Part shown: positions 1-64,000 of the stretch, piece after piece
How positions within the stretch are numbered: position 1 is the first letter of the stretch
How the letters are laid out: every line of letters starts with the position of its first letter
Source: Pseudarthrobacter sp. fls2-241-R2A-127
Lineage (GTDB): Bacteria; Actinomycetota; Actinomycetes; Actinomycetales; Micrococcaceae
Length of the DNA stretch: 64,000 nucleotides
NCBI RefSeq assembly: GCF_030209355.1
Contig: NZ_JARVSF010000029.1
Location: 1 to 64,000, forward strand
Direction of reading: 5' to 3'
Notes under the pieces: model-generated
What the model saw: only the letters and a program-made list of their open reading frames with translations
Database searches by the model: none
Told to the model about the DNA's origin: nothing
Program-made: the position numbers and the translations under genes

Positions 1-663
1 CGAACCCCGGCGCTGAACCGCACGAACAGGTGGCGCTCAAAGCTTCAAATACTCACTGATGATTTGGGTGACTTCTGGCCAGGCCAAGGATTTTCACCTC
101 GGCCTCCGCACGGATGGCGGCGAGTACTTTGGAAGGACGTCGCTGCGGCAAAGGGGGTTGCTCTACGGGCTCCTTTAGCCGAGCGGGGCGAAGCTCCTCC
201 TTGTGATGGCTGGGAGGCAGTCATAGATGGCCCCCTGTTCAAGGCAGCAGCCGCTGATGCCTTCGTTGCCCCTACTGAAGGGGCAATGAGCCAACTGGAG
301 CTTGAGGAATTGATCCCACTATTTGCGGCGCATACAACGACTACGCGGGTGCGGGGAGTGCTTTCCTATATGGATTCTTCAGGCTTCCTCGACGTTCCTG
401 GGGATCCAGACGGCGTCCGCTACGCGTTCAGCTTTGAACTCACCGGCATGGTCACCGATTTGCTGCGTGTTTCCGACCCGAACGACCGCGTCACTCCTGA
501 ACTATGGTGGCCCGAGGACCGGGCTTGGCTTGTCTGGAGCGACCACGACCTGATGGGAAGCAAAATCTTTGGAAGCCGGGCGCTTATCCAACAGATAAGG
601 GAACACCCTGACATCGAATCGCTTGACTGGTTTCCCAACTCACACACTGACTTTTCCGCATGA
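1..663 (+). CDS. Hypothetical protein, probably cut by the left window edge
   Basis: The reading frame is open from base 1 to a TGA at 661-663, so the true start may lie outside the window. No good ribosome binding site precedes the TTG at 64. An ATG at 286, preceded by AAGGGG, would give a 126-residue protein, and the part after it looks more protein-like: soluble, acidic and tryptophan-rich (ELWWPEDRAWLVWSDHD). I see no membrane segment, signal peptide or recognised domain. Third codon positions are less GC-rich than in the catabolic genes further right, as is common for accessory genes. It ends 49 bases before the next gene on the same strand. I cannot assign a function. Confidence 0.5.
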   Translation, partial: RTPALNRTNRWRSKLQILTDDLGDFWPGQGFSPRPPHGWRRVLWKDVAAAKGVALRAPLAERGEAPPCDGWEAVIDGPLFKAAAADAFVAPTEGAMSQLELEELIPLFAAHTTTTRVRGVLSYMDSSGFLDVPGDPDGVRYAFSFELTGMVTDLLRVSDPNDRVTPELWWPEDRAWLVWSDHDLMGSKIFGSRALIQQIREHPDIESLDWFPNSHTDFSA

Positions 664-712
664 CTTCCACCGTCGCCCGCCTGCAGGGCCCGATTTCTGA
701 AATTCGTGAAAA

Positions 713-1141
713 GTGTCGTCGTTGACCAAAGTGCTGATCGTTTCCTACATCGTCATTGTGACTTACGCCGTCGGCTATTCGGGGCAATTCAAACTTCCCA
801 TGATCGTTCGTCCGGGCACCCCTATCCACAGATTCCTTGGAACGGTGAACCTTGTCCTCCACGGATGCGCCATAGCGATAGCACTCACATTGCCGTCTCT
901 AACGGATTTCCAGGGCATAGCAATCCTGTCGTACCTCTCCGCGCTTTTCGTGGCGGTATCAGTTGCTATCTACCGCTGGCGTCCCCTAAGCCTCTACGTA
1001 ATCGTGCTTCGCCCCCAGGGGAAGCACGGCAAGCCAAAGGCGGAACAGGCGCACACCCCTTGGCCGTACGTATGGCTATGCAGCGCCGGCTATATCCTGA
1101 TGCTGATCTACATCCAGACCATCTTCGGACGCTACTGGTAA
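713..1141 (+). CDS. Small polytopic membrane protein of unknown function
   Basis: This 142-residue protein starts at a GTG (MSSLTKVLIVSYIVIV in translation). It has about four hydrophobic segments, near residues 5-22, 43-62, 68-86 and 120-138. A short basic loop (PQGKHGKPKAEQ) lies before the last one, followed by a tail ending in FGRYW. No family is recognised. It follows the partial gene at the left edge by 49 bases and could share its transcript. The hydrophobicity pattern makes it a credible real gene despite a weak ribosome binding site. Localisation in the cytoplasmic membrane is inferred only from the hydrophobic segments. Confidence 0.6.
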   Translation: MSSLTKVLIVSYIVIVTYAVGYSGQFKLPMIVRPGTPIHRFLGTVNLVLHGCAIAIALTLPSLTDFQGIAILSYLSALFVAVSVAIYRWRPLSLYVIVLRPQGKHGKPKAEQAHTPWPYVWLCSAGYILMLIYIQTIFGRYW

Positions 1142-1250
1142 ATGCATGCTGTTGACCAAGCGTTGAACCACCCGACGCACGGCGTCGGAGGACGACTGGC
1201 CAGTGCCCATTAGTCAACCCTCAGCGGGACAGTTCTTGGAGGACAGGCAG

Positions 1251-1330
1251 TGCGAAAGGGATCCTTCACCGGACGTGTGAAGGCCGGTACTTGGCTGACA
1301 CGGACGCACTGGTCCTCAGACCGACTAACC
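1251..1330. repeat. Flank of the inverted duplication, carrying a GGATCC repeat
   Basis: The stretch downstream of the minus-strand gene at 1331-1804 carries the reverse complement of CCGGTGAAGGATCC, at about 1255-1268. The paralogue at 9566-10039 is followed by the same motif at about 10117-10130. The duplicated block therefore includes flanking DNA as well as the gene. Confidence 0.5.
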
Positions 1331-1804
1331 TCACGTCCCTTGAGGTTCATCGCGGCCAATGCGATCGAGTGCGTGGTCGTAATTCATCGCCAGGGTCGGC
1401 AGCCCCACATCAAGCCGTCGTTGAGCCACATGGATAACCGAAACGCTTGTGTTCCTGCTTATGCGGACTATTGGGGAGCCCTCTTCGATAACTTCCCAGT
1501 GGGCTCCCGGAATGGCGTGAGTGAGAACGTCTCCGTAGAACATCCCAATGGCCGCAGTGAGTCCCGTAAGGTCCTTCTTGGCCTCCGGGTCCTCACTCAA
1601 GGCATCGATTACGGCGAGGCCCTCGCGCGAGCGGGGAAGAGCCATTCCTTTCCCGCGGACATACTTGAGGAGTTCGTCATAGCCTCCAACATTTGTGGGT
1701 GGAGGCGACGGCTCATCGGCACCTGGCTTGTACTCTGCATATCTCCGGGCCATCCCTGGAGGCAGTGATTGAAGCGGCTCTTCGGTTTCGTCCCGGTCAG
1801 GCAT
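1331..1804 (-). CDS. Hypothetical soluble protein, paralogue of the gene at 9566-10039
   Basis: This 157-residue protein starts at ATG (MPDRDETEEPLQSLPPGM). It has a charged, proline-rich N-terminus of about 40 residues and then a conserved-looking globular part (GGYDELLKYVRGKGMALP, then IGMFYGDVLTHAIPGAHWEV). There is no signal peptide or membrane segment. A copy about 85% identical lies on the opposite strand at 9566-10039, and the upstream region up to about 1905 is also duplicated. The lack of stop codons and the mostly conservative substitutions suggest both copies are, or recently were, functional. The family resembles short actinobacterial proteins of unknown function, and I do not recognise a catalytic motif. 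Confidence 0.75.
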   Translation of the reverse strand: MPDRDETEEPLQSLPPGMARRYAEYKPGADEPSPPPTNVGGYDELLKYVRGKGMALPRSREGLAVIDALSEDPEAKKDLTGLTAAIGMFYGDVLTHAIPGAHWEVIEEGSPIVRISRNTSVSVIHVAQRRLDVGLPTLAMNYDHALDRIGRDEPQGT

Positions 1805-1840
1805 GCCGTCATGCTACCCGGCTGCGGTCCTGGAGCGGCA

Positions 1841-1903
1841 CCGCCAATTAGGAAGGGATCAACGGGAATTGCCGTGCCCGTTGCGGATCGGCCTACGGAC
1901 AGG
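1841..1903 (-). repeat. Dispersed intergenic repeat, copy before the first paralogue
   Basis: Read on the minus strand, this stretch contains GGCCGATCC, then CCCGTTGATCCC, then AATTGGC, in that order. The same three blocks occur at 9470-9530 before the plus-strand paralogue. The first two also occur at 13489-13531 after the lipoprotein gene. Confidence 0.6.
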
Positions 1904-1961
1904 CTGGACCGCGGTGGGAAGCTGTTACCTCTTTAGCCACGACTTCCTCTCAAAGACGCAA

Positions 1962-2492
1962 TTAAAGGTTCCCGGTAGCCGCCAGTCGTTCCACGGCTGA
2001 AGTGCGCTCAAGGTTGTTGAGTCCGACTTGGACGGCTACTGGCGGGTTGACGTGTCTGTAGAGCTCGATGGCTGTTCCGTTGACCTTCCAAAGGGCAGAC
2101 GCGTTGCCGGCTGGTTGGACCGAGTCGTCCAGTGGTTCTCCGAATTCAGCGCGAATCAGGGAGTGTATGGAGTCGAATAGATCAAAAGGTCGCGTGGCGG
2201 GACTGCGCGGCTCTTGTTGGAGGAAGAGGCTGATTCCAACCAATTCGCCCTCGTGTGTCATCCAAGCGCCGACTGGAGTGGTCGATGCAGAATCAGTGAT
2301 CACCCCTCCGACGACTGCCGGTGATGCTCCGTTCTGGGGAGCTCCGGGGAGTGGCCGCAGTCCGAGCATCTGAAAGTAGTTATCTTGCTCGGCTTCCGTG
2401 GTGGGCCAGCCGGACGACTCGACCAAGGTGATCAGAGCCAAAACCTGTTCCGGAGTCCGTTCACTGGCTTTGTCCTTGTCTTCCATGCCCAC
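1962..2492 (-). CDS. Hypothetical soluble protein
   Basis: This 176-residue protein starts at ATG 2492, or at the second ATG at 2486 (MEDKDKASERTPEQV). It has an N-terminal helical segment (TPEQVLALITLVESSGWP), a central part with beta-strand character (GAWMTHEGELVGISLFLQQE) and a C-terminal part ending in RTSAVERLAATGNL. No signal peptide, membrane segment or catalytic motif is visible. The architecture is reminiscent of small actinobacterial immunity-like or DUF proteins, but I cannot place it in a named family. It stands alone, with 157 bases to the gene at 1331-1804 and 388 bases to the transporter on the other side. Confidence 0.65.
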   Translation of the reverse strand: MGMEDKDKASERTPEQVLALITLVESSGWPTTEAEQDNYFQMLGLRPLPGAPQNGASPAVVGGVITDSASTTPVGAWMTHEGELVGISLFLQQEPRSPATRPFDLFDSIHSLIRAEFGEPLDDSVQPAGNASALWKVNGTAIELYRHVNPPVAVQVGLNNLERTSAVERLAATGNL

Positions 2493-2880
2493 ACCATACG
2501 TTGCCGCGAGCGGGAAGATGCCGAAGATCTGTCAATGCAATTTGGAGGAGGGCCTGTACGTCCCCCAAATCGGGGCATTTGATCCCGCCTTGGGGCAGGA
2601 TCACAGCGTTCCGTAAGACGGTCCTTCAACGGACGCGCACAATCGCAGGGCAGGGTGTCTGTTCGCTTAGCTTTCCGGCGGCGTAAGTTACGAGCCACCA
2701 ACCCTCACCTCATGATGTTCTAAACATCGTGGTGGCAGTGACACGGAATTTAGTAGTTGATGACCAATGACAGCTATGCAGTAGGCTTTGGAAAGCGCTT
2801 TCTCATATGAGGTGGCCGCATAGGAAGACAAGAACTGGAATCGGCGGGGGACCTCCGAGAAGCACTTGGAGTCGACTGCC
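2493..2880 (+). promoter_or_regulatory. Gene-free stretch with two palindromes upstream of the MFS gene
   Basis: No convincing gene lies here. GAAAGCGCTTTC at 2791-2802 is a perfect 12-bp palindrome of the kind bound by LacI/GalR-type repressors (CG centre). It is directly followed by CTCATATGAG at 2802-2811, also a perfect palindrome. Both sit 70-90 bases before the transporter start and could be operators. A copy of the dispersed repeat (TAAGACGGTCCTTCAACGGA) lies at about 2615-2634. Confidence 0.45.
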
Positions 2881-4113
2881 ATGTCCAATTCACAGAAGGT
2901 ACTGACCAGGCCTTTCGCGCAGCTGCTGAGCGCGATGTTTGTCCTGCATCTGGGCACGGCGATTACGACTGTGGCCCTCCCTGTATTCATCGTTCAGAGA
3001 TACGGATTCTCAGGGGACCTGGCATTCTCCTTGGCCCTTCGGCTCCTTCCCATGGTTTTTGCTGGCGGTGTCGCTGCTTGGGTCTTGGGCCGGGTGGATG
3101 CCCGTTGGCTTGCCGCGTTATCAGCGACCGCAACTGGGATAGCAACAGCGCTGATACCTCTGACCTCCAATCTGGTCGAGCTCAATGTCCTTTCCGTCAT
3201 CAGCGGATTCGCAGGTGTCCTGGGCAGTCCTGCAATGATGATGCTGAGGTCCGGTGTCCTGCAGCAAGACAATGTCATGAAAGGCAACGGGCTGATCGTG
3301 GTGGCCGAGAGAGCACCACTCGTGATCGGCCCTGCGATCGCGGCGCCGGTACTTCTAATCTCCGATGTCTCTACGCTCCTTATCGCCGAAGCGTTGGCGA
3401 CGCTGCTATCAGGCCTCCTTATCGTGGGGCTTCCAGCAGTGCCGCGGGAGGACAAGCCCGCTGAGCCAAAATCCCTGATTTCCCGCGTCAGGGAGAGCGC
3501 CCTGGACTACCGGACGCAGGGTTATGCGGTAACCGGGATCTTCTACACGATCGCTGTAAGCGCAGGTCGCATAGTCATGATTGCCCTGGCTACGTTCGTA
3601 TTTGGAGATAACCCTGCAGCCTTAGCCTGGCTTCTATCCGCCATGGCGCTGGGGGCCGTTGCCGGGGGCATGATCGGAGGACAATTCCCCAAGCGATGGA
3701 TCGGGCCGATCTACCTGATAGGCAACCTCGTTGAGGGCGGCCTGTGGATCGGCATCGGGGTCAGCGACTGGCTGCCAGCAACCATTGGTCTATTGGTCCT
3801 GGCCGGCCTTTTCGAATCGGTCGCTACGACGGCCTTTTTCGCGGACTTACAACTGCGGCTAAGCCCGGCAGGCGTCGGGCGATTCTTTGCGTTCTTCCTT
3901 CCGATCGTGAATGCAGCCGCTGTCTTGGGCACACTTGTCGGAAGTTGGCTCGTTCCAGACGGCAACGTCCTCTTCGGTTGCGTGGCGGTAGCGATTCTTA
4001 TCATTGTGCCGTTCGTCCCCTATCTGAAGGTCTACACCGTCAGAAAAGGTGACGTATCTGATGAGACGGCCAAGAGCAGCAGCGAAAACGTCAAGCCGGC
4101 ACGGGTGGAATAA
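2881..4113 (+). CDS. MFS transporter, drug-efflux-like
   Basis: This 410-residue polytopic protein belongs to the major facilitator superfamily. I count about twelve hydrophobic segments, the first from residue 15 (FAQLLSAMFVLHLGTAIT). A TTG in frame at 2866 is possible, but the ATG at 2881 has GGAG eight bases upstream and a normal N-terminus (MSNSQKVLTRPF). The first half carries the usual acidic or basic residues between segments 2 and 3 (WVLGRVDARWL) and a central cytoplasmic loop around residue 195 (PREDKPAEPKSL). It resembles MFS_1/MFS_3 exporters of small molecules; the substrate cannot be read from sequence. It is monocistronic. The palindromes at 2791-2811 suggest repressor control. 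Confidence 0.85.
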   Translation: MSNSQKVLTRPFAQLLSAMFVLHLGTAITTVALPVFIVQRYGFSGDLAFSLALRLLPMVFAGGVAAWVLGRVDARWLAALSATATGIATALIPLTSNLVELNVLSVISGFAGVLGSPAMMMLRSGVLQQDNVMKGNGLIVVAERAPLVIGPAIAAPVLLISDVSTLLIAEALATLLSGLLIVGLPAVPREDKPAEPKSLISRVRESALDYRTQGYAVTGIFYTIAVSAGRIVMIALATFVFGDNPAALAWLLSAMALGAVAGGMIGGQFPKRWIGPIYLIGNLVEGGLWIGIGVSDWLPATIGLLVLAGLFESVATTAFFADLQLRLSPAGVGRFFAFFLPIVNAAAVLGTLVGSWLVPDGNVLFGCVAVAILIIVPFVPYLKVYTVRKGDVSDETAKSSSENVKPARVE

Positions 4114-4170
4114 GAGGTCCCCAACCAAGGAGAACGGCTGTCACAGGAAAACAGCCGCCTGCACTGTGGA

Positions 4171-4200
4171 GCGTCCGGTAGAGGATCGGCTTACGGACGC
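4171..4200. repeat. Hairpin-forming copy of the dispersed repeat after the MFS gene
   Basis: GCGTCCG at 4171-4177 pairs with CGGACGC at 4194-4200. The minus-strand reading includes TAAGCCGATCCTCTACCGG, the core of the repeat family. It could help termination of the MFS transcript, but there is no T-run. Confidence 0.55.
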
Positions 4201-4425
4201 GAGCAAGCCGATCATCGAGCCCAGCGACGGGGGCGATGCACCAAATTCGTGCTGTGCCGCTCCTGACATTGGCCCCGCTGGGAGAGCGGATAAGTCCTAT
4301 GCGCGGCCGGACCGAGCATGAAGGCTTGATCAAGACCATTGCCGCTCCTGATAGGAAGGTCTAGTGTCGGGACATCATGCGTTCATCGGCAATTCGCCGC
4401 GGTCCTGTCAATAGAAAACTCGGGG

Positions 4426-4785
4426 ATGTCAGTGGCAAATAGAAGTCTTGGGTCAAGTAACAGTCCTCTTATCCCACCCGGGACCCGACTGACATGGCAG
4501 CAGAAGTACAGCAAGAAAACTACGGACATCTACGTCCGTGGCACAGCCACAGGGATGGTGGGGTTCGGCTTTCTCATCCTTACGCTTCTGACAGGTGTGA
4601 TTACACGACCGCGATTTAGCGAGGAATATACCGCCCCCTTGGCTGTGGCCGGGGCATTCTTCGCTGCAGCCTTAGCGTGCATCACCATCATGTGCGTCTT
4701 ATTGGCCCGCTTCTATGCATCCGCCGCTGTGGACCGCCACCGGCGGAATGCTGGGCTGCCAGTCAATCCGGAGCCCGAACACTAA
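4426..4785 (+). CDS. Two-segment membrane protein of unknown function
   Basis: With the ATG at 4426 this is a 119-residue protein (MSVANRSLGSSNSPLIPP). The frame is open further upstream to a TTG at 4339, but that extension has no protein-like features. Two strong hydrophobic segments lie near residues 46-65 (GMVGFGFLILTLLTGVITR) and 72-98 (LAVAGAFFAAALACITIMCV). A short basic C-terminal tail follows (AVDRHRRNAGLPVNPEPEH). This is the layout of a two-helix inner-membrane protein with both ends inside. I recognise no family. It stands alone between the MFS gene and a gene-poor stretch. Confidence 0.6.
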   Translation: MSVANRSLGSSNSPLIPPGTRLTWQQKYSKKTTDIYVRGTATGMVGFGFLILTLLTGVITRPRFSEEYTAPLAVAGAFFAAALACITIMCVLLARFYASAAVDRHRRNAGLPVNPEPEH

Positions 4786-5083
4786 TTCGGACACGGGGAC
4801 GCTTCCCGCTCATGACGGAAATACCAGCGAACGCATTGACCTGTCATTTTCCGAAGCTGACTGCGCACGAGCTTCCGTGGTTCCAGGATTTGCGCAGAGG
4901 ACGACTAGAGCAGCGGCCGGTCGAGAGCCCCATGCAAAATGGTGCTTTTGTTCGCTACTCCTGTTCAAAAAATCGGGGGCCGCTACGCTCCGGTGTATGC
5001 CGTCCAGCTTCGCAAACGCAAGGCCTCCCAGCGCCCGGTAGGGGATCCCTTCGCGGGATTAGGGTTAGCCCGCTGCCATAGAC
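4786..5083. other. Gene-free stretch
   Basis: About 300 bases without a supported gene. The short frames here are out of register with each other and have no start signals. Nothing else was recognised. Confidence 0.4.
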
Positions 5084-5257
5084 CTAAAGTTCCATGGACC
5101 ACCAGAGCAATGCGGCACCAACGGCCAGGAGGCCCAGCACTTGAAACAAGAGGCGGTTGCGTTGCGGTTGCCCAACTTTGGTTGTTCGGTACAAAAGAAA
5201 GAAGCAGAAAACTGCAACGAGTGCTGCCAGTACGGCCAACAGCAATGAGGTGTCCAT
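5084..5257 (-). CDS. 57-residue membrane protein
   Basis: A minus-strand frame starts at ATG (5255-5257) and ends in TAG (5084-5086). It encodes 57 residues with two clear hydrophobic segments: residues 4-22 (SLLLAVLAALVAVFCFFLL) and about 40-54 (VLGLLAVGAALLWW). A short basic, polar hinge separates them (YRTTKVGQPQRNR). The amphipathic order, basic loop and WW at the membrane edge are typical of genuine small membrane proteins. No strong ribosome binding site precedes it and no homologue is recalled, so this rests on sequence pattern only. Confidence 0.55.
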   Translation of the reverse strand: MDTSLLLAVLAALVAVFCFFLLYRTTKVGQPQRNRLLFQVLGLLAVGAALLWWSMEL

Positions 5258-5553
5258 GCCAAAGCGTAACCGCTGGAATCAACTGAAGTCTCGAAGACCA
5301 TTGCCGTAAGCCGCTGGCTCAAAGGGCGTACTGTGCCCGATTGTGGATCGCCTTTCGGGCTACGCCGCCCGATAAGAGTGCGAAAAGACAGTCACCTATC
5401 GCCGGGGAGGCCTGTCAGCATGGATCCTTAGCTTGGGGGGTCAGGAGTGTCAGAATCTGGATCCGAGGTAGTAGCCCAAGAAGCCTGCGAAGACTGTCAC
5501 GCCGACTCGACAGCACGCGGCGATCGGGGGCTTGAACCAAGCTTTTCGTTTTT
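5258..5553. other. Gene-free stretch with a degenerate repeat copy
   Basis: No gene is supported. A loose relative of the dispersed GGATCG repeat lies at about 5334-5360. The stretch ends at the stop codon of the DUF2079 gene, beside a T-rich segment (5546-5557). Confidence 0.35.
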
Positions 5554-7107
5554 TCAATTCTTAGCCGCCGTAGCCAGGCTCTCACTGTCTTGGGCGTACT
5601 GGCTTTTCTGGAGCAGCAGGATGTTGTTCTCACGGTACGTCTCCCGGAATCCTTTTGAGGCGAGGAATTTCAGCGCGGTGCTTGGGCTGTAGTTTCCGTC
5701 TCCACCGCCACCCGTGTTGTCCTGAGTGAGGTCAACGATGGCCCATTGAGCTTGATCGGACTGCCGGCCGATCATTCCGACAGACGTACGGTTGGTCAGG
5801 TGTGGCACGAGCCGGTCATCTGCTTCCACGAACGCACCGTCGGGAACCATGCTCACAATGCGTTGCTGGGCATCGATGTGTGTAGTGGCACTTGAGGATA
5901 GGGGCATGAACAGCTGGTGAAGCGGAAACAAGGATGGAGCAAGAGCTGTCCCGATGAAGACACCGGCCAGGAACAGGGCAGGAGCGATGGTGCGCAGGCA
6001 GTCAATAGCCTCATGGCGCCGGATGAGTTTGGCCAGCACGTCCACTGCAGCCATCACGAGAATTGGGGCTAGCACGGCGTTGTACTGGAATCCGGTGCCC
6101 CACGTTCCGGGTCTGTCGCTGAGTAGTCGGCTGAGCAGTATGGGCGCCGCCAGCAGCGCGTAGGCGGATCCGAGGGGCAGAAGGCCTACCGGCGCGAACA
6201 GGGCAGCCCACAGGAGCTGTTTCGATTCGTTGTTGAACAGCAGGGCCAAGGTCTTGAGTGGGTGGGCCAGGATGAAGAGTACGGCAGCGCCCAGTGTGGG
6301 CCCCAGGTCCGAGTATTGCCAGTAGCCAAAGGTTTGGTGGGCGTTGAAGTGCGGAATGACGACGCCGGTCACCGCCAGATAGGCGGTGAGCCCCAGTGCT
6401 GTGAGCACTATTCCAAGTCGCCATTGCCGACGGAGTAGAACAATCAGGGCGACGGCCATGACCATGAACCCCATGTCTTCCCGGACCATCAGCAGAGCCA
6501 AACAGATCATAACCACGGTGCGGTATTTTCGTTGGTCCAGTGCATGGATGATCCAGGCCACCAGCGGCACACCAAAGGCGATTTCGTGGAAGTCGAATCC
6601 CACTAACCCTTGGATTGGCCACCAAAAAAGGTAGCCAGCGCTCACTAGGAGTCCAGGCAGCCACCCCAGCCGGGAGCGCGTAAAGAAGTAGACCGGAAAC
6701 ACGGAGACGGCCAGCAGCACTGCCATCGCTATACCTAGCATCCGAGGGTCGTCCCACAGCCAATAGAGCGGCGCGAGTGTGGCCAGGATTGGGTGGAAGT
6801 GGTCGCCCAGGATGTTGAAGCCAGCGCCCTTGATTTGGCTGTAGGGCGCTGCCAGTTGTGAGTATTGGCGTACTACCTGATCGAAAATGCCCAGGTCGTA
6901 GCCGGCTGACTGGAAGCGGGAAAACCTCTGGAACGAGAACGTGGAGTAGAACACGGCGGCTGCGAACGCCAGGACTGTTATCCAGCGCAGATCCGGGGCG
7001 AATGGGCGGGAGACCTGGTGCAGCAGTTCTTTCCGGAGTAGCTGAAGTCTTCCGCTCGGGACTTGCCTGGCCGTACTTCGGACGGCTTGTTCACTGACCA
7101 CTGACAT
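5554..7107 (-). CDS. DUF2079 family polytopic membrane protein
   Basis: This 517-residue protein has a cytoplasmic N-terminus of about 40 residues, about ten membrane segments and an extracytoplasmic C-terminal portion (from about residue 400). The start ATG follows GGGGGAA. The first loop carries the conserved DUF2079 signature: YDLGIFDQVVRQYS near residue 70 and then LGDHFHPILA near residue 103. DUF2079 proteins are related to GT-C type membrane glycosyltransferases that use lipid-linked sugars; the acidic and histidine residues in this loop would be the candidate active site. The donor and acceptor are unknown. It is transcribed alone, 183 bases from the response regulator gene on the same strand. 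Confidence 0.85.
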   Translation of the reverse strand: MSVVSEQAVRSTARQVPSGRLQLLRKELLHQVSRPFAPDLRWITVLAFAAAVFYSTFSFQRFSRFQSAGYDLGIFDQVVRQYSQLAAPYSQIKGAGFNILGDHFHPILATLAPLYWLWDDPRMLGIAMAVLLAVSVFPVYFFTRSRLGWLPGLLVSAGYLFWWPIQGLVGFDFHEIAFGVPLVAWIIHALDQRKYRTVVMICLALLMVREDMGFMVMAVALIVLLRRQWRLGIVLTALGLTAYLAVTGVVIPHFNAHQTFGYWQYSDLGPTLGAAVLFILAHPLKTLALLFNNESKQLLWAALFAPVGLLPLGSAYALLAAPILLSRLLSDRPGTWGTGFQYNAVLAPILVMAAVDVLAKLIRRHEAIDCLRTIAPALFLAGVFIGTALAPSLFPLHQLFMPLSSSATTHIDAQQRIVSMVPDGAFVEADDRLVPHLTNRTSVGMIGRQSDQAQWAIVDLTQDNTGGGGDGNYSPSTALKFLASKGFRETYRENNILLLQKSQYAQDSESLATAAKN

Positions 7108-7290
7108 GGTTCCCCCTAGCTATCGCTGTATGTTGTGCCTGTTTTTGGGCAGCACGCATCAACCGGGGCACTCCGGTGCGTGGTGTTGAGAAGAAGAGAA
7201 AGCCACCATCCGTGGCGTCCCGCGGAGGCTGGGCCTCCCGGGCATTACATGGGATGAGTCGTTCCGGTTAGCGGCTTTCCGTCATGGGCA

Positions 7291-7974
7291 TCAGCCCAAT
7301 AAGCGGTGTTCGTAGGCGAAGGCGACGAGCTGGATCCTGGTGCGGACGCGGAGCTTGCCCAGGATGCTGCGGACGTGGGATTTAACGGTGGCTTCCGAAG
7401 AAAAAACATTCGCCGCGATTTCGGCGTTGCTCAGTCCTTTGGCTACCAGCAGAAAGACGTTCTTTTCTCGGGCTGTCAGTTCCGCGATGGATTCAAGATC
7501 TGGTTCAACTGCAGGGGCCGTGGAGGAGTGTGCGAAGAGCTCGTGGGCGGCGCCGGGGGCGATCACCGCGTGGCCGGAATGGACGGTTCTGATCGCTGCA
7601 AGCAGGAACTCCGGCTGGGCACTCTTTAGCAGGAATCCGCTGGCACCGGCCCGGATGGCCTGCACCACGGCCTCGTCGCGGTTGAATGTTGTGAGAGCGA
7701 TGATCTTTGGCTTCTCGCCTCCGCCGTCCCGAGCCGATGTGACAATGCGTTGCGTTGCCTCGACCCCGTCCATGACGGGCATCCGCAGGTCCATGAGCAT
7801 GACATCCGGTGCTGAGGACCCTGCAAGGGTCACTGCCTCCTGGCCGTTGCCCGCGCTTCCGCAAAAGACCATGTCAGGTTGGGATCCAATCATCATCTCC
7901 ATGCCGGCCCTGAAGAGGACCTGGTCATCGACCAGGGCAACTCTGATGGGTGCGGTGCTCTCAAGCTCATCCAT
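7291..7974 (-). CDS. NarL/FixJ-family response regulator
   Basis: This 227-residue DNA-binding regulator has an N-terminal receiver domain (residues about 10-128) and a LuxR-type helix-turn-helix (about 160-220, LTAREKNVFLLVAKGLSN). The phosphoacceptor is Asp62 in MLMDLRMPVMDG. The acidic pair is VDDQ at residues 15-18, and the conserved Lys is in FLLKSA. I chose the ATG at 7974 (MDELESTAPIRV) because an upstream extension runs far into the kinase gene. The start overlaps the kinase stop by 8 bases, so the two are translationally coupled and the histidine kinase is the partner. The target genes are not indicated. Confidence 0.92.
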   Translation of the reverse strand: MDELESTAPIRVALVDDQVLFRAGMEMMIGSQPDMVFCGSAGNGQEAVTLAGSSAPDVMLMDLRMPVMDGVEATQRIVTSARDGGGEKPKIIALTTFNRDEAVVQAIRAGASGFLLKSAQPEFLLAAIRTVHSGHAVIAPGAAHELFAHSSTAPAVEPDLESIAELTAREKNVFLLVAKGLSNAEIAANVFSSEATVKSHVRSILGKLRVRTRIQLVAFAYEHRLLG

Positions 7975-9280
7975 GGCTGCTGCTTCCCACTGAGGCCACT
8001 TCCTCTGGGACCGGGCCGGCGGTTTCTTCCGCAGCCCCAACATTTTTTAGCAGCGCACCGTAGGGGATGAAGGCGTTGACGAGGAATTCGTTGTGGTCCT
8101 GCTCTGCTGTAAGCCAGCCGCCGGCCAGTCGTGCCCGCTCGCGCATTCCAGGGATTCCCCGGCCCATCCCGGCGGCTGGGGGCAGGTCCTGCCGCTGCTG
8201 GTTGCCGCGGGTGGAGCTAAAGACCTGGATGGCCAGCCCGGGTCCGCTCCAATCGAAGTGGACTCGCACGTGCGTCCCCCGGCCGCCGTGCTTCAGTGCA
8301 TTAGTGAGTGATTCCTGCACGATCCTGTAAACGGCGACCTGCTGGCCCTCGGCCAGCACGACAGGGGTGCCCGAAGCGGTCTGGGAAATGTTCAGCTTGT
8401 CCGCCAGTTCCTTTATCAAAGCGCCCACATCGCCTACACCTGGTTGCGGCCCGGTGAGTCCTTCATCTCTGCCGCCGTCAATGACCCGTTGGGTGTCCAC
8501 CAAGGCCTTGCGGGCTGAGTCGGCGACATTTTCCAACGCAGCCCGGACAGGGGCGGGCAAATCCTGGCTAACGTAACGAGAGCCGTCCGCTTGAGCGACG
8601 ATAACCGCGAGGGAGTGAGCGAGGACATCGTGGAGGTCTCTGGAGATACGGCTGCGTTCCTGCTCAAGAATGAGGTCCACTTCGGCAGCGTGCAGCTTCA
8701 CCTCGGCCGACCGGCGCTCCCTGGTAAGCAGGGCGCGTTCTTCAAAATTCCGGATTAGGTAGCCGGCCAGCCAACAGGTCAGCATGATGACAAGCAGGAG
8801 TGACGCGCCCGCAGCCCAGTAATTAGCCATCGCTTCAGGGTCGGCGAAATTATTGATGAGGACGAAACCCCGCCCCGTGGAGCTGCCTGTATATTGCCGC
8901 GAGAGCAGCAAAAAAGACATAACCCCGGCGTAGACGGGTGACAGGCCGAGCGCCGCCCAGCGGACCCACCGCTGGCCGTTATAGGCCACAAAAAATAAGG
9001 CGAAAGGGACAGCGAGATTCATTGTCCAGTAATGGGGAAACACGGGGTTCACCCAATGTAGGCCCTGTGCCAGCAGGTAAGCACCCACAGCTGCTAATGC
9101 CAGCAGGGGGTAGCGGGCAGAGACCGCGACCACCGCGGTGAAGATGACCAGCGTGTGCGTTACCGGCCAGTCCCAGAAGCGCCCGTACCAGGGAACCAGG
9201 CTGAAGTACCAGAAAGCAAAGTAGCCGCCCGCTACAACCAGCGCACCCCAATGCCGTGTAAACCCCCGAAGAACCCTCAT
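7967..9280 (-). CDS. Membrane sensor histidine kinase of the NarL-partner type
   Basis: This 437-residue kinase has five or six N-terminal membrane segments (residues about 12-175), a short helical linker and a HisKA_3 dimerisation domain with the phosphorylated His217 in SRDLHDVLAHSL. A HATPase_c domain follows, with the N box at Asn327 (QESLTNALKHGG) and a glycine-rich box (GMGRGIPGMRERARLAGG) near residue 370. The lack of a large extracellular domain suggests it senses a signal in or at the membrane. It overlaps the response regulator start by 8 bases and would phosphorylate that regulator. The family is common in actinobacteria, where it controls transporters or envelope stress; the stimulus is unknown. 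Confidence 0.92.
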   Translation of the reverse strand: MRVLRGFTRHWGALVVAGGYFAFWYFSLVPWYGRFWDWPVTHTLVIFTAVVAVSARYPLLALAAVGAYLLAQGLHWVNPVFPHYWTMNLAVPFALFFVAYNGQRWVRWAALGLSPVYAGVMSFLLLSRQYTGSSTGRGFVLINNFADPEAMANYWAAGASLLLVIMLTCWLAGYLIRNFEERALLTRERRSAEVKLHAAEVDLILEQERSRISRDLHDVLAHSLAVIVAQADGSRYVSQDLPAPVRAALENVADSARKALVDTQRVIDGGRDEGLTGPQPGVGDVGALIKELADKLNISQTASGTPVVLAEGQQVAVYRIVQESLTNALKHGGRGTHVRVHFDWSGPGLAIQVFSSTRGNQQRQDLPPAAGMGRGIPGMRERARLAGGWLTAEQDHNEFLVNAFIPYGALLKNVGAAEETAGPVPEEVASVGSSSHG

Positions 9281-9333
9281 AAAGCCACGCTATCCCGGGC
9301 AGAACGAAGATAATCCTCAGTTGGAGACCTCGT

Positions 9334-9367
9334 AGCCCTGCGGCTATCAAGAAATAGCCGCAGGGCT
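9334..9367. terminator. Perfect 14-bp stem-loop
   Basis: AGCCCTGCGGCTAT (9334-9347) and ATAGCCGCAGGGCT (9354-9367) are perfect complements around a 6-base loop. It lies 54 bases upstream of the kinase start and follows no intact gene. It may be a terminator left from a lost gene or part of the kinase 5' leader. No clear T-run follows on either strand. Confidence 0.5.
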
Positions 9368-9469
9368 AAGAAAACCCGTCCGAAAGTACAAGGAGACGGA
9401 GGCGAGGCATCCCCCCGGATCTACGGCACCAGCAACCGGCCGGGGCTTCCCGCCACGGAGCGGTGACGC

Positions 9470-9530
9470 CCGGTAGAGGATCCACCACCGGTCACTTCAG
9501 TGCCCTGTTGATCCCTCCCAAATTGGCACT
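9470..9530 (+). repeat. Dispersed intergenic repeat, copy before the second paralogue
   Basis: Contains GGATCC, then CCCTGTTGATCCC, then AATTGGC, in the same order as the minus-strand copy at 1841-1903. It lies 36 bases before the paralogue start, so the promoter region of that gene is part of the duplicated block. Confidence 0.6.
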
Positions 9531-9565
9531 CCTGCTCTAAGAACACAGCGGGGTAGCATGACGGC

Positions 9566-10039
9566 ATGCCTGACCGGGACGAAACCGAAGAGCCGCTTCA
9601 ATCGCTGCCTCCTGGGATGGCTCGGAGATATGCCGAGTACAAGCCTGCCCCTGATACGCCCTCGCCTGCACCAACCAATGTTGGTGGCTATGACGGGCTC
9701 CTCAACTACTGCCAGGGGAAAGCGATGGCCCTTCCCCGCTCGCGCGAGGGCCTTGTCGTAATTGATGCCCTGATTGAAGACCCGGAGGCCAAGAGCGACC
9801 TAACAGGACTCGCCAGGGCCATTGGCATGTTCTACGGAGACGTGCTTACTCACATCATCCCGGGAGCCCACTGGGAAGTTGTCGAGGAGGGCTTCCCAGT
9901 GGTCCGGATAAGCAGGAACACAAGCGTTTCGGTTATCCATGTGGCTCAACGACGGCTTGATATAGGAATGCCGACCCTGGCAATGAATTACGACCACGCA
10001 ATCGACCTCATTGACGAAGACAGGCTCCAAGGCAGCTGA
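9566..10039 (+). CDS. Hypothetical soluble protein, paralogue of the gene at 1331-1804
   Basis: This 157-residue protein has the same length as, and about 85% identity to, the minus-strand gene at 1331-1804. Both begin MPDRDETEEPLQSLPPGM. The C-terminal half (SVSVIHVAQRRLD) is almost unchanged, while the region around residues 25-35 and the last ten residues differ most. The start is shared, including GGGTAGCATGACGGC just before and across it. The two copies face away from an 8-kb interval holding the MFS, DUF2079 and two-component genes. There is no signal peptide or membrane segment, and no family is recognised. Confidence 0.75.
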   Translation: MPDRDETEEPLQSLPPGMARRYAEYKPAPDTPSPAPTNVGGYDGLLNYCQGKAMALPRSREGLVVIDALIEDPEAKSDLTGLARAIGMFYGDVLTHIIPGAHWEVVEEGFPVVRISRNTSVSVIHVAQRRLDIGMPTLAMNYDHAIDLIDEDRLQGS

Positions 10040-10116
10040 GGACTGAGGCGCTTTGATGTCTGGGAACACCCGCTGGGCAGCGCGGGCGCACGGCCAGTGG
10101 GGCCGGCTATGCGCGT

Positions 10117-10627
10117 GCGGTGAAGGATCCTTCACCGGGCACTCGACGCTCCATTGAGCCCAGAAAGAGAACGAGTTCGCAGCAATCTCGACCACGACAG
10201 CGAGGACCCCGCCATCGCGGTCAAACTGTCGGTAGTGAATTTCCGGATAGAGGCTGTGTCCGCGGGCTGAGGGGCTTGGCCGCCGAGTAGTCACTTCCTT
10301 CGGCGGACGACGTACAGCGCGACAAAGACCACGAACAGGGTGACAATGACTGCGACCAAGGCGCCTGGGGTGATTCCCACTGTTGTCATCTCTCCTCAAA
10401 CAAGTCGCTGAATCTCCCCTGGGTGCGACGAAGACTCTGGTACGTGATGTCCAGCGCCGCGGGGACTTGTTCCTGACGGTACACCGACCCGATCGATTGC
10501 GGCTGCTGCCGCATCCGCGCGCGGAGCACGCTTCGAGGCTATCGGTTCACAACCTCACGGGTATGAATCTCAGCCTAAATGGCGGCATTTTATTGCAGCA
10601 TTGACTGTCACCTCGCCGCGCGTAAGC
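10117..10627. repeat. First unit of a ~500-bp tandem duplication
   Basis: This unit begins with a perfect 18-bp palindrome, GGTGAAGGATCCTTCACC (10119-10136). It continues through a segment reading IHYRQFD on the minus strand, then a small membrane-protein gene and its upstream region. The second unit starts at about 10628 and resumes at 12066-12430 after an insertion sequence. The two units are about 90% identical. Confidence 0.75.
10291..10389 (-). CDS. 32-residue single-span membrane protein, first copy
   Basis: A short minus-strand frame encodes MTTVGITPGALVAVI followed by more hydrophobic residues up to a positive C-terminus (VVRRRK). It has one membrane segment (residues about 8-28) with the charged end predicted inside. 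A strong GAGGAG lies just before the ATG; the GTG three codons later is better spaced from it and may be the real start. A second copy at 12083-12178 keeps the same protein with only conservative changes (I to F, A to V, V to I). That argues for selection on the peptide. Function unknown. Confidence 0.55.
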   Translation of the reverse strand: MTTVGITPGALVAVIVTLFVVFVALYVVRRRK

Positions 10628-10808
10628 CGATCCCTCTCCGTGCATTCAACGCTCCATCGAGCTCAGAAAGAGAACGAGTTCGCAGCGATTACGACCACGA
10701 CAGCGCGGACCCCGCTATCGTGGTCAAACTGTCGGTAGTGAATTCCCGGATAATCAGCTTCCTTAGCTGTTCTTCCCCGTGAGGTTGTGAACGCGGGCTG
10801 AGGGGCTT
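10628..10808. repeat. Second duplication unit, part left of the insertion sequence
   Basis: Aligns with about 10128-10275 of the first unit, apart from a short extra segment at about 10757-10785. The minus-strand reading IHYRQFDHDSGVRAV is shared with the first unit, so an old short gene may be decaying here. The unit is interrupted at 10808, right after GGGGCTT, by the insertion sequence, and continues at 12066. Confidence 0.7.
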
Positions 10809-10837
10809 TGGTTGGGTCCCCGTTAGCAGTCCAGCGT

Positions 10838-11683
10838 CTATGCGATAGCTAATTGGTTTTCTTGCGTCCAGTTCTCCCAGTACCGATTCGGCGTCATGCC
10901 ATCCAGGGATCCGTGGGGCCGTTCATGATTGTAGATAGCTTTCCATTCCTCGGCCAAATACCTTGCCTCGGCCATGGTGTCCATGATTTCTCCGGTGAGT
11001 TGTTCCCTTCTGAACTGGGCGTTGAACGACTCGATAAAGCCGTTCTGCCACGGTGATCCGGGGTCGATGAACGCGGTATCGACCCCGGCGGTGTTGCACC
11101 AGCCGACCAGCGCTGCGGCGGTGAATTCCGGCCCGTTGTCGCAGCGGACGTACGTCGGGGCGGTGCCGGTTTCGGCGATGATGTCCTCCAGCACCGCGAT
11201 GACGTCGGCGGCCTTGAAGGACCGGCGCGGAATGACTGCCAGCGCCGTGCGCGTGTATTCGTCGATGACATTGAAGAACCGGATGTGTCGGCCGCAGGAG
11301 GTCACGTCGGACTGGAAATCGAAGCTGACCACGTGCATCGGGTACTGGGCCGTGAGACGCTTCTGTTCCCCGGCGCCGGGGCCGGTGCGCCTCTTCTTCC
11401 TCGCCCTGGGTTTGCACGTGAGCCCTTCGTCACGCCAGAGCCGGCGCACCCGCTTCTTGTTCAGTGCCACACCAGCCCATGCCGGCTGGGCCAGCAGATG
11501 CCAGCGGGCCTTCCGCCAGCCCCACGCGGGATGCTTCACGGCCACGGCCCTCAGGTCCGCACGCAGCTGCGCCTCCTCGAATCCCATGTCGGGTTTCTTC
11601 TTGCGGAACGCGGACCGGTTCTGGCCCAGAAGCGCGCAGGCGAAGCGTTCGGACGCCCCGAACTTCTCCACCGCCATGCGCAC
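10838..11683 (-). CDS. IS3-family transposase OrfB (catalytic part)
   Basis: From its first ATG this frame gives 281 residues: an HTH_21-like region (KHPAWGWRKARWHLL, KKRVRRLWRDEGLTCKP) and then the rve integrase core. The DDE residues are visible as Asp in VVSFDFQSDVT, Asp in VRCDNGPEFTA and Glu in GFIESFNAQFRRE, with typical spacing. The C-terminus carries the usual YNHERPHGSLDGMTPNRYW. The frame is -1 relative to OrfA. At the end of OrfA, G-GGA-AAA (about 11714-11720) is a classical slippery heptamer, so the active product is expected to be an OrfAB fusion made by programmed frameshifting. Nothing is missing from the catalytic core. Confidence 0.92.
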   Translation of the reverse strand: MRMAVEKFGASERFACALLGQNRSAFRKKKPDMGFEEAQLRADLRAVAVKHPAWGWRKARWHLLAQPAWAGVALNKKRVRRLWRDEGLTCKPRARKKRRTGPGAGEQKRLTAQYPMHVVSFDFQSDVTSCGRHIRFFNVIDEYTRTALAVIPRRSFKAADVIAVLEDIIAETGTAPTYVRCDNGPEFTAAALVGWCNTAGVDTAFIDPGSPWQNGFIESFNAQFRREQLTGEIMDTMAEARYLAEEWKAIYNHERPHGSLDGMTPNRYWENWTQENQLAIA

Positions 11684-11706
11684 GGCACGGCGGCGCGGTT
11701 CGGGGC

Positions 11707-11985
11707 TCAGAATTTTCCCTTCGCCACCTCATTGAGAATGTCGATGGCCAGTTCCTTCTCCGCCAGCAACCGCTTGAGCCGGGCGTTCTCCTTCTCCAGC
11801 TCTCTGGTCCGCCTGGAGGCCTCGGCGTTCTTCTCGGAACCGTACTCCTTCAGCCACCGGTACCAGGTCGCCTCGGTGACCTGGAGCTCCTTGATGACCT
11901 CGACCATCGGGCGTCCGTCATTGAGCATCTTCTGGCCCTGCCGGACCTTCGCGATGACCTGCTCGGGGGTGTGTCTGCGTGCCAT
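11707..11985 (-). CDS. IS3-family transposase OrfA (DNA-binding part)
   Basis: This 92-residue protein (from MARRHTPEQVIAKVRQG) has an HTH of the transposase_8 type, residues about 5-50 (VIKELQVTEATWYRWLKEYG). A leucine-zipper-like coiled coil follows (RTRELEKENARLKRLLAEKE), which mediates multimerisation. An in-frame ATG at 12012 would add nine residues. The frame ends in TGA one codon after the slippery heptamer. OrfA alone usually acts as a regulator of transposition; the fused OrfAB carries out the chemistry. Confidence 0.9.
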   Translation of the reverse strand: MARRHTPEQVIAKVRQGQKMLNDGRPMVEVIKELQVTEATWYRWLKEYGSEKNAEASRRTRELEKENARLKRLLAEKELAIDILNEVAKGKF

Positions 11986-12065
11986 GATTCGTGAAATTCC
12001 TCCTGCGTCCATTCTCGGACACGAAACTCACACAAACACTGGACTCCTACCCGGGGACCCAACCA

Positions 12066-12430
12066 GCTTGGCCGCCGAGTGATCACTTCCTTCGGCGGAT
12101 GACGTACAGAGCGACAAAGACCACGAACAGGGTGACAAAGACTGCGACCAGGACGCCTGGGGTGATTCCCACTGTCATCTCTCCTCAAACAAGTCGCTGA
12201 GTCTCCCCGGGGTGCGACGAAGACTCTGATACCTGATGTCCGGGCGCCGTGGAGACTTGTTCCTGACGGTACACCGACCCTATCGATCGCGGCTGCTGCC
12301 GCATCCGCGCGCGGAGCACGTTTCGAGGCTACCGCGTTCACAACCTCAAGGGTATGAATCTCAGCGCTGAATGGCGGCATCTCATTGCAGCGCTGACTGT
12401 CGCCTCGCCGCGCGTAAGCCGATCGGTTAT
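12066..12430. repeat. Second duplication unit, part right of the insertion sequence
   Basis: Matches 10272-10635 of the first unit at roughly 92% identity, from CTTGGCCGCCGAG to CGCGCGTAAGCCGATC. It includes the second small membrane-protein gene and its upstream region. The end overlaps a copy of the dispersed TAAGCCGATC repeat. Confidence 0.75.
12083..12178 (-). CDS. 31-residue single-span membrane protein, second copy
   Basis: This minus-strand frame encodes MTVGITPGVLVAVF and continues hydrophobically to a basic end (VIRRRK). It is one residue shorter than the first copy because one ACA codon after the start is missing. The GAGGAG before the start is conserved. With the insertion sequence immediately downstream, this copy has lost whatever followed it originally, but its own promoter side is intact. 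Survival of the frame in two diverged copies supports it as a real small protein. Function unknown. Confidence 0.55.
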   Translation of the reverse strand: MTVGITPGVLVAVFVTLFVVFVALYVIRRRK

Positions 12431-12466
12431 GGTGCAGTGTCTCCAGCACCAAGAATTGAGGTATCT

Positions 12467-12856
12467 ATGGATCGCGCCGGTCGGGCTCCGCTTCATTACG
12501 CAGCACTCACCAATGATGCCGCGGAGGTGACACGGCTGATTGCAGAAGGCGAGGCTCCCGATTCGTCCGACAGCCAGGGATTCACCCCGCTTCACCTTGC
12601 GTCCCAGGAACACGCCCTTGCCGCGGCGACTGCGCTGCTCAACCTCGGCGCGATGGTCGATCCAGCCAACTCCTTCGGTAACACACCGCTGTTTGTCGCA
12701 GTCTTCAGCTCGCGCGGCCGGCCGGAGATGATCGATCTGCTGCGATCACGCGGTGCAAATCCACTGCATCCGAACAAGGCAGGGCAGACCCCCGTGGGCC
12801 TCGCCAGATTGATCGGCAACTACGACGTGGCACAGTACTTCGAAGATCTGCGCTGA
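12467..12856 (+). CDS. Ankyrin-repeat protein
   Basis: This 129-residue protein consists almost entirely of four ankyrin repeats, beginning near residues 5 (RAPLHYAALTNDAAEV), 38 (GFTPLHLASQEHALAA), 71 (GNTPLFVAVFSSRGRP) and 107 (GQTPVGLARLIGNYDV). The ATG at 12467 follows TTGAGG with good spacing; the longer open frame begins inside the duplicated repeat and is unlikely. There is no signal peptide, so it is probably cytoplasmic and binds another protein. Short bacterial ankyrin proteins often accompany catalases or toxin-immunity systems, but neither is visible next to it. It is transcribed alone. Confidence 0.85.
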   Translation: MDRAGRAPLHYAALTNDAAEVTRLIAEGEAPDSSDSQGFTPLHLASQEHALAAATALLNLGAMVDPANSFGNTPLFVAVFSSRGRPEMIDLLRSRGANPLHPNKAGQTPVGLARLIGNYDVAQYFEDLR

Positions 12857-13046
12857 GCTTCGTGCTAGCAACGGACGAATACGGATCCCTAACAGGCCAG
12901 TCCTGCCAGGCGCAATTCATAACAGCATCTGACCATTACAGGATCCTCATATCGGTTTCATTGCGGAACAGCTGGACCGATGCTTTGTTTCCGCTGCAGT
13001 TCTTGGCCGCGGGTAGGGTAAGGATTTCAAACTGTTTGGGGGAACA

Positions 13047-13490
13047 TTGAAATACCGCTTGCTGACAACTGCCGCCGCAACTGCGGCCCTACTGGCACTG
13101 ACCGGGTGCTCCAGCTACTCAGGAATCGCTGCCGTCCAAAGGACGGCAGACGCCAGAGACGATCTTCCCACCGAAGTCGGCAGCCTGAATCCAAACATGC
13201 CGTCCGGCTTCCGATTCCTTACAGAAGATGCAGGGGTCAAGTACTACGCTGCAGAAAACTCCGACCACACCACTGCCTGCATGGCCGTCTACCCAGTCGA
13301 CAAGCCCGACCAATGGTTCACAGGCTGTAGCGACGCGATCACAGGTGACCGTGAAATCGTCACCGTCAGCCACATCGGCCAGCCCACTGTGACGCTGGTG
13401 ACAACTGGATTCGATACCCGATCTCTTGAATCGGAGGGCTGGCGCAAGATTCACGACAATGTTCTGGTCGGCGCAGTGACGCGCCCCTAA
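13047..13490 (+). CDS. Putative lipoprotein of unknown function
   Basis: This 147-residue protein starts at TTG, preceded by GGGGGAA. A signal peptide of about 20 residues (KYRLLTTAAATAALLALTGC) ends in the lipobox LTGC, so Cys20 is the expected lipidated residue and the protein should be anchored outside the cytoplasmic membrane. The mature part contains two further cysteines (TTACMAVYPV and WFTGCSDAI) that could form a disulphide. No domain is recognised. The stop codon TAA is the first part of a TAAGCCGATCC repeat copy. Confidence 0.75.
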   Translation: MKYRLLTTAAATAALLALTGCSSYSGIAAVQRTADARDDLPTEVGSLNPNMPSGFRFLTEDAGVKYYAAENSDHTTACMAVYPVDKPDQWFTGCSDAITGDREIVTVSHIGQPTVTLVTTGFDTRSLESEGWRKIHDNVLVGAVTRP

Positions 13491-13531
13491 GCCGATCCTT
13501 TACCGGACATGGCAGCGCCCGTTGATCCCGG
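13489..13531 (+). repeat. Dispersed intergenic repeat after the lipoprotein gene
   Basis: Reads TAAGCCGATCCTTTACCGGA, then CATGGCAGCGCCCGTTGATC. It is the best single match to the consensus I derive for this repeat family and overlaps the stop codon of the preceding gene. Confidence 0.65.
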
Positions 13532-13566
13532 TAGCACGTTGCTCGCGCGGCGACCCGGTGCATGTG

Positions 13567-13905
13567 TCAGGCGTACTCGGGGCGTCCGCCCACTCGGTAG
13601 GTGAGGCCCACGATTCCGCTCCCGAAGACGCGAGAGTCCGTGAGCTGGCGGTTGAAATCGAGCCCGTTGTGGGGGAAGACTCGTTCTCCCTCGCCGACGA
13701 TGACGGGAAACTGGATCAGATTAAGTTCGTCGACCAGTTCGTTCTCGAGCAGCCAGGGTGGTGGAGACGACGTACTTCGGCTTCGAGCTGATTGCCTCTC
13801 CAAAGCCGCCGTCGTCGCTGCGGGCACCCCAGTAGGTCTCGAACAGTCTGTAGGTCTTCCGGTGGACAAGCGGAAACCACGATCTGCGTCTGGGGCCAGC
13901 TGCAT
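13567..13905 (-). pseudogene. Remnant of a RibD/dihydrofolate-reductase-like gene
   Basis: The C-terminal part reads LLENELVDELNLIQFPVIVGEGERVF, a typical C-terminal motif of the RibD_C (dihydrofolate reductase-like) family. Just upstream, in another frame, lies KTYRLFETYWGARSDD followed by PKYVVSTTL, which belongs to the middle of the same family. About 50 family residues between the two parts are missing and the frame changes, so the gene was broken by an internal deletion. The N-terminal Rossmann-like part is not visible. A complete member of the same family is encoded at 15727-16317. Confidence 0.75.
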
Positions 13906-13957
13906 GTTCGCGCCCCCGAGCTCGGATTTGATTTCGCGTTGATCGGTCGAAGGGCCG

Positions 13958-14395
13958 TCAGTCCTTCTTCAGTTCCTGGGCAAGCATCACGAGGATGCCG
14001 CTCGGCCCGCGCAGATACGTGAGCTTGTAGATATCCAAGTATGTCGCTACGCCGCGAATTGGATGGCAGTCGTGCCGCGCTGCGACTTCAAGCGCTGCGT
14101 CGATGTCGTCAACAGAGAACGCGACGCGGTGCATGCCAATCTCGTTGGGGAGCGTGGGCTGCGTCTCGATAGCGTCGGGGTGAAGGTACTCGAAGAGCTC
14201 GATTTGACCGTGACCATCCGGCGTTTTGAGCACGGCGATCTTGGCGTGGTTGGCGTCGAGTCCGACAGCGGTGTCGGCCCAGTCGCCGCTGATTGTGTCG
14301 CGGCCAACGACTTCCAATCCCAGGTCGGTGAAGAACGAGATCGTCGCTTCGATGTCGCGGACCGCGATTCCAACGTTCTCTAATTTGATTGGCAT
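13958..14395 (-). CDS. VOC-fold (glyoxalase/bleomycin-resistance family) protein
   Basis: This 145-residue protein has two beta-alpha-beta-beta-beta modules. The first starts at KLENVGIAVRDIEATISFF and the second at MHRVAFSVDDIDAALEVAA. Candidate metal ligands of the VOC fold are a His of the second module (GMHRV) and Glu in QIELFEYLHP; the first-strand position is Asn-Val-Gly instead of a usual His, so metal binding may be altered. VOC proteins isomerise, open or conjugate small reactive molecules, or bind antibiotics. The C-terminus (LRGPSGILVMLAQEL) is typical. It lies at the edge of a small cluster with the P-loop, metallo-beta-lactamase and RibD-like genes. Confidence 0.82.
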   Translation of the reverse strand: MPIKLENVGIAVRDIEATISFFTDLGLEVVGRDTISGDWADTAVGLDANHAKIAVLKTPDGHGQIELFEYLHPDAIETQPTLPNEIGMHRVAFSVDDIDAALEVAARHDCHPIRGVATYLDIYKLTYLRGPSGILVMLAQELKKD

Positions 14396-14460
14396 GCTCG
14401 CATGCTACCAAGGGGCGCGATGGCCGTCAGGGTAACTTTTTGCGCTGCCCGCAAGACGGT

Positions 14461-14502
14461 GACCTAACGGGCGCTGCTGCGTTCGATAGGGAATCGGCAT
14501 AC
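14461..14502 (-). repeat. Degenerate copy of the dispersed repeat
   Basis: The minus strand reads TGCCGATTCCCTATCG and then GCAGCGCCCGTTAGG, which matches the copy at 13489-13531 in order and spacing. It occupies the gap between the VOC gene and the P-loop gene. Confidence 0.45.
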
Positions 14503-14609
14503 GCCCACATAGATCAGGAGCAGGTCTGGCGGACACCGAGCTGCGTCCCGTAGAGGTTGGTAACACCTGAAGAGCGCAATCCGCTGCGACGCCGGGTTCG
14601 TTCCTGTGG

Positions 14610-15086
14610 CTACGCTCCTATGATTCCGAGCGGCCCCTCCTCGGGCGTCGGCGGCTCGAATCGCCTGAAGTACTCCGTAGCCGTCTGCTCTGTCAGCGGC
14701 CAATCGTCCGCTTGCTTGCCATGCCGGTCACCGACGCGGCTCAAGATGGTCTCCAGACTCGTCGCGACGTAAACAGTTTCAGGCACAACGCCCTGCGGCT
14801 CAAGCAGTGCACGGAACTCGTCGCGTTGCCGTCGATACCAGAATCCGAAGTCGAGGACGACATCGTTCCCCGCCGCGACATGGCGCAGCAAGCGTGCCTT
14901 CAGGTCTGCTGCAACTTCGGCGACAACCTCTGCGGAGGGCATCGTTCTGATTCCCCGATTCCAGTACTCCACCTCAAACGACAAACGCGTCCAGCCCTCG
15001 CGCTCCAAACGCTTGGCGAAGGTAGTCTGTCCTGCACCACCCGGCCCGCACATCATCACGACGCGGCACACCCGGATCTTGTTCAC
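14610..15086 (-). CDS. P-loop kinase-like protein with an altered Walker A motif
   Basis: The GTG at 15086 gives 158 residues, starting just after the upstream gene ends. A longer frame overlaps that gene and is less likely. The N-terminal strand and loop are RVVMMCGPGGAGQTTFAKRLE, placed exactly like the Walker A motif of AAA_33/zeta-toxin-type kinases. The invariant lysine (GxGKT/S) is replaced by glutamine (codon CAG). The rest fits the family: an acidic residue after the second strand (VVLDFGFWYRR) and a basic lid segment (LEPQGVVPETVYVATSLETI). Without the lysine, ATP hydrolysis would be expected to be weak or absent. It may be a binding protein or a decaying gene. Confidence 0.7.
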   Translation of the reverse strand: MNKIRVCRVVMMCGPGGAGQTTFAKRLEREGWTRLSFEVEYWNRGIRTMPSAEVVAEVAADLKARLLRHVAAGNDVVLDFGFWYRRQRDEFRALLEPQGVVPETVYVATSLETILSRVGDRHGKQADDWPLTEQTATEYFRRFEPPTPEEGPLGIIGA

Positions 15087-15091
15087 TGTAC

Positions 15092-15733
15092 TCAGCCCCG
15101 CGCCGGCACGGCCGGACGCCAGGGAGCGTCTTGGTGGGAGAGCCACACTTCGCTCGGATCAAGGCTGCGGATAAGGTGCTGCGCCTCGGTTGCAGGCTGG
15201 TCCAGTTCCCCGTAGAACACGGCACTGTCGCCACAGAGCACAGCGGGACGATGGCCTGTCTCAACCACGACGATCTGGGACCCCGCCGAGTGTCCAGCGG
15301 CGCGAATGAGACGACCCGGAAGGAGTTCCAGTTCCCCGTCCACCAGCGTGTAAGTGACGCCCGGGGCATCCACCCAGTCCAGGATTGTGTACTCGCCCGC
15401 ATGCGCTTCGATGTACTCGGCCCGCTGCACATAGATTGGCCGCCCGGGGAAAAGGTGATTGCCTCCCACATGGTCGAAGTGCAGGTGGGTGTTGACGACT
15501 ATATCGATGCTGTCCGGGTCGAAGCCGGGCAGTTCGTTCAGCGGCTGGATGCGGGGGTCCATATCCTCGACTGCAGGGTGCAGCTGGGTGAGCCCCGTGT
15601 CCACCAGGATGCGGGCATCCGGGTGGTCGAGAATGTGCACGTTGATGGGCAGACGCTGGTCGCCGGCCTGCAGATCACCCACCCGGAGGCGGGTGATGGT
15701 GGTGTGCGTCGAACGAGCAGAATCGGTCACCAT
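15092..15733 (-). CDS. Metallo-beta-lactamase-fold hydrolase, lactonase-like
   Basis: This 213-residue protein has the binuclear zinc motif THLHFDHVGG (His83, His85, Asp87, His88). A later His (AAGHSAGSQIVVVE) and an Asp (VLCGDSAVFYG) complete the usual ligand set. The length and the order of motifs resemble AttM/AiiA-type N-acyl-homoserine lactonases and related lactonases, but these features are shared by many MBL enzymes, so the substrate is open. It has no signal peptide and should act in the cytoplasm. It overlaps the RibD-like gene by 7 bases and is followed 5 bases later by the P-loop gene, so the three form one operon. Confidence 0.85.
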   Translation of the reverse strand: MVTDSARSTHTTITRLRVGDLQAGDQRLPINVHILDHPDARILVDTGLTQLHPAVEDMDPRIQPLNELPGFDPDSIDIVVNTHLHFDHVGGNHLFPGRPIYVQRAEYIEAHAGEYTILDWVDAPGVTYTLVDGELELLPGRLIRAAGHSAGSQIVVVETGHRPAVLCGDSAVFYGELDQPATEAQHLIRSLDPSEVWLSHQDAPWRPAVPARG

Positions 15734-16317
15734 TCCTCCTTCATGGACAGCACCTGGTACCGGTGCATCGTCACACCGGACGAGAACCTCTTTTGCTCCA
15801 GCAGGTCCAGGTCGATCGGCCTGTCGTTATCGTCGAACAACGGGCGGCCGAACCCGAGGATGCTGGGGTGGGTGTAGAGCAGTAGCTCATCGAGCAACCC
15901 TGCCCGAAGGAGCTGGGACGCCACCGCGGCCCCACCGACGGCGATCCTCCCGTCGGTCTCGGCCTTGAGCCGGGAGAGCTGACCCATGGTGTCGCCTTGG
16001 CCGATGATCCGGGTGTGGTAGTCAGCGCTGGTGCGGGTGCTGGACACCAAGACTTTAGGGGTGGCGACCCAGATCCGGCCATACTCCCGCGTAATACGGT
16101 GAGCAGACGCATCGTCGGCGGCGTCCGGCCACGCCTTTTCCATAATCTCGTAGAAAACCCGCCCCTGGACAAACATGGCGAGGCGCTTCGCTTCGTCATT
16201 GAAATGCTGGTGCAGCTCCTCGTCGATCTTCAGCCACGACCCGGCTCCGTTATCTCCGGGCACTTGCTCGATCAGCAGATCGACAGAGGTATTCATGTTG
16301 TAGATGAAGCGGCCCAT
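15727..16317 (-). CDS. RibD/dihydrofolate-reductase-family oxidoreductase
   Basis: This 196-residue protein belongs to the RibD_C (DHFR-like) family. It opens with GRFIYNMNTSVDLLIEQ, has a central glycine-rich stretch for NADPH (DGRIAVGGAAVASQLLRAG) and then LLDELLLYTHPSILGFGRPLF, the family hallmark. Members reduce pyrimidine or other small heterocyclic substrates; many in actinobacteria have no known substrate. It is the first gene of the three-gene minus-strand operon. It faces the HxlR regulator gene across a 16-bp inverted repeat that should control both. The remnant at 13567-13905 is a second, broken member of the family. Confidence 0.87.
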   Translation of the reverse strand: MGRFIYNMNTSVDLLIEQVPGDNGAGSWLKIDEELHQHFNDEAKRLAMFVQGRVFYEIMEKAWPDAADDASAHRITREYGRIWVATPKVLVSSTRTSADYHTRIIGQGDTMGQLSRLKAETDGRIAVGGAAVASQLLRAGLLDELLLYTHPSILGFGRPLFDDNDRPIDLDLLEQKRFSSGVTMHRYQVLSMKEEW

Positions 16318-16325
16318 CGCGCGAC

Positions 16326-16364
16326 CAATCTATAGTGGTTGTAAGTTGCAATCACTATAGATTG
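16326..16364. promoter_or_regulatory. Large palindromic operator between the reductase and HxlR genes
   Basis: The arms CAATCTATAGTGGTTG (16326-16341) and CAATCACTATAGATTG (16349-16364) are complementary at 15 of 16 positions around a 7-base centre. It sits in the 73-base gap between divergent starts. That is the expected place and symmetry for an HxlR-dimer operator controlling both directions. Confidence 0.8.
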
Positions 16365-16390
16365 TTGAAGTCCAGTGTCAAGGAGGATCC

Positions 16391-16798
16391 ATGGAGAGCA
16401 CGTCGGACCATATCGCCGATGCGGCAGACATCTTCGGTGACCGGTGGACCCTGCTGATCCTTCGCGACGTGGTCTTCGAGGATCGACGAAACTTCCGTTC
16501 CCTCCTGCTCGGCTCCCGCGAGCGGATAGCATCCAACATCCTCGCTGATCGGCTGGTTCGGCTCGTCGAAGCAGGTCTTCTGGTGCGAGGCGAGGGGCGC
16601 CGAGGGCAGCGGGCGACGTACAGCCTCACCGAGGCTGGCATCCAGTGCGTGCCGATCCTCTACCAATTGGCCGAGTGGAGCGCCCGGTGGCGGGGAAGCG
16701 GGGGATCCGGGCAGCCCCGGATCCCGAACATGGACGAATCGATGCCCACGCTGATTGCGGAGCTAAGGGCTCGCCATATCGGCGAAGATGCATCGTAG
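16391..16798 (+). CDS. HxlR-family transcriptional regulator
   Basis: This 135-residue winged-helix protein starts at ATG with AGGAGG just upstream (16380-16385). The HxlR core covers residues about 8-95. It contains FGDRWTLLILRDVVFEDRRNF, a recognition region (ERIASNILADRLVRLVEAGLL) and a wing (RRGQRATYSLTEAG). HxlR members respond to aldehydes, quinones or oxidants, often through a cysteine, and regulate the adjacent divergent operon. Here the only cysteine (GIQCVPIL) is late in the domain. The target is almost certainly the reductase-MBL-kinase operon, through the palindrome at 16326-16364. Confidence 0.92.
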   Translation: MESTSDHIADAADIFGDRWTLLILRDVVFEDRRNFRSLLLGSRERIASNILADRLVRLVEAGLLVRGEGRRGQRATYSLTEAGIQCVPILYQLAEWSARWRGSGGSGQPRIPNMDESMPTLIAELRARHIGEDAS

Positions 16799-17176
16799 CC
16801 GGGGGAGCCATTGTGCGGGCCGGAATCGGCAACGCTCGAGCTGAGAGGGAGGTGCCGATCGTGCGTCGGAAACAGGATCTTGGGCAGCCCCATGAGCAGT
16901 CATTTTGGTGGGTGTTGAAGCCCGCGGCGGGGCCCCTTCCGCGCCGATCCGCAAGCCGATTGGCTAACGGGAGCTCGTGGATGGCGAGCTGATGTAGGCG
17001 GCGCGAGGGCACCGCCAAAACGCGCACGAAGGCGCCGAGCAGGCCGATGTAGCTGCCGGTCATGAAACTGCGGTGAGCTTTGAGTTTCGCTTCGTCGTGT
17101 GGCGGCACTGGCGGTCTCGACGCTTCCTCGCTGACAGCGCCTTTCCATCGGCCAAACCCGGGTGAAGGATTGCAGT
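16799..17176 (-). other. Gene-free stretch with a possible membrane-protein remnant
   Basis: No intact gene is supported. On the minus strand about 16979-17100 reads HRSFMTGSYIGLLGAFVRVL and then RLHQLAIHELPLANR, with a membrane-protein look but no start or proper C-terminus. It may be the end of a decayed gene. A loose repeat copy (AAGCCGATTGGCTAACGGG) lies at about 16953-16971. Confidence 0.3.
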
Positions 17177-17398
17177 ATGAACACAATTGAGTGGTGGCCC
17201 AAGTTAGATTCCGAGGCGCAGACGTGGCTAATTGAGCACAACGGCGAGGTTATTGCCGAGGACGTGGTGAACAAGATCGCGGCGGCCGGCGGAGTTGTAA
17301 CATCGCACGCCTGGTGGATCGGCGACCAGACACCCGAGGGCATTTACCTCTCCGACGAAGCAGTCGATTGGATCGAGGAAACTGCCAACGGCGAATGA
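17177..17398 (+). CDS. Small hypothetical protein
   Basis: The ATG at 17177 (MNTIEWWPKLDSEAQTWL) follows AAGGA with good spacing and gives 73 residues; a GTG at 17162 would add five. The protein is acidic, without cysteine, and ends WWIGDQTPEGIYLSDEAVDW followed by IEETANGE. It looks like a small helical domain with a two-strand element, but I recognise no family. There is no signal peptide or membrane segment. It converges with the methyltransferase gene 25 bases downstream. Confidence 0.65.
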   Translation: MNTIEWWPKLDSEAQTWLIEHNGEVIAEDVVNKIAAAGGVVTSHAWWIGDQTPEGIYLSDEAVDWIEETANGE

Positions 17399-17423
17399 AC
17401 CTTGGGGGTCCGGCAAGAGGAGC

Positions 17424-18245
17424 TCAGGTCTTGGTACACACGAACATCACAGTCCGGATCCGCCGCTCGGCGAGGTTGGCCACCTGGTTGGCCGCCATCT
17501 GCGCGAAGCCGTCGCCAAGGAAGGCCGCAAAGGTCACCGGCGGTGGCCCCTCCCGCTGGATTTTGGCACGCATGTGCTGGAACCACGAAAGGCTTTCGTC
17601 CGAGGAATCAATTTCCGACATGTCGTCCAATCCTGCCGAGGGGAGCAACCGGCGCACGTCCTCCAGGGTCGCGGGAAAGCTTGTAGAGGAGTCAGCGGCC
17701 CACGGCACCGGGTAGTGCACTTCACCTCCTTCGCCCTGCAGGACGTCGTAGGCCACAAACCTGCCGCCGGGCCGGAGGACGCGGAACGCTTCGGCATACA
17801 GCGCAGGCTTATCCGGGATGTTCATGGCCACGTGCACGGTCATCACCGCATCCACAGACTCATCCGGCAGACCGGTGGCCGTGGCGTCCCCCACCTGGAA
17901 GCGGGTGCGGCCGGACAACCCTGTCCACTCGGAGAGCGCCGCTGCTGCCTGGCAGAACTCCGGAGTAAGGTCCACCCCCGTCACCGTGCACCCGGCCACC
18001 TCGGCGAGCGTCCGTGCCGGCCCGCCCAATCCACTGCCGAGATCGAGCACCCGGGAATCAGCGGTAACGGCCAATGCTTCGATGATTTCCAGCGTGGCCC
18101 TGCGCCCACGGATGTGGAACTCGTCCACAGCAGCCAGGTCCGCCGGCCGCAGCGCCGTACGGTCCACACCGGCCGCGTCCAGGGCAGAACTGATGGCCTC
18201 CACAAGTTGCCCGGGGCCGGTGTAGAAGGCCGAAACCTGGTTCAT
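17424..18245 (-). CDS. Class I SAM-dependent methyltransferase
   Basis: I chose the ATG at 18245 (MNQVSAFYTGPGQLVEAI), which has GAGGAT eight bases upstream, giving 273 residues. Motif I is VLDLGSGLGGPARTLAE at residues about 66-82, followed by the acidic end of strand 2 (VTGVDLTPEF). Motif II/III surrounds DAVMTVHVAMNIPDKPALY and LRPGGRFVAYDVLQG. This is the layout of Methyltransf_11/25 enzymes acting on small molecules, close to sarcosine/glycine- or quinone-type methyltransferases. No substrate can be named from the neighbours. It is followed on the same strand by nothing obviously related. Confidence 0.87.
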   Translation of the reverse strand: MNQVSAFYTGPGQLVEAISSALDAAGVDRTALRPADLAAVDEFHIRGRRATLEIIEALAVTADSRVLDLGSGLGGPARTLAEVAGCTVTGVDLTPEFCQAAAALSEWTGLSGRTRFQVGDATATGLPDESVDAVMTVHVAMNIPDKPALYAEAFRVLRPGGRFVAYDVLQGEGGEVHYPVPWAADSSTSFPATLEDVRRLLPSAGLDDMSEIDSSDESLSWFQHMRAKIQREGPPPVTFAAFLGDGFAQMAANQVANLAERRIRTVMFVCTKT

Positions 18246-18314
18246 GGCGCCATCCTCACACCGGGCGGGCCCCAGGGTCAACGGGCGGTCCGGGGACAAG
18301 CGGGGTCAGCGGGG

Positions 18315-19280
18315 TCAGGGGGAGACGTTGGCCAGTTCCCGGGCCAGGAAGTCCAGGGCCGGCTGCCCCTCGGGAAGCCCTGCCGTGTGGTTGAGGTGGC
18401 CGTGGACTGCGCCCCGGGCCAGGAAGGAGGAAACCGGAACCCCGGCCCGCTCCAAAGAGGAGGCAAAAAGCTCGGTCGAGCCGCGGGCGTCGTCGTACTC
18501 GCAGGCCAGGAGCGCTGTGGGCGGAAGCCCGGCAGGATCGGCATACCCGGGCATCGCGTAAGACGGCGCCATGCTGACAGGTCCGCCCACGTAGTTCTCC
18601 GCCGTGCGGATGCAGTCCTCCAGGGTGAACCGCAAATGCCGGGGCAGGCCGGCCATGACCGCCTCGTCCAGGCCGCCGGCCGGCGGCGGCAGTTCGGCAT
18701 GCAGGAAGGGGTAGGCCAGGAGGAGCTTGGCCGGCAGCGGCTTGCCCGCGTCGATCAGGTAGAGCGCGGCGCCCACGGCCAGGTTGCCGCCGGCACCGGC
18801 ACCTCCCAGGCACAGCAGGTCCGGATCCAGCCCCAGCGATGCGGCGTTCTTCCGCGCCCAGAACCATCCCGTCAGGGCATCGTCATGCGGAATCGGGTAG
18901 GAGACCCCGTCCCGTGCCAGCCGGTAGTCGACGGACAGCACCGGCGTCCCCCGGTCCGCAAGCACCCGGGCCAGGTAATCAGACTCGGGAATGTCCACGC
19001 TGCCGCTGACGAAGCCACCGCCGTGCAGCCACACCAGGGCAGGGCTGCCGGTTCCGGCGGCTTCGCCGTAGATCCGGAGGGCCACCGGCCCGTGCCGCCC
19101 GTCCGCCGTGACCGTGCGGATGGGGACGTCGGGCCCAGGCGTCCGGACGGCGTCGGGGTTCAGGAACCGCGGGCCTTCAGGGCTGGCAAGGTATTCGGCG
19201 AAACCGTCGGCGGTTCCCTCCGGGCCGCCGGCCGTGGAAGCCTCCGTGGCAACCGCCGCCGGGTCTTTCCGCGGTGTCAT
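18315..19280 (-). CDS. Alpha/beta hydrolase (HSL type) lacking the nucleophile serine
   Basis: The ATG at 19280 overlaps the preceding stop (ATGA), giving 321 residues. The oxyanion-hole motif HGGG (residues 86-89) and the DYRLA segment are typical of hormone-sensitive-lipase-type esterases. Where the family has G-D-S-A-G-G, this protein reads G-A-G-A-G-G (160-165), so the catalytic serine position is Gly162 and the preceding acid is also lost. The C-terminal Asp and His (CEYDDARGS, AVHGHLNH) are present. It is the last gene of an operon with GH78 and a BD-FAE-like esterase. It may be a non-catalytic partner, use another residue, or be losing function. The surrounding sequence shows no other damage. 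Confidence 0.82.
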   Translation of the reverse strand: MTPRKDPAAVATEASTAGGPEGTADGFAEYLASPEGPRFLNPDAVRTPGPDVPIRTVTADGRHGPVALRIYGEAAGTGSPALVWLHGGGFVSGSVDIPESDYLARVLADRGTPVLSVDYRLARDGVSYPIPHDDALTGWFWARKNAASLGLDPDLLCLGGAGAGGNLAVGAALYLIDAGKPLPAKLLLAYPFLHAELPPPAGGLDEAVMAGLPRHLRFTLEDCIRTAENYVGGPVSMAPSYAMPGYADPAGLPPTALLACEYDDARGSTELFASSLERAGVPVSSFLARGAVHGHLNHTAGLPEGQPALDFLARELANVSP

Positions 19281-20266
19281 GGCGTGCCCAGCTTCCTGGC
19301 GAAGTAGCCGACGGCGGAGTCGAGGATGTCCGCCATCCTGTCCTCCGCGCCGAAGAAGCAATGGTCGGCGCCCTCGACGGTCACCACCTCATGCTCCACG
19401 CCCGCCTCGGCGAGCGCGGCGGCCAGCAGGTCGGTCTGCGAATGCGGCACCAGTCCGTCGGAGTCACCGTGGACCAGGAGGAACGGGGCGGCGGCGGCGT
19501 CCACGTAGCTGACCGGGCTGGCCGCGGCCAGCAACTCCCGGTCCTCCGAGCCACCCACCAGCATGTGGTTGGGCTGCAGGGACATGCCCGGCGGGACGGC
19601 CGCGGTCAACGCCTCCGGGAAGAGCCCCCCGGGCATGGCCATCGGCGGAAGGTCCCCCAGCGAAGTAACACCATAAAAGTCGACGACGGCGCTGACGCTG
19701 CTGGGGTGCCCCTGCGCACCGAGGCCGCCTTCCAGGTCGCCGCGGTGGCCCGTGAGCCCCAGGAGCGCCACCAGGTGGCCGCCGGCGGATTCGCCCCACG
19801 CTCCGAACCGCTCCGGATCCACGTTGAGCTCTGAGGCGAACTCGCGGAGGTACCTGACGGCGGCCTTGAGATCGTGAAGCTGGGCCGGGAACGGGGCCTC
19901 GAGCGAGTGCCGGTAGTCAGCGGTGGCGCAGGCGATCCCGGCCTCGTTGAGCAGCCGGAAAACCGAGCCGGGCGCAAACGTGGGCGGCAGTTCGCGGCGG
20001 TCGCCCAGCTGGAACGCGCCGCCATGCACCCAGAGCACCAGGGGCACGCGGCCGGCCGCATGCCGCGGCAGCCAGATGTCCATTTTCAACGGCCGGAAGC
20101 CCAGGGCCCGGGCATACGTCACTTCCCGGTGTACCAGGGACACGTCCCCGGCCGGCTCCGGTGTTCCTGGCGAATCAAACACCGGGAACGGCGGCACGTC
20201 CCTTCCTTCGGGATGAGAGACGTCCCGGCGGGGTTCGATTACCTCGGTAGCGTCATCCACTGTCAT
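19277..20266 (-). CDS. BD-FAE-like alpha/beta hydrolase, probable sugar-ester esterase
   Basis: This 329-residue protein starts at ATG 20266 behind GAGGAG; a longer frame running into GH78 is not credible. It has HGGAF (81-85), the nucleophile Ser160 in GESAGGH, Asp in LLVHGDSDGLVPH and His in EGADHCFFG, so a full catalytic triad. BD-FAE-type enzymes remove feruloyl or acetyl groups from plant polysaccharides and glycosides. It has no signal peptide. The start overlaps the GH78 stop by four bases (ATGA), and its stop overlaps the next hydrolase start the same way. De-esterification of an imported rhamnoside is the natural role. Confidence 0.87.
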   Translation of the reverse strand: MTVDDATEVIEPRRDVSHPEGRDVPPFPVFDSPGTPEPAGDVSLVHREVTYARALGFRPLKMDIWLPRHAAGRVPLVLWVHGGAFQLGDRRELPPTFAPGSVFRLLNEAGIACATADYRHSLEAPFPAQLHDLKAAVRYLREFASELNVDPERFGAWGESAGGHLVALLGLTGHRGDLEGGLGAQGHPSSVSAVVDFYGVTSLGDLPPMAMPGGLFPEALTAAVPPGMSLQPNHMLVGGSEDRELLAAASPVSYVDAAAAPFLLVHGDSDGLVPHSQTDLLAAALAEAGVEHEVVTVEGADHCFFGAEDRMADILDSAVGYFARKLGTP

Positions 20267-22992
20267 AGTGTGCTCCTCATCAGCTCGGGTGTGGCAGCAC
20301 TGCCGCGGGTGGCGGCAGCGAAAGTATGGGTCCCAGGCCCGACGACGACGGCCGGCCGCCCGGGCAGCAGCACCTCCGCGGTGGTGCCGGCGGGGAGCGT
20401 GGCAGTGAGCGTCAGCCCGGCGTCGTCCTTCAAGCCCCCGGAGGCCGCGTCCGCGGACCGGGCCCAGGCCACCTCGATCAGGCCGCGCGGCCCCAGGTGG
20501 GAGGTGGCCGCGGAGGTCAGTCCGGCACCGGGGCGCGGCTCGATGATGATCCGCTCCCAGCCGGCGCTTCCTGCCGCCTGGCGCAGCCCGGCCGTGTACC
20601 GGTGCAGGAAGGTCACCACGGCGCCCTTGCTGTAATGGTTGAGTGACTGGTGCGCGGCGCCCTCGGCGTCGATGCCGTTCCACAGTTCCCACACAGTGGT
20701 GGCGCCGCGGTCCACCATGGCCAGCCACGAGGGTTCAGTGTCCTGCATCAACAGTTCGTAGGCCAGCTCCAGCTCGCCGCTGTCGGCCAGTACCGGCAGC
20801 AGGCAGGGCGTGGCCAGGAAGCCCGTGCCCAGGTGCGTGCCTGTGTCCCTGATCAGCGCCGCCAACTGCGCGGTAACGGAGGCACGGTGTTCGGGACCGA
20901 CCAGGTTAAAGGCCAGGGCGCGGACGCAGTTGGCCTGACTGGCCCCGGTGACGCGGCCGGCGGCGTCCAGGTATTCCGTTTCCCAAGCGTCCCGGATCCG
21001 GGACGAGAGTTCCGCCAGGCCGGCGGCTTCCGCGGCCAGGCCGAGAACCCCGGCGATGCTGGCCATCAGGTCCGTAGTGTGCCGGTAGTAGGCGGTGGCG
21101 ACGATGCCGTGGTCGGCGTTGCGGGCGGCGAAGAGGTCCGGCTCGGGCCCGTCCGGTTCCATCCATTCGCCGAAGTGGAAGCCGGTGTCCCAGAGGTATT
21201 GTTCGTGCGGTGCCGGCCGGGTGCTCCTGGCTGTCCGCGTGGGGTGCCGCCGGCTTTCGGCGGTGGTCTGCACGAATCTTAGCCAGCGCGTCATCGCGTC
21301 CCAGTTTTCGGCCAGGATCGACGCGTCCCCGGTGGCCATATAGGCCTCCCACGGCACCATGACGATGGCGTCGCCCCAGCCGGCAGACCCATTGGTGAAG
21401 GCCATGAATTCGGCCGCGGTGGCAGCAGGGCCGGGCGACGGTGAAATGTTGGCGATGACCCCGGTGTCCCACTGGTCGGCGCGGACGTCGCGGAGCCATT
21501 TCCGGGTGAAGCCGGTGACGTCGTAGAGGTACGCGGCGGTGGGGACGAACAGCTGCCAGTCGCCGGTCCAGCCGGCCTTCTCCCGTTGCGGGCAGTCGGT
21601 GGGGACTTCGCAGGAGTTGCCCAGGAAGCTCCACTCCACGATGTCATGGAGCCTGTTCAGCCGTTCGTCGCTGCAGCGGAAGGTGCCGATCCGTTCCAGG
21701 TCCGTCCGGACCAGGCAGCCGGTAATGTCCCCGGGGTGCAGGTCCCGGCTGAGGCCCTGCACGGACACGTACTGGAAGCCATGGGTGGTGTGGCGGGGTT
21801 CGAAGACCTCGCCGGGCGCGCCGGAGGAGATGACCGTGTCCACCTGGCCGGCGTCGAGGAACGCCCCCGGTGAGCGGAAATCGTGCGGGCGCAGGTGGTC
21901 GCGGGTGACCTCGCCGTCTCTCTCCAGGGCCTCGCCGTATTCGAGCGTGAGGGTTTCGCCCGGCGCCGCCAGCCTGGCAAGGCGGACCCAGCCATGGATG
22001 TTCTGACCGAAGTCCACCACCTGGTTGCCGCTGGGCAGCCGGACGACGGACGCCGGCGCCAGCTCCCGCGTCACCCGGGTGGGCGGAGCCAGGGGCCCGG
22101 CCAGCTGCGTGAACGTGCCGGGCCGGACGACGGCGGGACGCACCCCGGGCGCGGTGCCCGCCAACGGTGCCCTGCCGGCGTCATGCGCCCGGAAGTCAAC
22201 CCGCTGGCCTGCCATCAGGTCCGCGCCGGTGATCTCCGTGGCGGATACCAGCCAGGAAGCGTCGGTGCCGATCACCTGCCTGCCGGTCCCGGACTCCATC
22301 TCGAGCTGTGCCAGGAAAGCCGTGTGCGTGCCGTACATGTCGGCGTCGCGCGTGTACCCGAAGCTGCCACGGTACCAGCCGTCGGTGAGGACGGCCCGGA
22401 TGGTGTTGGCACCCTCGCGGAGCAGGCCGGTGACGTCATACGCCTGGACCTGGAGGGTGGTGTTGTAGCTGGTGGAGCCAGGGGTGAGCTGCTGGCTGCC
22501 CACGCGCCGGCCATTGATAAACAACTCGTAGATGCCCTGCGCGGTGGCGTACGCGCGGGCCTTGTCCGGGGCGGCAGTGAGCGTGAAGTTCCTGGTGAGG
22601 GAGTAGCCGGGGCGCCCTCCGGGGGCAGGGACGTCTTCCTCGTCAGGTCCAATCCATTGCGCGCTCCAGTCGGAGGGATGCAGGAGGCCCAACTCCACCG
22701 GCATCGGCTCGGACCAGCCGCTGGCTGTTTCGGTGCCGGTGTGGTCCACGTTCCAGGTGCGGACCCGCCACTCGAACCGGCTGCGGGAGTCCAGGGTGGG
22801 GCCGCTGTACGGGATGCCGCTGGAGGTGGCTGATTCAACCTTGCCGGTGTCCCAGCCGTTGCCGGCCGTAATTTGGTACGCGGCTTGGCGGACGGTTCCG
22901 GCGGGCGGTGTCCAGCTGAGCCGCGGGTCGCGGATGGTCAGGCCCATCGCCTCGGACAGGTGCTCGGCCCGAAGCCGGGTAGGGGCGGTCAT
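20263..22992 (-). CDS. Alpha-L-rhamnosidase, GH78 (copy A)
   Basis: I chose ATG 22992 (MTAPTRLRAEHLSEAM), with AGGAG nine bases upstream, giving 909 residues. The order of domains is the usual one: N-terminal beta domain, Bac_rhamnosid_N (residues about 150-320), a concanavalin-like domain (about 330-430), a six-hairpin catalytic domain with DCPQREKAGWTGD near residue 465, and a C-terminal beta domain. In GH78 the general acid/base residues lie in the DCPQRE segment and in the Trp-Glu of TTVWELWNG, and both are present. There is no signal peptide, so it hydrolyses imported rhamnosides in the cytoplasm. It leads an operon with two hydrolases and is divergent from an IclR gene. Confidence 0.93.
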   Translation of the reverse strand: MTAPTRLRAEHLSEAMGLTIRDPRLSWTPPAGTVRQAAYQITAGNGWDTGKVESATSSGIPYSGPTLDSRSRFEWRVRTWNVDHTGTETASGWSEPMPVELGLLHPSDWSAQWIGPDEEDVPAPGGRPGYSLTRNFTLTAAPDKARAYATAQGIYELFINGRRVGSQQLTPGSTSYNTTLQVQAYDVTGLLREGANTIRAVLTDGWYRGSFGYTRDADMYGTHTAFLAQLEMESGTGRQVIGTDASWLVSATEITGADLMAGQRVDFRAHDAGRAPLAGTAPGVRPAVVRPGTFTQLAGPLAPPTRVTRELAPASVVRLPSGNQVVDFGQNIHGWVRLARLAAPGETLTLEYGEALERDGEVTRDHLRPHDFRSPGAFLDAGQVDTVISSGAPGEVFEPRHTTHGFQYVSVQGLSRDLHPGDITGCLVRTDLERIGTFRCSDERLNRLHDIVEWSFLGNSCEVPTDCPQREKAGWTGDWQLFVPTAAYLYDVTGFTRKWLRDVRADQWDTGVIANISPSPGPAATAAEFMAFTNGSAGWGDAIVMVPWEAYMATGDASILAENWDAMTRWLRFVQTTAESRRHPTRTARSTRPAPHEQYLWDTGFHFGEWMEPDGPEPDLFAARNADHGIVATAYYRHTTDLMASIAGVLGLAAEAAGLAELSSRIRDAWETEYLDAAGRVTGASQANCVRALAFNLVGPEHRASVTAQLAALIRDTGTHLGTGFLATPCLLPVLADSGELELAYELLMQDTEPSWLAMVDRGATTVWELWNGIDAEGAAHQSLNHYSKGAVVTFLHRYTAGLRQAAGSAGWERIIIEPRPGAGLTSAATSHLGPRGLIEVAWARSADAASGGLKDDAGLTLTATLPAGTTAEVLLPGRPAVVVGPGTHTFAAATRGSAATPELMRSTL

Positions 22993-23068
22993 GCGGCGGG
23001 ACTCCTGGGATGCGGATGCTGGGAGTTCCAGCTTCGTGCGCCACCATCCGTCCCCCACAGGGTGCTTT

Positions 23069-23091
23069 CAATGGTTGGAATAGTATTGTGG
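23069..23091. promoter_or_regulatory. Shared 23-bp motif, GH78-A/IclR copy
   Basis: CAATGGTTGGAATAGTATTG plus TGG matches 38090-38112 at 19 of 23 positions. Both copies sit in divergent promoter regions of glycoside-utilisation genes. It is a candidate operator for the IclR protein encoded at 23144. CAAT and ATTG at its ends form short inverted repeats. Confidence 0.55.
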
Positions 23092-23143
23092 TTCAGCTCA
23101 CTGCGGCCCACCGCAACTATCGACGGCGCTAGGAAAGACTGCC

Positions 23144-23974
23144 ATGACTGCCACCCCGGAAACGGACACCCCGACTGCCCGCGGCAAGCGGCCAAAACAG
23201 GGCGAACCGGTCATCGACCGGGCCCTGAGCCTGCTCGCCGTCTTCTCGGACCGGCGCCGGGCACTGACCCTGTCCGAGTTGGCGCGGCACGCGGGTATGC
23301 CGGCGCCCACGGCGCTGCGGCTGATTGCCCGGCTGGTGGCGTGGGGTGCGTTGGAACGGCTGGACGACGGCCGCTATGTGGTGGGCGTGCGGCTGTGGGA
23401 GGTGGCCTCGCTGTCGCCGCGCGGCCACGGGGTGCGGGAGATCGCGCTCCCCTACCTGGAGGACCTCTTCGAGGTCACGCGGCACCACGTCCTGCTGGCG
23501 GTGCGGGACAACGAGCAGGCGGTGCTGATCGAACGGCTGTCCGCGAAGGACGCCACCGAGGTCGCGTACCGGGTGGGCGGCCGGGCGCCGCTGCGGTCCA
23601 CGGCCATTGGCCTGGTACTGCTGGCAGGAGCGGACCAGCAGTTCCAGGAAACCATCCTGAAGCGGCCGCCGGAGATCGAACCCGGCGTCTCCGAGATGCC
23701 GGAGGGTCAGTTGCGTCGCACCTTGTCCGATGTGCGGCGGACCGGCATCGCGATGATCCGGCGCAGCCTGCCGTCACGCACCGTGTCCGTGGCCTCGCCC
23801 ATCTTCGACGCGCAGGGCGCCGTGGTGGCGTCCCTGTCCATCGTGGTTCCGGACGGTTCCACGCCGCCGAACGTCCTGGCCCCGGCGGTCCGCGCCGCAG
23901 CCAGGGCCGTGTCCCGAAACCTTGGCTTCCAGGCCCAGGCCAGCACGGATATCAGAACGCACTCGAACGGCTAG
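23144..23974 (+). CDS. IclR-family transcriptional regulator
   Basis: This 276-residue protein has an N-terminal winged helix (residues about 22-85: VIDRALSLLAVFSDRR, LTLSELARHAGMPAPTALRL). A C-terminal effector domain follows (about 100-265) with the family segments ALPYLEDLFEVTRHH and SVASPIFDAQGAVVASLSI. IclR regulators bind a small carbon metabolite in the C-terminal domain and act as repressor or activator of neighbouring catabolic genes. It is divergent from the GH78-A operon, which is the first candidate target. The motif at 23069-23091 recurs before the importer and GH1 gene, so those may be targets too. The effector is unknown; a rhamnose derivative is a guess. Confidence 0.92.
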   Translation: MTATPETDTPTARGKRPKQGEPVIDRALSLLAVFSDRRRALTLSELARHAGMPAPTALRLIARLVAWGALERLDDGRYVVGVRLWEVASLSPRGHGVREIALPYLEDLFEVTRHHVLLAVRDNEQAVLIERLSAKDATEVAYRVGGRAPLRSTAIGLVLLAGADQQFQETILKRPPEIEPGVSEMPEGQLRRTLSDVRRTGIAMIRRSLPSRTVSVASPIFDAQGAVVASLSIVVPDGSTPPNVLAPAVRAAARAVSRNLGFQAQASTDIRTHSNG

Positions 23975-24003
23975 CAGGGAAGGCGGCAGGCTCACCGGGC
24001 CGC

Positions 24004-24930
24004 TCAGGAGGCATGGCGGGTGTCGAAGGCCGCCGCCGATTCACGCAGCAGGCGCGCCACCGTATCCACGGGCAGGCTGCTGCGGCGGCGGCGTCCGCCG
24101 ACGCGCCGCAGGACGATGCGCCGCGTCCCCAGCCCGGGAACATCCAGGACTTCCACGCCGTCCTGGACCACCCCGGTCAAAGCGAGGGTAGGGACGATCG
24201 CGACGCCCTCGCCGGCAGCCACGAGCGCCAGGGCGGTCAGGGTATCCAGGTACTGGTGCACGGTGTCCATTCGGGCTCCGGAGGCGCGGCCCAGCCGCGT
24301 AAGCACGGCAACATTGGCCGCTGAGGGTTCCACCCCCAGCCAGGGCAGGGGCAGGCGGCTAAGATCGATGTTCTCGGTGGTGAGCAGGGAGCCGGAGGGA
24401 ACCACCAGTTTCCACGGCTCGTCCAGGAGCGGCTCCTCAATCAGCCCCGAACCCAGCACACGCTGCTCCGCCGCCGTCGAATCGAGCTCCACCACGACGG
24501 CATCGAGCTCGCGCTGGCGCAGCAGGCGCATGAGCACGGGAAAGTCGTCTTCCACGATGTGGATCTGCAGCTGCGGGTACTGGGTGCGCCACTCGGGAAG
24601 CCGCGGGATCAGGACTGTCCGAATAAAGCTGGTGAACCCGCCCACCCGCACCGTGCCTGCAACCTTGGCGCCGCCTTCCATCCGGGCCAGGGCCGCGCTG
24701 AGGGCGCGTTCGATCTCTTCGCCGGCTTCGGCGATCGCCAGGCCGGCGGGCGTGAGAACGGAGCCCTTGGGGGTGCGCAGGACCAGCGCGTGGCCCGTTT
24801 CGTCCTCCAGCTTGGAGAGCTGCTGGGACACCGCCGAGGGGGTGATGCGGAGTTCTTCGGCAGCGGCGAGGACGCCGCCGCTGCGGGCAACCGCCAGAAG
24901 TACGCGCACCCGGCGCGGGTCGATATCCAT
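24004..24930 (-). CDS. LysR-family transcriptional regulator
   Basis: This 308-residue protein has the N-terminal HTH_1 domain (residues 4-63: VRVLLAVARSGGVLAAAEEL, then SAVSQQLSKLEDE). A LysR substrate-binding domain follows from about residue 90 (GTVRVGGFTSFIRTVLIPRL). LysR proteins regulate a divergent neighbour and bind a co-inducer between two effector subdomains. The divergent gene here encodes a CBU_0592-type membrane protein. Inverted TAGTTC (24937-24942) and GAACTA (24971-24976) in the promoter gap could be its binding site. It converges with the IclR gene, with only 29 bases between them. Nothing in the sequence names the inducer. Confidence 0.92.
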   Translation of the reverse strand: MDIDPRRVRVLLAVARSGGVLAAAEELRITPSAVSQQLSKLEDETGHALVLRTPKGSVLTPAGLAIAEAGEEIERALSAALARMEGGAKVAGTVRVGGFTSFIRTVLIPRLPEWRTQYPQLQIHIVEDDFPVLMRLLRQRELDAVVVELDSTAAEQRVLGSGLIEEPLLDEPWKLVVPSGSLLTTENIDLSRLPLPWLGVEPSAANVAVLTRLGRASGARMDTVHQYLDTLTALALVAAGEGVAIVPTLALTGVVQDGVEVLDVPGLGTRRIVLRRVGGRRRRSSLPVDTVARLLRESAAAFDTRHAS

Positions 24931-24936
24931 GTTAAG

Positions 24937-24976
24937 TAGTTCTAAACCACCGCTTCAGAAAAAAGCAATTGAACTA
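24937..24976. promoter_or_regulatory. Possible LysR site: TAGTTC...GAACTA inverted repeat
   Basis: TAGTTC at 24937-24942 and GAACTA at 24971-24976 lie 28 bases apart, just upstream of the LysR start. The position fits autoregulation plus control of the divergent gene. The arms are short, so chance is possible. Confidence 0.35.
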
Positions 24977-25050
24977 AAGACGCCGCGCGCCCAATAATTG
25001 CGAATGGAGCCGGCCCCGCAGCCGGATGCGCCGACGTTGGGAGGCAAGGC

Positions 25051-25395
25051 ATGGACGTCATGATGTGGGAAATTGCCGGCTGGGCCGGCGCGGTCGCGAT
25101 TCTCAGCGCCTACCTGGCGGTGTCCATGGGATGGCTCAAAGCCGGCAAAGGCTTTCAAACCGCGAACCTTGTGGGCGCCTGCGCGTTCATCGTCAACGGG
25201 GTCTTCCACGAAGCGTGGCCGTCAGTGGTCACGAATGTTGCTTGGTTCCTCATTTCCGCCACAGCGCTTGTCCGCATGCAGGCCGCCCGCGGGCCCGCCG
25301 TCGCCGAGCCCGCGCCGGTGCAGCTTCCCGGCGTCGCCGACACCACCGGCCAGCTTGCAGTCGTTGAACCGCCGCGGGCTGCCTGCCCGCTGTAG
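25051..25395 (+). CDS. CBU_0592-like membrane protein
   Basis: This 114-residue protein starts at ATG behind GGGAGG. About three hydrophobic segments fill residues 8-80 (IAGWAGAVAILSAYLAVSMG, ANLVGACAFIVNGVFHEAW, VVTNVAWFLISATALV), followed by a polar, proline-rich tail. The core matches the CBU_0592 family of small inner-membrane proteins: a lysine loop (WLKAGKGFQTANL), then the conserved NG-x5-WPS pattern. Function unknown across the family. It is divergent from the LysR gene and faces GH43, with only 7 bases between stop codons. Confidence 0.72.
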   Translation: MDVMMWEIAGWAGAVAILSAYLAVSMGWLKAGKGFQTANLVGACAFIVNGVFHEAWPSVVTNVAWFLISATALVRMQAARGPAVAEPAPVQLPGVADTTGQLAVVEPPRAACPL

Positions 25396-25402
25396 CCGCA
25401 GT

Positions 25403-26890
25403 TTAGTCTTTGCCGGAATAGGACAGGCGGCGGAGCAGGACCTCGCCGTCCACGGCGAAGACACCAAAAGCCCTGCCCGTAAAGGCTTTGGCGGTTTCGA
25501 ACGCCCAGTGCCTCCCGTCGAGCTCGGCCAGCAGGATGCCTTCCGGGTTGCCGGCCGGACCGGCGGGGCGGACGAGCAGCTGGATCCGGTCACCGCCCAC
25601 GGCTCCCGCGCTGAAGTCCGACGGCGGCGGGCTGGCTACCACCGTGAGTTCAACGTCTCCGGACGGAACAGTTGCCTCCCAGGTGCGGTCCAGGCCCGCG
25701 ATGACGGCATGCGCCGTGATCCGGACGGTGTGGCCCTCCGCGGCGGCCTCGATGCCGAACCAGTTGTCCTCGGCATTGCGCACGGCCATGCCGCCGGTAC
25801 CGGAGCCCACGTCAATCACGGCCCTGAATTCCATTTCGTGATGGCGCTGGCGTTGGGCGAGGAAACAGGGCCGGGGCGAGCCCATGGCATTGCCTTCGCC
25901 CCTGAGCAGGAGTCCTTTGGACGTGGGTGCGGAGAACTCCGCCGGAAGCCTGCGGACACCGATCCACCGCGGATCCTCCAGCCCGGCGCCGTTACTGAAG
26001 TCGTACTCGCGGTCCTCGGGCATGGCACCTGCCACCCGGGGCAGCTGTGCGTGCGGCCACCCGTCAATCCAGTCCACCGCGGTCAGGAACGTTTCCCGCC
26101 CCAAAGGTGAGAACGACTTCCCCAGCCCCAGCGGACGGACGCCCAGCAGCACCATGGCCGTCCCGCCGTCGGGAAGCTCAACGAGGTCCGCGTGCCCGGT
26201 GTTCTGGACGGGCGAACCGGTGCCCGCGGCAGTGAGGACGGGATTGTGCGGCGCGGATTCGAACGGGCCGTCCGGCCGGCGCGAGCGCGCGACGGTGACG
26301 GCGTGGCCCCTGTCCGTTCCGCCTTCGGCCGCGAGCAGGTACCACCACCCGCCGCGCTGGTAGAGGTGCGGGCCTTCGGGCGAGTAGAGGCCGCTCCCGG
26401 ACCACAGGGCGCGGGGCTTTTCGAGAGACTGCCCGGTGGCGAGGTCCACGCGGACCTGCTGGATCGCGTCCGGGTGCCGTGCGAAGGTCACGTACGCGGT
26501 GCCGTCCTCATCCCAGGCGAGATCGGGGTCGATGCCGTCCACCGCGTCGATGACCGTCCCGTCGCTCCAGGGGCCGGCGGGGTCGGAGGCAGAGAACACG
26601 ACACAGCCACGGCCGCCGAGGAACACCGTGACGATCAGGTAGAACACCCCGTCCCGGTATCGAAGCGTTGGCGCCCAGACGCCGCCGGGGGTGGTGACGT
26701 TGGCCACCTGGACCTGCTCCGCACGCGTGGCCACATGCCCGATGAGGTTCCAGCTTTGCAGGTCGAGGCTGTGATAAACCGGCAGGCCCGGGAGGTACTC
26801 GAACGATGACGTCACCACGTAGTAGCCGTCGGGGGTACTGACGATGCTCGGGTCCGGGTTGAAGCCGGGGAGGATGGGGTTGGAGTGCAT
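25403..26890 (-). CDS. GH43-family glycosidase, beta-xylosidase/arabinofuranosidase type
   Basis: This 495-residue protein has an N-terminal five-bladed propeller (residues 1-310) and a C-terminal beta-sandwich (about 320-495), as in GH43 exo-enzymes. The catalytic set is visible: base Asp13 in NPDPSIV, pKa-modulating Asp121 in DGIDPDLAWD and acid Glu172 in SPEGPHLY. Only a short N-terminus (MHSNPILPGF) precedes the first strand and there is no signal peptide, so it acts in the cytoplasm. It would remove terminal xylose or arabinose from imported oligosaccharides. It is the last gene in the minus-strand series led by the importer, 85 bases after the GH95 reading frame ends. Confidence 0.9.
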   Translation of the reverse strand: MHSNPILPGFNPDPSIVSTPDGYYVVTSSFEYLPGLPVYHSLDLQSWNLIGHVATRAEQVQVANVTTPGGVWAPTLRYRDGVFYLIVTVFLGGRGCVVFSASDPAGPWSDGTVIDAVDGIDPDLAWDEDGTAYVTFARHPDAIQQVRVDLATGQSLEKPRALWSGSGLYSPEGPHLYQRGGWWYLLAAEGGTDRGHAVTVARSRRPDGPFESAPHNPVLTAAGTGSPVQNTGHADLVELPDGGTAMVLLGVRPLGLGKSFSPLGRETFLTAVDWIDGWPHAQLPRVAGAMPEDREYDFSNGAGLEDPRWIGVRRLPAEFSAPTSKGLLLRGEGNAMGSPRPCFLAQRQRHHEMEFRAVIDVGSGTGGMAVRNAEDNWFGIEAAAEGHTVRITAHAVIAGLDRTWEATVPSGDVELTVVASPPPSDFSAGAVGGDRIQLLVRPAGPAGNPEGILLAELDGRHWAFETAKAFTGRAFGVFAVDGEVLLRRLSYSGKD

Positions 26891-26975
26891 CCAGCCATCC
26901 TGTCGCCTGCCCCTGTCCCCCGGGCGGCCCTATTTCATTCGTTGGAAGGCATTCCCGGGCCGGTGGTCCAGGACG

Positions 26976-29386
26976 TCAGGCAAAATGGTCGCGGCCGATT
27001 CCCAGCTCCGAGCCGCCGCCAAAGGCCACGCTGATCCGGCGCCCATCCCAGGCCACGTCCCGGGTCACGGGCGCCTCCGACCGCAGGACCGCGCCCTGAA
27101 GCACCCCGCCGACCCAGTGGAGGTCCACCTCGACCCCGCCCACGGCCCGCAGCCCTGTGACCGATCCTTCCCGCCATGATTCCGGGAGGGCGGGCAGCAG
27201 CCGGAGGGCAGCTGAGTCGGACTGGAGCAGCATCTCCGCGATGCCGGCGGTGGCCCCGAAGTTCGCATCGATCTGGAACGGCGGGGGGCGGTGAACAGGT
27301 TGGGATAGACCCCGCCGCGTTCATCGAAGCCTTCTCCCGCCACACGGAGGGCAAGGTTCAGGCTCTCCTCCGCCTTTGCCGCGTTGCCCAGCCGCGCCCA
27401 AAGGGCAATCCGCCAGGCCATGGCCCAGCCGGTGGACTCCGGACCCCGCAGTTCCAGGGTCCTGGCAGCGGCGGCGGCGAGCGCCGGCGTGGCCTCGGCA
27501 CTCCACTGCCGCAGCGGGTAGAGGGCTGCCAGGTGGGACGTGTGCCGGTGGTCGGGCGCATGCTCGATGGCAGGGAACGACCATTCCCGGATTTCTCCCC
27601 GGCCGCCGACAGCCGGTTGGGGCAGGGAGTGCACTTTGTCCGCGAGTTCCGCCAGCCAGGGCGCGTCTTCCGCCAAGGCTGTTGCGGCGTGCCGGGCTGA
27701 ATCGAGGAGTCCGCGGAGCAGGGAAACGTCCATGGTGGAGGACCGGCTCACCGAGGCAGGGCCGCCATCCTTGGCGACGTACTGGTTCTCGGGAGAGGTC
27801 GACGGCGACGTGTGCGCTCCTGTGCGGGCGTCGCCAATGATCCAGTCCAGGGCGAAGAGGCACGCGCCTTCGATGGCCGGCCAGGAAGCGCGCAGCCGGC
27901 CGGCGTCCCCGGTGTAGGCGTAGTGTTCCCACGCTGATTGGACCAGCCATATGCCTCCCATGGCCCAGCTGGCCCACATTGAGTCGCCTTCGCCGGCGCC
28001 CACGGCAAAGGGGTGCCCCCAGGGATCCGTATTGTGGTGGGCCGCCCATCCCCGCGCCCCGTACAGGGCAGCCGCGGCCCGGCCGCTGCGGGCAAGCGTA
28101 TCCACCAGCTGCAGCAGGGGTTCGTGGCATTCGGCAAGATTGGTGGGCAGCGCCGGCCAGTAGTTCATTTCCGTGTTGATGTTCACGGTGTAGTTGCTGC
28201 TCCACGGCGGCGGCAGCTCCTCGTTCCAGATGCCCTGGAGGTTGGCCGGAAAACCGCCGGCGCGGGAGGAGGCGATCAGCAGGTACCGGCCGTAGTGGAA
28301 GAGGAGGCAGACCAGGGCGGTGTCCGTTTTGTCTTCTTCGAAGGCACGGACGCGCTCATCCGTTGGCGTCAACGGACCGGAGTAGGGCCCGGCCTCCGGG
28401 CCGAGTTCCAGCGTGACCCTGCCGTAAAGCCCGGCATGGTCGGCAACATGGCGCTCCAGCACGGCCTCCGCGGAGTCCTGGAGGACCCGCGCCACCCGGC
28501 CGGAGAGGAGCACGGCAAGGTCTTCAGGGGAACGCGCAGTGTTTGCGTGGCGGATGGCGTGCGGATTCTCCAGGACTGTTCCGGTGGCAATGGCCAGCCG
28601 TACGGAACGGGCACCTGTGACCGTGACGGCTCCCGGGGCGATGTCCACATCCCCATCGGTGGCGATCCCGGCGTGGACCGCGCCGGCGCGGGAGTCGTCG
28701 TCGTAATGGATGTGCTCGGCAGTCCGTTCAAAGTCTGGCGCCACGTCACTGGGCAGCAGCACCCGCAGCCGGAGTTCGGTCCCCCACGGCTGCGCCGCGG
28801 CGTCCGTCCCAAGGGCCTTGATGCTGTCGGCGTCGATTCCGATCCGGACATCGATGGGAGCGTCAGCGGTGATCTCGTGGATGATGACGGCGTCGGGGTG
28901 GGAGGCGAAGGTCCGGTGCCGGACCTCGGCGGCGTCGACCACGTACCGGTGCCCCGCGGTGCCGGTCCGAAGATCGAGCCACCGGGCGGGTCCGTCGTCA
29001 ACAGCTGCCGCTTTGCCGGCGACGTCCACTGCCAGGGCCGCGAACGGCAGGTACGCCTGCGAGTGCGTGCCCTGGAATGCCAGCAGCAGGGCTTCCGCCC
29101 GGCGCACGTCCCCGCCGTCCACCGCCTCCCGGACGGCCTGCAGGGTTGCCGGTCCGGCGGACGGGTCCAGCGCGGGTGCGGACCGGCTCGTTGGCCCGGA
29201 CCACGCCGAGCCCTCGTTGAGCTGGATGCGCTCGCCGCCCACCAGGCCGCGCACCGTGGCCCCTGCGAGTCCGTTGCCGACCGGCAGGGATTCGACGAAG
29301 CGCCCGGCCGGGGCGCGGTACCAAAGCACGTGGCCGGGATCGGGGACCGGCACTCCGATCGGAGCCGATGACCCAACCGGCGCCAC
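26976..29386 (-). pseudogene. GH95-family alpha-L-fucosidase gene with a one-base frameshift
   Basis: From a GTG at 29386 the gene reads through the N-terminal GH65-type beta domain and the (alpha/alpha)6 barrel. The catalytic asparagines are in NINTEMNYW and the acid Glu in SPENQY. At a run of six G (27283-27288, plus strand) the frame is lost right after [10 protein letters not shown]. The other frame continues with [20 protein letters not shown] and the normal C-terminal domain to 26976. One missing base explains everything; restoring it gives 803 residues, the family length. The Asp of FQIDANFG is the catalytic base, so the truncated product should be inactive. A base-calling error in the homopolymer is possible. 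No signal peptide. GH95 also includes L-galactosidases. Confidence 0.85.
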
Positions 29387-29397
29387 GGATCCCGCGC

Positions 29398-29862
29398 TCA
29401 GTACTGGCCCTTGATCACAAAGTAGGAGCCGCGGATGGTGCCGGCCAGTTTCGACTTCTGGCGGGCAAACTTGAAGCTCGCCGCCAGTTCCTCCGGGACC
29501 TCCATACCGTCCGAAAGTTTGAAGCCAACCGCCCGCTTGCCGCCGTCTTCGATGGCGTACATGACGTTGATGGACAGCCCGGACTCGTAGAACACGTAGG
29601 CCATCCGCAGCCCGTCCACCTCAAAGGAGGACACCTCGAGGGGTTTGGAGGAGATCACCAGGTTGCGCTCGGTGGCGAGGATATTGCGGACGTACTCCAC
29701 CGTCTCCGGGGCCTCGTCCGCGGGTACCACGGTGAAGTCGTGGTCGTATTTGTTCTTGTAGTAGCGAGCCTCATTGGCGCGCAGCCCGGCCAGCGCATCA
29801 ACCACCGGCGACGATTCCAGACCAACGGTGGATACGTTCTTGAAATCCACGGTGTACGGCAC
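29398..29862 (-). CDS. Conserved-looking hypothetical protein inside the glycosidase operon
   Basis: This 154-residue protein starts at GTG behind AAGGAGG (translated MPYTVDFKNVSTVGLESS). It is soluble, with alternating strands and helices, for example ALAGLRANEARYYKNKYD, SSFEVDGLRMAYVFYESG and LAGTIRGSYFVIKGQY. No signal peptide, membrane segment, cysteine or catalytic motif is apparent, and I recognise no family. It lies 107 bases downstream of GH78-B and 11 bases before the GH95 start codon, on the same strand, so it belongs to the operon by position. A role in sugar binding or regulation would be speculation. Confidence 0.7.
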   Translation of the reverse strand: MPYTVDFKNVSTVGLESSPVVDALAGLRANEARYYKNKYDHDFTVVPADEAPETVEYVRNILATERNLVISSKPLEVSSFEVDGLRMAYVFYESGLSINVMYAIEDGGKRAVGFKLSDGMEVPEELAASFKFARQKSKLAGTIRGSYFVIKGQY

Positions 29863-29969
29863 GGGTCCTCCTTGGGAATGACTTTCCGCCCATCGTTGCA
29901 GATCACCGGCCCCTGTTGCACCTCACACCAGGATCCGGACGCTGTCGCGCCCGATCTCCTGTCGGCCCA

Positions 29970-32264
29970 TCAGTGGCTTGCCTGGTAATCCAGCGCAGGT
30001 GCCGGCGCGGAGGCGAAGCGGTGCTCCCCGCCTTCAACACGGTGCCGCGCACCGTCCGGAAGGACGACGTCGGCCCCCACCCCGTCAGGGACGGTCGCCT
30101 CGAGCCGGAACTCCCCGCCGTCGGACGTCCAGGCAACGCGGACCTCCCCGTGCGGGGTTTTCAGGGAGGCCTTGGCCCAGCTGATCCCCTCTCCCGGCTG
30201 CGGCTGGATGAGGAGGCGCGCGTACCCCGGTTCCAGCGGGCGGATACCGCCGATTGCCTTGTGTATCCAGTCCGCCACCGCGCCCAGGGCGTAGTGATTG
30301 AAGCTGGTCATCTCGCCGGGGTTGATGGTGCCGTCCGGGAGCATGGAGTCCCAGCGCTCCCACACGGTGGTGGCTCCCATGGTCACCGGGTAGAGCCAGG
30401 ACGGGCAGCCCTCCTCCAGCAGGAGCCGGTAGGCCTCGTCCACGTGCCCGGTATCCGTCAGCGCGTGGTTGATGAACGGGGTACCGGCGAACCCGGTGGA
30501 CACCCGGTAGCCGTTGTCCCGCACCAGTTCGGCCAGGCGGTTGCCAGCGAAGTCGCGCAGCTCCGGGGTGGCCAGGATGTCGAACGCGATGGCCAGCGCG
30601 TAGACGGTGGTGCAGTCGCTGCGGATGGTGCCGCCGGCGGCCACGTAATGCTCGGCGAAGGCGGCCTGCACCCGGGCGGCGAGCGCGTTGAAGTGGGCTT
30701 CGTCGTCGTGCTTTCCCAGGAGGGCGGCGGCCTGTGCGGTGAGGCGCGCGGTGCGGTACATGCAGGCGGTGGCCACGACGCCGGTGTCCGCCTTGGCTGC
30801 CCATGGCTGGTCCGGCGCGGCGTCGGGGTCCAGCCAGTCGCCGAACTGGAAGCCGGTGTCCCACAGGCCCGTGGGCGAGAGCAAGCCCTCCACCCGGCGG
30901 GTATGGGAAGCCATCGACTCGTACTGGTTTCGCAGGACGCTGAGGTCCCCGTACGCTTCCCAGAGCGCCCAGGGCACCCAGACCGAGGCCTCGCTCCACA
31001 GTGCGGAGGATTCAGGTGCCGGGAATTCGGGCGGTTGCGGGCAGTACTTCAGGGCATCGGGCACGGTGATAGGCACCAGGCCATTCGCCGCCTTCTGCTC
31101 GGCGGCGAGGTCCAGCAGCCAGTCCTGCAGGAAGCCTTTGACGTCGTATAGAAAGGCGGCAGTGGGGGCGAACACGGCGATGTCGCCGGTCCAGCCCAGG
31201 CGCTCGTCGCGCTGCGGGCAATCGGTGGGCAGGTCCAGGAAGTTCCCGCGCAGGCCCCAGACGATGTTGCGGTGCAGCTGGTTCACCAGCTCGTTGGAGC
31301 ATTCGAAGGTGCCGGTGCGTTCCAGGTCGGAGTGCACCACCACCGCTTCGATGTCGTGTTCGGTCAGGGTGCCGGGCCAGCCGGTGATCTCGGCGTAGCG
31401 GAAGCCGTGGAAGGTCTTGGTGGGCTCGAAAGCGTCCTCGCTCCCGGAGAGGATGAACGTATCCGTGGCCTGCGCTGTGCGCAGCGGCCGGACACCCAGC
31501 TCGCCGTTTTCCAGCACCTCCGCATGCCGCATGGTGACCTCCTGCCCGGGCTCCCCCTGCACGGTGAACCGAAGCCACCCCACCAGGTTCTGGCCGAAGT
31601 CCACCAGCGTCTTCCCGCTTGGTGAGGTGAAAACTTCCACGGGACGCACGACGCCGGCACGCACCACGGGCGGGCCCAGCGGCTCAGCCAGCCTGGCGGC
31701 GTCGAACGCCACCTCCCGCACGCCGGTCCAGTCAGTCCCGGGGACGAAGCCGGGCTGCGCCCAGCCCGTCTGAAGCCGGCGGGCGTCGATGGTCTGGCCA
31801 TCGTAGAGGTCGTTGAAGGTGGTGGCGGAGGGGCCGGCCTGCCAGGTGGCGTCGGTGGCGATGGCCTGGACGTGGCCGTCAGCGAACTCAATGTCCAGCT
31901 GGCCCAGGAACCCCAGCTCGCTGCCGTACAGGTTGGACAGTCCGTGCCAGGCCAGCCGGCCGCGATACCAGCCGTTGCCCAGTTCCGCACCGATCACGGT
32001 GGCCGGGCCCACCAGCGGCGTGACGTCGTAGCTGCGGTGGCGGAGCCGCCACTCATAGGAGCTCCAGCCCGGGCTCAGCACGTCCTCCCCCACCGGCGAG
32101 CCGTTGATGAAGGCCTCATAGATGCCGAGGGCGGTGGCGCGCAGCGTCGCCCGCACCACGTCACCGTGGCCCTCCTCAAGCCGGAATTCCTTGCGGAGGC
32201 GCGGGGCGCCGTCGAAGTCCTGCCCGGGCGTGATCATGGCGGCGTGCCAGGGGGTTGAAGTCAT
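29970..32264 (-). CDS. Alpha-L-rhamnosidase, GH78 (copy B)
   Basis: This 764-residue GH78 enzyme is shorter than copy A because it lacks the extra N-terminal beta domain. It starts directly with the Bac_rhamnosid_N domain (LRKEFRLEEGHGDVVRATLR). The catalytic barrel has DCPQRDERLGWTGD near residue 350, and TTVWERWDSML carries the second catalytic Glu near residue 640. The ATG at 32264 has no good ribosome binding site; an ATG at 32237 is an alternative. No signal peptide. It follows the second importer ATPase by 38 bases, so import of a rhamnoside and its hydrolysis are directly linked. Sequence similarity to copy A is limited to family motifs, so the two may prefer different linkages. Confidence 0.93.
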   Translation of the reverse strand: MTSTPWHAAMITPGQDFDGAPRLRKEFRLEEGHGDVVRATLRATALGIYEAFINGSPVGEDVLSPGWSSYEWRLRHRSYDVTPLVGPATVIGAELGNGWYRGRLAWHGLSNLYGSELGFLGQLDIEFADGHVQAIATDATWQAGPSATTFNDLYDGQTIDARRLQTGWAQPGFVPGTDWTGVREVAFDAARLAEPLGPPVVRAGVVRPVEVFTSPSGKTLVDFGQNLVGWLRFTVQGEPGQEVTMRHAEVLENGELGVRPLRTAQATDTFILSGSEDAFEPTKTFHGFRYAEITGWPGTLTEHDIEAVVVHSDLERTGTFECSNELVNQLHRNIVWGLRGNFLDLPTDCPQRDERLGWTGDIAVFAPTAAFLYDVKGFLQDWLLDLAAEQKAANGLVPITVPDALKYCPQPPEFPAPESSALWSEASVWVPWALWEAYGDLSVLRNQYESMASHTRRVEGLLSPTGLWDTGFQFGDWLDPDAAPDQPWAAKADTGVVATACMYRTARLTAQAAALLGKHDDEAHFNALAARVQAAFAEHYVAAGGTIRSDCTTVYALAIAFDILATPELRDFAGNRLAELVRDNGYRVSTGFAGTPFINHALTDTGHVDEAYRLLLEEGCPSWLYPVTMGATTVWERWDSMLPDGTINPGEMTSFNHYALGAVADWIHKAIGGIRPLEPGYARLLIQPQPGEGISWAKASLKTPHGEVRVAWTSDGGEFRLEATVPDGVGADVVLPDGARHRVEGGEHRFASAPAPALDYQASH

Positions 32265-32302
32265 GGAAGGAGGGGTCCGTTCTGGAGGTTAGGCAAGGAG
32301 GT

Positions 32303-33310
32303 TCAGGCGTAGTGGCAGGCGACGTCGGCCGTCCCCACCCGGCGCAGCGCCGGCCGCTCGGTGGCGCACAGGTCCGTGGCCAGGGGGCAGCGGAGCCGGA
32401 AGGGGCAGCCGCCGGGCGCGGGCACCGCGGCCGCCCCGGTACGGACGCCCAGTGATTCGCGGGCTTCCCGACGCGCCGCCTGTTCCGCAGGCCGGGGTAC
32501 CGGGGAGGCTGCCACGAGGGCCTGGGTGAACGGGTGCCTCGGATTCTCGGTGACGGCGGCGGCCGGGCCGCTTTCCATCACTTGGCCGCGGTACAACACC
32601 ACCACGCGCTGGGCCAGGAATTGCACCACGGCGATGTCGTGGGCGATGAACAGGTAGCTCAGGCCCCTCTCGTCGCGGAGGTCGGCCAGCAGGTTGAGCA
32701 CCTGCGCTTGGGTGGAAAGGTCCAGGGCACTGACGGCCTCGTCGCAGACCACCAGTTGGGGATCGCAGATGAGGGCGCGGGCCACGGAGATGCGCTGGCG
32801 CTGGCCGCCGGAGAACTGGCTGGGGTACCGGTCCACGGCGTCCCGCGGCAGGCCCACGCGTTCCAGCATGTCCCCGGCCTTGGCGCGAGCCTCTGCCGCC
32901 GACACCCCGCGGAGGCGCAGCGGTTCCGCCAGGGAGGTGCCGATCGTGTTCCGCGGGTTCAGCGAAGAGTTGGGATCCTGGAAGACGGCACGCAGTTCCC
33001 CGCCCAGGGCCCGGCGCTGCGCGGCGCCGGCGGAGGTGATGTCGTTCCCCTGGTAGGTGATGGTGCCGCCGGAGACTTTTTGCAGGCCAAGGATTGCCTT
33101 GCCGATGGTGGATTTTCCGGATCCGGACTCCCCCACCAGTCCCACGGTCTCCCCGGGTGCGATGCTGAAGCTGACATGGTCGACGGCGGCAGGGGCCGCG
33201 GCGGCCTTCCGGCCCCGGCCGTAGCGGACCACCAGGTCCTTGACCTCCAGCATGGGAGTGGCGGCGGAAGGCGGCGGGGAATCGCGGCGTTCGGTGACTG
33301 CGGTGCTCAT
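32303..33310 (-). CDS. ABC importer ATPase, Opp/Dpp F type
   Basis: The ATG at 33310 has AAGGA six bases upstream and overlaps the stop of the preceding gene (ATGA), giving 335 residues. Walker A is GESGSGKS (60-67), the signature motif is SGGQRQR and Walker B is LVVCDEAVSALD; the D-loop and switch His (IAHDIAVV) follow. The C-terminal oligo_HPY region has the cysteine-rich segment CPFRLRCPLATDLC, which in this family can hold an iron-sulphur cluster. It pairs with the ATPase half of the fused gene to power the importer. The glycosidase neighbours point to oligosaccharides or glycosides rather than peptides. Confidence 0.93.
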   Translation of the reverse strand: MSTAVTERRDSPPPSAATPMLEVKDLVVRYGRGRKAAAAPAAVDHVSFSIAPGETVGLVGESGSGKSTIGKAILGLQKVSGGTITYQGNDITSAGAAQRRALGGELRAVFQDPNSSLNPRNTIGTSLAEPLRLRGVSAAEARAKAGDMLERVGLPRDAVDRYPSQFSGGQRQRISVARALICDPQLVVCDEAVSALDLSTQAQVLNLLADLRDERGLSYLFIAHDIAVVQFLAQRVVVLYRGQVMESGPAAAVTENPRHPFTQALVAASPVPRPAEQAARREARESLGVRTGAAAVPAPGGCPFRLRCPLATDLCATERPALRRVGTADVACHYA

Positions 33311-35421
33311 GCCAGGTCCTTTTCGACGATGGTCTGCAAAGTACGCGGATTCTGCGTGGGGGTGATCTCGAAGGCGCGGGCGGCGGGTACGTCCGTGGCC
33401 AGCCAGTCCATGCCTTCGACGGCGAGCTGATCCGCTTTGACGCACCGCACCACGCCTGTACCGGCGCCCGAGGACAGCAGCGGGACGGGTTCCAGGCAGG
33501 CGGAACCGGCGAACTGGCAGCGGGCGGCGAACCGGCACCCGGTGGGCCAGTCCTTGGGCTGGGGTACTTGCCCTTGAATCGTGGCGAGGCGTTCCGGCAT
33601 GTCGTTTGCATGGTTGGCGTGTGGGTCTGCGGCCAGCAAGGCCAGGGTGTAGGGGTGCCTGGGATTGTCCAGGATGCTGTCCGTCCTGCCGTTCTCCACC
33701 ACCTGGCCGGCGTACATGACGGCAACCTGGTCACAGATGTCCGCCACCACGCCGAGGTCGTGCGTCACCATGACCACGGACATGCCGGTGTCCGTCACCA
33801 GGGCACGCAGCAGGGACAGGATTTCGGCCTGGACAGTGACGTCCAGGGCGGTGGTTGGTTCGTCAGCCACCAGCAGTTTCGGCTGCCCGGCGAGCGCCAG
33901 GGCGATGGCCACGCGCTGGGCCATGCCGCCGCTGATCTGGTGCGGATAGGTCTTCAGGATGCGTGCAGCGTCCACGATCCCCACCTTCTCCAGAAGGTTC
34001 CGGGCTTCCTCCCGGGCCTCCGCCTTGCCCATGCCGCGGAGCCGCCGGATGGTGGCGGTGAGCTGGTAGCCCACCGTGAACATGGGATCCAGGGCGCGCA
34101 TGGGTTCCTGGCTGATCAGGGCGATGTCCCGGCCGCGGACTGTTTCCATGGCTTTGTCGGTGGTGGCGGCAAGGTTCCTGCCGTTCCAGAGGATCTGGCC
34201 GCCCGTGACGGAGACACCGGACGGCAGCAGCCCGAGGAGGGACAGCGCGGTCATCGTCTTGCCGCAGCCGGACTCCCCCACCAGGCCCAGGACCGTGCCT
34301 TGTTCGACGTCGAAGGAGACGTCGGTGACCAGGCGGACGCCGCTGCCCGCACCGGTGCTGTCGACGCCGACGGACAGGTTGCGGACGCTGAGCGTCCCCT
34401 TCGCTGCACCGTCCTGTGTGACGGCGGCGGGGGCTGCTGAAGCGATGGCGGCAACTGCCTTGGCGCGCTGGCGGCGGGCGGCGGCGGAGGGCAGGTGCGG
34501 CGCGGCCGTATTGGGTGCCTTGCCCAGGGCATTGCCGATGGCGTTGGCGGACAGGACGGTCAGGGCCAGCACCGCACCGGTGGGCACCATCATCCAGGGT
34601 GCGTCATAGACGTGCTGGGAGGCGCCTTGGATCATTCCGCCCCAGCTGGGCTGCGGGATGGGAGGCCCGAATCCGATGAACGCCAGGCCGGCCTGGATGA
34701 GCATGCCGACGGCGAAGATGAGCGCCGCCTGGACCACGATGGTGTTGGCAAGGCCGGGCAGGACATGCCGGACGCTGATGCCTAGCGGCCCCACGCCGTC
34801 CACTTTTGCCGCATCAACGTACAGCTGGGACTGCAGCGATTTGGCCTGGCCAAGGATCACCCGGTAAATGCCGGCGGACATCAGGATGCCCAGGATGGCC
34901 ATGACCATGGGGATGTTGGTGCCCACGGCGCCGATAACGGCCAGGATGATCACGGTGCCCGGGAGGGACATCATGACCTCGGTGATCCGGCTGATCGCGG
35001 CTTCGGTCCGCTCGCCCGCACCGGCAGCAGCCATGGCGAGGATGGTGCCGAGTCCGACGCCGACAATCACCGTGATCATCGACGTCCCCAGGGTGCCGGC
35101 CGCGGCAGCGAAGATGCGGCTGAGGATGTCCCTGCCCAGTTCATCGGTCCCCAGCCAGTGCGCGGCGGTGGGGCCGGACAGGACGGCGGTGAAGTCCTGG
35201 TCCTCGGTCTTGAACGGGAGCCAGAGCGGCGCTGTCAGGGACGCGATGACCAGCGCCGCCAGCCACACGAGGCCGGCTACGGCTCCCGGTGACGCGAAGA
35301 GACGGTGCTTGGAAAACCTGGCGAGTACCGCCTTGCCGGCACCTGGCACGGGGGCGCCTGCCGCCGTCGTACTTCCTGCCTGGTCCGCGTCTGCGGGGGC
35401 CGGGGCAACTGTGGGGATCAT
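33307..35421 (-). CDS. Fused ABC permease (DppC-like) and ATPase (DppD-like)
   Basis: This 704-residue protein joins two normally separate subunits. Residues about 40-300 are a BPD_transp_1 permease with an OppC-like N-terminus and the EAA loop [12 protein letters not shown] (203-214). A linker rich in Ala and Arg (about 305-345) leads into a complete ABC ATPase: Walker A GESGCGKT (382-389), signature ISGGMAQR, Walker [13 protein letters not shown]. The oligo_HPY tail with [14 protein letters not shown] closes the protein. There is no stop or start signal between the halves. Its start overlaps the upstream permease stop (ATGA). Such fusions fix the 1:1 ratio of the two parts and are known in some actinobacterial dipeptide-type importers. 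Confidence 0.92.
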
Positions 35422-36359
35422 GAGGCACGCAACTTCGGGTCGAGGAACTTGGTGGCCAGCTCCAGTACCAGGTTGACGGCGACCACCACCACGGTGGCGA
35501 TCACCACCACGCCCTGGACGGCGGGGGCGTCGTGGGTGCTGACGGAGGATTGCACGGCCTGGCCCAGGCCAGGCATGGCGAACAGCTGTTCGGCAATGAC
35601 GGAGCCGCCGAACAGGCCGATGAACTGCAGGGCGATGCCGGCCACGATGGGCAGGCTGGCGTAGCGCAGGGCGTGCACGTAGAGGATCTTCCAGGTGGGG
35701 GTGGCCGTGGCCCGCAAGGTGCGGATGTGCTCCTGCTGCAGCGCCTCGAGCATGGACGCCCTGGTCTGCCTTGCGATGAACGCGGCACCGCCGACGGCCA
35801 GCGTGATTACCGGCAGCGCCAGCGACATGGCCCAGTCCTGCGGGGACACTTCGAACGGCACGTAGCCGGTGGCGGGGAAAATGGAGGACTGGACGGCGAA
35901 CAGGTAGACGAAGATGATGCCCACCCAGAACGCAGGGAGTGCGACCAGGAGGCCGACGAACCCGCCGATGGCCTGGTCCAGCAGGCCGCCGCGGACGGCA
36001 GCGGTCACGCCCAGGGCGATGCCCAGGATGGCGCTGAGGATGGTGGCGCCGGCCGCGAGCGAGGCGGTGACGGGCAGGCGGCTGGCGAGGTCGGCGCTGA
36101 CGGAGCGGCCGTCGATCAGCGAATTCCCCAGATTCCCCTGCACGGCGTCCCCCAGCCAGCGGAAGAACTGGGTGAAGAGCGGATCATTCCAGCCCAACTG
36201 CTGGTTGAGCTGGCTAATGGCGTCCTGGGAGGCGCCGGCACCGAGGGAAACGGCTCCCGGGCTGCCGGGCATGGCGTGCACCAGCAGGAATGCCAGCACC
36301 GCCACCACCAGCACCGTGGCGAGCGCCATCAGCAGGCGCTTGGCAACGAACAATGCCAT
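35418..36359 (-). CDS. ABC importer permease, DppB type
   Basis: The ATG at 36359 has GGAGGT five bases upstream (MALFVAKRLLMALATVLV), giving 313 residues. There are six membrane segments, the OppB-type N-terminus (VAKRLLMALATVLVVAVLAF) and an EAA-type loop (LRATATPTWKILYVHALRYA) near residue 225. It forms a heterodimeric membrane channel with the permease half of the fused protein. It follows the binding-protein gene after a strong stem-loop at 36379-36411, which probably reduces transcription into the membrane genes. The next start overlaps its stop by four bases. Confidence 0.93.
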   Translation of the reverse strand: MALFVAKRLLMALATVLVVAVLAFLLVHAMPGSPGAVSLGAGASQDAISQLNQQLGWNDPLFTQFFRWLGDAVQGNLGNSLIDGRSVSADLASRLPVTASLAAGATILSAILGIALGVTAAVRGGLLDQAIGGFVGLLVALPAFWVGIIFVYLFAVQSSIFPATGYVPFEVSPQDWAMSLALPVITLAVGGAAFIARQTRASMLEALQQEHIRTLRATATPTWKILYVHALRYASLPIVAGIALQFIGLFGGSVIAEQLFAMPGLGQAVQSSVSTHDAPAVQGVVVIATVVVVAVNLVLELATKFLDPKLRAS

Positions 36360-36378
36360 GGTGACCTCCATTGGTCAG

Positions 36379-36411
36379 GCCCGGCGCCCCTTTTTAGGAG
36401 GGGCGCCGGGC
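36379..36411 (-). terminator. Intercistronic stem-loop between binding protein and permease genes
   Basis: GCCCGGCGCCCC (36379-36390) and GGGGCGCCGGGC (36400-36411) are perfect 12-bp complements with a 9-base loop. No T-run follows. Its place just after the binding-protein stop is typical of structures that protect that mRNA and attenuate the downstream genes. Confidence 0.75.
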
Positions 36412-36419
36412 AGGTTGGA

Positions 36420-37976
36420 TCAGTTGGTGGGCGTGTAGGAGGAAAGGAGCGGGTAGGCGTTGGTGCCGGCGAACTTCACCGGGGCTACCTTCTTGGTGTT
36501 GTACCCCTGGTTGGTCAGCGCCTCGTACAGCGGGATCATCCAGCCGGACTCCACCAGCCGGGTGTTCAGCTTGGTGGCGGCGGCCTTCACGGCAGCGTCG
36601 TCCTTGGCCGCGGCCAGCTCGCCGGTGGCGGCGCTGAGCTGGTCATCGGTGGCCTTCTGCACGTTGGTGAAACCGTTGAGGACGACGCCGTACATGACGC
36701 CCACCGGGTTGTCCCAGTTCAGCGGCGCGTACCCCAGGGGCGTGGTGGCGACGGCGGCGAAAGCTTCGTCAGTGGAGGCGGCCATCTTCACGTTCATGGT
36801 GATGCCGACGGCGGCGAGGTCTTTTTGGACGGCTTGCAGGTCTGTCTGGGTCTGGGCGCCGGCGATGATGGTGAACTCAAAGCCGTTGGGGTAGCCGGCC
36901 TCGGCCAGCAGGCTCTTGGCCTTGTCCGGGTTGTAGGCGAACTTCGTTTCCAGGTCCTTGGTGAACCCGGCGGAGTCCTTGGGCAGCGCATTCCAGGCGG
37001 GGTAGTCACCCTTGTGCAGGGCGTCCACCAGCGCCTGGCGGTTGATGGCGTACTGGATGGCCTGGCGGACCTTTTCCTGCGCGAACGCCGGGGCGGTCTT
37101 GCCAATCTTGTCGAAGGAGATCATGGTGTTCACGGTGCCGCCGATCTGGGAGACGCCCACCCCTTTGGACTTGGCGAAGTCAACGGTGGAGGAGGTCAGC
37201 ATCGCGACGTCGGCCTGGCCCGAGACCAGGGCGTTCGCGCGGGCCTGTGGGTCCAGGACGACGCTGAAGACAACCTTCTTGTAGGCGTACTTGGCAGCGT
37301 CAGCGCTCTTGTCGTTCTTCACCAGGACGTACTTGTTGCCCTTCACGGTGGACGGGTCAAGGGTGTAGGGGCCGGAACCGTCAGGGGTTGCGGCGAGGCT
37401 GGAGGTGTCCGTGACACCGTTCTTGCCCACGATCATTCCGGTGGTGGAGGCCAGGTTCTTTTCGAACCCGGGCTGCGGCTTGGCGAAGGTCAGGGTCACC
37501 TGGGTGGGGCTGACCACGTCCACGGACGTGATCTCCTGGGCGCCGCCCTTGGCGACGGCAGAGTAGGCGGTCAGTGCGGGGTCGGACCGGCGGTCCAGGT
37601 TGGCTTTGACCAGTGCCGCATCGAGCTTGGAACCGTCGGTAAACGTGATGTCGTCCTTGAGGTTGAGCGTCAGGACGGTGTTGTCCGCGTTGTAGCTGAA
37701 GTCCTTGGCCAGGCCGGGCCCGGTGGAGCCGTCCGGCTGGAGGGTCGCCAGGCTGTCGTAGAGGCCTTCGAAGAACTGGCGCTGGGCCGCGGAGACGCGC
37801 AGCGGGTCGAAACCGAAGGAGGCCGAGTCACTGTCGATGGCCAGGGTCAGGCTGCTGGTGTCAGCTTTGGCGGCGGCTTGGCTGGAACCGCCGCCGCAGG
37901 CCGCCAGGGAACCCATCAGCAGGGCACCGGCCAGAACGGCGGAGCTCGCACGGGCGGTGGAGTTCGGAAGTTTCAT
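36420..37976 (-). CDS. ABC importer substrate-binding lipoprotein (SBP_bac_5)
   Basis: This 518-residue cluster C solute-binding protein has a signal peptide with the lipobox LAAC (lipidated Cys27, then GGGSSQAAA), so it is anchored outside the membrane. The start follows AAAGG. Family segments include LAKDFSYNADNTVLTLNLKD, ITFTDGSKLDAALVKANLD and KVRQAIQYAINRQALVDAL. SBP_bac_5 proteins carry peptides, nickel or oligosaccharides. The operon context (two rhamnosidases, GH95, GH43, GH1) favours plant-derived glycosides. It is the first gene of the importer operon, divergent from GH1, with a shared promoter gap carrying the 23-bp motif at 38090-38112. Confidence 0.92.
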   Translation of the reverse strand: MKLPNSTARASSAVLAGALLMGSLAACGGGSSQAAAKADTSSLTLAIDSDSASFGFDPLRVSAAQRQFFEGLYDSLATLQPDGSTGPGLAKDFSYNADNTVLTLNLKDDITFTDGSKLDAALVKANLDRRSDPALTAYSAVAKGGAQEITSVDVVSPTQVTLTFAKPQPGFEKNLASTTGMIVGKNGVTDTSSLAATPDGSGPYTLDPSTVKGNKYVLVKNDKSADAAKYAYKKVVFSVVLDPQARANALVSGQADVAMLTSSTVDFAKSKGVGVSQIGGTVNTMISFDKIGKTAPAFAQEKVRQAIQYAINRQALVDALHKGDYPAWNALPKDSAGFTKDLETKFAYNPDKAKSLLAEAGYPNGFEFTIIAGAQTQTDLQAVQKDLAAVGITMNVKMAASTDEAFAAVATTPLGYAPLNWDNPVGVMYGVVLNGFTNVQKATDDQLSAATGELAAAKDDAAVKAAATKLNTRLVESGWMIPLYEALTNQGYNTKKVAPVKFAGTNAYPLLSSYTPTN

Positions 37977-38089
37977 GTAGTGCGCCTTTGCATTCTGATG
38001 TGATGACGGAGGAACGGTTGTGGGGGCTGGCTGCTCGCCGGCTCCTTTCCAGAATCAGCCGGGGCCCCGGGCACCAAACATGACAATGT

Positions 38090-38112
38090 CATTGATTGAA
38101 AAAGTATTGTGG
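38090..38112. promoter_or_regulatory. Shared 23-bp motif, importer/GH1 copy
   Basis: CATTGATTGAAAAAGTATTG plus TGG matches 23069-23091 at 19 of 23 positions, with AGTATTGTGG identical. It lies in the 218-base gap between the importer and GH1 starts. TATTGT (38105-38110) could also serve as a -10 box for GH1, with ATGACA (38080-38085) as -35 at a long 19-base spacing. Confidence 0.55.
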
Positions 38113-38194
38113 CGGCGGTCACGCCGGACGACAGGATGGATGAAAGGCAGCGAAGCCTGGGACGCCGGCGCGCGTCCGTCACGAAAGGAACCCC

Positions 38195-39454
38195 ATGACC
38201 AACCCGTTTCCCCGCGACTTCCTGTGGGGCGTGGCCACCGCAGGCCACCAGGTGGAAGGCAACAACACCAACAGCGATACCTGGTTCCTGGAGCACCTGC
38301 CCGGGACCATCTTCGCGGAGCCCTCCGGGGATGCTGTGGACCACTACCACCGCTACCGTGAGGACATCGCACTCATCGCGGGCCTCGGCTTCACCAGCTA
38401 CCGGTTCTCCTTGGAATGGGCCCGGATCGAGCCGGAAGAAGGCCATTTCTCGGTGGCTGCCCTGGACCACTACAAGCGGGTTCTGGAGGCCTGCCACGAG
38501 CACGGGCTCACGCCGGTGGTCACGTTCCACCACTTCACCTCACCGCTTTGGCTGCTGCGGCGCGGCGGATGGGAAGGCCAGGAGACTCCGGAACTCTTCG
38601 CGCGGTATTGCGACCGCGCCATGGCACACCTGGGTGGCCTGATCGGCGTCGCCTGCACGCTGAACGAACCCAATCTTCCCTGGCTGCTGGAATCATTCGG
38701 CATCGGCGGCGAGGCGCCGGAGAACCGCGGTTCGGTGCCCATCTGGGCGGCCGCCGCTGAGCGTTTGGGCGTGGATGCCGCCACCATCGCGCCGTTCCAG
38801 TTCTGTTCCACGGAAGCCGGTTTCACCGTCAAGCTGGATGCCCACCGGGCTGCCACTGCTGCGATCAAGGCCCGCCGCCCCGATCTTCAGGTGGGCTGGA
38901 CCCTGGCAAACTCCGATATCCAGGCGCTGCGCGGCGGCGAAGAGGTTGCAGACAAGGTGCGCCGCGGCGTCAACGAACGGTTCCTTGAGGCGTCCCGGGG
39001 CGACGACTTCGTGGGCATCCAGACCTACGGCCGCACGGTCTATGGCCCGGACGGCCACGCTCCGGCGCCCGAAGACGTGGCGGTCAACCAGATGGGCGAG
39101 GAGATCTACCCGCAGGCCCTGGAGGCTACCATCCGCGAGGCCCACAGGATCGCCGGCATCCCGGTGATCGTTACCGAGAACGGGCTGGCCACCGAGGATG
39201 ACAGGCAGCGGGTGGCGTACCTGGAGGCCGCGGTGGACGCAGTTGCCAACTGCGTCGCAGACAGCATCGATGTGCGCGGCTACATCGCCTGGACGGCCTT
39301 CGACAACTTCGAGTGGATTTTCGGCTACCGGCCCAAGTTCGGCCTGATCGCCGTGGACCGCTCCACCCAGGAACGGGCCCCCAAGGACAGTGCGCGGTGG
39401 CTGGGGAACCTGGCCCGGGAGCATGCACGCGCCGACGCACCGCAGCCCGCGTAG
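38195..39454 (+). CDS. GH1-family beta-glucosidase/6-phospho-independent beta-glycosidase
   Basis: This 419-residue TIM-barrel enzyme starts at ATG behind GAAAGGAA. The GH1 N-terminal signature is FLWGVATAGHQVEGN, the acid/base is Glu158 in TLNEPN and the nucleophile Glu328 in IVTENG, 170 residues apart as usual. The substrate-binding Trp near the end is in DNFEWIFGYRPKFGL. It is somewhat short for GH1 (usually 440-480) but no key residue is missing. No signal peptide. It is divergent from the importer, and would remove glucose from imported glycosides, for example after a rhamnosidase has exposed it, as in rutinoside-type flavonoid sugars. The last point is inference from context. Confidence 0.93.
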   Translation: MTNPFPRDFLWGVATAGHQVEGNNTNSDTWFLEHLPGTIFAEPSGDAVDHYHRYREDIALIAGLGFTSYRFSLEWARIEPEEGHFSVAALDHYKRVLEACHEHGLTPVVTFHHFTSPLWLLRRGGWEGQETPELFARYCDRAMAHLGGLIGVACTLNEPNLPWLLESFGIGGEAPENRGSVPIWAAAAERLGVDAATIAPFQFCSTEAGFTVKLDAHRAATAAIKARRPDLQVGWTLANSDIQALRGGEEVADKVRRGVNERFLEASRGDDFVGIQTYGRTVYGPDGHAPAPEDVAVNQMGEEIYPQALEATIREAHRIAGIPVIVTENGLATEDDRQRVAYLEAAVDAVANCVADSIDVRGYIAWTAFDNFEWIFGYRPKFGLIAVDRSTQERAPKDSARWLGNLAREHARADAPQPA

Positions 39455-39463
39455 GCGGACGGC

Positions 39464-39499
39464 AAGGGCCCCGGGCTTTCCCTGAAAGCCCGGGGCCTT
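39464..39499. terminator. Bidirectional terminator-like hairpin
   Basis: GGCCCCGGGCTTTC (39467-39480) and GAAAGCCCGGGGCC (39484-39497) are perfect complements with a 3-base loop, extended by flanking A-T pairing. It lies between the convergent GH1 and nucleoside hydrolase genes, 13 bases after the GH1 stop. Confidence 0.85.
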
Positions 39500-39516
39500 G
39501 TGCTGTGGCGTGGCCG

Positions 39517-40347
39517 CTACCCCGGCGTTGCCAGCCGTACGGCCAGGTCTGCGACGATGAGCCGCGAATCCACGGAGGTGTAGGTCCGCCGCGCGGGACC
39601 GGCGGACGTTTCGACGTACGTGGACGGGACCCCGTCCAGGCCCGTCACTGCCAGGGGCGCACTGTCCCCCAGGCACCACAGAGGTCCGAACCGGATGAAA
39701 TCCGGCACATCCAGGCTGTTGAAGTGCTCCCACAGCCACCGTCCGGCCGGACCGGCGTTCCGGAAGGCATGGTCCAGTTCCGCCACCGAGGCCACCACCT
39801 GCCGGTAGGTTTCCGCCGGGAACTGCCAGATGGCCAGCCGCGGGTTCCCGAAGACGAAGTCCGCGGCCGCCGGGTCGGTGAAATAGTTGTACTCCTCCTC
39901 GTTCCGGGCGGCCCCGCCCACCCATGCCAGGGTCAGGGCGGACGCGACGCCGGGATCCAGCAGCAGGGCATCGGCCACGTTCGTCAACGGTCCGGCGCAG
40001 ACGAGGAACAGGGGCAGGTCCCCACCGGTTGCGGCGGCCTCAACGATGGCCTGCGCGGCTGCATTCCTTCGCGGCTTCCCGGTAAAGGTGGTGTCCGGCC
40101 CGGAGTCCACGCCGGCAACGTCCGCCAGGCTCAGGACGCGGAGAAGGCTGCTTGCCAGCTCAGAGCCTCGTTGTGCCATGCCGGCGGCCGGTCCGAACAT
40201 GGGGTTGGTCAGTGAGCTCGTGACAGCAACGATCCGGTTGGCGGGCGAAACCGCGTGGTGCGCCAAGGCCACCAGTCCGTCCGGGTCACCGGCCCAGTCA
40301 TTGTCGATAATCACCCTGCAGCGCGGCGCGATGGGGATCATGTCCAT
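39517..40347 (-). CDS. Inosine-uridine-preferring nucleoside hydrolase family protein
   Basis: The ATG at 40347 (MDMIPIAPRCRVIIDNDWAG) has AAAGGA upstream and gives 276 residues; the frame runs further upstream but without coding features. The Ca-binding N-terminal motif is DNDWAGDPDG (from Asp15), a variant of the usual DTDPGxDD. Further family parts are PLFLVCAGPLTNVADAL and the C-terminal DSRLIVADLAVRL. It should cleave N-ribosidic bonds of nucleosides or a related N-glycoside. The variant loop, with Trp-Ala-Gly in place of Pro-Gly, suggests a changed substrate. It is convergent with GH1 and otherwise stands alone. Confidence 0.85.
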   Translation of the reverse strand: MDMIPIAPRCRVIIDNDWAGDPDGLVALAHHAVSPANRIVAVTSSLTNPMFGPAAGMAQRGSELASSLLRVLSLADVAGVDSGPDTTFTGKPRRNAAAQAIVEAAATGGDLPLFLVCAGPLTNVADALLLDPGVASALTLAWVGGAARNEEEYNYFTDPAAADFVFGNPRLAIWQFPAETYRQVVASVAELDHAFRNAGPAGRWLWEHFNSLDVPDFIRFGPLWCLGDSAPLAVTGLDGVPSTYVETSAGPARRTYTSVDSRLIVADLAVRLATPG

Positions 40348-40540
40348 CCTGGATCCTTTCTCGTGGGTCCCTGTCAGGCAGGCGTCCGGAATGGGCGCGG
40401 TTCCCGGCTCAACGGGTAGTCTCAGAGTCAAGTCTTGCCGCCCGGCGCATGTCAAAGGACGCAGCTTTCATTCACCGGAACGCTGCATCCCGAAAGATTG
40501 ACGCGGCGCGCAAGCTCCAAGGCCAGGGCGCCCGTGCCGT

Positions 40541-41515
40541 GTGCCTACTAAAGATTCGGGGGGATCTGTGCCGCGGTCAGGCCAGTGGGGCAGGGCGTAC
40601 TTTGCTGTTCAGGCTGCCGCCGGGTGTTTCTGGTGGATTGCGGTCTTCCTGTCCCCGCCCGTGCGCCGGGCCACCCTGGGCGGACTGGACCCGGTCCTCG
40701 TTGCCGTGTTCGACATTCCACTGTTTGTCCTAGCCTCCGCCGCCGCAGCCTGCGGGGTTCGGCCCGCCGCCGTTGCCGGCGCCCTGTGGACCACCGTTGT
40801 TGCCGTCGCCATGGCCGCCTATGCCACGGTGACCACCCAGGCGGGCATCGGGGTGCTGGCCATGGGCGCCGCCACGGCGGGGTCTGTTGCTGCGCTGTGC
40901 CTCATGCTGGTTGGCCACATCCCCACCGCGTGGATCATCCGGGGCCCGTTTGCGTTCCGTCCGGCCCGGAAACGCACCGGCCCGGGTTTCCATGTGGCTG
41001 CCACGTTCGGACAGATCGTCGTGTTCTGGGGATTCTTCCTGGGGCTGGTACCGGCCTGCGTGGCCGGTCTCGAACAGCGCTGGGGGCTGACCCTGGCCTT
41101 CCCCGCGGTTGCCTTGCCGGCCGGCGTCGTCATCCTCATCCTTGCCAGCGCCTTGGGGATCTGGTCTGCCGCCGTGATGTCCACCCTCGGGGGCGGAACG
41201 CCGTTGCCATCCGTGATGGCAAACCGCCTGGTGGTTGCCGGGCCCTACCGCTGGATCCGCAACCCGATGGCGGTGGCGGGCATTGTCCAGGGAGCAGCCG
41301 TGGGACTCATCCTGCAGTCGTGGCTGGTGGTGGGCTACGCGGTGCTGGGCTCCCTGGTGTGGAACTATGCCGTGAGGCCGCTGGAAGAAGCGGACCTCGC
41401 GGAACGCTTTGGCGCGGACTTCCAGTCCTACTGCGAAACGGTCCGGTGCTGGATCCCGGCTCTTCCCGGCACTCGACGCACCGGCCCGGTTAATCGCCGC
41501 CCGGTTCGCGGATGA
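40541..41515 (+). CDS. ICMT/phospholipid-methyltransferase-like membrane protein
   Basis: This 324-residue polytopic protein has about seven or eight membrane segments. The C-terminal part carries the PEMT/ICMT signature: VMANRLVVAGPYRWIRNPMA near residue 225, then NYAVRPLEEADLAERFGADF and QSYCETVRCWIPAL. In this superfamily these residues bind S-adenosylmethionine at the membrane surface, so methylation of a lipid or other hydrophobic acceptor is likely. The start is uncertain: the GTG at 40541 has a weak ribosome binding site, while a GTG at 40568 follows GGGGGGA. Its last bases overlap the end of the convergent stress-protein gene by 26. Confidence 0.82.
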   Translation: MPTKDSGGSVPRSGQWGRAYFAVQAAAGCFWWIAVFLSPPVRRATLGGLDPVLVAVFDIPLFVLASAAAACGVRPAAVAGALWTTVVAVAMAAYATVTTQAGIGVLAMGAATAGSVAALCLMLVGHIPTAWIIRGPFAFRPARKRTGPGFHVAATFGQIVVFWGFFLGLVPACVAGLEQRWGLTLAFPAVALPAGVVILILASALGIWSAAVMSTLGGGTPLPSVMANRLVVAGPYRWIRNPMAVAGIVQGAAVGLILQSWLVVGYAVLGSLVWNYAVRPLEEADLAERFGADFQSYCETVRCWIPALPGTRRTGPVNRRPVRG

Positions 41516-41927
41516 CCAGTACCGGGCAGTGCGCATGGTGGATGGTCTGGTGCGAAACGGAACCCAGCATCATTCCGGTGAATCCGCCATGGCCGCGCGA
41601 GCCCACCGCTATGAGGTCGGCGTCCCGGGACGCGTCGATGAGCGCCGATGCCGGGTTTCCTTCCACGATGCGGCCGGTGATGGCCACGCCCTGGTCTTTG
41701 ACGCGTTCCAGCTCCGCCTCCAGGATCGCCTGCGCGTCTTTCTCAAAGATCTCGTAATCCCAGGCGGTGCCGAGGGCATCACTGACGTAGGGGAAGTTCC
41801 AGGCGGTCACGGCCTGCACCTCGCCCTGCCGCAGCCTGGACTCCTGCACGGCCCAGTCCATGGCGGCCCGGGACTGCTCCGATCCGTCCACCCCCACCAC
41901 GATCTTGTATTTTCCGTTACCAGCCAC
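41490..41927 (-). CDS. Universal stress protein (UspA family)
   Basis: With the GTG at 41927 (MAGNGKYKIVVGVDGSEQ) this is a 145-residue single Usp domain of normal family length. A TTG at 41972 has a better-placed GGAGG and would add 15 residues, so the start is not settled. The N-terminal strand IVVGVDGSEQSRAAMDWAV and the C-terminal nucleotide-binding motif are both present. The latter reads LIAVGSRGHGGFTGMMLGSV with SHQTIHHAHCPVLVI, that is G-2x-G-9x-G-(S/T), which places it among the ATP-binding Usp proteins. It is cytoplasmic and often induced by starvation or hypoxia. The neighbours give no specific role. Confidence 0.92.
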   Translation of the reverse strand: MAGNGKYKIVVGVDGSEQSRAAMDWAVQESRLRQGEVQAVTAWNFPYVSDALGTAWDYEIFEKDAQAILEAELERVKDQGVAITGRIVEGNPASALIDASRDADLIAVGSRGHGGFTGMMLGSVSHQTIHHAHCPVLVIREPGGD

Positions 41928-42022
41928 TGCTCCCCGCTTCCCCGCCGGCGTTCCTGGTGCCGGGACAATCAAGTTGACCGCCTCCAGCCATTTCCTGCCT
42001 AGGGGCAAAGGTCCTCCAGGCC

Positions 42023-42754
42023 CTAGAGGTGCCGGAGGTAGCGTTCGGGCGAGTCCAGGAACGCCCGCCAGTTCGCCACCAGCTCCAGGTCGGCCCAGGA
42101 TCTGGACCGCAACCCCCACGGCCCCACTTCCAGGATGGTGGCGCCGGGCAAGGCAGCCAGCAACGGCGAATGGGTGGACATGATCACCTGGGACCCGCCG
42201 CCGGCCAACAGCTCCTTCAGGACGGATAAGAGGCTCAGGCAGCCGCTGAAGGACAGCGCGGATTCCGGTTCGTCCAGGACCCAGAGCCCGGCCCCGGAAA
42301 AACGGTCCGCTGCCAGCTGCAGGAAGGATTCGCCATGGGACATGTCATGGAAGGGGATGTCCGGCGCAAACCTTCTGGGGTTCTCCTCCAGATACGTGTA
42401 CAGCCCGTGCATGGTCTCGGCGCGGAGGAAGTAGCCCCGCCGGGTGGCGCCGGCGTTCCGGACCAGCTGCAGGTGGTCCCCCAGGACTGATTCGGTGGGC
42501 CTGGTGGTGTGCCTGGCGCCTGTTGAGCCGCCCTCCGGGGAGAGGCCGTACGCCAGCGCGACAGCCTCCACCACCGTGGATTTTCCCGAGCCGTTCTCTC
42601 CCACCAGGATGGTGGCCGGGCCCAGGTCCAGCCCCTGGTTGAGGATCTGGGCCACCGGTGGCAGCGCGGCCGGCCACCGGGAGCGGTCCAGGACGTTTGA
42701 GGGGTCCTCTGCCAGCCGCCGGACCGGGTAGGTGCGCAGGGCCATGGGCCCCAT
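42023..42754 (-). CDS. AAA-family ATPase, ABC-like (AAA_21 type)
   Basis: This 243-residue soluble ATPase has Walker A GENGSGKSTVVEAVALAYG (from about residue 52), a Q-loop region and the ABC-type Walker B LWVLDEPESALS. The signature-like segment MSHGESFLQL lies near residue 140 and the switch His in IMSTHSPLLAAL near 200. This is the pattern of small stand-alone ATPases related to RecF/SMC heads and to ATPases of defence or DNA-repair systems. No nuclease or other partner is encoded next to it, so I make no claim about defence. The start can be ATG 42754 or 42745. It overlaps no neighbour. Confidence 0.85.
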   Translation of the reverse strand: MGPMALRTYPVRRLAEDPSNVLDRSRWPAALPPVAQILNQGLDLGPATILVGENGSGKSTVVEAVALAYGLSPEGGSTGARHTTRPTESVLGDHLQLVRNAGATRRGYFLRAETMHGLYTYLEENPRRFAPDIPFHDMSHGESFLQLAADRFSGAGLWVLDEPESALSFSGCLSLLSVLKELLAGGGSQVIMSTHSPLLAALPGATILEVGPWGLRSRSWADLELVANWRAFLDSPERYLRHL

Positions 42755-42850
42755 TCTTGCAGGAAAAGTTTCTACCCAGCGTCACCCATCCATTTCGGGC
42801 TCCGCTCCGAATCGAACGGGAAGAGGTGTACCAAAGGCTAGGACGGGACT

Positions 42851-43147
42851 ATGGATGCCGTGGACCAGCAAGCCCTGACGGGGGCTGTCATTAAGGAGCA
42901 AGGGCTGGACATCGGGCAGTTGTGGCTCGAGTTCGTGGGGCTTGGCGGCGACGCCTCAGAACAGCTCATCCGGGCGTACTGCGCCGGCGAGGCGGCCTTG
43001 TCCGCGAAGGAGCGGGACGCCCTGGCGTTGGCTGTCAATGAGCACTGCGCAGCCCGGGGCCTTCCGCTCCGGGCGCCCCTGAGCAGTTCCGCCCTGCTCC
43101 TCCTGCAAAACCGGAAGGACTCCCAGCCGGGAGGCCTGCACGGCTAA
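42851..43147 (+). CDS. Small hypothetical protein
   Basis: This 98-residue soluble, mainly helical protein starts at ATG (MDAVDQQALTGAVIKEQG). The middle part (SEQLIRAYCAGEAALSAKER, LALAVNEHCAAR) suggests a helical bundle; the C-terminus is polar. No known family, signal peptide or membrane segment. It is 50 bases upstream of the carboxylesterase on the same strand and may share its promoter. Similar short proteins occur in related actinobacteria as far as I recall, but without function. Confidence 0.6.
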   Translation: MDAVDQQALTGAVIKEQGLDIGQLWLEFVGLGGDASEQLIRAYCAGEAALSAKERDALALAVNEHCAARGLPLRAPLSSSALLLLQNRKDSQPGGLHG

Positions 43148-43197
43148 GCAGGGCCCTGACGCCGCCTGGGCTTCGGCCACGACGTAACCTGTCAACC

Positions 43198-44754
43198 ATG
43201 ACCTTCCTCTCCACCCCCGCCGGTTCCATCCGCGGCGCCTCGCTTGGGGCTGACGGGACCACCGTCCACCGGTTCCTTGGCATCCCGTATGCCGGGCCGC
43301 CGTCGGGCGCCAACCGCTTCCGCCCACCCGTACCCGTGGAGCAGTGGGACGGAGTCCTGGACTGCACCGCAGCCGGGCCTGCGGCACCGCAAAACCCGGA
43401 ATCCCCGGCACCTCCGGGGGCCGTGCCCCGGAGATGGAGCGAGGACGGCTGCCTGAACCTGAACGTCTGGACGCCTGGAACGGGCAGCCCGGCAATGCCG
43501 GTGATGGTTTGGATCCACGGCGGCGCCTACCTGCTGGGCGCCAACAGCGACGCCAGGTACGACGGCGCCAGGCTCGCCGCCGCGGCGGGCGCGGTGGTGG
43601 TGTCCATCAATTACCGGCTGGGCGCGCTCGGCTTCCTGCACTTGGCGGACCTGCTGGGCGAGGGCTATGAAGACTCGGGAAACCTCGCCCTGCTGGACCA
43701 GCTGGAGGCCCTTCGCTGGGTCCGCCGCAACATCGGCGCCTTCGGCGGCGACCCGGAGAACGTGACCATCTTCGGCGAGTCGGCAGGAGCCGCGGCAATT
43801 GGCACCCTGCTGGGGATGCCGGCGTCGGAAGGGCTGTTCCGCCGGGCCATCATGCAGAGCGGAACGGCCGAGCGGTACCGCCAACCGGAGGAATCCGCGC
43901 GGGTCAGCGCCGCGTTCCTTGAACTGTGCGGGCTGGCCCCTTCATCCGCAGCAGGGCTCCTCACCCTCCCGGTGGAACAGTTGCTGGCGGCACAAAAGGA
44001 CCTCGAGAAGCGTTTCGCCGCGGCGTCCTATGCCGTCCCGCTGCCCTTCCAACCCACGCTGGGGACGCCGTCATTGCCGGTGCCGCCGCTGGACGCCGTC
44101 CGGAGCGGGGTGAACAGCGGTGTCGACCTGCTGATCGGAACCAACCTCAACGAGGGCTCGTTTGCCGTGGAGATGCGCCCACCTTCTCCGGCCGACCCCG
44201 GCTACCCGGAGCGCGCCGCCGCAGTCCTGGCCGGGGCAGGGGTAACCGCCACCCATGCCGCCGGCTACACGGCCGCACTCATCCAGGAGCTCCAGCGGGA
44301 ACCGGACGGCAAGGAACTCCTGGAATCCGCCATCGCCGACTCCCTTTACCGGCAGCCCAGCAACCGGCTCCTGGCTGCCCGCCGCGGAGCCGCGCACGCC
44401 GGAGCCGAGGGGAAGAACTTTGCCTACCTGTTCACGTGGCGCAGCCCGGCCATGGGCGGCAAGCTTGGTGCGTGCCATGCGCTGGAGATCCCGTTCGTCT
44501 TCCGGCACCTGGACGCGCCGGAAGCCGCCTTCCTCACCCGGGGCCGGGCCCCGGGTGAGCTCGGCGAAGCCATGAGCGGGGCGTGGGCGTCCTTTGCGCG
44601 GACAGGATCACCGGGCACGGCACAGCTCGCGTGGCCCGAGTACGGGCAGGAACACAGCACCATGGTGTTCGACGACGAGACGCGCCTTGAGGCCGACCCG
44701 CGCGGCGGGATACGCGCGTTCTTTGAGTCCGTCAGCCCGCTGCCAACGCGTTGA
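43198..44754 (+). CDS. Type-B carboxylesterase
   Basis: This 518-residue esterase has the para-nitrobenzyl-esterase/carboxylesterase-B layout. FLGIPYAGPPSGANRFRPP opens it, the oxyanion hole is HGGAY near residue 108 and the nucleophile is Ser195 in FGESAGAAAIG. The acid Glu lies in LIGTNLNEGSF near residue 313 and the His in GACHALEIPFVF near 423. It has no signal peptide and should hydrolyse small aromatic or aliphatic esters in the cytoplasm. Its 3' end overlaps the convergent SRPBCC gene by 23 bases. It is not obviously part of the glycoside locus. Confidence 0.92.
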   Translation: MTFLSTPAGSIRGASLGADGTTVHRFLGIPYAGPPSGANRFRPPVPVEQWDGVLDCTAAGPAAPQNPESPAPPGAVPRRWSEDGCLNLNVWTPGTGSPAMPVMVWIHGGAYLLGANSDARYDGARLAAAAGAVVVSINYRLGALGFLHLADLLGEGYEDSGNLALLDQLEALRWVRRNIGAFGGDPENVTIFGESAGAAAIGTLLGMPASEGLFRRAIMQSGTAERYRQPEESARVSAAFLELCGLAPSSAAGLLTLPVEQLLAAQKDLEKRFAAASYAVPLPFQPTLGTPSLPVPPLDAVRSGVNSGVDLLIGTNLNEGSFAVEMRPPSPADPGYPERAAAVLAGAGVTATHAAGYTAALIQELQREPDGKELLESAIADSLYRQPSNRLLAARRGAAHAGAEGKNFAYLFTWRSPAMGGKLGACHALEIPFVFRHLDAPEAAFLTRGRAPGELGEAMSGAWASFARTGSPGTAQLAWPEYGQEHSTMVFDDETRLEADPRGGIRAFFESVSPLPTR

Positions 44755-45172
44755 GCGTGTCCCGGATGCCGTTCAGCGCGGGGTCGCGCAGTGAATTAAA
44801 GGCGGGCTTCAGCAGCGGCTGGATGATCTTGGCGGGTCCGTTGATGCTGAACTCGGCGGTGTAGGTGACCACCGAACCGGCCCCGCCGGGGCTGACGTCG
44901 ATCGAGTCGTACGAGGTGACGGTCTTGTTTTCGCCCCGGAGCTTGATGTGGTTCTGCGAGAGCTCGATGACCTCGTAGGTCAGGGCCTGGCGTTTGCCGC
45001 GGAACTCGGATTCGGCGTGGTACTTGTGCCCCACAGCCACCGGTCCCGGCGTGATCTTGTCCATGACAGGAGTATTGGGGTCCCATGCGCTGGTGTTCTC
45101 GAACTCACTGAGGAAGGCGAATGCCTTCTCCGCGGACAGGTTGGTTTCCACACTTCCGGTGACTGTGATCAT
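44732..45172 (-). CDS. SRPBCC-fold protein, CoxG-like
   Basis: The ATG at 45172 (MITVTGSVETNLSAEKAFAF) gives 146 residues; the longer frame upstream has no coding character. The domain is a START/SRPBCC fold with the usual N-terminal strand and helix (AEKAFAFLSEFENTSAWDPN) and a C-terminal long helix (PLLKPAFNSLRDPALNGIRD). Such proteins bind hydrophobic ligands; in actinobacteria they occur as polyketide-cyclase-like or CoxG-like lipid-handling proteins. No partner is suggested. The gene is convergent with the carboxylesterase, overlapping by 23 bases. Confidence 0.82.
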   Translation of the reverse strand: MITVTGSVETNLSAEKAFAFLSEFENTSAWDPNTPVMDKITPGPVAVGHKYHAESEFRGKRQALTYEVIELSQNHIKLRGENKTVTSYDSIDVSPGGAGSVVTYTAEFSINGPAKIIQPLLKPAFNSLRDPALNGIRDTLNALAAG

Positions 45173-45272
45173 CACCCCAGTGTAGGAGTACCACGGAGCC
45201 AGATGGCGGCCATTTTGCGGTGCGGCCCCGGGTGGTCCCGGCCTGCGGGCCACGCCGGGACCGCCGCCCCGG

Positions 45273-46913
45273 CTACCGGGCGGCCGCCACCGAAAGATGC
45301 TGTGGCTGGCCGGCGACGACCGTGGCGAGTACTCGCCCCATCGCCAGGTCATCGGGTGCCGCCGTCAGCGGGTCAACATCGAAGACCGTGAAATCGGCGC
45401 GTTTGCCCACAGCGACGGAGCCGGCGACCTGCCACTCCCCCGCAGCCTTGGCCGCATGGGAGGTGTAGCCCTCCAGTGCCTGCCTGGCGCTGAGGGCCTG
45501 GCCCGGCACGATCGGCTGTTCCTGCGGGTGCCCGGACCGGCGTCGCAACTGTGCGTCGGCCAGGATCGGCAGCGGTTCAAACGGCGCCACGGGCCAGTCG
45601 GAACCGAGTGCAAGCGATACGCCCGCGGCCCGCAGGTCGGCGCACCGCCAGCCGCGGTCCGCTCGTTCCTTTCCCAGTCGGCGCGACCAGTTGTCGGTCT
45701 GGTCCGCGCGCGAATAGTGCGTACAGTGGCTGGGCTGCATGCTCGCGATCAGGCCCGACTCCGCGAACCGCCCGATCAGGGGGTCCGGGACGGTTTCGAT
45801 GTGTTCAATCCGGTGCGGAGCCCGCGGCAGGCCGGCCGGAAGGGCCTCAAAGGCAGCGAGGACGGCCGCCACGCCGGCGTCGCCGATGGCATGGGTGGCC
45901 GTGGGAATCCCCCGGCCGGCAAAGAACCGGATGGCCCGTGCGTACTCCGCCGGGCTCGGCCAAAAGGGTGCCGTGGACTGTCCCTGGCTGTCCGGTTCGA
46001 ACAGCCAGGCAGTGCCGTTGTCCACGGTACCGTCAACAAACAGTTTGATGCCGGCCACTTCCCACCGGTTCCCGCGCACCGTCCCCACCTGTGCTGCGAG
46101 GCGCCGCCAGTCCTCCTCGCGGCTGCCGGGCATGCACCAGGGTGAAATGCGCACGCGCAGCGGCAGTCCACCGTCATCCTGTCCGCTTTCGAGTGCGGCC
46201 AGGAGCTCCAGGGTTTCCCCGCCGCAGTCCATGATGTGGATGCCCGTCAGGCCTGCCCTGGAAAACCCCGCAAAGACCTCGGCCAGCCGCTGCTTCCGCT
46301 CCTCGAACGTTTCCGCGGGCATGTGCGCCAGGACAAGGTCGAGTGCGGCGGCCTCGAGCAGCAGGCCGGTGGGCTTGCCGCTGCCGTCGCAGACCACTTC
46401 GGCGGCCTGGTCGAATTCGCGCGGCCCGGTGACGCCGGCAATGTCCAGTGCCGCGCTGCTGGCGAGCGCCGAGTGGGCATCGAACAGCCGCAGCAGGGCC
46501 GGCCGGCCGCCCACTACGTCGTCGATCAGTTCACGGTGGGGCTGTGCTGAGCCAAAGGCGTTCGGGTCAAGGCCCCAGGCACGGACCCATTCCCCGGCCG
46601 GGGTTGCGACCGTTTCCGCCCGCAGCAGGGCGCGGACGGTGGCGAGATCGGCCACACCCGAAAGATCGCAGCCCCGGGTCATGTCCAGCCCCATGACGGG
46701 GTGGACATGGCAGTCCACCAGGCCCGGGGTAAGCACGGCGTCCCCGAAATCGATGAGGTTCACGGCCTTTCCCCAGCCTTCCGCTTCCTTCCGGGTCCCG
46801 ATGGCTTCAATCAGGCCGCCCCGTATGGCCACGGCCTGCGGGGCCGGCCCGGCGGAGTCTTCCGGGTCCATGGTGTGGATGGTGCCGGCAAGGATGATGA
46901 GGTCAGGATTCAT
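45273..46913 (-). CDS. Amidohydrolase of the YtcJ type (Amidohydro_3)
   Basis: The ATG at 46913 (MNPDLIILAGTIHTMDPEDS) gives 546 residues and overlaps the upstream permease stop. The metal-binding HxH is in GLVDCHVHPVMGLD near residue 75, and the C-terminal metal Asp in LALGSDWPVAPFEPL near 445. A His pair is found in ATHAIGDAGV near 355. YtcJ-like enzymes hydrolyse amides or N-formyl compounds with unclear natural substrates. Its coupling to an APC permease suggests an imported amide or amino-acid derivative. The pair is controlled by the divergent TetR gene. Confidence 0.88.
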   Translation of the reverse strand: MNPDLIILAGTIHTMDPEDSAGPAPQAVAIRGGLIEAIGTRKEAEGWGKAVNLIDFGDAVLTPGLVDCHVHPVMGLDMTRGCDLSGVADLATVRALLRAETVATPAGEWVRAWGLDPNAFGSAQPHRELIDDVVGGRPALLRLFDAHSALASSAALDIAGVTGPREFDQAAEVVCDGSGKPTGLLLEAAALDLVLAHMPAETFEERKQRLAEVFAGFSRAGLTGIHIMDCGGETLELLAALESGQDDGGLPLRVRISPWCMPGSREEDWRRLAAQVGTVRGNRWEVAGIKLFVDGTVDNGTAWLFEPDSQGQSTAPFWPSPAEYARAIRFFAGRGIPTATHAIGDAGVAAVLAAFEALPAGLPRAPHRIEHIETVPDPLIGRFAESGLIASMQPSHCTHYSRADQTDNWSRRLGKERADRGWRCADLRAAGVSLALGSDWPVAPFEPLPILADAQLRRRSGHPQEQPIVPGQALSARQALEGYTSHAAKAAGEWQVAGSVAVGKRADFTVFDVDPLTAAPDDLAMGRVLATVVAGQPQHLSVAAAR

Positions 46914-48360
46914 GGGTTTCAAAGCTTCCAATGCGGTTGAAGGTGCCGGGGCGGCGGCGGCGCAGCCAGCGGGCGGCCAGCAGTCCGCCGGCGAAGACCA
47001 CAGGCGTGACGAGGATCAAGATTGTGTTGGTCAAGGCGTCGGCCGCGGTGAGGAGCTCGATGTTCAGTGCGATGAGCAGGACGACGCCGAAAAGCAGGAC
47101 GGCCGAGACGAGGCTGAGCGGGGCCAGGAGTTTATTGGCGGCCGCGAGCGGGTTCCGGCGAAGGTACAGGAATGCTGCCACCGAAACCAGGCCTTGGAGG
47201 GCCACGATGCCGAAGATGCCGGGGGTGTTCACCCAGATGAGGAGCTGCTGGTAGGGATCCGCATTCAGGAGGGCGCAGATGGTGATCACGGCAGCCGCCA
47301 GCAGGCTCTGCAGCTGCCCGGCCCGGTGCGGGGACCGGAAACGGGAGTGGGTGCGGCCCAGGAAAGCGGGCAGGACGCCGTCTTTGGCGAGCATGTAGAC
47401 GTAGCGGTTGATGGCGTTGTGGAAGGCCAGTTGGGACGCGTAGACGCTGGTCACGATCAGGACGTACATCGCGGTCTCGGCCCAGGGCCCCACGTACTGC
47501 CCAATGGTCTGGAAGAACATTCCGCCGGACAGCTCCCCGGCGGCGGCAACCACCTGGTCCTCGCCGAAGGCCTGGATGACGGTCCAGACAATGAAGGCGT
47601 AGAAGGCGGACATGAACCCCACTGCGATGTACATGGCCCGCGGCACGGACTTGTCCGGGTTGCGGGCCTCGGCGCGGTAAAGCACGGTGGACTCAAATCC
47701 CATGAAGGCGGCAAAGCAGATGCCCAGGATCGCCAGGACACCGGGGCCGAAGGCCTGCTCCGGGCTGAAGGAGCCAAAGCTTATTCCGTGCGCCCCACCG
47801 CTGCCAAGGATGCCTGCGCCCATCACACCCAGGATGCCGGTCTCGGCGACAAGCAGGACGCCGAGCACTTTGGCGCCGACGTCGATCCCGCGGTACCCGA
47901 GGAACCAGACCGCCGCGACGGCTGCCAGGGCCACGGCGGGCCACGGGACATCGAGGCCAAAGAGGACTTGCAGCATGTCGTGGGTCTGTACGGCGAAGAG
48001 CCCGTATACGCCGATCTGGAGGCAGTTGTAGGAAATGATCGCCAGGATGGCCGAGGCCAGGCCCACGGTCTTGCCCAGGGAAATCGAAATGTACGTGTAG
48101 AAGCCACCGGAGGCTTTGACGTGCCGCGTCATGGCCATGAACCCAATGGCGAAGAGGGTCAGCACGATGCCGGCCAGGAGGTAGCCGGCCGGGGCGCCGA
48201 TGCCCGCTACTCCGATCGCCACCGGGGCTACGCCCGCCATCACTGTCAGGGGTGCTGCCGCCGAGATCACCAGGAAGGCGATGCCTCCGGTTCCCAGGGC
48301 ATTGCGTTTGAGCGCGCCGTCCGCGGACGGCGTCTTTGGCTTGGTTTTGGTCTCGGACAA
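46903..48360 (-). CDS. APC-family permease
   Basis: This 485-residue transporter starts at TTG behind AAAGGA. It has twelve hydrophobic segments and the APC N-terminal signature (GTGGIAFLVISAAAPLTVMA, then GVAPVAIGVAGIGAPAGY). The conserved loop before segment 7 reads MGFESTVLYRAEARNPDKSV, typical of amino-acid/polyamine carriers. It should import an amino acid, amine or amide by proton symport. The amidohydrolase follows directly, so the imported compound is probably its substrate. The divergent TetR gene and the palindrome at 48388-48408 show how it is regulated. Confidence 0.92.
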   Translation of the reverse strand: MSETKTKPKTPSADGALKRNALGTGGIAFLVISAAAPLTVMAGVAPVAIGVAGIGAPAGYLLAGIVLTLFAIGFMAMTRHVKASGGFYTYISISLGKTVGLASAILAIISYNCLQIGVYGLFAVQTHDMLQVLFGLDVPWPAVALAAVAAVWFLGYRGIDVGAKVLGVLLVAETGILGVMGAGILGSGGAHGISFGSFSPEQAFGPGVLAILGICFAAFMGFESTVLYRAEARNPDKSVPRAMYIAVGFMSAFYAFIVWTVIQAFGEDQVVAAAGELSGGMFFQTIGQYVGPWAETAMYVLIVTSVYASQLAFHNAINRYVYMLAKDGVLPAFLGRTHSRFRSPHRAGQLQSLLAAAVITICALLNADPYQQLLIWVNTPGIFGIVALQGLVSVAAFLYLRRNPLAAANKLLAPLSLVSAVLLFGVVLLIALNIELLTAADALTNTILILVTPVVFAGGLLAARWLRRRRPGTFNRIGSFETHES

Positions 48361-48387
48361 AGCTCGGTCCTTTCTTGGAAGCCCACT

Positions 48388-48408
48388 TAAACGAAAGGCT
48401 TTCGTTTA
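48388..48408. promoter_or_regulatory. Perfect TetR-type operator
   Basis: TAAACGAAAG (48388-48397) and CTTTCGTTTA (48399-48408) are perfect complements around a single G. It lies 28 bases before the permease start and 105 bases before the TetR gene, in the divergent gap. Confidence 0.85.
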
Positions 48409-48512
48409 GTATGAAACCAAGTGGCCTGGAGCACAACAGTTTTTTTGGCTGCGGCAGATATGTGACGGGGCAGTAGGCTGGAGCGGATGTCCGAACGCAG
48501 TCAGGAGAACCG

Positions 48513-49121
48513 ATGGGACGCCCCCTCCTCCCCTTGATTTCAGTGGAGGCCATCACCACGGCCGCACTGGAACTGGTCGATGAGAGCGGGGATTTCAGCT
48601 TCCCCAAGCTTGCCAAGCGGATCGGCGTCAGCCAGTCCTCGATCTACAACCACGTCAGCGGCCGGGACCAGATCCTGGAACTGCTGAGGCACCGGATCAT
48701 CACCGAGGAGCCGTATCCGCCGGTCGACCACCAGGACTGGGAAGCTGCCCTGCGGACACTGATCCGCACATACCGGGACGCGTTTGCCCGCCATCCGCGG
48801 CTGGCACCCCTGATGGTGCTGCAGTCCATCACCGATGCCGATGTCATCGGGCTGTATGAGGACCTTGCGCTGGCACTGGAAGCAGCCGGCTTCAAGGGGC
48901 GGGAGGTGGTGTCGGCCATTTCGACCATCGACAGCTTCGCCCTCGGGGCGGCGCTGGACCTCGCCGCCCCGGACGTTGTGTGGGATCCGCCGGAGGAGGG
49001 CTACCCCGCGCTCAAGCGCGCCCTGGGGTTCGCCGGGCCGCCCGCGGACCGCGGAAACCACGCCTTCGATTTTGGGCTGGACGTGATCATCGGCGGGCTG
49101 CGCGCGAAGCTGGGCGGCTGA
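48513..49121 (+). CDS. TetR/AcrR-family repressor
   Basis: This 202-residue regulator has an N-terminal HTH (residues about 8-55: ITTAALELVDESGDFSFPKL, AKRIGVSQSSIYNHV) and a helical ligand-binding part. The latter resembles TetR_C-type domains (YRDAFARHPRLAPLMVLQSI, DLALALEAAGFKGREVV). The ATG follows AGGAGAA. It is divergent from the APC permease and amidohydrolase genes, and the perfect 21-bp palindrome between them is the obvious operator. It should repress both the operon and itself until the transported compound, or a product of it, binds. Confidence 0.93.
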   Translation: MGRPLLPLISVEAITTAALELVDESGDFSFPKLAKRIGVSQSSIYNHVSGRDQILELLRHRIITEEPYPPVDHQDWEAALRTLIRTYRDAFARHPRLAPLMVLQSITDADVIGLYEDLALALEAAGFKGREVVSAISTIDSFALGAALDLAAPDVVWDPPEEGYPALKRALGFAGPPADRGNHAFDFGLDVIIGGLRAKLGG

Positions 49122-49150
49122 ACTCAGTCCAGCTTCGAAGCCGGGGCTGC

Positions 49151-49621
49151 TTAGCAGCCCTCGAAGTCGGTGAGGACCTTGACCTTGCCCGCGGAGGCCG
49201 ACGCCGGATCGAACGTGTAGCCGATCCATTCCCTGGCGAGGCGGCGGGCGAGTTCGATGCCCACCACGCGCTGGCCCATGGTGAGGACCTGGCAGTCATT
49301 GGAGAGGATGGACCGCTCCACCGAGAAGGAATCGTGGGCTGCGGTGGCGCGGATGCCGTCCACTTTGTTGGCGGCGATGGCAACGCCGATTCCGGTACCG
49401 CAGAACAGGATGGCCCGGTCAGCGGCGCCGTCCCGGATCATTTCCCCGGCAGTGATGCCCACGTACGGGTAGGGCCTGGTGAAGTCCTCCGGCGCATCGC
49501 TCCGGTTGACGCCGATGTCGATGACTTCGCTGACGCGCGGATCGTTCCGCAGGTCAGCCAGGACCTTGTCCTTATAGTCCACGCCCGCTTCATCGGCGCC
49601 CACAATGAGCCGCAGCCCCAT
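49151..49621 (-). CDS. RpiB/LacAB-family sugar-phosphate isomerase, DerI/EryI-like
   Basis: The ATG at 49621 has AAGGA seven bases upstream (MGLRLIVGADEAGVDYKDKV), giving 156 residues. An ATG at 49642, overlapping the kinase stop, is also possible. The RpiB fold is clear: GADEAGVDYKD, the active-site loop AILFCGTGIGVAIAANKVDG with the catalytic Cys, and the anion-binding VLTMGQRVVGIELARRL. In erythritol and threitol catabolism, RpiB-like enzymes (EryI, DerI) convert D-erythrulose-4-phosphate to D-erythrose-4-phosphate. Placement next to a DhaK-type kinase and a dehydrogenase supports such a C4 role over ribose-5-phosphate. It is the last gene of the minus-strand operon. Confidence 0.88.
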   Translation of the reverse strand: MGLRLIVGADEAGVDYKDKVLADLRNDPRVSEVIDIGVNRSDAPEDFTRPYPYVGITAGEMIRDGAADRAILFCGTGIGVAIAANKVDGIRATAAHDSFSVERSILSNDCQVLTMGQRVVGIELARRLAREWIGYTFDPASASAGKVKVLTDFEGC

Positions 49622-49638
49622 GGTGTTTCCTTCCGTTG

Positions 49639-51384
49639 TCATTGCCTGGCTCCCGCCGGAGCGGTGCTGGTGGTGGTGAAATGCGGTCCCATGACGGCGA
49701 AGACCATGGCGAGGGACGTGGCGCCGGGATCGGCCGTGCCCAGGCTCTTCTCCGCCAGCGGACGGGCGCGGCCCTTGAGGGGCAGCAGGTCGGAGGTTGC
49801 CTCCGCCGCGGCAGCGGCTTCGCGGGCAGCGTCCTGCCAGGCCAGGCCCGGCTCGGCGCCGTTGGCCACCGCGCGGCTGAACGTGGAAGCGAACGGCAGC
49901 AGCGCGTCCACCATGGTCTTGTCGCCGATTTCGGCCTTGCCCAGTTGCACGATGCGGTCCGCGAACGCCGTCACGGCGGCCGTGAGGACGGCAGCCTCGG
50001 GTGCGGAGGCGTTTCCTACCGTCTCGCCGAAGGAGCGGAGGCCGGCGCCCCAGAGGACTCCGGAGGTGCCGCCGGCTTTGTCGGCCCAGGCGTCCCCGGC
50101 CGCAGCCAGTACGTCGCCGGCACCTGCCCCGGCGGCCAACGCGGCGGATGCTGCGGCAGTGGCTGCATCCACTCCGCGGACCATGCCGCGGCCATGGTCG
50201 CCATCGCCGGCGATGGCATCCATCCGGCCCAGCCGATCCTCTGCCTCGTGCAGCAGGGAACGCGCCGCACCAATGGCCTCGACGCAGGCCACGGCGTATG
50301 CACGGGAGGCGTCCGTGGCGACGTACGCGGCCTGGTCGGCGCCGTCGTCGTCCACTTCCCGGGCGCCCAAAGCGCCCGTTTCCCGGGCAGCGGTGCCCCG
50401 ACGGTACGCGGGGGTCTCCGCGGGGGCTGCCCACAGTGGTTCCAGTTCCTCATCAAGCCAGGTGACGGTCAGCGAGACGCCGGCCATGTCCAGGCTGGTG
50501 ACCAGCTCTCCGACCTCAGGCATCACGATCGTGTAGCCGGCGGCGCGCAGCAGCGGCGCCACGGTTCCCCAGAGGACGAAGAGTTCCTCGTGCTTGGTCG
50601 AGCCGAGCCCGTTGAGGATCACGGCGATCCGCTTCCCGGCGGTGGGCGGTGTTTCGGCGAGGACCCGGGCCACCAGTTCGTGCCCGAGGTCCTTGGCGGA
50701 GGGCAGGTCGGTGTCGTGCAGGCCCGGTTCGCCGTGGATGCCCAAGCCCAGGCCCATCTGGCCCTCGGAAAGGGTGAACAAGGGTGATTGGGCGCCCGGG
50801 AAGGTGCACCCGGCAAAGGCACTGCCGATGGTGCGGGTGAGCTCGTTGGCCTTGCGGCCCAGGCGGACCACCTCGGCCAGGTCCGCGCCGCCCTCGGCAG
50901 CCGCGCCCATAACCTTGAAGACCGTGAAATCACCGGCGATGCCGCGGCGTTTGGCGGATTCCGACGGCGCGGCGCTGGCGATGTCGTCAGTCACCAGGAC
51001 GTTCTCCACGGCGATGCCCTCGGCGGCCAGCCGTTCGCTGGCCATGCCGAAGTTCATCACGTCTCCGGCGTAGTTGCCGTAGGTGAAGACGACGCCGGCA
51101 CCGGACTCGGCGGCCTTGGCGACGGCGTAGGCCTGCTGGGCCGAGGGTGAGGTGAAGATGTTGCCCACCACCGCACCGTCGGCGAAGCCCGCTCCGATCA
51201 GTCCGGCGAAGGCCGGGTAGTGCCCGGAGCCGCCGCCAGCGAGGACGGCAACCTTGGGCTTTGCCGGCCGGAAACGGCGGACGGCGCCGCCGGGAACCTG
51301 CCGGACCAGGTCAGAGTGCACATCGCAGAATCCGGCGAGGGCTTCCTCGGCGAAGTCTGATGGGTCGTTGAAGATCTTTGTCAT
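49639..51384 (-). CDS. Fused DhaK-DhaL-type ketose kinase
   Basis: This 581-residue protein fuses a DAK1 substrate-binding domain (residues about 1-330) with a DAK2 ATP-binding domain (about 375-565). DAK1 shows LAGGGSGHYPAFAG and His217 in GLGIHGEPG, which binds the ketose covalently. DAK2 shows the metal-binding AGDGDHGRGM near residue 412. ATP-dependent single-chain kinases of this kind phosphorylate dihydroxyacetone, D- or L-erythrulose, or related short ketoses. In this locus, between an RpiB-like isomerase and an SDR dehydrogenase, a C4 ketose or branched ketose is likely. It is cytoplasmic, and transcribed after the SDR gene with 32 bases between them. Confidence 0.92.
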   Translation of the reverse strand: MTKIFNDPSDFAEEALAGFCDVHSDLVRQVPGGAVRRFRPAKPKVAVLAGGGSGHYPAFAGLIGAGFADGAVVGNIFTSPSAQQAYAVAKAAESGAGVVFTYGNYAGDVMNFGMASERLAAEGIAVENVLVTDDIASAAPSESAKRRGIAGDFTVFKVMGAAAEGGADLAEVVRLGRKANELTRTIGSAFAGCTFPGAQSPLFTLSEGQMGLGLGIHGEPGLHDTDLPSAKDLGHELVARVLAETPPTAGKRIAVILNGLGSTKHEELFVLWGTVAPLLRAAGYTIVMPEVGELVTSLDMAGVSLTVTWLDEELEPLWAAPAETPAYRRGTAARETGALGAREVDDDGADQAAYVATDASRAYAVACVEAIGAARSLLHEAEDRLGRMDAIAGDGDHGRGMVRGVDAATAAASAALAAGAGAGDVLAAAGDAWADKAGGTSGVLWGAGLRSFGETVGNASAPEAAVLTAAVTAFADRIVQLGKAEIGDKTMVDALLPFASTFSRAVANGAEPGLAWQDAAREAAAAAEATSDLLPLKGRARPLAEKSLGTADPGATSLAMVFAVMGPHFTTTSTAPAGARQ

Positions 51385-51416
51385 GGTGGGGCTTTCTGGC
51401 GCTGCCGGGACGACTG

Positions 51417-52190
51417 CTAGTGGATGTGGCTGCCGCCGTTGATGTCGACGGTGGTGCCGGTGAGGTAGGCCGAGTCCTCGGAGGACAGGAAGGCAATCAC
51501 CGAGGCCACTTCCTCGGTGGTGGCGTTGCGGCCCAGCGGGATGCCGGCGTTGATGGCTGCCTCCTGCTCCTCGGTGCTGCCCACGCGGATGTTGGTGTCC
51601 ACGGCGCCGGGGGTAATGGCGTTGACGGTGACGCCGGTGGTGCCGAGTTCACGGGCCAGGGCCTTGGTGAAGCCCAGGATGGCTGCCTTGGCAGCGGAGT
51701 AGGGCACCTTGCCGAAGACGCCGCCGCCGCGCTGGGCGGACACGGAGGACATGTTGACGATCCGGCCCCAGCCGTTGTCGATCATGTCCGGCAGGAAGGC
51801 CTTGGTTACCAGGTAAGTGCCGGTGGCGTTGACGTCCATGACCTTGTGCCACAACTCAAGAGTGGTCTCCAGGAACGGGATGGGCGAGGTGATGCCGGCG
51901 ATGTTGGCCAGGGCGCCGACGGGCGGGAGGTTGCCGGCGGCCACTTCGGCGGCGACGGCGGCCTGGGCGGCGGTGACGGAGGCCTCGTTGGCGACGTCGA
52001 CCTCGTGGCCGAAGGCGGGGACATTGAATTCGTTGCCGATTTCGGCGGCGACCTTGGCGGACTTCTCGCCGTCGAGGTCCAGGATGACGATGCCCCAGCC
52101 GTCGCGGGCGTAGCGGCGGGCGGTGGTGATGCCGATGCCGCGGTCCGAGGTTGCCCCGGTGAGGACGGCGGTGCGCTGGATGGTGGTCAT
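51417..52190 (-). CDS. SDR-family dehydrogenase, polyol-dehydrogenase-like
   Basis: The ATG at 52190 has AAGGAG nine bases upstream and gives 257 residues. The classical SDR motifs are present: AVLTGATSDRGIG for NAD(P), ALANIAG, the catalytic Ser in MSSVSAQRGG and YSAAK with Tyr and Lys; VNAITPGAVDT follows. Asp residues after the second strand (VILDLDGEKSAKV) favour NAD over NADP. Sugar-alcohol dehydrogenases such as D-threitol dehydrogenase belong here, so oxidation of a tetritol to erythrulose is a good guess. It follows the TIM-barrel isomerase gene, separated by a very long hairpin at 52219-52276. Confidence 0.9.
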   Translation of the reverse strand: MTTIQRTAVLTGATSDRGIGITTARRYARDGWGIVILDLDGEKSAKVAAEIGNEFNVPAFGHEVDVANEASVTAAQAAVAAEVAAGNLPPVGALANIAGITSPIPFLETTLELWHKVMDVNATGTYLVTKAFLPDMIDNGWGRIVNMSSVSAQRGGGVFGKVPYSAAKAAILGFTKALARELGTTGVTVNAITPGAVDTNIRVGSTEEQEAAINAGIPLGRNATTEEVASVIAFLSSEDSAYLTGTTVDINGGSHIH

Positions 52191-52218
52191 GGTGGTGCTC
52201 CTTGTAATTGTTCTTGTG

Positions 52219-52276
52219 TCGATTGCTCCGTATTTGTCGTTTTGAGGCGTCAAAACGACAAGTACGGAGCAATCGA
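52219..52276. repeat. 27-bp inverted repeat in the C4-sugar operon
   Basis: Arms 52219-52245 and 52250-52276 are complementary at 26 of 27 positions with a 4-base centre (GGCG). The outer part carries TCGATTGCTCCGTA and the inner part TTGTCGTTTTGA. It is far longer than a normal terminator, lies between two genes of one operon, and could be a mobile palindrome, an RNase-processed hairpin or an operator. Confidence 0.8.
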
Positions 52277-52288
52277 TGGAGGTGGGGC

Positions 52289-53113
52289 TCAGATGAGGTC
52301 GGTGATGAAGCTTGCTGCCTTGGCGGCGGCTGCCGGGCGTTCGTCATTGGTGACGTCCCGGGTTTCCAGTTCGAGCGAGAAGTGGCCGGTGTACCCGTCG
52401 GCGGCCAGGCGTTTCAGGCCACCGGCGAAGTCGGCGTCCCCGTTGCCGATGCTGAGGTTGATGTTCCCCGGCACGGCGTCCCTGAGGTGGACGTGGCTGA
52501 TGCGGCCCTGGTGCCGGTCCAGGTAGGCCTGGATGTCCTCGCCGGCGGCCACAATGTGGCTGAAGTCCATGACGATTCCGACGCCGGAGCCCGCGAGGCG
52601 GTCCGCCAGGAGTCCCGCGCGCTCCAGGTTCCAGGAGAACCGCAGGAAGTGCAGGGATTCGGTCCAAAGTTCGACGCCGGACTCCGCCGCCCGCCGTCCC
52701 GCACCGATGAGCTGGGCGGCTACGAGGTCCAGGTCCTCCTCGACGCTCCGGACCGGGGTGTGGTCCAGGGCGCCACAGGGAAGCACCAATGCCTTCGCAC
52801 CGATCTTGGCGGTGAGCGTAAGCAGGGCGTCAAGGTGGCGGTCCCGCGCAGCCTGGCCTTCGGCGTCGAGCACTCTGTTCAGGTCCCCGATGTCGCCGTT
52901 CACGGAGCGGACCCGCAGGCCGGACGCGTTGACTTCAGCGGAGACTGAGTCGACCGCCGCAGGGCTGAGCTCGTACGGCACATGGTCGCAAACGCCGGGC
53001 AGGGCGCCCAAGTCGATCTCGTCGAACCCCAACCCCTTCATGGTGTGCAGGGCGCTGCCCAGCTCCTGGTGCCGGAAGCTGATGGAGGAGCACCCGAGTC
53101 TGGAATGGAACAT
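52289..53113 (-). CDS. TIM-barrel sugar isomerase/epimerase (AP_endonuc_2 family)
   Basis: The second ATG (53113) is best placed behind GAGGA and gives 274 residues. The fold is xylose-isomerase-like, with metal ligands recognisable in ELWTESLHFLRFSWNLE (Glu, His), GIVMDFSHIVAAGED (Asp, His) and HVHLRDAVPGNIN (His, Asp), and Glu in HFSLELETRD. Members include hydroxypyruvate isomerase, L-ribulose-5-phosphate 3-epimerase and D-apiose isomerase. In this operon it could interconvert a C4 or branched C5 sugar. It is the first gene of the minus-strand operon and is divergent from the transporter across a large GntR-type operator. Confidence 0.88.
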   Translation of the reverse strand: MFHSRLGCSSISFRHQELGSALHTMKGLGFDEIDLGALPGVCDHVPYELSPAAVDSVSAEVNASGLRVRSVNGDIGDLNRVLDAEGQAARDRHLDALLTLTAKIGAKALVLPCGALDHTPVRSVEEDLDLVAAQLIGAGRRAAESGVELWTESLHFLRFSWNLERAGLLADRLAGSGVGIVMDFSHIVAAGEDIQAYLDRHQGRISHVHLRDAVPGNINLSIGNGDADFAGGLKRLAADGYTGHFSLELETRDVTNDERPAAAAKAASFITDLI

Positions 53114-53170
53114 CATTGATCCTCTGGTTCGTGCCGAGCTTTAGTGATGGAGACCACAATAGCTTCGGTA

Positions 53171-53209
53171 ACTGTCAACAGTCAACTCCGAAAGTTGACT
53201 GTTGACAGT
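53171..53209. promoter_or_regulatory. GntR-type operator, perfect 17-bp arms
   Basis: ACTGTCAACAGTCAACT (53171-53187) and AGTTGACTGTTGACAGT (53193-53209) are perfect complements around CCGAA. It sits between the divergent isomerase and transporter starts. Related half-sites occur at 53242-53258 and 56684-56697, so one regulator, the GntR protein at 56724, probably binds all three. Confidence 0.88.
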
Positions 53210-53241
53210 GAAAATGATCTGGGTCACACTGGGGTCGTATC

Positions 53242-53258
53242 ATTTGTTAACAGTCGAC
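53242..53258 (+). promoter_or_regulatory. Second GntR-type site before the transporter gene
   Basis: TTGTTAACAGTCGACAG shares TGT[T/A]AACAGTCGAC with the site before the regulator gene (56684-56700). It lies 43 bases upstream of the transporter start, where a bound repressor would block transcription. Confidence 0.65.
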
Positions 53259-53300
53259 AGCGGCGGAACTCCTCCAGCCGCTTTTCGAAAGGGAACCACC

Positions 53301-54638
53301 ATGAGCAAAGATGCTCTGACCATGCGCGGGCCGGTCCACGGCACCAAGGACGCCCGGCGAGTTGCCATCGGATCCGGCGTGGGGGCCGTCATCGAGACGT
53401 ATGACTTCATCGGCTTCGGCACCGCTGCCGCACTGTACTTCGGCACCGCATTCTTCCCAGGAACCGATCCCGTGACGGGCACCCTCGCTTCCTTCGCCAC
53501 CCTCGGTGTCGGCTTCGCTGCGCGCCCTCTCGGCGGCATCATCGGCGGGCACCTCGGTGACAAGGTGGGCCGCAAGCCCGTCCTGGTTGCCTCGCTGATC
53601 CTGATGGGCCTGGCCACGTTCGCCATTGGCCTGCTCCCCACCTACGCGGCGGTTGGCCTGCTGGCCCCTGCACTGCTGGTGTTCGTCCGCATCGTCCAGG
53701 GCCTGGCCTTCGGCGCGGAGTGGGGCGGCGCCATCCTCATGAGCTACGAGCACGCCCCCTGGAAGGCCAAGGGCAAGTACACCGGCATTGTCCAGGCCGG
53801 CTTCCCGGTGGGCCTGCTGCTGGCCAACCTGGTCTTCCTCTTCAGCGTCCAGCTCGGTAACGAACTGGCCTGGCGGATTCCGTTCCTCGCCAGCATCCTG
53901 CTGGTCATAGTGGGTCTGGTCATCCGTTCCAAGGTCCCCGAGTCCCCGGTCTTCGACGAGGTGAAGGACAGCGGCGCCATCGTCAAGGCCCCCATCGTCG
54001 AGGTCATCAAGACCGACTGGCGCAACATCGTCAAGGGCATCGGCCTGCGCATCGCCGAGACGGCCGGCTACGCAGTATCCATCACGTACATGATTTCCTA
54101 CCTCAACAGCCAGCACCTGGCGGACAAGACCCAGACGCTGATCGCACTCTGCATCGCCTCCGCCATCGGCATCTTCGCCACGCAGGCCTGGGCAGCACTG
54201 ACGGACCGCATCGGACGCCGTCCCCTCTACGTGTGGTCCACGGCGTTCGCAGCCCTGTTCGCCATCCCGATGTTCCTGCTGGTCAACACCGGCCTTTTCA
54301 TCGCCATCATCCTCACCATCGTGATCTCCTACGCCGTGTGCCAGAACTCGCTGGCCGGCGCCCAGGGCGCCTGGTTCCCGGAGCTCTTCCAAGCCAAGAC
54401 CCGTGCGTCCGGCGCCAGCCTGGCCTACCAGATCTCGGCCATGGTCTCCGGTTTCACCCCCTTCATCACCACCCTGCTGTTCGTCAGCTTCGGCTGGATG
54501 GGCCCCGCGCTGCTCTTCGGCGCCTACGCCTTGATCGGACTCTGGGCCGCCGTCGCCACCCGGGAAACCTGGGGCAAGCGGGAACGCGAACTGGCTGACG
54601 AGGCCACCAAAAGCACCCCGAACACCGTCAACGCCTGA
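53301..54638 (+). CDS. MFS transporter of the metabolite:H+ symporter (MHS) type
   Basis: The ATG at 53301 follows AAAGGG and gives 445 residues. It has twelve membrane segments. The MHS-type signatures are AIGSGVGAVIETYDFIGFGT at the start, then GGHLGDKVGRKPVLVASL after segment 2 and FGAEWGGAILMSYEHAP. This class takes up organic acids, polyols and betaines with protons. As the first gene of the plus-strand operon with split transketolase, and sharing an operator with the catabolic genes, it should import the substrate of the pathway. The next gene starts a few codons after its stop. Confidence 0.92.
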   Translation: MSKDALTMRGPVHGTKDARRVAIGSGVGAVIETYDFIGFGTAAALYFGTAFFPGTDPVTGTLASFATLGVGFAARPLGGIIGGHLGDKVGRKPVLVASLILMGLATFAIGLLPTYAAVGLLAPALLVFVRIVQGLAFGAEWGGAILMSYEHAPWKAKGKYTGIVQAGFPVGLLLANLVFLFSVQLGNELAWRIPFLASILLVIVGLVIRSKVPESPVFDEVKDSGAIVKAPIVEVIKTDWRNIVKGIGLRIAETAGYAVSITYMISYLNSQHLADKTQTLIALCIASAIGIFATQAWAALTDRIGRRPLYVWSTAFAALFAIPMFLLVNTGLFIAIILTIVISYAVCQNSLAGAQGAWFPELFQAKTRASGASLAYQISAMVSGFTPFITTLLFVSFGWMGPALLFGAYALIGLWAAVATRETWGKRERELADEATKSTPNTVNA

Positions 54639-54674
54639 ATGACCACCACGCACAAAACGACCACGGAGCCAGCA

Positions 54675-55598
54675 ATGCCTACAGACACCGTCCAGGACGC
54701 CCCGCAGGGACAAACACTGCAGGGCCAACCACTGCAGAATGCGGTAACTCCAGAACGGCTGGAGAAGATCAGCGCCGCCGCGTACCGGATCCGGCACCAC
54801 GCCCTTAACATGGGCGAGGTGCAGGGTCAGGGGTATGTGGGCCAGGCCCTGGGAGCCGCGGACATGCTCGCCACGGTGTACGGGGACCAGTTGCGGTTCC
54901 GCGCCGAAGATCCGCACTGGGAGGCCCGCGACCGGTTCCTGCTCTCCACCGGCCACTACGCCATTGGCCACTACGCGGCGCTGGCCGAGGCCGGGATCGT
55001 CCCGGTGGAGGAACTGGAAACCTACGGCTCGGATGACTCCCGGCTGCCGATGTCCGGGATGTCCACCTACACGCCCGGCATGGAAATTTCCGGCGGTTCG
55101 CTGGGCCACGGCCTGACCATCGCCGTCGGGATGGCGCTGGGCCTGCGCTACCAGGGCTCATCCGCCCGGGTGTTCAACTTCCTCTCCGACGGCGAGCTGG
55201 ACGAAGGCTCCACCTGGGAGGCGGCGATGGGCGCGCACCACCACCAGCTGGGCAACCTGACCGCCATGGTGGACATCAACGCCCTGCAGGCGGACGGCAA
55301 GACCGACACGGTGCTGCGCACCGAGCCCGTCACCGAGAAGTGGGAATCGTTCGGCTGGTACACCCAGCGGGTGGACGGGAACGACGTCGGCGCGCTGCTG
55401 GCAGCGTTCGACAACGCAGCTGCCCAGGCCGCCGCCGTCGGACGTCCGTCCGTGATCCTGTGCGACACCAAGGTGGGCCGCGGCGTTCCGCTGCTGGAAG
55501 ACCGCGAGAAGGCGCACTTCATGCGCATCGAAGAGAACGAATGGCAGATCTGCCGCGAGCAGCTCACTGCCGGCTACGAAGGAAAGGCTTCAGCATGA
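54675..55598 (+). CDS. Transketolase, N-terminal subunit (split type)
   Basis: The ATG at 54675 (MPTDTVQDAPQGQTLQ) has CGGAG upstream and gives 307 residues; an ATG at 54639 abutting the previous stop is less likely. This is the thiamine-diphosphate-binding half: GHYAIGHYAALAEAG, PGMEISGGSLGHGLTIAVGM and the TPP motif FNFLSDGELDEGSTWEA ending in DINALQADG. The second half is encoded by the next gene with a four-base overlap. Split transketolases serve anabolic or specialised pathways such as D-apulose-4-phosphate cleavage (AptAB). Here it would process the phosphorylated sugar made by the kinase. Confidence 0.92.
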   Translation: MPTDTVQDAPQGQTLQGQPLQNAVTPERLEKISAAAYRIRHHALNMGEVQGQGYVGQALGAADMLATVYGDQLRFRAEDPHWEARDRFLLSTGHYAIGHYAALAEAGIVPVEELETYGSDDSRLPMSGMSTYTPGMEISGGSLGHGLTIAVGMALGLRYQGSSARVFNFLSDGELDEGSTWEAAMGAHHHQLGNLTAMVDINALQADGKTDTVLRTEPVTEKWESFGWYTQRVDGNDVGALLAAFDNAAAQAAAVGRPSVILCDTKVGRGVPLLEDREKAHFMRIEENEWQICREQLTAGYEGKASA

Positions 55599-56605
55599 GC
55601 ACCACCACGACGACGGCCACACCCGCCAAGCCCAAGCTGAAGACCTCGGCGATGATCGCCTCGTTCGCCGACCCCGGCCAGAAGACCTCCAACGCCCCGT
55701 TCGGGCATGCCCTGGTCAAGGCCGCCCAGGAAAACGACAAGATCGTTGGCCTGACCGCGGACCTGGGCAAGTACACGGACATGCACATCTTCGCCAAAGC
55801 CTTCCCGGAGCGGTTCTTCCAGATGGGCATGGCCGAGCAGCTGCTCTTCGGTGCAGCCGCGGGCCTGGCCGAGAGCGGGCTGGTGCCGTTCGCGTCCACC
55901 TACTCGGTGTTCGCCGCCCGCCGCGCCTACGACTTCCTTTGCCTGGACGCTGCCGAGCCGAACCTGAACGTCAACATCGTGGGCGGACTGCCCGGCCTGA
56001 CCACCGGGTACGGCCCCAGCCACCAAGCCACCGAGGACATGGCGATCTTCCGCGGCATGCCCAACCTGACCATCGTGGACCCCTGCGACTCGGTGGACAT
56101 CGAGCAGGCCATCCCGCAGCTCGCGGCGTCGGCAGGCCCCACCTACCTGCGGCTGCTGCGTGGCAACGTGCCCACCGTCCTGGACGAGTACGGCTACACG
56201 TTTGAACTCGGCAAGGCCAAGGTCCTCCGCGGGGGCAGTGACGTTGTGTTCATTTCCTCCGGCCTGATGACCATGCGCGCCCTGCAGGCAGCCAAGGCGC
56301 TGGCGGCACACAACGTGGAAGTCGCCGTCGTGCACACCCCCACCATCAAGCCGTTCGACGCCGAAACCGTCCTCAAGGAGGTCAACACCGACCGCTTGGC
56401 CGTCACCCTGGAAAACCACTCCGTGGTGGGCGGCCTGTTCGAAACCGTCGCCTCCGCCGTCGTCACCGCGGGCGTGGGCAAACGCGTGGTACCAATCGCC
56501 CTGCCGGACCAGTTCCTGGACGCCGGCGCCCTGCCTACGCTGCACGACCGCTACGGCCTGGCCGTGGACAGGATCGTGGCCAAGGTCCTCGCCGAGCTCG
56601 GCTAA
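55595..56605 (+). CDS. Transketolase, C-terminal subunit (split type)
   Basis: The ATG at 55595 overlaps the stop of the N-subunit gene and has AAGGAAAGG upstream, giving 336 residues. It contains the pyrimidine-binding domain with the catalytic Glu in MGMAEQLLFGAAAGLAESG, then GYGPSHQATEDMAIFRGMPN and the C-terminal domain ending VLAELG. It must assemble with the N-terminal subunit to form the active site. Acceptor specificity cannot be read from sequence. Erythrose-4-phosphate from the RpiB-type isomerase, or a branched ketose phosphate, are both natural substrates for a transketolase in this locus. Confidence 0.92.
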   Translation: MSTTTTTATPAKPKLKTSAMIASFADPGQKTSNAPFGHALVKAAQENDKIVGLTADLGKYTDMHIFAKAFPERFFQMGMAEQLLFGAAAGLAESGLVPFASTYSVFAARRAYDFLCLDAAEPNLNVNIVGGLPGLTTGYGPSHQATEDMAIFRGMPNLTIVDPCDSVDIEQAIPQLAASAGPTYLRLLRGNVPTVLDEYGYTFELGKAKVLRGGSDVVFISSGLMTMRALQAAKALAAHNVEVAVVHTPTIKPFDAETVLKEVNTDRLAVTLENHSVVGGLFETVASAVVTAGVGKRVVPIALPDQFLDAGALPTLHDRYGLAVDRIVAKVLAELG

Positions 56606-56683
56606 AGGCACGCGGATGGAGAAAGCACGGCACCGGTCCTGCGCCGGCGCCGTGCTTTCTGCCGTACTATCGAAATCACTACC

Positions 56684-56697
56684 GACTGTAAACAGTC
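56684..56697 (+). promoter_or_regulatory. GntR-type operator before the regulator gene
   Basis: GACTGT AA ACAGTC is a perfect palindrome with a 2-base centre, followed by GAC. It lies 26 bases before the regulator start, so autorepression is likely. Confidence 0.78.
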
Positions 56698-56723
56698 GAC
56701 TTATGACATTGAGGACAGAAGCC

Positions 56724-57383
56724 ATGGCCGGACTCACCGCCCCGCTGCTGGGACTGGAAAAGAAAAGCCTGCGCGAGCAGGCGCTCTCGGCACTGAGGAC
56801 CGCCATCACCAGCGGTGAGCTGGAACCCGGCCGGCACCTCGTGGAGACCGAACTGTCCGAGATGCTGCAGATCAGCCGCGGCACCCTGCGCGAAGCCCTC
56901 CGCCAGCTGGAGCAGGAGGGCCTGCTGTCCGCCGGTCCCCGCGGCCGCCTCTCCGTCAGGCACCTGGACGAAAAGGAAATCCGGGACATCTACTCGGTCC
57001 GTGCAGCCCTGGAGTCACTGGCTGCCCGGACCCTGTGCGAGCTCCCGGACCGCCAGCATGTCACCGAGTCGCTGCACCAGGCCATCGACGCCATGACTGC
57101 GGCAACCGGCGGGACCCTTGAAGAACGCATCGAATCCGATCTCGAGTTCCACCGCACCCTCTGCCGGCTCACCGGCAACGAAACCCTCCTCCACTCCTGG
57201 GAATCCCTGGAGGGCTCCATCCGCATGTCCATCATGTTCGCGGGCCTCGAAAAGGGCGTCAGCAACATGAGCGTGGACCGCCACAAGGACATCGTGGCCG
57301 CCATCGACACCGGTGACGCCACCCTGGCGCGGAAGACCATCCTGGAACACATGGACACCGCCGCCGCCAACCTGGTGGCGTGA
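56724..57383 (+). CDS. GntR-family regulator of the FCD type
   Basis: The ATG at 56724 (MAGLTAPLLGLEKKSLREQA) has GAGGA eight bases upstream and gives 219 residues; ATG 56703 would add seven. The winged helix spans residues 12-75 (LVETELSEMLQISRGTLREA, LRQLEQEGLLSAGPRGRLSV). The FCD domain follows with its metal-binding Asp and His residues (SDLEFHRTLCRLTGN, and DRHKDIVAAIDTGD). FCD regulators respond to sugar acids, sugar phosphates or other carbon intermediates. It closes the plus-strand operon. Palindromes of one family at 53171-53209, 53242-53258 and 56684-56697 make it the probable local repressor. Confidence 0.92.
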   Translation: MAGLTAPLLGLEKKSLREQALSALRTAITSGELEPGRHLVETELSEMLQISRGTLREALRQLEQEGLLSAGPRGRLSVRHLDEKEIRDIYSVRAALESLAARTLCELPDRQHVTESLHQAIDAMTAATGGTLEERIESDLEFHRTLCRLTGNETLLHSWESLEGSIRMSIMFAGLEKGVSNMSVDRHKDIVAAIDTGDATLARKTILEHMDTAAANLVA

Positions 57384-57496
57384 CACCCCGCGGCGGCACC
57401 AATCGCGCCGTGCATGCGCTTATTTGGGAATCCTCAAAAGCTCCCGGCCGTTAACCTACTGTGCGGTAGAGTGCCGCAGCGTTAACGAGGGACGGT

Positions 57497-57946
57497 ATGA
57501 CCGCAAAGTTTGTCTCAGTTGAGGACGACGCCGGGAAGGTCACCCGGTATGCCCGCCACGACAATGGCGGTGGCCTCATTGCTCCCGGAGCCAAGGTGGC
57601 GGACAGCGCCCGGATTGGCCCCATGACCTACATCGAACACGGCGCCCAGGTGGGCGCAGGCTGCCTGATTGGCCATGGCAGCTGGATCGACCGGGATGCC
57701 ATCATCGGCGACCGGACCGTTATTGGCGACGGCGTGCACGTCGGCCGGGGCACCGTCATCGGCTACCGGGTCCATATTGGCAGCCACTCAAGGATCGGCT
57801 CGAGCGTCCTGATCGAGCACGGCGTCCACCTCGATACCGACAGCACCGTGCCGGACGGCAGTGAGGTGCTGGCCGGGGTCCACTCACGCCTGGCGCGGGC
57901 AAAGCGCCGGCCGCACCGCAAGGCAAAAGGCGGCCTGGCTGCCTGA
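57497..57946 (+). CDS. Hexapeptide-repeat protein (left-handed beta-helix)
   Basis: This 149-residue protein has about five to six consecutive hexapeptide turns from residue 28 (IAPGAKVADSARIGPMTYIE, VGAGCLIGHGSWIDRDAIIG, TVIGDGVHVGRGTVIGYRVH). A basic tail follows (RLARAKRRPHRKAKGGLAA). It lacks an obvious acceptor domain, so it may be a gamma-carbonic-anhydrase-like or acyltransferase-like protein. Possible metal ligands are the histidines in IEHGAQVG and IGHGSWID. It follows the GntR gene by 113 bases on the same strand, and precedes the LacI gene, which faces it. The link to the catabolic locus is only positional. Confidence 0.8.
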   Translation: MTAKFVSVEDDAGKVTRYARHDNGGGLIAPGAKVADSARIGPMTYIEHGAQVGAGCLIGHGSWIDRDAIIGDRTVIGDGVHVGRGTVIGYRVHIGSHSRIGSSVLIEHGVHLDTDSTVPDGSEVLAGVHSRLARAKRRPHRKAKGGLAA

Positions 57947-57978
57947 ACCGCCCCTGATGCCCGGTCGAAAGCCAGGGG

Positions 57979-59031
57979 TCAGCCGGCCGTGCTTCCGCGA
58001 ACCACCAGTTCGGCCGGGTAAATCACCGGTTCCAGCTGCTGCCCGGGGTTCCCAATGGCGCCGATCAGCAACTGCGCTGCTGCAGCGGCCATGTCCGTCA
58101 TCGGGTGGGCAACCGTGGTGAGCCCCAGACCGTTCGCGGCAAGGATGGCACGGTTGTCGAACCCCACCACAGCAATGTCCTCCGGCACCCGCCGCTTCAT
58201 GCTCCGGACCAGGTCCACAACGCCAAGCGCCATCAGGTCAGAGGCAGCAAAAACACCGTCCAGCTCCGGTGACCGGGCCAGGAGGCTCTTTGCCGCGTCC
58301 GCGCCGCCCGCCGTCGTGAAGTCCCCGTAGGCGACAGGTCCGGGCGGCAGGCCGGCCTCTTTGAGCCCCTGCCTCCAGCCTTCCAACCGGTCGACGGCGG
58401 CCGTCATGTCGCTGGGGCCGGCAACAGTTCCGAGATGGGTGCGGCCGAGGCCGGCCAGGTGCCGGGCAGCCAGCCGGCCGCCCTCGAAATTGTCCACGTC
58501 AACAAAGGGAAGTTCCGACTTCCTGTCCCACGGCCTGCCGATGAAGACGGTGGGCACCCCTGTGGAACCCAGGGTTTCCACCCAGTCATCCGAGCGGTGG
58601 TGGGACACGACGATGGCCCCGTCAACATGGCCTCCGCCCAGGTAGCGGAGGGTCCGGGAAGAATCATCCCCGGTCCGCGACATCAACAGCACCAGCTGCA
58701 GATCGGTATCGCGCAGGGCCTGGTTGACTCCGGTAACCACGGCCGCGAAGTACGGGTCCATCATGACGCGGGCATCCGGTTCCGGGATGACCAGCGCCAC
58801 CGATCCCGCCCGCCGGGTGACCAGTGTCCGTGCTGCGCGGTTGGGGGTGTAGCCCAACTCCAGGATCGCAGCGTCGACGGCGGCCTGCGCCTCCGGGCTC
58901 ACCCTGGATCCACCGTTGATGGCCCGGGAGGCCGTGGAGCGGGACACCCCGGCAGCCCTGGCCAGGTCCTCGAGCGTCGGAAGCGGCCGCGTCGCCCTGG
59001 CCGCTGCAGGCTGAATGGTCTTTTGGTTCAC
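57979..59031 (-). CDS. LacI-family regulator, CelR/CebR-like by its operator
   Basis: The GTG at 59031 (MNQKTIQPAAARATRPLPTL) gives 350 residues; an ATG at 59061 would add ten but would start inside the operator. The HTH is PTLEDLARAAGVSRSTASRA, followed by the hinge and a periplasmic-binding-protein-like effector domain (GSVALVIPEPDARVMMDPYF to AELVVRGSTAG). Directly upstream, 59118-59131 is the exact 14-bp palindrome described for CelR/CebR, the repressors that respond to cello-oligosaccharides. An imperfect second copy overlaps the start region at 59061-59074. It should repress the divergent gene, which is now broken, and itself. Confidence 0.9.
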   Translation of the reverse strand: MNQKTIQPAAARATRPLPTLEDLARAAGVSRSTASRAINGGSRVSPEAQAAVDAAILELGYTPNRAARTLVTRRAGSVALVIPEPDARVMMDPYFAAVVTGVNQALRDTDLQLVLLMSRTGDDSSRTLRYLGGGHVDGAIVVSHHRSDDWVETLGSTGVPTVFIGRPWDRKSELPFVDVDNFEGGRLAARHLAGLGRTHLGTVAGPSDMTAAVDRLEGWRQGLKEAGLPPGPVAYGDFTTAGGADAAKSLLARSPELDGVFAASDLMALGVVDLVRSMKRRVPEDIAVVGFDNRAILAANGLGLTTVAHPMTDMAAAAAQLLIGAIGNPGQQLEPVIYPAELVVRGSTAG

Positions 59032-59060
59032 TCCACAGACATTACGACACCCGGAGGGCA

Positions 59061-59074
59061 TGGGAGCGCTTCCG
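59061..59074. promoter_or_regulatory. Imperfect CelR/CebR-like box
   Basis: TGGGAGCGCTTCCG is one step away from a full palindrome. It lies 30 bases upstream of the chosen LacI start and would support autorepression. Spacing to the perfect box at 59118 is 57 bases, about five and a half helical turns. Confidence 0.6.
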
Positions 59075-59117
59075 TCAACCCTTGATGGGCCGGAAGGGCG
59101 GTGCTAGTCTTCCCGGA

Positions 59118-59131
59118 TGGGAGCGCTCCCA
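59118..59131. promoter_or_regulatory. Perfect CelR/CebR box
   Basis: TGGGAGCGCTCCCA is a perfect 14-bp palindrome identical to the published consensus for CelR of Thermobifida and CebR of Streptomyces, as I remember it. It lies between the LacI gene and the divergent broken gene at 59200-60938. Confidence 0.85.
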
Positions 59132-59199
59132 CCATCCGATCCATAGCTGCCCGCTGCAGCTGACGGGATCGTCCAGCTCACCGAATGACAGGACCAGCA

Positions 59200-60938
59200 A
59201 TGCCGCTAGCCCCTTGCCCTGATCCATCCCGACCCGCCCCGGCACAACGCCGGCACCACCCCGGTACTGTTGCCGCCGGCGGGACCGCTCCTGCCATGGC
59301 AGCGCCGTCAGCGCCGTCTGCAGCATCGGCGCAGCAGGCTCCCTCCTCGCCTCAAGCTCCGCCCCAGGCCGCCCAAAACCCCTTCGGGCCCAAGGTCTAC
59401 GTCTTCGATCCCAGCATGCCGGTGGCGCAGATCCAGGCCACCGTGGACTCCATCGCCGCCCAGCAGGTGGACGACGAAATGGGGACCAAGCGGTACTCCC
59501 TGCTGTTCAAACCCGGTACCTACGGCACTGCCGCGGAACCCCTGATCGTCCAGGTTGGCTACTCCACCGAGGTGGCGGGACTTGGCGCCGCACCCACCGA
59601 CGTCACCATCAACGGCCATGTGGACGTCTACAACCGCTGCCTCACCGCGGACAACTGCATCGCCCTGGACAACTTCTGGCGGTCCCTGTCCAACCTCACC
59701 ATCAACGTCACGGGCCTTGAAGGCTGCCGCAGCTCCGCCAATTTCTGGGCGGCGTCGCAGGCCTCCCCCATGCGGCGGGTCAACATCACCGGCGGCAACC
59801 TCTCCCTGATGGACTACTGCACGGCAGGCCCGCAGTATGCCAGTGGCGGCTTCATTGCGGACTCCAAAACGGGAGCGATGATCAACGGCTCCCAGCAGCA
59901 GTACCTGGTCGGCGACAGCAGCATTGGGAGCTGGTCCAACGGCGTCTGGAACCAGGTGTTCTCGGGCGTGAGCGGCGCACCAGCAGACTCCTTCCCGAAC
60001 CCGCCGTACACCACGTTGGCCAAAACCCCCATCAGCCGCGAGAAGCCCTACCTGACCGTGGACCCGGCCGGCACCTCCTGCTGACCCCTGGCGTCTACGA
60101 CGTTGACCAAAGCATCGACGTCAAGCGGGCCAACACGGTTGTCCTTGGCCTGGGCATGACAACACTCACCGCCGTCAACGGATCTGTTCCGCTGACTGTG
60201 GCAGATGTCCCTGGAGTGGATATCGCCGCGGTCACCGTGGATGCCGGCGACGTGAACTCGCCGGCCCTCATGCAAATCGGCAAGGCACGCACGGGCGGAG
60301 GCGAAGGGCCGGCCAACTCGGCCGTGCACAGCGATCCGGCCAACCCCACCACGCTCCACGACGTCTTCTTCCGCGTCGGCGGCCCCCACGTTGGCAAAGC
60401 TTCGGTCAGCCTGGAAGTCAACAGCGACAACGTCCTCCTGGACCACATCTGGGCCTGGCGCGCCGACCACGGCAATGGCGTGGGCTGGACCACCAATACC
60501 GGCCGGAACGGCGTGATCGTCAACGGCAACAACGTCACCGCCACGGGCTTGTTCGTGGAGCATTACCAGCAGTACAACGTCATCTGGAATGGCGAACGCG
60601 GCAAGACGGTCTTCTTCCAGAACGAGCTGCCCTACGACGCCCCCAACCAGGCCGCGTGGCAGCATGACGGGGTCCTGGGATGGGCCGGATACAAGGTTTC
60701 GGATTCCGTGAAGAACCATGAACTCTGGGGCGCCGGGAGCTACGTTTACACCAATGTGGATCCCACCATCCACGCCACCAGGGGTTTCGAAGTGCCGGTG
60801 ACGCCGGGCGTGAAGCTGCACAGCCTCCTGACGGTGAACCTCGGTGCCGGGACGCTCGACCACGTCGTCAACAACACGGGAGCACCGGTGTCCACTGACG
60901 CCGTCGGCGTTCCCAGCTATGTGGCGGACTTCGGCTAG
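59200..60938 (+). pseudogene. Broken gene for a large beta-helix (adenylyl-cyclase-annotated family) protein
   Basis: The N-terminal piece runs from ATG 59200 (AGGA upstream) to a TGA at 60082-60084, ending REKPYLTVDPAGTSC. The C-terminal piece, in another frame, resumes at about 60075 with LLLTPGVYDVDQSIDVKRAN and runs to 60938. Intact relatives have roughly 50-60 residues between these parts, so an internal deletion of a length not divisible by three broke the gene. The protein has parallel-beta-helix character (GVIVNGNNVTATGLFVEHYQ) and is expected to be secreted, though the N-terminus has no clean signal peptide here. It lies behind the CelR/CebR box, so it was probably a sugar-induced extracellular protein. 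Confidence 0.8.
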
Positions 60939-60951
60939 GACCCAGGGAGTC

Positions 60952-62043
60952 TCAATGATGCAGGGCGCGGTTCCGGCAGTGGATGCCGGCACCGCGCCCT
61001 GTCACTTGCCGCGGAGCGCCTTCCCCCTGCAACGCCACCCCGCCCCACACCGCAAGGAGCAGCGCCACCAGCAGCAGGCCGGCGTCGCCCAGGTCAATGG
61101 ACGCCAGCCATTCAGTGACCGGGTCGTGCATGGCAAGGGCCGTGCGGACGAACCCGCCCAGCGTGATCACGGCGATGAACAAAGCGGACACCGCGGAGAT
61201 GCCGGTGACAGCAACATTGAAGCCAAGCTTGCGCCTCGGATCATCCAGGGCCGAGCGGTACATCCGCATCATGGCCATGCCGTTCACAGAATCGCACAGC
61301 GTCATTGCGGCAGCGAAGGCCAACGGCAACGCGAGCAGGGCAAACGCCGGCACCCCGGCCAGGGACGCCGCCGTCGTCATCATCAGCAGTCCGATCGTGG
61401 TGGCGGTATCGAAACCCAGGCCAAACAGGAAGCCGATCATGTAGATGTTGCGCGGCCGCCGGACCTTGGACAACGGACGCGCCAGGAGCCGTGCCACCAG
61501 TCCTTGCGGCTCCAGGTCCCGCGCTGTGACGGCGGCGCCGTTCCGGGAGCGGCGCAAGGCAGCGGCCGCACGGGCAAAGGCGGAGCCGTTGAACAGCCCC
61601 ATGGCCAGCAGGAACAGGCCGGAAACGCCGCTGCCGATCAGCCCCAAAACCAGGTTTCCGGCGGAACCGTCCTGCATCAGGCCGCCGGCCATGGAGGCGC
61701 CGGCGATCACCAGGACGCCTGCGAGCGTCACCACCGAGCTGTGCCCCAGGCTGAACGCGAAGCCCACGCTGACAGGGTCCTGCCGCTGGGCCACGAACTT
61801 GCGGGTCGAGTTGTCGATCGCTGCCAGGTGGTCCCAGTCGTAGCTGTGCTTCACGCCGGCCAGGTAGGCGGTGAGGACCAGGCCCCACGTGAGCGCCTGC
61901 GGTCCGTTGGCCCCCGTGTTGCCTGCGAGCAGGAGGACGACGGCGGCAGCGTGCAGCGCCGCCACCGCACCGAACGTGCACAGCACCCGGGTCCGCAGCG
62001 GCAGGGCATCCCGGTCCCGGTAGAGGGCGCCGATGCTGGTCAT
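60952..62043 (-). CDS. NiCoT-family nickel/cobalt transporter (HoxN/NixA type)
   Basis: The ATG at 62043 overlaps the ureD stop (TGATG) and has GAGGA seven bases upstream, giving 363 residues. The NiCoT signature is present as KHSYDWDHLAAIDNSTRKF near residue 75, a variant of HAxDADH with Ser-Tyr-Asp-Trp. Later motifs are LGFDTATTIGLLMM and LCDSVNGMAMMRMYRSAL. It has eight membrane segments and carries Ni2+, in this context for urease. The variant residues in the signature may shift the Ni/Co preference. It is the last gene of the urease accessory cluster. Confidence 0.9.
   Translation of the reverse strand: MTSIGALYRDRDALPLRTRVLCTFGAVAALHAAAVVLLLAGNTGANGPQALTWGLVLTAYLAGVKHSYDWDHLAAIDNSTRKFVAQRQDPVSVGFAFSLGHSSVVTLAGVLVIAGASMAGGLMQDGSAGNLVLGLIGSGVSGLFLLAMGLFNGSAFARAAAALRRSRNGAAVTARDLEPQGLVARLLARPLSKVRRPRNIYMIGFLFGLGFDTATTIGLLMMTTAASLAGVPAFALLALPLAFAAAMTLCDSVNGMAMMRMYRSALDDPRRKLGFNVAVTGISAVSALFIAVITLGGFVRTALAMHDPVTEWLASIDLGDAGLLLVALLLAVWGGVALQGEGAPRQVTGRGAGIHCRNRALHH
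60961..61001. terminator. Terminator-like hairpin inside the 3' end of the nickel carrier gene
   Basis: Arms 60961-60978 and 60984-61001 pair at 17 of 18 positions with a 5-base loop. It overlaps the last 14 or so codons of the nickel carrier, so the coding tail (RNRALHH end) may be an extension into an old terminator. It also stops plus-strand transcription from the broken gene. Confidence 0.6.
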
Positions 62044-62873
62044 CAATGCTTCCTCAGGTCCAGCGGCCCTTGGCCATACCAGCGTCCGCGCAGCAGGTCG
62101 GTGCATGATCGGAGCAGGCGGTTCAGTTCGTCCGTGCTGTGGGAGAGGCTCCGCAGCACCAGGCCGGCGACTCCCGCAGCAGGGCGGGTCAGCGAGATCC
62201 CGGTCAGCGCGTCGAAGCCGGCGGTGAGCCCGTGCAGTTCGTCGGCGAGTTCCTGGTCCACTCTTGCGTCCACCACCACCAGCGAGCCCAGGTGGCTGTA
62301 CCCATCCATGAATCCAAGCCCTCCGACGTCGCCGAGCGGCGGCCGGATCAGCAGGTTGTCCAAAGCCAGCAGCTGGCTGCCGCCGTCAGTTTCAACCCGG
62401 ATGTCGTTCCGCAGCCGCACCTCCTCGTACCGGAAGGCGGCTCCGTCGGGCGACCAGCCGGGAGTCACAACCTCGGTCATGACCAGCGACGACGACGGCC
62501 GCAGGGTCACCGAGGTCCGTTGCCGGTAGCTGGCTTCCCGGTACGCGATGAGCTGGTCCGGCATCAGTTCCAGCCGCGCCCCCTCCCCCAGACGCACGGC
62601 CATCCGCTGCTCGGCAAAAGACCCCGGAGTCCGGTAAACCTTCGTAGCGGACTGCGTCGTCAAAAGAAGAGAGGCAGACTCCTGGACTTCGATATCCAGT
62701 AGAACGAGATCCGCCCCAAGATAAGCCCCGCCAGGATTGACGACGACATAACAAACCTGCCCTGAGTCATCGAGATAATGCGGCCGCAGAACCCTCAAGG
62801 CACCCCGGTGGTACTGGTGTTCGGCAAAGGACCGCTGCCCACGCACGGCAACCCGAAGCTCAAGCTCCCCCAT
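62043..62873 (-). CDS. ureD: Urease accessory protein UreD
   Basis: The ATG at 62873 (MGELELRVAVRGQRSFAEHQ) gives 276 residues; 63 codons upstream are open but non-coding in character. UreD/UreH features are visible: PGGAYLGADLVLLDIEVQES, TTQSATKVYRTPG (the conserved T-x-A-x-K-x-Y region) and YREASYRQRTSVTLRPSSSL. UreD forms the UreDFG complex on apo-urease and channels nickel to the active site. It lies between ureG and the nickel carrier, its stop overlapping the carrier start. A long hairpin separates it from ureG. Confidence 0.9.
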   Translation of the reverse strand: MGELELRVAVRGQRSFAEHQYHRGALRVLRPHYLDDSGQVCYVVVNPGGAYLGADLVLLDIEVQESASLLLTTQSATKVYRTPGSFAEQRMAVRLGEGARLELMPDQLIAYREASYRQRTSVTLRPSSSLVMTEVVTPGWSPDGAAFRYEEVRLRNDIRVETDGGSQLLALDNLLIRPPLGDVGGLGFMDGYSHLGSLVVVDARVDQELADELHGLTAGFDALTGISLTRPAAGVAGLVLRSLSHSTDELNRLLRSCTDLLRGRWYGQGPLDLRKH

Positions 62874-62897
62874 TGGTGACTTTCCGTGGCTGGGTCC

Positions 62898-62976
62898 GGC
62901 GGCTTCACCGGATTTGGGGCCGTGCCCGCTTCGCGGTGCCCGCCACGCCGCGGCCCCAAAATCCGGCCTCGCCGCC
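62898..62976. repeat. Imperfect ~24-bp inverted repeat between ureG and ureD
   Basis: GGCGGCTTCACCGG...GGGGCC (62898-62921) is largely complementary to 62952-62976, and outer GGTGAC/GTCACC extends the symmetry. It fills most of the 146-base gap. It may be an mRNA processing structure or a REP-like palindrome. Confidence 0.6.
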
Positions 62977-63019
62977 TCAGCACATAGGTCACCTTCGTGG
63001 AGGTCCGGTGCAGCCATGT

Positions 63020-63637
63020 CTACTGCGCCAAATCGAGCATCAGGACGTCGTGCCGGATCCATTCGATGACGTTCTCGAGTCCCTCGTCAGTCTTGAGGTT
63101 GGTGAAGCAAAATGGACGATCGCCCCTGAACTCCCGTGAATCCTTCTCCATTACTGACAAATCCGCTCCGACGTGGGGCGCCAGGTCGGTTTTGTTGATG
63201 ATGAAGAGATCGGACTTGATCATGCCTTGGCCGGCTTTGCGGGGGATTTTCTCGCCTTGGGCCACGTCGATGATGTAGATGGAGAAGTCGACGAGTTCGG
63301 GGCTGAAGGTGGCGGAAAGGTTGTCGCCGCCGGATTCGACGAAGATGACTTGGAGGTCCGGGTGCCGGGCTTTGAGTTCCTCGATGGCGGCGGTGTTCAT
63401 GGAGGTGTCTTCGCGGATGGCGGTGTGGGGGCAGCCGCCGGTTTCGACTCCGATGATCCGGTCCACGGGGAGGATGCCGTTGGCGGCGAGGATTTTGGCG
63501 TCCTCGATGGTGTAGATGTCGTTAGTGATGGCGGCCATCGAGATGTCCCCGCTCATGTGCCGGGTGAGCCGCTCCACGAGCTGGGTCTTGCCGGCGCCGA
63601 CGGGCCCGCCGATGCCGATTTTGATGGGCTCTGCCAT
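63020..63637 (-). CDS. ureG: Urease accessory GTPase UreG
   Basis: The ATG at 63637 has AGGAGG six bases upstream and gives 205 residues. The P-loop is GPVGAGKT (residues 11-18), the metal-binding Cys-Pro-His is C69-P-H71 in [14 protein letters not shown], and the G4 motif [14 protein letters not shown] is intact. UreG hydrolyses GTP to drive nickel insertion into urease, with UreD and UreF. It is 29 bases downstream of ureF, with ureD and the nickel carrier following. This is the standard order in actinobacterial urease operons. Structural ureABC genes should lie beyond the right edge. Confidence 0.97.
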
Positions 63638-63666
63638 GGTGTTCCTCCTGTAGGTCAAAGACTTGG

Positions 63667-64000
63667 TTAGCTCATGAACATGCGGGCACGTTGGCGTTCG
63701 TGCCGCATTTGCGAAATTTCCAGTCCGGGGCTGACGGCCCCAAGGTCGTCCGGCGTAAGGCGGCCGATCGTGTCGATGGCGGCAGCGACGTCGTCGTGCG
63801 CTGCCCGGAGCACCCGCTGCCCGGCATTCTGGCCGAGCGGAATGGCGCGGACGGCGTTCTGGGTGAGTGAGGTGACGGTGGCGAAGAGGTAGGCGGCGAG
63901 CGCCTCCTGCAGCGGCACCCCAAGGGAGCGGGCGACGACGGCGAACGCCAGCGGCTGGTGCCCGGCGGCCCGGCCGGCGGCCACGAGGCCCCGGTACAGA
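63667..64000 (-). CDS. ureF: Urease accessory protein UreF, cut by the right window edge
   Basis: About 110 C-terminal residues are visible; the frame stays open to the right edge ([20 protein letters not shown]). Family features are [39 protein letters not shown], and a C-terminal [18 protein letters not shown]. UreF gates GTPase activity of UreG and binds UreD. It precedes ureG by 29 bases, as expected. The N-terminus is outside the window. Confidence 0.93.

Follow-up and report, generated by a model that had tools for sequence, protein, structure and literature searches.

The eight genes are open reading frames between positions 49151 and 57383 of the window, the whole 64,000-nt stretch of DNA that was analysed. 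The minus strand carries the genes for an RpiB/DerI-type sugar-phosphate isomerase (RpiB, 49151–49621, its start placed near 49621 within a larger frame at 49151–50434), a fused DhaK-DhaL kinase of the erythrulose/dihydroxyacetone type (DhaKL, 49639–51384), an SDR dehydrogenase (51417–52190) and a xylose-isomerase-like TIM barrel (52289–53116). The plus strand carries the genes for an MHS-family (shikimate-transporter-like) symporter (53301–54638), the N-terminal and C-terminal halves of a transketolase (TKN, 54639–55598, and TKC, 55595–56605) and a GntR/FCD regulator (56703–57383 with the corrected start given below). Pfam matches back each class, namely LacAB_rpiB (PF02502, 128 bits), Dak1 and Dak2, SDR, AP_endonuc_2 (PF01261), MFS, Transketolase_N (PF00456), Transket_pyr with Transketolase_C (PF02779 and PF02780), and GntR with FCD (PF00392 and PF07729). 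An earlier note, made from the letters alone, had given the same eight gene classes and the same divergent layout, and had surmised that the combination is no textbook pathway; we judge it right on all three counts. A literature search of partial coverage recognised no published account of the cluster.

Inverted repeats resembling GACTGTTNACAGTC occupy positions 53170–53183 and 53197–53210 in the divergent gap (operator region 53170–53210), and a third copy, GACTGTAAACAGTC, lies at 56684–56697 upstream of the GntR gene. The three sites give six strand-wise matches against 0.84 expected in shuffles, and none of 100 shuffles reaches six, which confirms the GntR-type operator that the earlier note had described as common to both operons. 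An exact match to GACTGTNNACAGTC is found in 56 of 80 relative loci. The GntR gene probably starts at 56703 or 56724 rather than at 56616, because the third operator and a hairpin with perfect 12-nt arms (56620–56631 and 56649–56660, located by eye between the TKC and GntR genes) sit upstream, and because in five relatives (L006, L018, L024, L029 and L067) the long frame is interrupted by in-frame stop codons somewhere in roughly its first 39 codons. For the same reasons, the regulator may be encoded on a separate transcript.

Core and accessory genes

Conserved versions of the locus occur in relatives of Arthrobacter and in some mycobacteria, and Paenarthrobacter aurescens TC1 carries one (L069). 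In a sample of 82 loci (the best 80 of 152 relatives plus L176 and L203), the genes for the MHS symporter, the SDR, the TIM barrel, TKN and TKC form a stable core that is intact in 77. The gene order is conserved, and all eight genes score intact in 49 loci, a count in which GntR is underestimated because the long frame served as the query. DhaKL and RpiB are both absent or broken in 18 of the 82 loci, although over 8 kb of sequence is available in each. These 18 were selected from 23 loci without intact DhaKL and RpiB genes by leaving out three that end about 1.2 kb past the SDR gene (L008, L010 and L054), one that ends about 2 kb past it (L025) and one with a frameshifted DhaKL gene (L031); they include a frameshift-ridden assembly (L049) and a locus with a 10-N gap in the DhaKL/RpiB region (L022). 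One locus (L047) keeps RpiB and has no DhaKL. In two genomes (G297 and G308), both proteins occur only as broken remnants or distant homologues, and all other genes of their loci (L025 and L078) score intact. The plasmid locus L176 is arranged as TIM-SDR-MHS-TKN-TKC-GntR, with neither kinase nor RpiB.

The neighbourhood comparison does not support DhaKL and RpiB as the backbone of the set, as the earlier note had taken them to be; in the wider family described below, DhaK is found in two and RpiB of this type in none of 22 fetched loci. An obligatory in-locus DhaK kinase is ruled out by the locus comparison. A DhaKL paralogue (53–60%) and a DerI-like RpiB are encoded elsewhere in 15 of the 17 searched genomes that have no whole in-locus pair. 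In those genomes the kinase may act in trans, a point against the kinase-independent pathway proposed below.

The window's DhaKL scores 744 bits on the fused DhaK-DhaL model NF011049 (cut-off 492), and its RpiB scores 162.6 bits on TIGR02133 (cut-off 168.2) and 132.8 bits on the DerI model NF051858 (cut-off 240). The genome encodes two more DhaKL-RpiB pairs, each with a TpiA-like protein whose score is below the model cut-off (at C59 and C33), and for this reason the window's pair does look like an erythrulose kinase and isomerase. A tetrulose intermediate is plausible as a side branch.

The split transketolase

The residues His66, Asp155, Asn185, His261, Glu411 and His473 (E. coli TktA numbering), which we take to be the ThDP cofactor and catalytic set of transketolases, are present in the TKN/TKC pair and are kept in the family members wherever the columns are covered (the N-terminal half of L185 is partial). 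The substrate site differs from the pentose-phosphate type. The positions of E. coli His26, His100, Ser385, His461 and Asp469 are occupied by Tyr, Ser, Tyr, Leu and Tyr in 27 of 27 aligned subfamily members, which were hand-picked from the best matches. His26 and His100 are kept in all 31 other transketolases compared, from which L143, a 49% relative sharing the Tyr and Ser, was set aside. Arg520 is retained in 27 of 27 members, whereas the position of Arg358 depends on the alignment (a gap in one, Ala in another). Since most sugar-phosphate-binding residues of the E. coli enzyme are replaced, the results speak against a transketolase dedicated to erythrose-4-phosphate, as had been suggested at first.

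TKN and TKC share 34% and 31% identity with AptA and AptB of E. coli SE15, and the N-terminal half falls on a branch apart from AptAB in a quick tree (no support values printed). We rejected the assignment as an AptAB-type split transketolase, which the earlier note had made, on the basis of these identities and the differing active sites. TKN/TKC belongs to a separate subfamily that also occurs in Proteobacteria. Its distribution is patchy; the N-terminal half is found at 77% identity or more in only 3 of 396 genomes drawn from the phylum, its own genome included.

Several of the replaced sites coincide with sites engineered in E. coli transketolase for unphosphorylated substrates, according to published accounts available in part. 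The S385Y/D469T/R520Q variant is the outcome of shifting the enzyme away from phosphorylated aldehydes towards unphosphorylated ones (PMC5073344). With D469Y, activity on propionaldehyde was 8-fold and the enantioselectivity was reversed, H461S brought an improvement with glycolaldehyde (PMC3657141), and R358I/H461S/R520Q had 55% more activity on 5-keto-gluconate (PMC12016104). Arg520, which was removed in several engineered variants, is retained in TKC, and this counts against the pathway proposed below.

The SDR, the TIM barrel and the transporters

The SDR bears the signature SSVSAQRGGG and a C-terminal GGxxIH motif, and is 41–46% identical to orthologous SDRs that adjoin the same transketolase subfamily in Proteobacteria, where the signature SDR is present in 21 of 22 fetched plasmid loci. 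A structure from this family has apparently been solved already, since the closest match of the SDR is 7krk/7krm, which its depositors called a 3-oxoacyl-ACP reductase. On the GolD/DthD model, the SDR scores 144.2 bits (cut-off 286). The TIM barrel (P0004), which belongs to the core in Actinobacteria, matches the AP_endonuc_2 superfamily only, and neither NCBIfam nor the PDB gave it a specific name. The nearest folds found by Foldseek for its AlphaFold model (pLDDT 82.7) are generic sugar epimerases and isomerases. An equation with rhizobial TIM barrels was rejected, as there is no clear sequence relationship between the proteins of Rhizobiaceae and Arthrobacter.

All 22 fetched plasmid loci contain an organic-anion-type transporter (TRAP in 16, ACS type in four and MHS in two). 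MHS, ACS and TRAP transporters suggest an acid substrate, and the same families carry other substrates too. The best NCBIfam models of the window's symporter are of the MHS/shikimate-transporter type (TIGR00883, 340 bits; NF007414, 301 bits; both below cut-off), and those of the transporters in L170, L174 and L192 are the D-galactonate transporter TIGR00893 (250–342 bits, cut-off 395). The acid reading leans on these family names, with MHS and ACS model scores below cut-off, which weighs against it. Four proteobacterial loci (L177, L185, L189 and L193) also include a sugar-type ABC transporter. The TRAP binding proteins of L181 and L189 are closest in the PDB to 4p9k/4pak, 4p47, 4pdh, 4nq8 and 7bbr. 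In the available part of one report, an overlapping set of TRAP structures is described as either open or carrying a ligand (pantoate, erythronate or sugar acids), and most crystallised TRAP ligands as co-purified (PMC11668362).

A beta-hydroxyacid dehydrogenase at least 39% identical to that of Skermanella occurs in 8 of the 22 fetched loci, and the three that were scanned match the L-threonate dehydrogenase model best (205.9–315.8 bits, cut-off 350). These proteins, and the TIM barrels near some proteobacterial versions, recall the tetronate pathway, whose members are LtnD/DtnD, OtnI, OtnK and OtnC. An otnK gene is annotated in L182, and the Pararhizobium locus has otnK and a gene with a class II aldolase domain next to it. 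Neither the OtnK DUF1537 kinase nor the OtnC aldolase was found among the eight window genes by Pfam and NCBIfam; they have a transketolase instead.

A putative acid pathway and its alternatives

We propose, with a probability of roughly 0.5, that the locus serves the catabolism of a small hydroxylated, aldonate-like acid and is built around a transketolase step that needs no kinase. After import of the acid by the MHS symporter, the SDR would oxidise it using NAD(P), and the TIM barrel would isomerise or decarboxylate the product to a terminal alpha-hydroxyketone. The two-part transketolase would then cleave this ketol; two of its carbons would go to an acceptor, and a short aldehyde or keto acid would be set free. 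The obvious acceptor would be glyceraldehyde-3-phosphate, but the loss of the phosphate-site residues casts doubt on it, which counts against the proposal. DhaKL and the RpiB-like enzyme would serve as an optional exit in which a tetrulose (erythrulose) is phosphorylated and converted to erythrose-4-phosphate, and GntR would repress both divergent operons and itself. Candidate substrates are a tetronate such as erythronate or threonate, which would be cleaved to glyoxylate, a pentonate, which would yield erythrulose, and a branched acid of the apionate type.

A tetritol (D-threitol) route as in Mycolicibacterium smegmatis is unlikely but survives best among the alternatives. There, an SDR would form D-erythrulose, DhaKL would phosphorylate it, RpiB would yield erythrose-4-phosphate, and the transketolase would dispose of the latter. 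The M. smegmatis system (DthD, DerK/LerK, LerI and DerI) likewise has a DhaKL-type kinase and an RpiB/DerI-type isomerase, and its three- or four-step pathway ends in erythrose-4-phosphate in the part of the report available (PMC12780249); the threefold occurrence of the DhaKL-RpiB pair in the genome and the sub-threshold DerI score fit this route. However, the SDR falls far short of the GolD/DthD cut-off, the transporters are of the organic-anion type, the phosphate-site residues of the transketolase core are replaced, and the 18 loci without DhaKL and RpiB keep the SDR and the transketolase. Moreover, Pfam found no TpiA-like isomerase among the eight locus genes, unlike at the other two loci.

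Slightly less likely still is a transketolase that builds rather than splits, joining hydroxypyruvate or a related keto acid to a small aldehyde to give erythrulose, which DhaKL and RpiB would assimilate. The loss of His100 agrees with this, as an H100L/D469T variant of the E. coli enzyme can reportedly use pyruvate (PMC10787763, seen in excerpt), as do the suitability of DhaKL and RpiB for erythrulose and the D-2-hydroxyacid dehydrogenase and second transketolase that adjoin the core in L175, L181 and L184. It would make DhaKL and RpiB necessary, yet many loci do without them, as do two genomes with no intact copies.

A branched sugar or acid of the apiose/apionate type, with a branched ketol acid or ketose phosphate split by the transketolase, appears improbable. 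The D-apiose AptAB pathway of E. coli SE15 resembles the locus in its split transketolase, the SDRs in its cluster and the Tyr at site 469 of AptB, and such a route could employ the TIM barrel as a decarboxylase or isomerase. In addition to the low identities, however, AptA keeps His26 and His100, AptB has Gly at site 520, and the pathway uses an ABC transporter and an FGGY kinase, whereas no FGGY-family apulose kinase (AplK) was found among the eight genes by Pfam and NCBIfam. An ordinary extra pentose-phosphate or pentose locus with a redundant transketolase would account for enzymes that all come from known families, but it is very improbable. Substrate-site residues are changed in every aligned member, with His26 and His100 kept in the other transketolases compared, and in the 22 fetched plasmid loci the transketolase is coupled to both a dehydrogenase and a transporter.

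The proposed acid pathway has a partial parallel in the sulfo-transketolase pathway for sulfoquinovose (SqwGH and SqwI), in which, in the part of the account available, the transketolase acts on an unphosphorylated ketose with an anionic group and a PF02502 isomerase is proposed (PMC9594981). The window has a PF02502 protein, as an accessory; it differs in its SDR, MHS and TIM core and in that none of its eight genes encodes a sulfonate enzyme, and SqwGH is likened here by description.

The core of transporter, SDR and two-part transketolase is found in many soil and plant bacteria, and it probably breaks down a small sugar acid without prior phosphorylation. We further suggest, at somewhat less than even odds, that this scattered, broadly distributed and undescribed transketolase subfamily naturally evolved the active site sought by directed evolution (for unphosphorylated substrates, possibly with reversed stereoselectivity), and that, in Actinobacteria and Proteobacteria alike, it makes up a two-enzyme route together with an SDR dedicated to it, by which a sugar acid from plants or soil is used without a kinase. 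If the transketolase does act on unphosphorylated acids, soil and plant-associated bacteria would share a further logic of carbohydrate-acid breakdown beside the kinase/aldolase routes, and a ready-made enzyme for chiral ketol synthesis would be at hand. Names could be sharpened for genes at present annotated as transketolase, glucose 1-dehydrogenase or 3-oxoacyl-ACP reductase, and the real substrate of 7krk/7krm could be tested.

A model with two alternative exits, based on a locus (L004) that loses the transketolase and keeps DhaKL and RpiB, was dropped; that genome encodes TKN/TKC at 95% identity in another place, where a regulator with an FCD domain and a binding protein of the ABC type are its neighbours.

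Organization and conservation of the locus

The locus at 49151-57383 comprises eight genes in two divergent groups. The minus-strand group encodes the RpiB-like isomerase (RpiB), the fused DhaK-DhaL kinase (DhaKL), the SDR dehydrogenase, and a xylose-isomerase-like TIM barrel (TIM), and the plus-strand group encodes the shikimate-transporter-like symporter (MHS), the N- and C-terminal transketolase halves (TKN and TKC), and the GntR regulator. Two inverted repeats of the GACTGTNNACAGTC type lie in the divergent gap and a third precedes the GntR gene; the operator is matched exactly in 56 of 80 relative loci. Because a hairpin with 12-nt arms and the operator precede the probable GntR start, and the long frame contains stops near its start in five relatives, the true start should probably be placed downstream of the listed one.

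A genome scan with the TIM protein, which is present in 48 of 295 genomes of the family, yielded 152 relatives. The best 80 of these, mostly from Arthrobacter, Pseudarthrobacter, and Paenarthrobacter with three Mycobacterium/Mycolicibacterium loci, were used as the locus set and scored together with L176 and L203 (n = 82). L176 (AP018698.1), from an Arthrobacter plasmid that was typed as mobilizable, holds a six-gene core without the kinase or RpiB. All eight genes are intact in 49 of the 82 loci and the five core genes (MHS, SDR, TIM, TKN, and TKC) in 77; singly, TIM and SDR are intact in 81 each, TKN in 79, TKC and MHS in 78 each, GntR in 76, RpiB in 59, and DhaKL in 55. The median identity of intact copies is highest for TKC, TKN, SDR, and MHS (89-91%), followed by GntR and RpiB (87%), TIM (81%), and DhaKL (78%).

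The transketolase counts as part of the core and the kinase-isomerase pair as accessory, because that pair is missing in 18 of the 82 loci and the sole otherwise intact locus without transketolase (L004) has the TKN/TKC pair elsewhere in its genome. In these 18 loci (L001, L015, L022, L027, L028, L030, L032, L038, L043, L049, L056, L058, L061, L075, L076, L078, L079, and L176), neither DhaKL nor RpiB is present in intact form even though the sequence extends more than 8 kb beyond the SDR gene; L022 has a 10-N gap at the position of the pair. Copies elsewhere were sought in 17 genomes, namely those of 16 of the 18 loci and that of L025. Another DhaKL (53-60% identity) and a DerI-like RpiB (56-66%) were found in 15 of them, and the L025 and L078 genomes (G297 and G308) yielded nothing beyond remnants or distant homologues. 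The displaced TKN/TKC pair of the L004 genome (Pseudarthrobacter enclensis; L204, G708:C2:270000-286000) has as neighbours an ABC-type solute-binding protein and an FCD-domain regulator other than that of the locus.

Active site and relatives of the split transketolase

In E. coli numbering, His26, His100, Ser385, His461, and Asp469 are replaced by Tyr, Ser, Tyr, Leu, and Tyr, respectively, in all 27 aligned members, and Arg520 is retained. His26 and His100 are retained in 31 of 31 other transketolases compared. Arg91 is replaced by Gly and Ile189 by Ala in at least 95% of the subfamily. Published engineering work on E. coli transketolase describes D469Y, S385Y, and changes at His461, Arg358, His100, and Arg520, aimed at unphosphorylated aldehydes, 5-keto-gluconate, or pyruvate as substrates (PMC3657141, PMC5073344, PMC12016104, PMC10787763). 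The parallel between the natural and engineered changes is suggestive but falls short of proof.

TKN and TKC differ from AptA and AptB of the D-apiose pathway in E. coli SE15 (locus tags from PMC13001218), with which they share only 34% and 31% identity. In a quick N-half tree, printed without support values, a single group contains the window and proteobacterial sequences; AptA and the remaining split transketolases fall outside it, and L143 (49%), which comes closest among the outsiders, has the same Tyr and Ser. N-half relatives at 58-66% identity are located on proteobacterial plasmids, and a relative of the Skermanella C-half was detected at E 1e-100 or better in 188 of 72,556 plasmid records. 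Only three of 396 genomes drawn from the phylum, including the window's own, contain an N-half at 77% identity or above; therefore, the distribution of the subfamily is patchy. A distant actinobacterial N-half relative (49%; L202, G559:C1:708000-727000) lies in a 688-aa open frame with two SDR frames beside it. A second, full-length transketolase is encoded near the split one at L175:15654-17633, L181:14865-16844, and L184:13800-15788, alongside a D-2-hydroxyacid dehydrogenase. These proteins have Asn at site 469 and Pro or Ala at 385, and may be specialised enzymes too.

Partner genes and a candidate route

Among the 22 plasmid loci fetched, an SDR with the signature SVSAQRGGG is encoded in 21, the sole exception being L171, which has a threonate-dehydrogenase-like protein in its place. 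The transporters are of the TRAP (16), ACS (4, including L170 with only 23% identity to the reference used), and MHS (2) types. DhaK is present in two of the 22 loci and RpiB of the window type in none. A profile of 13 SDRs, including that of the window, matched 7krk/7krm in the PDB with E 2e-128 (next best, 6e-69), whereas the window SDR alone preferred them less strongly (186 versus 165 bits). L-fuconolactonase-like lactonases in L177, L189, and L193 (104-141 bits against a cut-off of 400) point to lactones and acids. The TIM-barrel model (pLDDT 82.7) shows a general resemblance to sugar epimerases and isomerases.

What the loci share is an organic-anion-type transporter for uptake, accompanied by an SDR and by a transketolase that lacks the usual phosphate site. 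These gene sets are best read as encoding a ketol-cleaving pathway for a candidate small sugar acid, in which the transporter would take up the acid and the transketolase would split a ketol formed with the help of the SDR.

Other DhaKL-RpiB pairs

Two further DhaKL-RpiB pairs are present in the same genome, at C59 and at C33. At each site the pair is accompanied by a TpiA-like protein and an MFS transporter of the ACS type, both scoring below model cut-offs. The window RpiB shares 55-61% identity with the RpiBs of these pairs and 28-29% with the two remaining RpiB-family proteins of the genome. The pairs support an erythrulose-type cassette, although the TpiA-like gene is missing from the window locus. 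The C59 locus additionally encodes two SDRs that carry the same signature, together with a TIM barrel (PF01261) and a 3-hydroxyacyl-CoA-dehydrogenase-like protein; its region at L199 4660-16044 (G000:C59) has two MFS transporters in all, beside DhaKL, RpiB, and the TpiA-like protein. A fusion protein of Shinella (L172:3216-5318) combines HTH-like matches and a sugar-binding regulator domain with a domain of the DhaK type.
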